The notes below the pieces were generated by a model. The model ran no database searches, was not told where the DNA came from, and worked only from the letters and a program-made list of their open reading frames with translations. 17,350 nt of DNA. It comes from Methanobacteriota archaeon (GTDB lineage: Archaea > Thermoplasmatota > Poseidoniia > Poseidoniales > Poseidoniaceae). Of the stretch, positions 1 to 17,350 are shown one piece after another (the first letter of the stretch is position 1; each line of letters opens with the position of its first letter). The translations under genes and the position numbers were made by a program. Where the stretch lies: NCBI GenBank assembly GCA_002714305.1, contig PAWY01000010.1:20450-37799 (forward strand). Reading direction: 5' to 3'.

Positions 1-185
1 CGTGGTTTGCGGTTGCTTCGTGCCGGTTGAGGGCGTCCCCCAAGGTTGATCCAAAGGAAGGCAAGAAGGGCCATGGCAGCGACAAAACCCCATTTGGCTT
101 GGTCGGTGAGTTGACCAACCGTGGAAAGATAGAACCCCAGCACGGAGATGAACAGCACCCCAACGGTGGTCCTTGCGAATCCCAT
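1..185 (-). CDS. Small membrane protein, C-terminus cut by window edge
   Basis: An open minus-strand frame starts at ATG 185-183 and runs off the left edge, giving about 61 residues. It begins MGFARTTVGVLF and holds two hydrophobic stretches, roughly residues 5-23 and 31-49, followed by a basic, proline-containing tail (GGRPQPARSNRK). A GGAG sits about 8 bases before the start and could be the ribosome binding site. I do not recognise a family. It looks like a two-helix membrane protein, but the missing end could add a soluble domain. It lies 54 bases downstream of the HAM1 gene on the same strand, so the two may be co-transcribed. An overlapping plus-strand frame (27-386) has no family features and I treat it as a shadow. 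Confidence 0.55.
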   Translation of the reverse strand, partial: MGFARTTVGVLFISVLGFYLSTVGQLTDQAKWGFVAAMALLAFLWINLGGRPQPARSNRKP

Positions 186-239
186 GTCCCTCGCTCCATC
201 CAATCATCGGTTCTTTATGACGATGATGGAGGACGTGGG

Positions 240-908
240 TCATCGGTCAGGCCCGGGGGAGGGGAATTGACGCATCAAATCCTCAAGTGCTCTCCTTCGA
301 TGACTGAAGCGATGCTTCAAGTCAACCTCAACCGCTCCGAAGGTCTTGCCGTGGGTGCTGACCGCCCCCAAAACATCGGGTGGTAAGGGCTCCCCATCCT
401 CGTCCAAATCCGCAGGAATGAAGATGGGGTCGTAGCCAAATCCACCATCGCCTTGACTTTCAGAAGCGATGGACCCTTTGCATTCGCCTTTTCCAAAGAG
501 AATACGTTCACCGTCCCACAAAGCCGCCACGGCTTGAAAGGAAGCGGCGCGCAGACGCTTCTCCATCACTGGGTCTTCGCTTTGGAGGTGTTCAAGAAGC
601 CGAGTCATGCCTTGGTTGCCCACGGTATCGTGGACGTAGGAGGAATAGACCCCTGGGAAACCGTCCAACGCCTCGACAAAAAGACCGGCGTCTTCCACCA
701 TCACCATCGCACCTTCGTGGGGGAGGTGCGCCAGCGCCTGTCGAAGTTTGGCTTCAGCGACCGTTTCCAAATCCGATGCTTGCGGTTCCACAACGGCTCC
801 ATCGGGCACCTCGAGCCTTTGGACGGTGATGCCGAAGTTGGCAAAGTGATGGGCAGCTTCGGCCAGCTTGCCTTGATTGGAGGTTAGAAACCAAACGGTG
901 GGGTTCAT
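240..908 (-). CDS. rdgB: XTP/dITP diphosphatase (HAM1/RdgB family)
   Basis: Members of this family hydrolyse deaminated purine nucleotides (dITP, XTP) to monophosphate and pyrophosphate, cleaning the nucleotide pool in the cytosol. Visible motifs are the N-terminal TSNQGK (residues 9-14), VEDAGLFVEALDGFPGVYSS (71-90, with the metal/catalytic Asp73), GDGGFGYDPIF (153-163), and the C-terminal HRFSHRRRALEDL matching the family's SHR signature. YSSYV and TVGNQG resemble archaeal rather than bacterial members. At 222 residues it is longer than the usual 185-200, because about 15-18 residues rich in Asp, Glu and Pro (about 166-186) lie between the FGYDPIF block and KTF. The start ATG has GGAGG four bases upstream, a good ribosome binding site. 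It is divergent from fluC. Identity is secure. Confidence 0.95.
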   Translation of the reverse strand: MNPTVWFLTSNQGKLAEAAHHFANFGITVQRLEVPDGAVVEPQASDLETVAEAKLRQALAHLPHEGAMVMVEDAGLFVEALDGFPGVYSSYVHDTVGNQGMTRLLEHLQSEDPVMEKRLRAASFQAVAALWDGERILFGKGECKGSIASESQGDGGFGYDPIFIPADLDEDGEPLPPDVLGAVSTHGKTFGAVEVDLKHRFSHRRRALEDLMRQFPSPGPDR

Positions 909-977
909 GCTTCCTCCATGGCGAGACGGCTAATGACCCTGCCCTTATGCTGCGTGAATTCAATCATTGGAAGGAGA

Positions 978-985
978 GATTTTAG
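978..985 (+). promoter_or_regulatory. TATA-like box for fluC
   Basis: GATTTTAG preceded by purine-rich AAGGAGA (BRE-like) is centred about 26 bases before ATG 1008. In archaea that spacing places transcription initiation at or next to the start codon, so a leaderless fluC mRNA is plausible. This is pattern only; the match to TTTAWATA is imperfect. Confidence 0.35.
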
Positions 986-1007
986 CCCGGCGGGGCGTGT
1001 GCAAGGC

Positions 1008-1379
1008 ATGCTCTCGAATTGGTTGCTCGTGGCTCTTGGCGGTGCAACGGGAGCTGTTCTTCGGTTTTACATCAGCGAAACGGTACCAACTTCTTCGTTT
1101 CCTTGGGCGACATTGAGCGTCAATTTGGTCGGGTCTTTCCTTCTCGGAGTTGTTGCTTCAGCGGCCTTGACACAGGTGATTTCCGAAGACCAAGCTTTGT
1201 TGTTGGGGGTTGGTTTTTTGGGCGCCTTCACTACCATGTCGACCTTTTCATTGGAAACCATCACCATGGTTGAGCAGGGGCAGTGGCGAATCGCTGGGCT
1301 CTACGTTCTTCTCAACAGCCTGGTCGGGCCCGTGCTGGCATGGATGGGTTGGAAGGGTGGCCAGGCCCTTTTGGGTTGA
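1008..1379 (+). CDS. crcB: Fluoride ion channel FluC/CrcB
   Basis: FluC proteins are small dual-topology dimers that export fluoride passively across the cell membrane. The 123-residue product has the family's four hydrophobic helices and motifs: GGATGAVLRF (11-20, with Arg19), ATLSVNLVGSFLLG (34-47, with pore Asn39) and GFLGAFTTMSTF (69-80). I chose ATG 1008, giving MLSNWLL, because it gives the normal family length and homology begins there; a frame open from 918 would add 30 polar residues unlike the family. A TATA-like box about 26 bases before 1008 would make the mRNA leaderless. The TTFSTF block reads TTMSTF, so the first Phe of the conserved 'Phe box' is Met77. The gene ends 1 base from the convergent nadA. 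Confidence 0.93.
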   Translation: MLSNWLLVALGGATGAVLRFYISETVPTSSFPWATLSVNLVGSFLLGVVASAALTQVISEDQALLLGVGFLGAFTTMSTFSLETITMVEQGQWRIAGLYVLLNSLVGPVLAWMGWKGGQALLG

Positions 1380-1380
1380 A

Positions 1381-2544
<1,164 letters not shown>

Positions 2545-2620
2545 GCTACCCAAACATCAACCCTTTTTGAAGGAACGGATGGGCATGAACGTTCAAAAAG
2601 AAGGCCTTTGTGAGCGGTGC

Positions 2621-3301
2621 ATGGTCTTCAAACCCGACCAACGCCTGCACCTCGGCGCTGAGGCTGAAGTTTGGAGAGGGGAATGGTTTGGAAAGCCAGC
2701 CGTCCGTAAGCAACGACGACCACGATCGTGGCGCCACCCAAACCTCGATCACCGGCTGGGTGTTCGACGGATGATCAGTGAGGCAAGGTTGCTTATTCGA
2801 ACTCGAAAAGCGGGCCTTTCTGTACCCTCGGTTTGGGACCTCGATTACGAAGGTGGACAACTCATCATCGAACACCTTGGCGGACGACCACTCATCGAAG
2901 TTCTCAACGATGCTGCCACCACCAGAGAAGAGGTGGAGTCCATCTTGCATCGGGTTGGGGCCGCCGTACGAAGGCTTCACCGAGTCGCTACAACGCACGG
3001 TGATTTGTCGAGCAACAATGTCCTCATCGAAGGGGAAATCGTTCACCTGATCGATTTTGGTCTCGCCTCCATCGAGTACGATGTTGAGCGGTTTGGAATC
3101 GACTTGCATGTCCTGGATGAAATTCTCGGTGCCTCACACCCGCAATGGGAAGGTGCTATCGACTGGGTGATCGAAGGATACCTCGCTTGCGAGCAGGAAC
3201 TTGGCCCGGCCCCCGTGCTTCAAGGCGGAGCTGTGCCGTCGGCTTCAGAAGTGCATGCTCGTCTTGAGGACATCCGAACTCGCGTTCGGTATCATGGCTG
3301 A
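2621..3301 (+). CDS. bud32: KEOPS complex kinase/ATPase Bud32
   Basis: Bud32 is the small atypical kinase of the KEOPS complex, which with Kae1 makes the t6A base of ANN-decoding tRNAs. The 227-residue product shows the shortened kinase fold: LGAEAEVWRGEW in place of a full glycine loop, AVRKQRRPRSWRHPNLDHRL with the ATP-binding Lys, ISEARLL (helix C Glu), catalytic HGDLSSNNVLI, metal-binding LIDFGLASIE, and FGIDLHVLDEIL near the end. Many archaea fuse Kae1 and Bud32; here Bud32 stands alone and Kae1 is not in the window. I chose ATG 2621 because homology begins at once; ATG 2585 would add 12 residues (MNVQKEGLCERC). The last 10 bases overlap the end of the convergent PAP2 gene. Confidence 0.92.
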   Translation: MVFKPDQRLHLGAEAEVWRGEWFGKPAVRKQRRPRSWRHPNLDHRLGVRRMISEARLLIRTRKAGLSVPSVWDLDYEGGQLIIEHLGGRPLIEVLNDAATTREEVESILHRVGAAVRRLHRVATTHGDLSSNNVLIEGEIVHLIDFGLASIEYDVERFGIDLHVLDEILGASHPQWEGAIDWVIEGYLACEQELGPAPVLQGGAVPSASEVHARLEDIRTRVRYHG

Positions 3302-5358
3302 CGGCTCAAACGGCGTTCACTCTGCCGCTGCCACATGTTCCAAGCCACCACCACAAAAGCGGCAAGAACACCGATTTGCAACACGATGCTTGAGTAGAGC
3401 CGCAGTTCAGGTTCCCAAGCGTGAATCTTGAATTGAACCACATCGCCATCGGATTGGAAATAGATGAGATGATGCTCCAACACCTGTGGGCCCCACTGGT
3501 CGTTGGTGTCTGATGTGAGGACATGTGAGGTGTTGGTGGCCAAATCGGTGAAGTAAATTTCTCGGTCGAAGTACTTTGATTGAGGCACCAATGGATTGTA
3601 GTGGTCCCGTACCGACCACGCAAGAATACCGTGGTCAAGGGAAAGGTCGGAAACATGGTACTTCGGATTGCTTGCGAGCCATTGTTCGGCCGTGCTACGG
3701 TTGTAGAGGACCAAGCGGTCGGTGGCAGAAACATTGACCGTGACAGCGAGGTATTCCCTGTCAAAGGACATGTTTTCGATGGTTGCGTTGCCCATGTCAA
3801 CGGGCGTCCCCCACGATGAAAGGATTTCATCTTCTTGGGCGGGGGCGGAGGCGTTGATGATGTAGCCCACTTGTCCTCGAACACCGAGTTGAATCACGTT
3901 GACCTCCATGGGAGCATCATCGGTGACGTAGGCGATTTCTGAACCGGCGCACGTCATGGTCCGTATCCCAGTGTGCTCAGCGTCCGGGTCAACCAAGGAG
4001 TTCCCCTGCAGGTCCATCACATGCAGCCGCCCGTCCACCGTGTAAGCCACCACGGTTTGCGAAGCCCGCTCGCACAACAGAAGATGTTGATGTTGACCTA
4101 ACGGTATGGAACCCATGGCTGTTTCTGGTTGGAGGACGTCATAGACAAACAAGGTGGAGGCGTTGGAGACGACCAGGCGCTCATTTTGCATGGCCCACGT
4201 GGAGTTGAGGTCCAATCCGGGAACGACCATCTCAAACGGTTCAAATCCGTCCGAAGAGAGGTCGTAAAGAACCAGCCCCACACCGCCCTCTCGGTTGTCC
4301 CGGGCGACGGTCCAATCACCGGCAGCGGCGGCGGCATCCGGCGCCTCCACACCACCCGCCGGTAGAGAGCGGTGGGTGAGGTCCCACGTGATGACGGCCG
4401 CCACGACAATGAAAATGGCCAATGCGATGTGGCCCGTTTCGCGACTTGAGGGGGACCGGTACCTCTTGAAGGTCGAAGCGAGCCGTGAAGAAATCCACGA
4501 CCAGGCCTGTCCAGGACGCGTCAGCACCGTGACAACTCGGGCGTTCATCGTTCGCTCGTCAAAAAATTTCCACCATGTGTTTGAGGTTCTGTCGGCCAAC
4601 GAAACGGCCGCACCTGCGATGAGCATCCCGCCAATGATGTCGAGGAACCAGTGAATTCCGAGGTAGATGATGGTAAACGCTGTGAGCAACGTGTAGGCAA
4701 AAACGGTGTAACGGTACCGATTCCAACGGCGGTCATCGTCGAACCTCGTCAAGCACAGCCAGACGGCAAATGGAATGCCAATGTGAAGCGAAGGCATCCC
4801 ATTTGTGAACGGGTCAATCCGACGGAACCAATCAGCGATTTCCGGCGTGAGCGTATAGGCGAGGGTCTCCATTTCAGGGATGGTGTCGCCCGTCACCCTG
4901 ACGTTGAAAAAGAGGTAAAACGGTACGGCGAGGATGTAGACCCAAGCAATGGATAGCGTAACCCGGTCAGCCAACCAACGGTCGTCGAAATAAGCAAAAT
5001 AGAAGATAGAAACATAGCAGACGAACATGAACCCAGCGACATAAAAATGCGTGAGGGCCGTGGTGAGCCAGTCCGCTTGAAACGTTTGTTGGACCCATAA
5101 GACCAGATTCCCTTCAACGGCCCAAATGTACGGCGTCATGTCCAGTCCGGTGCTTGCCATCAACAGACGGTCAACCTGGTCGAGGACGTCTTTTGCGTTG
5201 TAAATTGCAAAAACGATCAGGATGTGGACCCAGTAGCGTCGAAAGAAGTCAACAAAGGGTGGAAGCGACAACTTGGCCCAAGGTGGTTTGAACACGGGGA
5301 GCAGAAGGACACCCAGTGCCAACGCACTGATCATCCAAGTCAAATACACGCTCTGCAC
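3292..5358 (-). CDS. PAP2/Aur1-like membrane enzyme with extracellular propeller-like domain
   Basis: Residues 1-255 form a polytopic membrane domain with the PAP2 phosphatase/phosphotransferase signature: NGMPSLHIGIPFAVW (186-200, His192) and GIHWFLDIIGG (234-244, His236, Asp240). The classical KxxxxxxRP motif is not evident, and the layout resembles inositol-phosphotransferase/Aur1-type (PAP2_3) members. Such enzymes act on lipid-linked or prenyl phosphates on the outer face. Another helix (about 310-326) leads to about 320 residues of short beta-strand-like repeats (VLYDLSSDGF, LFVYDVLQ, LHVMDLQGN, EIYFTDLATN), probably a beta-propeller, rich in N-glycosylation sequons (NST, NAS, NAT, NVS, NRS, NTS), then a final helix near 652-674. 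The start is GTG with GGAGG seven bases upstream. Substrate unknown: phosphatase or lipid headgroup transferase are both possible. Confidence 0.75.
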   Translation of the reverse strand: MQSVYLTWMISALALGVLLLPVFKPPWAKLSLPPFVDFFRRYWVHILIVFAIYNAKDVLDQVDRLLMASTGLDMTPYIWAVEGNLVLWVQQTFQADWLTTALTHFYVAGFMFVCYVSIFYFAYFDDRWLADRVTLSIAWVYILAVPFYLFFNVRVTGDTIPEMETLAYTLTPEIADWFRRIDPFTNGMPSLHIGIPFAVWLCLTRFDDDRRWNRYRYTVFAYTLLTAFTIIYLGIHWFLDIIGGMLIAGAAVSLADRTSNTWWKFFDERTMNARVVTVLTRPGQAWSWISSRLASTFKRYRSPSSRETGHIALAIFIVVAAVITWDLTHRSLPAGGVEAPDAAAAAGDWTVARDNREGGVGLVLYDLSSDGFEPFEMVVPGLDLNSTWAMQNERLVVSNASTLFVYDVLQPETAMGSIPLGQHQHLLLCERASQTVVAYTVDGRLHVMDLQGNSLVDPDAEHTGIRTMTCAGSEIAYVTDDAPMEVNVIQLGVRGQVGYIINASAPAQEDEILSSWGTPVDMGNATIENMSFDREYLAVTVNVSATDRLVLYNRSTAEQWLASNPKYHVSDLSLDHGILAWSVRDHYNPLVPQSKYFDREIYFTDLATNTSHVLTSDTNDQWGPQVLEHHLIYFQSDGDVVQFKIHAWEPELRLYSSIVLQIGVLAAFVVVAWNMWQRQSERRLSRQP

Positions 5359-5435
5359 TTGGCTCCCTCCAGTTTTGGGTCATGCCCTCCCTTCATCAAA
5401 GCGTCGTCAACCTACCGGCCAAGAACGCGTTCTTT

Positions 5436-5789
5436 CTACCATGCGCCGTGAACGTAAGGCTTCCCGCGGTCGGGGTCCCGACGATTGGCCAGGTCGTAAA
5501 TGCGTTCAAACCGATAAATACCGCTTGAACACCCTTGAATCCATTCAAAGGCCAAGGCATATTTTCCTACGGTGCGGACCGTCGGTTTCTCCGCAGGAAG
5601 CGCTTCGATTTGACGTCGAAGGCTCCGGCTGCTGTCGTCTTCGTTGCGCATAGGTGAGCACTTGGCACACGGGCATGCAAAACGCAGGTCGTCGTAGGAA
5701 ACGGTGTATTCTGCTTCGTCTTCATAGGTAAGAACCATGTCTTGTTGACGGCGCTCCAATTTCTTCAGCGTTGGCAACACTTCGGTCAT
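5436..5789 (-). CDS. DUF971 (GBBH-like N-terminal domain) protein
   Basis: This 117-residue protein matches DUF971, the small beta-rich domain found at the N-terminus of gamma-butyrobetaine hydroxylase and the C-terminus of plant HCF101. It shows YTVSYDDLRFACPCAKC (28-44) and VGKYALAFEWIQGCSSGIYRFERI (74-97, not a catalytic region). In butyrobetaine hydroxylase this domain binds zinc through three Cys and one His; here Cys39, Cys41 and Cys44 are present but the usual DGH..GIY reads QGCSSGIY, so the fourth ligand would be Cys87. The start has GAGGTGG overlapping the stop codon of the upstream Mrp gene, which implies translational coupling. DUF971 beside or fused to Mrp is a recurring arrangement, so a partner role in Fe-S protein assembly is likely but inferred. 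Confidence 0.85.
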   Translation of the reverse strand: MTEVLPTLKKLERRQQDMVLTYEDEAEYTVSYDDLRFACPCAKCSPMRNEDDSSRSLRRQIEALPAEKPTVRTVGKYALAFEWIQGCSSGIYRFERIYDLANRRDPDRGKPYVHGAW

Positions 5790-5793
5790 GACG

Positions 5794-5800
5794 CCACCTC
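5794..5800 (-). promoter_or_regulatory. Ribosome binding site coupling DUF971 to Mrp
   Basis: GAGGTGG ends four bases before the DUF971 ATG and overlaps the TGA of the Mrp gene (5801-5799). The overlap suggests ribosomes finishing Mrp reinitiate on DUF971, which would tie the amounts of the two proteins together. Confidence 0.6.
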
Positions 5801-6809
5801 AAATGATCTCAAGGCCGCTATCTGCGCCGTCCGACAGTTGGTCTTGAATCGCAGCGACCACCTTGGCAAAGGCTTGGGCGGATGCCCCATCGGGCTCAGA
5901 AACGATGCGGTGGACACCGTCGTCGCCTCCCCGAACGAAGCCGGGGTCAAAGGGGAGTGCTCCGAGGAAAGGAACACCGAATTCTTCGGCCGTGTCCTTG
6001 CCACCGCCCTCTTTGAAGATGTCAAGGGTAACCGAGAAGTTTCCTTGGTCGTCAGCCGTGGCTGAGAGCGTTTTCCCTCCAGGGGCTGCGATGCTGACCT
6101 CGGTTCCAGGAGCGGCGCTGCCGTTGACGGTAAAGCCGCTCATGTTTTCCACCACGCCCAGCACGGGAACCTTGAGCGATTCAGAAAAGGTGATCGATTT
6201 TCGGCTGTCGAGCAACGCCACTTGTTGAGGCGTGGTAACAATGACCATTCCGTCGATGTCGGGAAGGGATTGAGCCACCGTCAGAGGTTCATCTGAAGTC
6301 CCGGGAGGGAAGTCGATGACCAAGTAGTCAAGTTCACCCCATTCCACATCACCAATGAACTGCTGAATGGCTCCGAGTTTGATTGGACCTCGCCAGACCA
6401 CCGGTGTGTCCTCGTCTTCCAGAAGGAAGGCCATGCTGATGACTTTCACACCGAGATGGCCTTGCGCGGGGTGTATCCGCTTGTTTTCCACATGAAGGCG
6501 TCGCCCATCCAGGCCCATCATTTTCGGAACGTTCGGCCCGGTGATGTCAATGTCGAGGATACCAACGGTGTGACCCTGCTGAGCCAAGGAAAGCGCAAGG
6601 CCGGTGGATACCGTGGACTTGCCCACCCCACCCTTTCCGGAGAGCACCATGATTTTGTGCTTGATTTTACGACCGATTTCCTCCATCGACATCTTGCGTT
6701 TCATTTGTGCAAATGCCTGCTCCATCTGCTTCTGTTCTTGAGGAGATGGGCCTTCAAAACCTCGGTCACTGCCACCGGGTGGGTTGATGGATACGGGGGA
6801 ATCCGCCAT
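5799..6809 (-). CDS. Mrp/ApbC-type P-loop ATPase lacking the CxxC motif, with an Ig-like insert
   Basis: Mrp/ApbC/NBP35 proteins are dimeric deviant-Walker ATPases that carry or transfer 4Fe-4S clusters. Residues 51-225 are canonical: VLSGKGGVGKST (55-66), ILDIDITGPNVPKMMG (84-99), VVWRGPIKLGAIQQF, YLVIDFPPGTSDEPLT, VIVTTPQQVALLDSRK and VLGVVENMSGF. The normal continuation is a CPxC motif that bridges the cluster in the dimer. Here about 36 residues (227-262: VNGSAAPGTEVSIAAP, then GGKTLSATADDQGNFSVTLD) replace it, and the family pattern resumes at IFKEGGGKDTAEEFGVPFLG. The insert reads like a bacterial Ig-like beta-sandwich fragment. The whole 336-residue protein contains no cysteine. The DUF59 domain of bacterial Mrp is absent; the N-terminus is a short Gln/Met-rich helix. 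It precedes DUF971 in an operon. Family certain; Fe-S function doubtful. Confidence 0.9.
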   Translation of the reverse strand: MADSPVSINPPGGSDRGFEGPSPQEQKQMEQAFAQMKRKMSMEEIGRKIKHKIMVLSGKGGVGKSTVSTGLALSLAQQGHTVGILDIDITGPNVPKMMGLDGRRLHVENKRIHPAQGHLGVKVISMAFLLEDEDTPVVWRGPIKLGAIQQFIGDVEWGELDYLVIDFPPGTSDEPLTVAQSLPDIDGMVIVTTPQQVALLDSRKSITFSESLKVPVLGVVENMSGFTVNGSAAPGTEVSIAAPGGKTLSATADDQGNFSVTLDIFKEGGGKDTAEEFGVPFLGALPFDPGFVRGGDDGVHRIVSEPDGASAQAFAKVVAAIQDQLSDGADSGLEII

Positions 6810-6865
6810 GATTGCACCACCGAATTGGCCTACTTCAACCCACCCACGAAACCCCGTTGGAAAAA

Positions 6866-7207
6866 TTAGGGTCCTTCAGACCAATATCGGTCAAAGGCGA
6901 GATGAACGGCCAACGATGCACCCACGACGCCAATCGTTTCGGGCATTGACCAAGCCATGTCGCCATAGGCCCAAGCCAAGCCAAACGCCAACGGGAGCGC
7001 CACCCCAAAACTGCGTCGCAAGGTTTGACGGCGATCGCCCTTGGTTCCCGTGAGAGCGACGGTGAGCGGACCGAACCCGATGGTCTGGAGGCTGATGAGC
7101 AAAGCAACAGCCGTGAACGCCATGTCCATGCCGTTGGCAGCGAACACAATGTGCAGAAGAAAGAGACCTGAAAAAACGCCCAAGTTGATGAGCAGTGCTT
7201 TCAGCAT
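6866..7207 (-). CDS. Four-helix membrane protein, unknown function
   Basis: The 113-residue product has four hydrophobic segments, at about residues 4-24, 28-51, 68-84 and 90-106, with a basic loop (GTKGDRRQTLRR) between the second and third, so the loop is probably cytosolic. I do not recognise a family. The ATG has GGAGG three bases upstream. It lies 56 bases upstream of the Mrp gene on the same strand and could be the first gene of the Mrp-DUF971 operon, but nothing in its sequence links it to Fe-S metabolism. It is divergent from the ArsC-like gene. Confidence 0.75.
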   Translation of the reverse strand: MLKALLINLGVFSGLFLLHIVFAANGMDMAFTAVALLISLQTIGFGPLTVALTGTKGDRRQTLRRSFGVALPLAFGLAWAYGDMAWSMPETIGVVGASLAVHLAFDRYWSEGP

Positions 7208-7242
7208 GACCCTCCGAGGTGGCCCACCTATGTGAAGTCATC

Positions 7243-7251
7243 AAAAATCTA
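7243..7251 (+). promoter_or_regulatory. TATA-like box for the ArsC-like gene
   Basis: AAAAATCTA is centred near 7247, which would place transcription initiation near 7274. That would leave the nearby AAGGAG (7251-7256) outside the mRNA and favour ATG 7293 over TTG 7263. The match to the archaeal consensus is only moderate. Confidence 0.3.
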
Positions 7252-7292
7252 AGGAGAAAGAGTTGAAGAGGCGTGACAGACCTCTTGTGACC

Positions 7293-7664
7293 ATGAAACT
7301 CCTCTTTGTGTGTGTTGGGAACTCATGCCGCTCGCAAATGGCTGAAGGTTTGGCGAAATCAATGGGCTTTGAGGCCTCCTCAGCCGGAACGCATCCAGCG
7401 CCATCCATAGCAAAACATGCTGCAACGTTGCTTGAATCCAGAGGCATTTCAACGGCAGAAATGGTGCCAAAATCCGTTGACGGCATGGTTCCAAGTTCAT
7501 TCGACATGGTCATTTCCATGGGATGTGGAGTCCATTGCCCGGCCATCAAGATTGACCAGGACTGGGAACTTGAAGATCCCGTTGGGCAGGCCTACGAAGT
7601 GTACGAAACAACGGCGGCCGAAATTGAACGAAGGCTTTTGTTGATCCTCGATCAATCCTCTTGA
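7293..7664 (+). CDS. arsC: Low-molecular-weight phosphatase / arsenate reductase-like protein
   Basis: The 123-residue protein has the LMW-PTPase fold and the P-loop CVGNSCRS (Cys-x5-Arg, residues 7-14) directly after the first strand KLLFV. MGCGVHCP in the middle and DWELEDPVG near the end are typical of the thioredoxin-coupled ArsC subgroup as seen in archaea, where the extra cysteines relay the disulfide after arsenate reduction. The Asp of DPVG is the general acid. ATG 7293 is chosen because the family starts at this strand; TTG 7263, preceded by AAGGAG six bases away, would add ten residues (MKRRDRPLVT). No ars regulator or efflux gene lies nearby, so tyrosine phosphatase activity remains possible. 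The 3' end overlaps alba by 13 bases. Confidence 0.85.
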   Translation: MKLLFVCVGNSCRSQMAEGLAKSMGFEASSAGTHPAPSIAKHAATLLESRGISTAEMVPKSVDGMVPSSFDMVISMGCGVHCPAIKIDQDWELEDPVGQAYEVYETTAAEIERRLLLILDQSS

Positions 7665-7972
7665 GCTGTTGGAACATCGCCAACACCCTCGAGGTCAATG
7701 CGTATGACGCTCACGGTGCGAGCCCCGTTTTCTCCATCCACTTCTTCGGATTCGCATGTTAAATGTTGAATGTTCACCGTTTCAGGCAACCCTTGCGCAA
7801 TGTGCCCATTGCGGCGACGGCAGACTTCGGCCACGTCAACCGCCCGCGAAATGGTTGCCCCTCGTGCGACCAATTGCAACTCCCTATCGCCGTCTTCCAT
7901 GGCCTTGACAACCGCTCGGACGTACGCATGGAGGGGTTTTTTTCCGACAAAAATGACTCGGCGTTCCGACAT
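7652..7972 (-). CDS. albA: DNA/RNA-binding protein Alba
   Basis: Alba is an abundant dimeric archaeal chromatin and RNA-binding protein. The 106-residue product shows the family core: VIFVGKKPLHAYVRAVV (6-22) with the Lys10-Lys11 pair equivalent to the Lys16/17 acetylation site of Sulfolobus Alba, then ELQLVARGATISRAVDVAEVCRRR and SVIRIDLEG near the C-terminus. Ile-Ala-Gln-Gly in the hairpin region and an acidic tail (TAQED) finish the protein. GAGAGG just before ATG could serve as ribosome binding site, and a TATA-like GTTTATG lies about 35 bases upstream. The gene is convergent with, and overlaps, the ArsC-like gene. Identity is secure. Confidence 0.95.
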   Translation of the reverse strand: MSERRVIFVGKKPLHAYVRAVVKAMEDGDRELQLVARGATISRAVDVAEVCRRRNGHIAQGLPETVNIQHLTCESEEVDGENGARTVSVIRIDLEGVGDVPTAQED

Positions 7973-8003
7973 GCCTCTCAGGGGTTGATGGGCCCGTTCA
8001 TCC

Positions 8004-8010
8004 CATAAAC
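8004..8010 (-). promoter_or_regulatory. TATA-like box for alba
   Basis: Read on the minus strand this is GTTTATG, centred about 35 bases before the alba ATG, giving a predicted 5' leader of about 9 bases. It lies between alba and the end of the tRNA gene, so alba probably has its own promoter rather than depending on the tRNA transcript. Confidence 0.35.
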
Positions 8011-8029
8011 ATTCATGGTGAAATTACCC

Positions 8030-8034
8030 AAAAA
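8030..8034 (-). terminator. Oligo-T terminator after tRNA-Gly
   Basis: A run of five T on the minus strand starts about ten bases past the encoded CCA of the tRNA. Archaeal RNA polymerase terminates at short T tracts without a required hairpin, so this fits a tRNA terminator, but a T5 run alone is weak evidence. Confidence 0.35.
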
Positions 8035-8044
8035 TGCCTCGCAG

Positions 8045-8119
8045 TGGTGCGAGCGCCGGGACTCGAACCCGGGTTCAGGCGTTGGCAACGCCCGGTGATA
8101 ACCACTACACTACGCTCGC
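8045..8119 (-). tRNA. tRNA-Gly (anticodon GCC), CCA encoded
   Basis: The minus strand folds into a full cloverleaf: acceptor GCGAGCG pairing with CGCTCGC, a D arm GTG...CAC, anticodon stem GGGCG/CGCCT with loop TTGCCAA (anticodon GCC, decoding GGC/GGT), variable region GAAC, and T arm CCGGG-TTCGAGT-CCCGG. The discriminator is A (8048) and the CCA end is encoded (8047-8045). No intron is present. It has its own TATA box upstream and a T5 tract downstream. Confidence 0.97.
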
Positions 8120-8144
8120 TGGTAGCCGTCCCACCTAGAACGAG

Positions 8145-8150
8145 TTTAAA
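8145..8150 (-). promoter_or_regulatory. TATA box for tRNA-Gly
   Basis: TTTAAA on both strands is centred about 28 bases before the mature 5' end of the tRNA, the normal archaeal spacing for a transcript starting a few bases ahead of the tRNA. It lies between the end of the large surface-protein gene and the tRNA. Confidence 0.6.
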
Positions 8151-8201
8151 CCATTGTCGGCCAACAACCTTCGTGAAAGAAAAGGGCCCCGAAGCGGGAG
8201 G

Positions 8202-11200
8202 TCATTGCATACCAAACCGGTCGCTGCCGCCTTGGCCTCCACCTCGCCACATCAACGTGAACACCACGATGGCTCCAGCAAACACAAGAACACCAAGACC
8301 TCCAAGAACAGCGGCACTCAGCCCACCTCCAGTGCTGGTCGGCGTGTTGGGTTCAACCAGCGTGATCACCGAGGAACCCGTGTTGAGTTCGCCATAGGAA
8401 TCAAACGCTCGAAGAGCGACCTCATGGGTGCCAATCGGCGTGCCCTCACGGATGGAAAGAAGAACACTGTAGACGCCATCTCCTGCGACTTCATCCCCAC
8501 CATTGGAGCCGTCGTCGAACATGTTCGCCCATTCCGAACCGCCGATGGGCGCGTACACACCGAGTTTGATTTGGACGCGTTCAACACCGTCTGGGTCGTT
8601 GGCTTGCACCGTGTAGGTGAAGGTCTCTTGAGGATTTTTAGCGATGGTTGCAGATTCATAGTTGAGGACTGGACGGTCGTTGAGAATGTGAACTTCCACC
8701 GGCAGCTCTTCGGTTGACACGACGTGGTGTGGGCCAAACTCTGCGCTCCCAACACCGTCGGCAGGCGTGTACACACGCTGCTGGACCGTGGCGCCAAGAG
8801 CGTCGGTGGCGATGACCAGCAGCGATTGATGACCAGGCGTCATACCGACTGGCATCTCAACCATGGCGGCCCATGGACCGCCCGCGCTGTCATTGGTCAA
8901 GTTGATGACTTCCCCTCCGTATTCCCTCAAGTCGATTTGGACGGAAGCAATTCCGTGGCCATCGTAGGCGTTGATGTTCACCACGACCGACTGGCCTCGC
9001 TCAAGGGAGGTTGGCACCATTTCGACGTCCATCAGCCGGGGAGGTTGGTTTGAAACCGCGAGCGTGGCCGAAGACGTGGAGGTTGAACCAAAACTGTCGG
9101 TGGCCGAAACAATGGCTTGGAAGTCGCCCGTTTGCAGACCGGGAATAAGGACGGCTGCGGTGTAAACATCGTCAGCGACCCCCATGTCTCCATTCAGACC
9201 ACGGTCGTTGAGCTCAACGACCCCCAAACCAAGCACCGTCAGGTCAACTTGAACATCGATGATGTTCCATTCTGCATCCTCCACGACCGCTTCAAGATGA
9301 GCGATGCTTCCACCTTCGCCCACAGCAAGGCCGTTTCTCCATTGAATTTGACCAAAGCTGGGCGGTGTGTTTTCATCCTCGCTGACGATTTCGGGGGAGA
9401 GGACGCGTTGCAAGACCTGGGTTTCCTGGAGGACCACTGATTCACCATCATCGCCAAACGGAACCGAAAGGGAGCGCTCAACCGAGGTCAGCAGGCCCTT
9501 CAGTGGACCAGAGGAGACCATGGTTCCAGAGGCAAGACCTCCCTCTCCATCGTAGGTTCCAGTCCATTCAATGACGGTCAAATTGTGTCCATCGCGAACA
9601 TCGATTCGGGTTTCTCCTGCAGTAACCGTGAGGGTGATCCCCTCTTGTTGCCCTAGACGCAGACGGTCATGTTGAACCAATGGAATGGGCATCAGCCCCG
9701 TCTCTCGACCCACCGTGAGGTTTCCTAATCCCTCCTCAGCGATTGGCGGTGTGGCGTTTCGCTGCTGGGGGCTTCGTTCGGGAAATTCTTCACCCTCTGA
9801 AGCGTCCGGTCCAGTCTCCCGCCAGACGAGGCGAACGGTACGGTTGTCCCAATCTGACTGGACGGTTTGGTAATCCCATGTTTGGTTGTGGGTTGCCCCA
9901 ATTCCTGCACCGTCGAAGAAATTCCCGCCGTTGATACCGGTGATGTTGAACCATGACTCTTGGAAAATAACGTTGACAAGGAAAGCATCACCGGTGGCGT
10001 TGGCTTGCATCCCGGTGGTTTCGATGCCTCGCAGAACACCAAACGTTCCTTGCACATCACCGCTCAAGGTTCCGTCAACGTGCAGGTCATCGATGACCGT
10101 CGTGCCGTTTTCCAATTTCGTGTGAAGGTCAAGAATGGTCCCGTTTACCTGAACGGAGGCATTTTCATCTTGGTCCTCAAAACCAAATGTTCCACCGCCG
10201 TAGAGTTCTTCCAAGTGTTGGGTTCGAACGCCTTCCTCCCAACGGTTGACGGAGGTGAAACCGTCAAGGGACACATCCAATCGAGAACCGTCCTCAATCA
10301 ATACAAAATCAGCCATGGCTTCAAACTGGGAATGTTGGAGGATGCGTTCACCGTCCACGTCAATGTATTCGAGGAAAAATACGGCGAGTTCCCCATCGAT
10401 GTTGAGGGAATTGTTGTCCTCACCCTCTTCTGAAATGTTGAGTAAACCGGTGGCCTCAAGCGACAAATGTTCTCCAACCACGCCGTTGATGACCGACCGG
10501 TTGAGCAGAGCCTCCGACACGTTGGCGTTGATCACGGTGACCGTCTCTCCGTCGACGATGGTGGTGCGCAAATCCCCAAAACCACGGGCATCAAAGACTT
10601 GGCTGGTCAAAGCACCAGCGACCATCGTTTCGTTTTTCCATAACTGCGTGAACACCAAATTCAATTCAGTTGTGCCGTCTTCCGTGCTCTCGAGGGTTTG
10701 GAAGGTTCCGTTTCCGAGTTCCCAGGAAGACAAGGTGTCACCGACGCGCTCCTGCCAACCCTGCCCGGTAAAGGCGAGGGAGAAATTTTGCTCTCCCGAT
10801 TCGGTCGTGTAGCTTTGGTCGAGGGCCCAAGAGGTTGAAAGAAGAACTTCGTGGTCATCCATGGGTTGGTTCCACTGACCCACTGTAAACGCCCGCGTGG
10901 TGTCAATGGAAAGGCCCGACACCTCGTTGTGGTCGGTGATGGTAATGGTGAGTTCAACCGTATCGCCCCAAACGAGTGAAGTGTTGAAGTTCAAACGTGC
11001 CGTTCGCACCTCGTTCATGCTGTCCCAAACCGTCGCATACGTGGTTGAAAGTGGAGAACCGTTTCGTTGATGAACCATGTCAACATCAAATCCGTAGGTG
11101 CCATTATCGGAAAACGTCAGGAGGTAGGCATGGGCTACATCGGTTGTTCCATCGCCAATCCAGTGCGTTGTGATTTGGACCGAAGGCGCATCATCCGCTT

Positions 11201-11276
11201 GAACGGAGATGGGGACCAGCGAGGTCACCAGCAGCACCATGAGGCACAGCGGCGCAAGTTTCCGGCGGGTGTTCAT
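8202..11276 (-). CDS. Large secreted, membrane-anchored surface protein with Ig-like domains
   Basis: The 1024-residue protein opens with a signal peptide (basic MNTRRK, hydrophobic core to about residue 24, VQA-DD cleavage). Residues 30-630 are beta-rich, acidic, full of N-x-S/T sequons and match no family I recognise. From about 636 come three Ig-like units (about 636-745, 747-865, 866-970). The first and third carry the DxGxNGD...DxVY pattern (DRGLNGDMGVADDVY; DDGSNGGDEVAGDGVY) followed by a strand ending in A.D.FGS or AFDSYG, as in 'choice-of-anchor X' surface proteins. A single helix at about 986-1010 anchors the C-terminus, leaving a short glycine-rich cytosolic tail. It is probably a cell-surface or S-layer-associated adhesin or stalk. 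The gene follows the DHS-family gene by 51 bases on the same strand. Confidence 0.8.
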   Translation of the reverse strand: MNTRRKLAPLCLMVLLVTSLVPISVQADDAPSVQITTHWIGDGTTDVAHAYLLTFSDNGTYGFDVDMVHQRNGSPLSTTYATVWDSMNEVRTARLNFNTSLVWGDTVELTITITDHNEVSGLSIDTTRAFTVGQWNQPMDDHEVLLSTSWALDQSYTTESGEQNFSLAFTGQGWQERVGDTLSSWELGNGTFQTLESTEDGTTELNLVFTQLWKNETMVAGALTSQVFDARGFGDLRTTIVDGETVTVINANVSEALLNRSVINGVVGEHLSLEATGLLNISEEGEDNNSLNIDGELAVFFLEYIDVDGERILQHSQFEAMADFVLIEDGSRLDVSLDGFTSVNRWEEGVRTQHLEELYGGGTFGFEDQDENASVQVNGTILDLHTKLENGTTVIDDLHVDGTLSGDVQGTFGVLRGIETTGMQANATGDAFLVNVIFQESWFNITGINGGNFFDGAGIGATHNQTWDYQTVQSDWDNRTVRLVWRETGPDASEGEEFPERSPQQRNATPPIAEEGLGNLTVGRETGLMPIPLVQHDRLRLGQQEGITLTVTAGETRIDVRDGHNLTVIEWTGTYDGEGGLASGTMVSSGPLKGLLTSVERSLSVPFGDDGESVVLQETQVLQRVLSPEIVSEDENTPPSFGQIQWRNGLAVGEGGSIAHLEAVVEDAEWNIIDVQVDLTVLGLGVVELNDRGLNGDMGVADDVYTAAVLIPGLQTGDFQAIVSATDSFGSTSTSSATLAVSNQPPRLMDVEMVPTSLERGQSVVVNINAYDGHGIASVQIDLREYGGEVINLTNDSAGGPWAAMVEMPVGMTPGHQSLLVIATDALGATVQQRVYTPADGVGSAEFGPHHVVSTEELPVEVHILNDRPVLNYESATIAKNPQETFTYTVQANDPDGVERVQIKLGVYAPIGGSEWANMFDDGSNGGDEVAGDGVYSVLLSIREGTPIGTHEVALRAFDSYGELNTGSSVITLVEPNTPTSTGGGLSAAVLGGLGVLVFAGAIVVFTLMWRGGGQGGSDRFGMQ

Positions 11277-11327
11277 GGGAATGAGGTGGTGCTGCTCCCC
11301 TTCAAGACTTTGGGGAGAATGTGCCCC

Positions 11328-12287
11328 TTAGAGGTCAAGAACATAGCCGAACAACAAGGGGAGAACAATGGTCGCATCGCTTTGAATGTTGAATTTCGGT
11401 GTGTCAATTCCAAGTTTTCCCCAGCTGATTTTTTCGTTGGGCGGAGCGCCGGAATAGCCCCCAAACGAAGCCGTCGCATCCGTTATTTGACAAAACCACG
11501 ACCACAATTCCACCTCGGTCTCACCGAGGTCTTGATGAAGCAGAGGCACAACGCAGATTGGGAAATCGCCGGCAATGCCTCCACCCGATTGGAGGAAGGC
11601 CAGCGGTGTGTTCGCTCCTTGGTAGAACGACATCAAATCGGTCATGTAGTGGGTCCCACTCAAAACGATGTCTGGGGAAAGTTTGCCCTGTGAACATCGG
11701 GCTGCAAAGATGTTTCCGAGGGTTGAATCCTCCCAACCCGGAACGTAGAGCGGGAGGTCAACTTCAGCGGCAGCCAGCACCCAGGAGTTTGATGGATCTC
11801 CTTGGTACTCGTCCTTGAGCGCTCCCGAAGTGAGCAGACGATACAGGTACTGGTGGGGTAACAACGATTCTCCTTCGGCTTGAGCGACACTCCAAACCTT
11901 CATCAAACGGTGCTCCAGTTTACGGATGGCTTCTTCTTCGGGAATGCAGACGTCCGTAACCCGATTGAGATGACGCTCGAACAATTGCAAATCATCTTCG
12001 GGCGAGAGGTCTTCATGGGAGGGCACCTTGACGTAGGCGTCGTGCGCAAGGAGGTTGAACACGTCCTCCTCGAGGTTCGCTCCCGTGCAGGAAATGGCCG
12101 CCACGTGGCCAGTTCGTATCATTTGTGCCAAACTTCGTCCAATTTCAGCCGTGCTCATGGCCCCTGCCAAGGTGAGAAAGAGTTGCCCTCCCTCGCTTAG
12201 AAAACCGGTGAGGGAACGTGCCGCTCCGCTTACCGTTCCAGCGTTGAAGTGGCGATAATGCTCATCCACAAATTCTCGCACGGTCAT
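11328..12287 (-). CDS. Deoxyhypusine synthase family protein
   Basis: DHS transfers the butylamine part of spermidine to a lysine of aIF5A, the first step to hypusine; some homologues instead make homospermidine. Blocks seen (numbered from ATG 12293) are ISCTGANLEEDVFN (67-80), NRVTDVCIPEEEA (110-122), DLPLYVPGWEDSTLGNIF (179-196), FLQSGGGIAGDFPICVVP (233-250), WFCQITDATASFGGYSGA and PPNEKISWGKLG (284-295) with the catalytic Lys293, then SDATIVLPLLFGY. The NRVTD.CIPEEEA and PNEKISWGK wording is closer to the bacterial DHS-like branch than to typical archaeal or eukaryotic DHS. GGAGG sits one base before ATG 12293 but seven before ATG 12287, so I take 12287. It is last in the polyamine operon, two bases after AdoMet decarboxylase. 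Confidence 0.88.
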   Translation of the reverse strand: MTVREFVDEHYRHFNAGTVSGAARSLTGFLSEGGQLFLTLAGAMSTAEIGRSLAQMIRTGHVAAISCTGANLEEDVFNLLAHDAYVKVPSHEDLSPEDDLQLFERHLNRVTDVCIPEEEAIRKLEHRLMKVWSVAQAEGESLLPHQYLYRLLTSGALKDEYQGDPSNSWVLAAAEVDLPLYVPGWEDSTLGNIFAARCSQGKLSPDIVLSGTHYMTDLMSFYQGANTPLAFLQSGGGIAGDFPICVVPLLHQDLGETEVELWSWFCQITDATASFGGYSGAPPNEKISWGKLGIDTPKFNIQSDATIVLPLLFGYVLDL

Positions 12288-12289
12288 GT

Positions 12290-12676
12290 TCATGCCTCCG
12301 TAATGAAACGATCAATTCGCTCTCGGCGAAGGCATACGAGCTTAGGCATGCGTTCCAAGAGACGTTCATGAAGAACATCAGCGATGTGGTCAGGGTTGGT
12401 CTCTCCGCATGTGAAACAATCAATGGCCAGCAAGCCTCGGTCAGCGTAGCAGTGAGCGGTGATGTGGCTTTCATCGATGAGCACCACAGCTGCAAATCCA
12501 GGTGGGGAGGTTGTGCCGTCGAAAGGGGCGAGATGTGCATGCACTTCGGTTGCAGAACTCTCAGCAACGGCTTCCCTCATGAGGCCAAAGAGCCACTGGT
12601 ATTCCGCCTCGTCAGCAAATTCTGCGTGAACGTAATCCAAGAACACGTGAGCTCCTTGACTTGGATTGGCAACCAT
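12290..12676 (-). CDS. speH: S-adenosylmethionine decarboxylase proenzyme (prokaryotic class 1B)
   Basis: The enzyme makes decarboxylated AdoMet, the aminopropyl donor for spermidine. It cleaves itself before a serine to form a pyruvoyl cofactor. Numbered from ATG 12676 (128 residues), VVLIDESHITAHCYADR and LLAIDCFTCG hold Ser70 (pyruvoyl precursor), His75 and Cys90, the same 5- and 20-residue spacings as the Thermotoga enzyme's Ser63, His68 and Cys83. A GTG at 12700 would add eight residues (MGQSAGES), but AGGTGA lies four bases before ATG 12676, and family homology starts near GAHVFLDY. It sits between the ureohydrolase and the DHS-family gene. No aminopropyltransferase is in the window. 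Confidence 0.93.
   Translation of the reverse strand: MVANPSQGAHVFLDYVHAEFADEAEYQWLFGLMREAVAESSATEVHAHLAPFDGTTSPPGFAAVVLIDESHITAHCYADRGLLAIDCFTCGETNPDHIADVLHERLLERMPKLVCLRRERIDRFITEA
12295..12299 (-). promoter_or_regulatory. Ribosome binding site for the DHS-family gene
   Basis: GGAGG lies inside the last codons of speH. The spacing is one base to ATG 12293, too close, and seven bases to ATG 12287, which is near optimal. It points to coupled translation of speH and the DHS-family gene. Confidence 0.5.
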
Positions 12677-12680
12677 GGAC

Positions 12681-12686
12681 TCACCT
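12681..12686 (-). promoter_or_regulatory. Ribosome binding site deciding the speH start
   Basis: AGGTGA, complementary to the archaeal 16S tail, stands four bases before ATG 12676. GTG 12700 lacks any such match, so the shorter protein is preferred. Confidence 0.55.
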
Positions 12687-12711
12687 GCGCTTTGCCCCAC
12701 CGTTCGCTATT

Positions 12712-13728
12712 TCAAAATGCCGAATTGCCTGCGTTCCCAAGTTCAGAAAAATACGAGCCGGCAAATTCGAGATGACCGGAGGGAGCCGTTGGCATCCATC
12801 GACCATGTTCTCGTGCTCGCAGGTGAGAAGCCACGATTTTGGTAGCCAAACAAGCAGCGGTAAACTGTGTAAGGGGTGTGCCGTCTTGAGCCACGATTTC
12901 ATTCACATCGGCGCTAATGACCGCCACCTGTGGATTGTCGAACAGGGTCTCGATGGTTTCAACCGCCTGCCAATAGCTCAATCCCCCCGGCACAGGTGTG
13001 CCCGTGGCGGGCACCAATGCGCCGTCCAATCCATCGATGTCAAGCGTGAAATGAACAGGACCGGAAAGCGACTTGAGTTCGTGAAGCCACTGATTCCATG
13101 CTTCTCCGCCGGTGTGCGGGTGTTGCGTGTCCTTAGCGAAGTAGGTCGTGATTCGGTCGTCGGCGTTGATGCGTTCGAATTCCTCTTGACTGTAGGCACG
13201 GACACCCGCCTGCAACAGGCGACCTACGCCGACGTCAAGGCTTCGCGAGGCGGCGCAGGCGTGAGAAAACACTTCACCGTCCAACGAACTTCGTAGGTCA
13301 GCGTGGGCATCGATCTGAACCACGGTTAAGTTGGAGAGGTCGCCCTTCACGGCGGGATGATGCCGTGCAGCGTGCATGATGGGAGGGAGAATTCCATGCT
13401 CACCACCCAGGAACAACGGAAAGAGGTCACCGCCGAAGAACTTCAAGGCGTGGCTGGCGAGCTCGTCAAGCTGCCCACGTAAGGTAGAAGCGGCCCCTTC
13501 CCAAACCGGTTCGGTGGCAATGGTTCTTCCCGCCGGCAATTCGGTGCCGAGGTGTTCGTCGTAAAGTTCGACTTGAGCACTCGCATCAAGGCATGCTTGA
13601 GGTCCATCGCAGGCCCCCATCCCGTAGGAAGTTGTGAGTTCGTACGCCAATGGAACCACCGCTATATCAGCGGGGCCATCGCTTTGTGGAAGACCCAGAA
13701 ACGCGCCCTCTTGAAACGCCTCCTCCAT
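12712..13728 (-). CDS. Ureohydrolase (agmatinase / aminopropylagmatinase-like)
   Basis: Members hydrolyse a guanidino group to an amine and urea with two manganese ions. All six expected metal ligands are visible: His111 in LFLGGEHG, Asp140, His142 and Asp144 in VVQIDAHADLR, and Asp230 and Asp232 in HFTLDIDGLDGALVPATGTP. GTPVPGGLSYWQ and VISADVNEI complete the pattern. The common DP after the second DxD group reads LDG. Length 338 is within, though at the long end of, the family range. It is the first gene of an operon with AdoMet decarboxylase (35 bases downstream). In archaea such as Thermococcus, spermidine is made by aminopropylation of agmatine followed by a ureohydrolase, so aminopropylagmatine is a likely substrate; agmatine itself remains possible. 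No Shine-Dalgarno match is seen before ATG 13728. Confidence 0.88.
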   Translation of the reverse strand: MEEAFQEGAFLGLPQSDGPADIAVVPLAYELTTSYGMGACDGPQACLDASAQVELYDEHLGTELPAGRTIATEPVWEGAASTLRGQLDELASHALKFFGGDLFPLFLGGEHGILPPIMHAARHHPAVKGDLSNLTVVQIDAHADLRSSLDGEVFSHACAASRSLDVGVGRLLQAGVRAYSQEEFERINADDRITTYFAKDTQHPHTGGEAWNQWLHELKSLSGPVHFTLDIDGLDGALVPATGTPVPGGLSYWQAVETIETLFDNPQVAVISADVNEIVAQDGTPLTQFTAACLATKIVASHLRAREHGRWMPTAPSGHLEFAGSYFSELGNAGNSAF

Positions 13729-13827
13729 GGTTTCTGTCCGTCTTTGCCTCCTTCATCATCCTACCGATGCCAAATTCGCGCCGAATCCAAGGCTCAAACC
13801 TACGATTTCAAGAAAAAGGATGGAACA

Positions 13828-13836
13828 CTTAATATG
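13828..13836 (-). promoter_or_regulatory. Candidate TATA box for the polyamine operon
   Basis: CATATTAAG on the minus strand lies about 100 bases before the ureohydrolase ATG, which would give a leader of about 75 bases, long for this genome. A weaker GAATTTGG near 13768-13775 would give a shorter leader. Neither is convincing alone. Confidence 0.22.
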
Positions 13837-13848
13837 GGTCGGTGACCA

Positions 13849-13858
13849 ATAAAATATA
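13849..13858 (+). promoter_or_regulatory. TATA box for the DUF6015-like gene
   Basis: ATAAAATATA, preceded by ACCA, is the best match to the archaeal TATA consensus in the window. It predicts initiation near 13880 and a 5' leader of about 27 bases before ATG 13907. It lies in the 178-base gap between the divergent polyamine operon and the plus-strand genes. Confidence 0.6.
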
Positions 13859-13906
13859 GCAACGGGGACCGAAAACACCCGGTTTACTGATTGTGGGGGC
13901 GAGAAC

Positions 13907-14326
13907 ATGGGGATGACACTGGCAGAACTAACCAAAGCGATACAGCAACACATTGACTTGGACATGGACGCCGAAGTTGCCCAAGGCATGGCCGAGCACG
14001 CCCTCGGATTCTTTGGATTTTACAACCGCATCATCGACAATGCGCTTGAACCAACCGACCGCAACCTGTTTTACATGTTCCAAGACTATGACCTCCTCAC
14101 CACGGAGTCCGAAGAAACCACCTTGTGGGATGGACGTGAATGGCGAATCCACTACTGGAAGTTCAAGCCCGACCTCCGGGAGCGTGTTGAAGCCTACATG
14201 CAGCGAAACCTGCAAGAGGACGAGATCGACCCCTTCGCCGACATTTACGCCACCGACGGCCCAAGCATTTGGACCCGTGAAGGTGAGAAAGTCGCCAACC
14301 CGAACGCCTTCACCTCCGACTGGTGA
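13907..14326 (+). CDS. DUF6015-like small protein
   Basis: A 139-residue soluble, acidic protein. An N-terminal helical region (MGMTLAELTKAIQQHIDL, then EVAQGMAEHALGFFGF) is followed by a conserved-looking core, RIIDNALEPTDRNLFYMFQD, then LLTTESEETTLWDGREW and RIHYWKFK. The core resembles DUF6015, a family I associate with Thermoplasmata; this is recall, not a search result. The helix-turn-like N-terminus and WDGREWRIHYW strand would suit a small winged-helix or adaptor protein, but function is unknown. A second ATG at 13913 is an alternative start. It has a strong TATA box, which suggests high expression. It precedes the M14 peptidase by 48 bases on the same strand. Confidence 0.75.
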   Translation: MGMTLAELTKAIQQHIDLDMDAEVAQGMAEHALGFFGFYNRIIDNALEPTDRNLFYMFQDYDLLTTESEETTLWDGREWRIHYWKFKPDLRERVEAYMQRNLQEDEIDPFADIYATDGPSIWTREGEKVANPNAFTSDW

Positions 14327-14374
14327 ACACAATCCGATGCAAGTGTTTTTCATTTGTAGCCACGAGGCATAACC

Positions 14375-15742
14375 ATGCGAGTAGCCGTCGGTTTGGTTGT
14401 TTGCATGATGTTGGCCGTCATTCCAACGGCCGCCGCTCAGTACGACCCAACGCAAACGCCCATGTGGCCCGGTGAGCCGGTTGATAGCCACGTTCACATG
14501 ACCTGGGCTGCGCTCACGATGGAAGTCAACGATTGGGCCGACGAGAATTCCGACATCGTTGACTTGGTCAGTGCTGGTAAATCTGAACTCGGACGCGACC
14601 TCTGGGTTGTGCGCCTTTCCGACTGGTCGATGGAGACCAAACCCAACGGCTCAAGCAAAGAAATTGTCTACATTGATGGCGGGCACCATGGCAACGAATA
14701 CCTCGGGACGGCGCTCGCATGGTTGTCTGCCAAATGGTACATCAACGGCTGGAACGATGGTAACGAGGAAGCCATCAGCGTTCTCCAAAACAACGAACTT
14801 CACGTCCTCATCATGCTCAACCCCGATGGAAACGACATCGACACACGGTGGAACATCAATCAGGTCGACCTCAATCGAAATTACGACCACTACTGGAACA
14901 CCTGCCCGACGACACAACCGGGCAGCAGCGCCTTCAGCGAGGCTGAAACGGCGGCCAACGCTGCCTACATCGACGCTCATGTCACGGACGCCGACCTCTA
15001 CGTCACCATGCACACCGGTGTTTGGATTATCCTCTACCCCTGGGGCAAATGGCCCGAACAGCCACCCGACTGGGAATTGTTTTGGACCATCCGGGACACC
15101 GTGAACGCTGGAATTTCAGACATCCCCATCCAAAACGCCAACCAAGGACTCTACCCCAACTGTGGCACAAGCCGAGACTATGGATACGGCCAGATGGGCT
15201 TCCCGACCTTCACGTTCGAAACGGACGACGAACAGTTCGTGCCGGGGAGTTTTGAGAACATCAACGACCGCTTGGCCGAAGAGATGGATGTTATGCGCTA
15301 CCTCATCGAGAACGTTTGGTATTGGCGTGCCCGTCTTGTGGTCCAATCCCTCAGCGTTGAGGACGGAACCCTCACCCTTGATGTCATCAATCACGGCCAA
15401 GCCTCAACCGCCAACGCCAGCCTTGAGTACCACAACGCTGCCGGTGAAGTTCTCTGGGCTTCATCGATGTTTGGAGTAAACGCCACAAACAGCACCACGG
15501 TTTCCTTTGATGTTGACCAAAACGTCTTCACCACAGAGGGAAAATGGAACCTCAATTACCAAAAACGCGTGATCAACGCTGCTACGTGGGTCAATGAAAC
15601 CGTTGACAGCAACCTCACCGTAAACTTCGTGGAAGCCGAAGAAGGATTTTTGCTTGGATTTGGATTGTTCAACCCCTTGGCCGTCATCCTCAGCATGATT
15701 GGGGTGAGCGTCCTCACACGGCGAGAAGAAGACAATGACTAA
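14375..15742 (+). CDS. Secreted M14 zinc carboxypeptidase with C-terminal membrane anchor
   Basis: The 455-residue protein has a signal peptide (about 1-21, AAA-QY). Its peptidase domain carries the M14 residues in order: GGHHGNE (zinc His105 and Glu108), VDLNRNYD (Asn167/Arg168 for the substrate carboxylate), TMHTG (zinc His213), SRDYGYGQ (the Tyr region of the S1' pocket) and FTFETDD (general base Glu282). About 100 residues of Ig-like beta sequence with several N-x-S/T sequons follow, then one helix (424-447) and TRREEDND. The GFG...hydrophobic...RRE ending resembles PGF-CTERM-type sorting tails but may be a plain anchor. It should release C-terminal residues from peptides outside the cell; whether it prefers hydrophobic or basic residues cannot be read. 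GAGG lies about nine bases before ATG. Confidence 0.9.
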   Translation: MRVAVGLVVCMMLAVIPTAAAQYDPTQTPMWPGEPVDSHVHMTWAALTMEVNDWADENSDIVDLVSAGKSELGRDLWVVRLSDWSMETKPNGSSKEIVYIDGGHHGNEYLGTALAWLSAKWYINGWNDGNEEAISVLQNNELHVLIMLNPDGNDIDTRWNINQVDLNRNYDHYWNTCPTTQPGSSAFSEAETAANAAYIDAHVTDADLYVTMHTGVWIILYPWGKWPEQPPDWELFWTIRDTVNAGISDIPIQNANQGLYPNCGTSRDYGYGQMGFPTFTFETDDEQFVPGSFENINDRLAEEMDVMRYLIENVWYWRARLVVQSLSVEDGTLTLDVINHGQASTANASLEYHNAAGEVLWASSMFGVNATNSTTVSFDVDQNVFTTEGKWNLNYQKRVINAATWVNETVDSNLTVNFVEAEEGFLLGFGLFNPLAVILSMIGVSVLTRREEDND

Positions 15743-15830
15743 CTCTGTATGCTCAAACCACACTTACGAACGAGGTGAGGCACTGCGAGGGTTGAAGTGT
15801 AGGAAATCATTGGCCTGAGTCGGTGAAACC

Positions 15831-17327
15831 ATGCAAGTGACCATCAGTTCAGGAAACAACATCAACGGAACCCTCGTCCTTCCTCTCTTTGAAGGCGAAG
15901 AAACCCTGCCCGAAATCGTCGAAGGCATTCCAACGACGCTCAAGAGCCAAATCAACCGTGTGCTGGCCGATGGGGACTTCAAAGCCAAAGCCAACGCCAC
16001 CATGACCCTCATGGGCACCGAAGGCGGGAAAGCCATGCTGATTGGACTCGGTAAAACCGACAAGGCCGACGTGCATGCCTACCGAGAAGCAGGTGCAACG
16101 GTGGTCGCATCGTGCAAGAAAGTTCACGGCGGCGAGTTAACGGTTGTCTTCCACGACGCTGATTTGGCCTCCATGACTTCCTTTGCCGAAGGCATGATGC
16201 TTCGAGATTACTCCTACGACCTTTACAAGAAGAAAGACGACGACGATGATGAAGACATCAACCTATCAGCTCGCATCAACTGCAACGAGGGTGATGCAAC
16301 GGCCCTCTCCGCTGCCATTGACCGAGCCGCCTCCATCGTGAGCGGCGTCCATCTCTCCCGAGACCTGGGCAACTGCCCACCCAACGACATGTACCCCATG
16401 GCGTTCGCCGAAAAGGCTGAACTCTGGGCAAAGCAATACGATAACGTGAAGGTCGAGGTCATTGATTACGAAGCCGCAAAACGCCACGGTATGGGCGGAC
16501 TCGTAGCCGTTGGCATGGGATCATCGCGGAAACCCTGCATGGTCATCTTCACCCTCAACGGCGACCAAAAAGGGCAACATCCCATGCTGGTTGGAAAAGG
16601 AATCACCTTTGACACCGGAGGCATCTCACTCAAACCCGGTGCGAACATGGACGAAATGAAGTATGACATGGGTGGCTCTGCTACGGTGTTTGGAACCATG
16701 GAAGCCTTGGCATCCAGTGGCTACCCCGGTAAAGTCGTCGCCATCACCTGCATGGCAGAAAACATGCCCGCTGCCAACGCTCAGCGACCAGGCGATGTCA
16801 TCACCACCCTTTCAGGCAAGACCATCGAGGTGCTCAACACCGACGCTGAAGGCCGATTGGTGCTTTCCGATGGACTTTGGAAGGCCGGTACGGACTACGA
16901 ACCAGAATACATCGTGGACTTTGCAACCCTCACCGGCGCCTGTGTCGTTGCGCTCGGCCACGAAGCCACCGGCTTGTGGTCCAACGACGATGACTTCCGA
17001 ACCCGCATCCACGAAGCTGGAAACGACGTGGGTGAACTCGCTTGGCCGATGCCTCTTCTCCCTGCCTTTGAGAAGGAGATGACAAGCTCAAAGATTGCCG
17101 ACACCCGAAACCTTGGCGCTGGCCGCTGGGGTGGCGCCAACACGGCCGCTGCGTTCCTCAAGCAGTTCGTCCCCAACCGAGGGGAAGGCGATGACGCCGA
17201 ACAGATCACCTGGGCTCACATGGACATCGCTGGAACCTACTGGGGCGCCAAGACCAACAAGATGGTCGGCCACGGCGCCACGGGCATCCACGTTCGAACC
17301 ATGGTCCGATTGATCACCGGCGAGTGA
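15831..17327 (+). CDS. pepA: Leucyl aminopeptidase, M17 family
   Basis: M17 enzymes are hexameric cytosolic aminopeptidases with two metals. In this 498-residue protein every catalytic position aligns with E. coli PepA at constant spacing: Lys256 and Asp261 in GKGITFDTGG, catalytic Lys268 in ISLKPG, Asp279 in KYDMGG, and Asp338, Glu340 and Arg342 in the signature NTDAEGRL. The N-terminal macro-like domain covers about 1-130 and is joined by KKKDDDDDEDIN (133-144), an unusually charged linker. GGTGA four bases before ATG 15831 supports this start. It follows the secreted M14 carboxypeptidase by 88 bases on the same strand, consistent with uptake and final breakdown of peptides, though the gap could hold a separate promoter. 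Confidence 0.95.
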   Translation: MQVTISSGNNINGTLVLPLFEGEETLPEIVEGIPTTLKSQINRVLADGDFKAKANATMTLMGTEGGKAMLIGLGKTDKADVHAYREAGATVVASCKKVHGGELTVVFHDADLASMTSFAEGMMLRDYSYDLYKKKDDDDDEDINLSARINCNEGDATALSAAIDRAASIVSGVHLSRDLGNCPPNDMYPMAFAEKAELWAKQYDNVKVEVIDYEAAKRHGMGGLVAVGMGSSRKPCMVIFTLNGDQKGQHPMLVGKGITFDTGGISLKPGANMDEMKYDMGGSATVFGTMEALASSGYPGKVVAITCMAENMPAANAQRPGDVITTLSGKTIEVLNTDAEGRLVLSDGLWKAGTDYEPEYIVDFATLTGACVVALGHEATGLWSNDDDFRTRIHEAGNDVGELAWPMPLLPAFEKEMTSSKIADTRNLGAGRWGGANTAAAFLKQFVPNRGEGDDAEQITWAHMDIAGTYWGAKTNKMVGHGATGIHVRTMVRLITGE

Positions 17328-17350
17328 GCACGCGTCCAATCCGTCCTTCG

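Follow-up and report, generated by a model that had tools for sequence, protein, structure and literature searches.

The Mrp-type ATPase encoded in the window (the whole stretch of 17,350 nucleotides that was analysed, from a marine archaeon of the order Poseidoniales) is an unusual form of a widespread ATPase, real and of long standing: where its CPxC-bearing relatives have a nine-residue loop, it carries 36 residues resembling about half of a bacterial Ig domain. The adjoining gene encodes a DUF971 protein. It had been missed in a sequence-only reading of this DNA, and is a concrete candidate for the partner merely supposed there. The features concerned are the following.

5799..6809, minus strand: Mrp/NBP35-type P-loop ATPase, 336 aa, no Cys (PF10609, 4e-90)
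6615..6638, minus strand: Walker A GKGGVGKS, residues 58-65 of Mrp, invariant in the 14 sequences of alignment A1
6024..6131, minus strand: 36-residue half-Ig segment, residues 227-262, replacing the nine-residue CPxC loop (from alignments, Big_6/Bap similarity and four predicted strands)
5436..5789, minus strand: DUF971/GBBH-like_N protein, 117 aa, 9 bp past the Mrp stop, candidate partner (PF06155, 8.7e-15)
5658..5675, minus strand: CPCAKC, i.e. Cys39, Cys41 and Cys44 of DUF971, invariant in 33 of 33 aligned
5529..5531, minus strand: Cys87 of DUF971, present in 33 of 33 aligned and His in the other DUF971s compared

Both the PF10609 domain and the deviant Walker A motif GKGGxGK[ST] are present in the window Mrp. 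The best stretch of the PF10609 match stops at residue 230, and in the genome search the match was split in two, flanking the 36-residue segment. The closest solved chains were Cfd1 6g2g, the archaeal 2ph1 and 3kb1, and 8zkc, and no match to DUF59 (PF01883) was found on the protein. As the sequence-only reading had it, the frame is open, CPxC is missing and none of the 336 residues is a cysteine; its placing of residues 227-262 of the ORF at 6131-6024 was exact. In the Mrp/NBP35 Fe-S carriers a CXXC pair bridges a [4Fe-4S] cluster between subunits (excerpt of PMC6345978). Since CXXC is absent, we treat the window Mrp as kin of this family and do not file it as a cluster-bridging member.

CPxC-bearing Mrps of the phylum read ENMSGF, nine residues with CPxC, then DIFKxGGG, and the window Mrp reads ENMSGF, 36 residues, then DIFKxGGG. 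The 36-residue insert described earlier thus had the right length and flanks; with both flanks intact and 9 residues giving way to 36 (net +27), it is a replacement, not a plain insertion. To follow it we used the best 80 of 348 confirmed relatives from public genomes, obtained by a scan with A1 and bearing record titles that name Poseidonia, Poseidoniaceae or Poseidoniales, or else just Euryarchaeota/euryarchaeote. All loci but L073 could be parsed. In the 79 readable loci of these best 80 the segment had identical length, and CxxC occurred nowhere in Mrp. Conservation, which the earlier reading had proposed to check, therefore held for the segment and for the absence of CxxC, but not strictly for freedom from cysteine: among the same 79 relatives, 62 had none, 13 had one, one had two and three had three. 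Among 39 close genomes, 37 gave an Mrp match (partial in G009); G028 gave a weak P-loop match alone and G030 none. The second family of the order (f2) also has the segment, lengthened in L033, L224 and L226. We take families f1, f2 and f3 to be MGIIa, MGIIb and MGIII, respectively. By these comparisons the segment is an old, order-wide trait, best explained by one exchange event before the order split.

Compared with 73 relatives, pN/pS was 0.057 and 0.097 for the core and 0.363 for the segment, with pS near saturation; these values indicate selection on core and segment alike, looser on the segment. The source genome is a draft of 1.63 Mb in 45 contigs, 73% complete with 2.18% contamination, which leaves room for misassembly, contamination or gene decay. 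Given the segment's presence in all 79 readable loci, from separate records, of the best 80 of 348, its recurrence in a second family and the purifying selection, we discarded this explanation, whose probability we consider negligible; decay had rightly been judged unlikely before. Origin as a recent copy of another genomic stretch was likewise unsupported, the next-best match (E 0.8) lying within a 3190-aa frame. A scan of viral contigs gave no match. Elsewhere in the window, positions 8202-11276 encode a 1024-aa, repeat-rich and probably exported protein with a weak Pfam match to DUF4625, under cut-off, and positions 11328-13728 hold consecutive genes on one strand for deoxyhypusine synthase, AdoMet decarboxylase and an arginase-family protein, a polyamine/hypusine cluster. 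Among the literature matches listed, in which few subscription journals were covered, no title dealt with the Poseidoniales Mrp, an Ig-like segment in Mrp/NBP35 or archaeal DUF971.

The Ig-like beta sandwich of the sequence-only reading stood up as regards similarity to Big_6 and Bap and the four predicted strands, and was reduced to roughly half a domain. Taken in isolation the segment scored 29.4 bits against Big_6 (PF17936; Pfam cut-off 27.6), and within the whole Mrp 24.1 bits, under that cut-off; the match spans 12-56 of the 83 profile positions, or roughly half the domain. Big_6 was found at E <= 0.1 in 28 of 31 segments of the order, and a PDB search with a profile of the 31 returned the Bap chains 7dm0 (4.3e-13) and 6m3a (8.2e-7). 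A model built from ten f2-type segments scored 21 f1 segments at 57.6-75.1 bits, whereas none of 1050 shuffles, in which four residues at either segment end were kept, exceeded 17.3. In the AlphaFold2 model the segment has four strands, at residues 225-231, 237-241, 247-251 and 257-263; the mean pLDDT per block was 91, 68 and 87 for residues 231-260. Hydrophobic residues alternate along it as read from the sequence (V228; V238, I240; L248, A250; F258, V260, L262), which suggests a single hydrophobic face that would need a partner. The Mrp model as a whole (mean pLDDT 46, pTM 0.41) is poor outside the segment, so that the placing of the half-Ig at the dimer axis rests on homology; a Foldseek search with this poor model had no Ig structure among the 50 matches listed.

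The earlier reading had asked for a second, canonical Mrp. In the window's own genome PF10609 matched the window Mrp and two further proteins, ArsA-like and ParA-like by eye. The pattern ENM-x4-CPxC, which is blind to a differently spaced loop, had matches in 8 of 194 class genomes, the incompleteness of genomes limiting this search as well as the one with PF10609: five are Mrps of genus g22 in family f3 and served as positive control, and three lie in the order. The latter were rejected as Mrps, two reading as other proteins and one having a stop inside the match, so that within the order this pattern turned up no CPxC-bearing Mrp among 173 genomes. With CPxC gone, the frame intact, the segment conserved and no second CPxC Mrp found by these searches, the earlier conclusion that this ATPase is unable to bind a cluster in the established manner is borne out. 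The near-invariant nucleotide site indicates that an ATPase task is kept, though not which task. The only Mrp detected in the order has retained its ATPase but not the site for the cluster; nature has separated the two, and this points to DUF971 as the component to examine.

In a tree of 80 Mrps the order formed a single clade (100/99) among CPxC-bearing Mrps. The segment, present in 22 rows, did not enter this tree because columns filled in less than 70% of rows were excluded. Mrps of f3, the sister family, formed a separate clade, where long branches come together according to a warning of the program. The f3 chain is longer, with Mrp and DUF971 fused (in genus g23 the arrangement is DUF59-Mrp-DUF971-like). 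Genus g22 keeps CPEC, and genus g23 (L039, L041-L043, L045) has no CPxC, with a short loop GFTPPGSEE. In L201 (G276, family f33) and L205 (G226, family f22) the CPxC loop is simply deleted; the L201 frame has 271 aa and no Cys. If CPxC is the ancestral state, the phylum has seen three losses of it or more. Loss of CPxC by itself thus has precedents, to judge by these alignments, in f3 g23, f22 and f33, and the oddity first attached to it was overstated; what sets the order apart is the substitute, since a fold in place of CPxC was seen in Poseidoniales only, among the sequences read. Bacteroidetes Mrps, too, may often have no CPxC.

The DUF971 protein scored 55.7 bits against PF06155 (cut-off 22.8). 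In 78 of the best 80 of 348 loci the DUF971 gene adjoins Mrp on the same strand; in L108 the contig ends 68 bases past Mrp, and in L102, a locus of family f1, no DUF971 was in view. In f2 it was next to Mrp in none of the 14 genomes compared, lying on another contig in 13 and about 119 kb off in one. In the phylum sample DUF971 was found in 76 of 81 class genomes and in 0 of 163 outside the class, and in f22 and f33, where CPxC is lost, it was not found, which counts against a split Mrp-DUF971 pair. The fourth cysteine was present in all 77 readable loci of the best 80 of 348 and in all 16 f2 loci fetched. Position 87 is His in the three PDB DUF971 chains found (2l6n among them, which has no CxCxxC), in three bacterial Mrp-DUF971 fusions with CPxC intact, and in f3 g22; in f3 g23 the DUF971 His is lost along with CPxC. 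Of the metal site of CxCxxC plus His, as present in the fusions, the window DUF971 has the first part, as CPCAKC, and Cys87 in place of His. In the few lineages seen, His is kept where CPxC is kept and replaced or lost where CPxC is lost; as just two independent CPxC losses are involved, this gives a lead and falls short of a test.

The DUF971 model (mean pLDDT 77) matched 2l6n, 3luu and human BBOX1 in fold. The N-terminal domain of BBOX1 presumably binds Zn through three Cys and one His. Four cysteines are a common Zn site as well, which counts against reading the DUF971 site as a cluster site. CxCxxC of DUF971 is lost in plants, as stated in an excerpt of PMC7980591, and this loss, together with 2l6n, indicates that DUF971 is able to work without it. 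The same excerpt has HCF101 sharing the family CxxC, which with the plant loss argues against a general rule. On the other hand, plant HCF101 reportedly depends on C128, C347 and C419, which are cysteines other than a CPxC pair (excerpt of PMC5890173), a further reason why the missing CPxC had been made too much of. DUF971 is the C-terminal domain of HCF101, and its function is described as not defined in excerpts of PMC11838916 and PMC7980591. In the 33 aligned, the C-terminus of the f1 DUF971 proteins is HGAW or close to it (window 5436-5450); compared with the targeting tail [LIM]-[DES]-[WF] (excerpt of PMC11838916), the aromatic last residue is alike but the motif is not matched.

The genome holds a SUF operon with an ABC-type SufC, two SufBD proteins, a class-V aminotransferase, SufE and DUF59, the last being a separate gene of SufT type. 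Besides these there is a NifU-like gene, along with two matches to A-type carriers (PF01521); the latter (G000:C26:59049-59351 and G000:C20:1906-2208) have almost equal scores on two contigs, and are either paralogues or a duplicated draft stretch. With NifU-like and A-type carriers present, an Mrp carrier could be unnecessary, which speaks against a split pair. One more gene of the window belongs here.

1381-2553, minus strand (that of DUF971, about 3 kb off): NadA, quinolinate synthase (PF02445, 1.3e-93)

NadA is an Fe-S enzyme and a possible client.

We tentatively favour, at somewhat less than even confidence, the reading that Mrp and DUF971 work as an HCF101-like delivery pair, split over two genes, whose metal site is no longer on the ATPase. 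From the observed homology and conservation we infer a complex, its metal and its function as follows. The Mrp dimer would open and close with ATP; its two half-Ig units, at the site of the bridging cluster, would pack together or on DUF971 and so replace the bridge. DUF971 would use Cys39/41/44/87 to bind either a [4Fe-4S] cluster or Zn. The SUF system would load it, and Mrp would govern its unloading to apo-proteins, driving DUF971 in a way modelled on HypB driving HypA. A more specific version, in which the half-Ig units, one per subunit, complete one beta-sandwich across the two-fold axis and the [4Fe-4S] cluster has moved in trans to DUF971, the His-to-Cys change making a four-Cys cluster site out of one with three Cys and a His, we consider quite doubtful. 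For the split pair we count the conservation of the segment and of the CxxC loss, the purifying selection, the single clade of the order, the adjacency and co-occurrence of DUF971 and its invariant cysteines, the fusions in f3 and bacteria, the His-Cys pattern, the SUF, NifU-like and A-type genes, and the precedents of HypB-HypA and HCF101. Against it stand the separate genes of f2, L102 with no DUF971 in view, and 2l6n and the plants, which do without CxCxxC.

It is somewhat unlikely, in our view, that Mrp has left Fe-S work altogether, the half-Ig docking another client or complex and DUF971 being a structural Zn adaptor through its four cysteines. That CPxC is gone, that the segment evolves faster than the core by the pN/pS values above, that Ig-like folds commonly bind proteins and that the DUF971 model resembles BBOX1, with its presumed Zn site, would all fit. 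So would HypB of Thermococcus kodakarensis, an Mrp relative serving another metal (excerpt of PMC7055735). However, sister archaea and bacteria have DUF971 either fused to Mrp or encoded next to it, in the company of NifU-family genes, and the near-invariant nucleotide site reflects a kept ATPase task, of whichever kind. We regard as rather unlikely that Mrp is an ATP-driven chaperone acting on SUF, NifU or A-type carriers, in need of neither a cluster of its own nor a metal on DUF971, and that the half-Ig just fills the space vacated by CPxC. The genome has the full SUF set with the NifU-like and A-type genes, and CPxC was lost otherwise in the phylum, the loop being plainly deleted in L201 and L205; yet such a chaperone leaves unaccounted for the four conserved cysteines and the His-to-Cys change of DUF971, as well as a structured segment kept across the order.

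Compared with known systems, the segment is similar in sequence to the Big_6/Bap-type bacterial Ig repeats; unlike these, which sit in surface proteins, it is about half a repeat, single, and within an ATPase. With Mrp/NBP35/ApbC (NUBPL; PF10609) the window Mrp shares the whole P-loop domain, Walker A and the flanks of the cluster loop, but it has the 36-residue half-Ig instead of CPxC. The Mrp/MinD-type HypB of T. kodakarensis, which lacks its own nickel site and acts with the small metal-binding HypA (excerpt of PMC7055735), is related to the window Mrp by sequence (3vx3) and fold (5auq). The HypB-HypA couple differs from the window pair in that HypA is unrelated to DUF971 as far as compared, in that the metal is nickel, not Fe-S, and in having no half-Ig.

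There is a likeness also to HCF101 and the bacterial or archaeal Mrp-DUF971 fusions, in which Mrp and DUF971 are one functional set, as they would be in the window pair. The fusions L035-L038, L044 and L266-L268 keep CPxC, with the exception of f3 genus g23. Among the five plasmid records of the bacterial DUF971 sample, three were read, and in these (L266-L268) the fusion adjoins NifU-family genes; at the Polaromonas fusion locus SufU, BolA, Grx4 and lipA are nearby too. HCF101 itself is DUF59-Mrp-DUF971 in one chain (excerpt of PMC7980591), an architecture that the window pair does not have: here two genes encode an Mrp without DUF59 that carries the half-Ig, and a DUF971 with a fourth cysteine.
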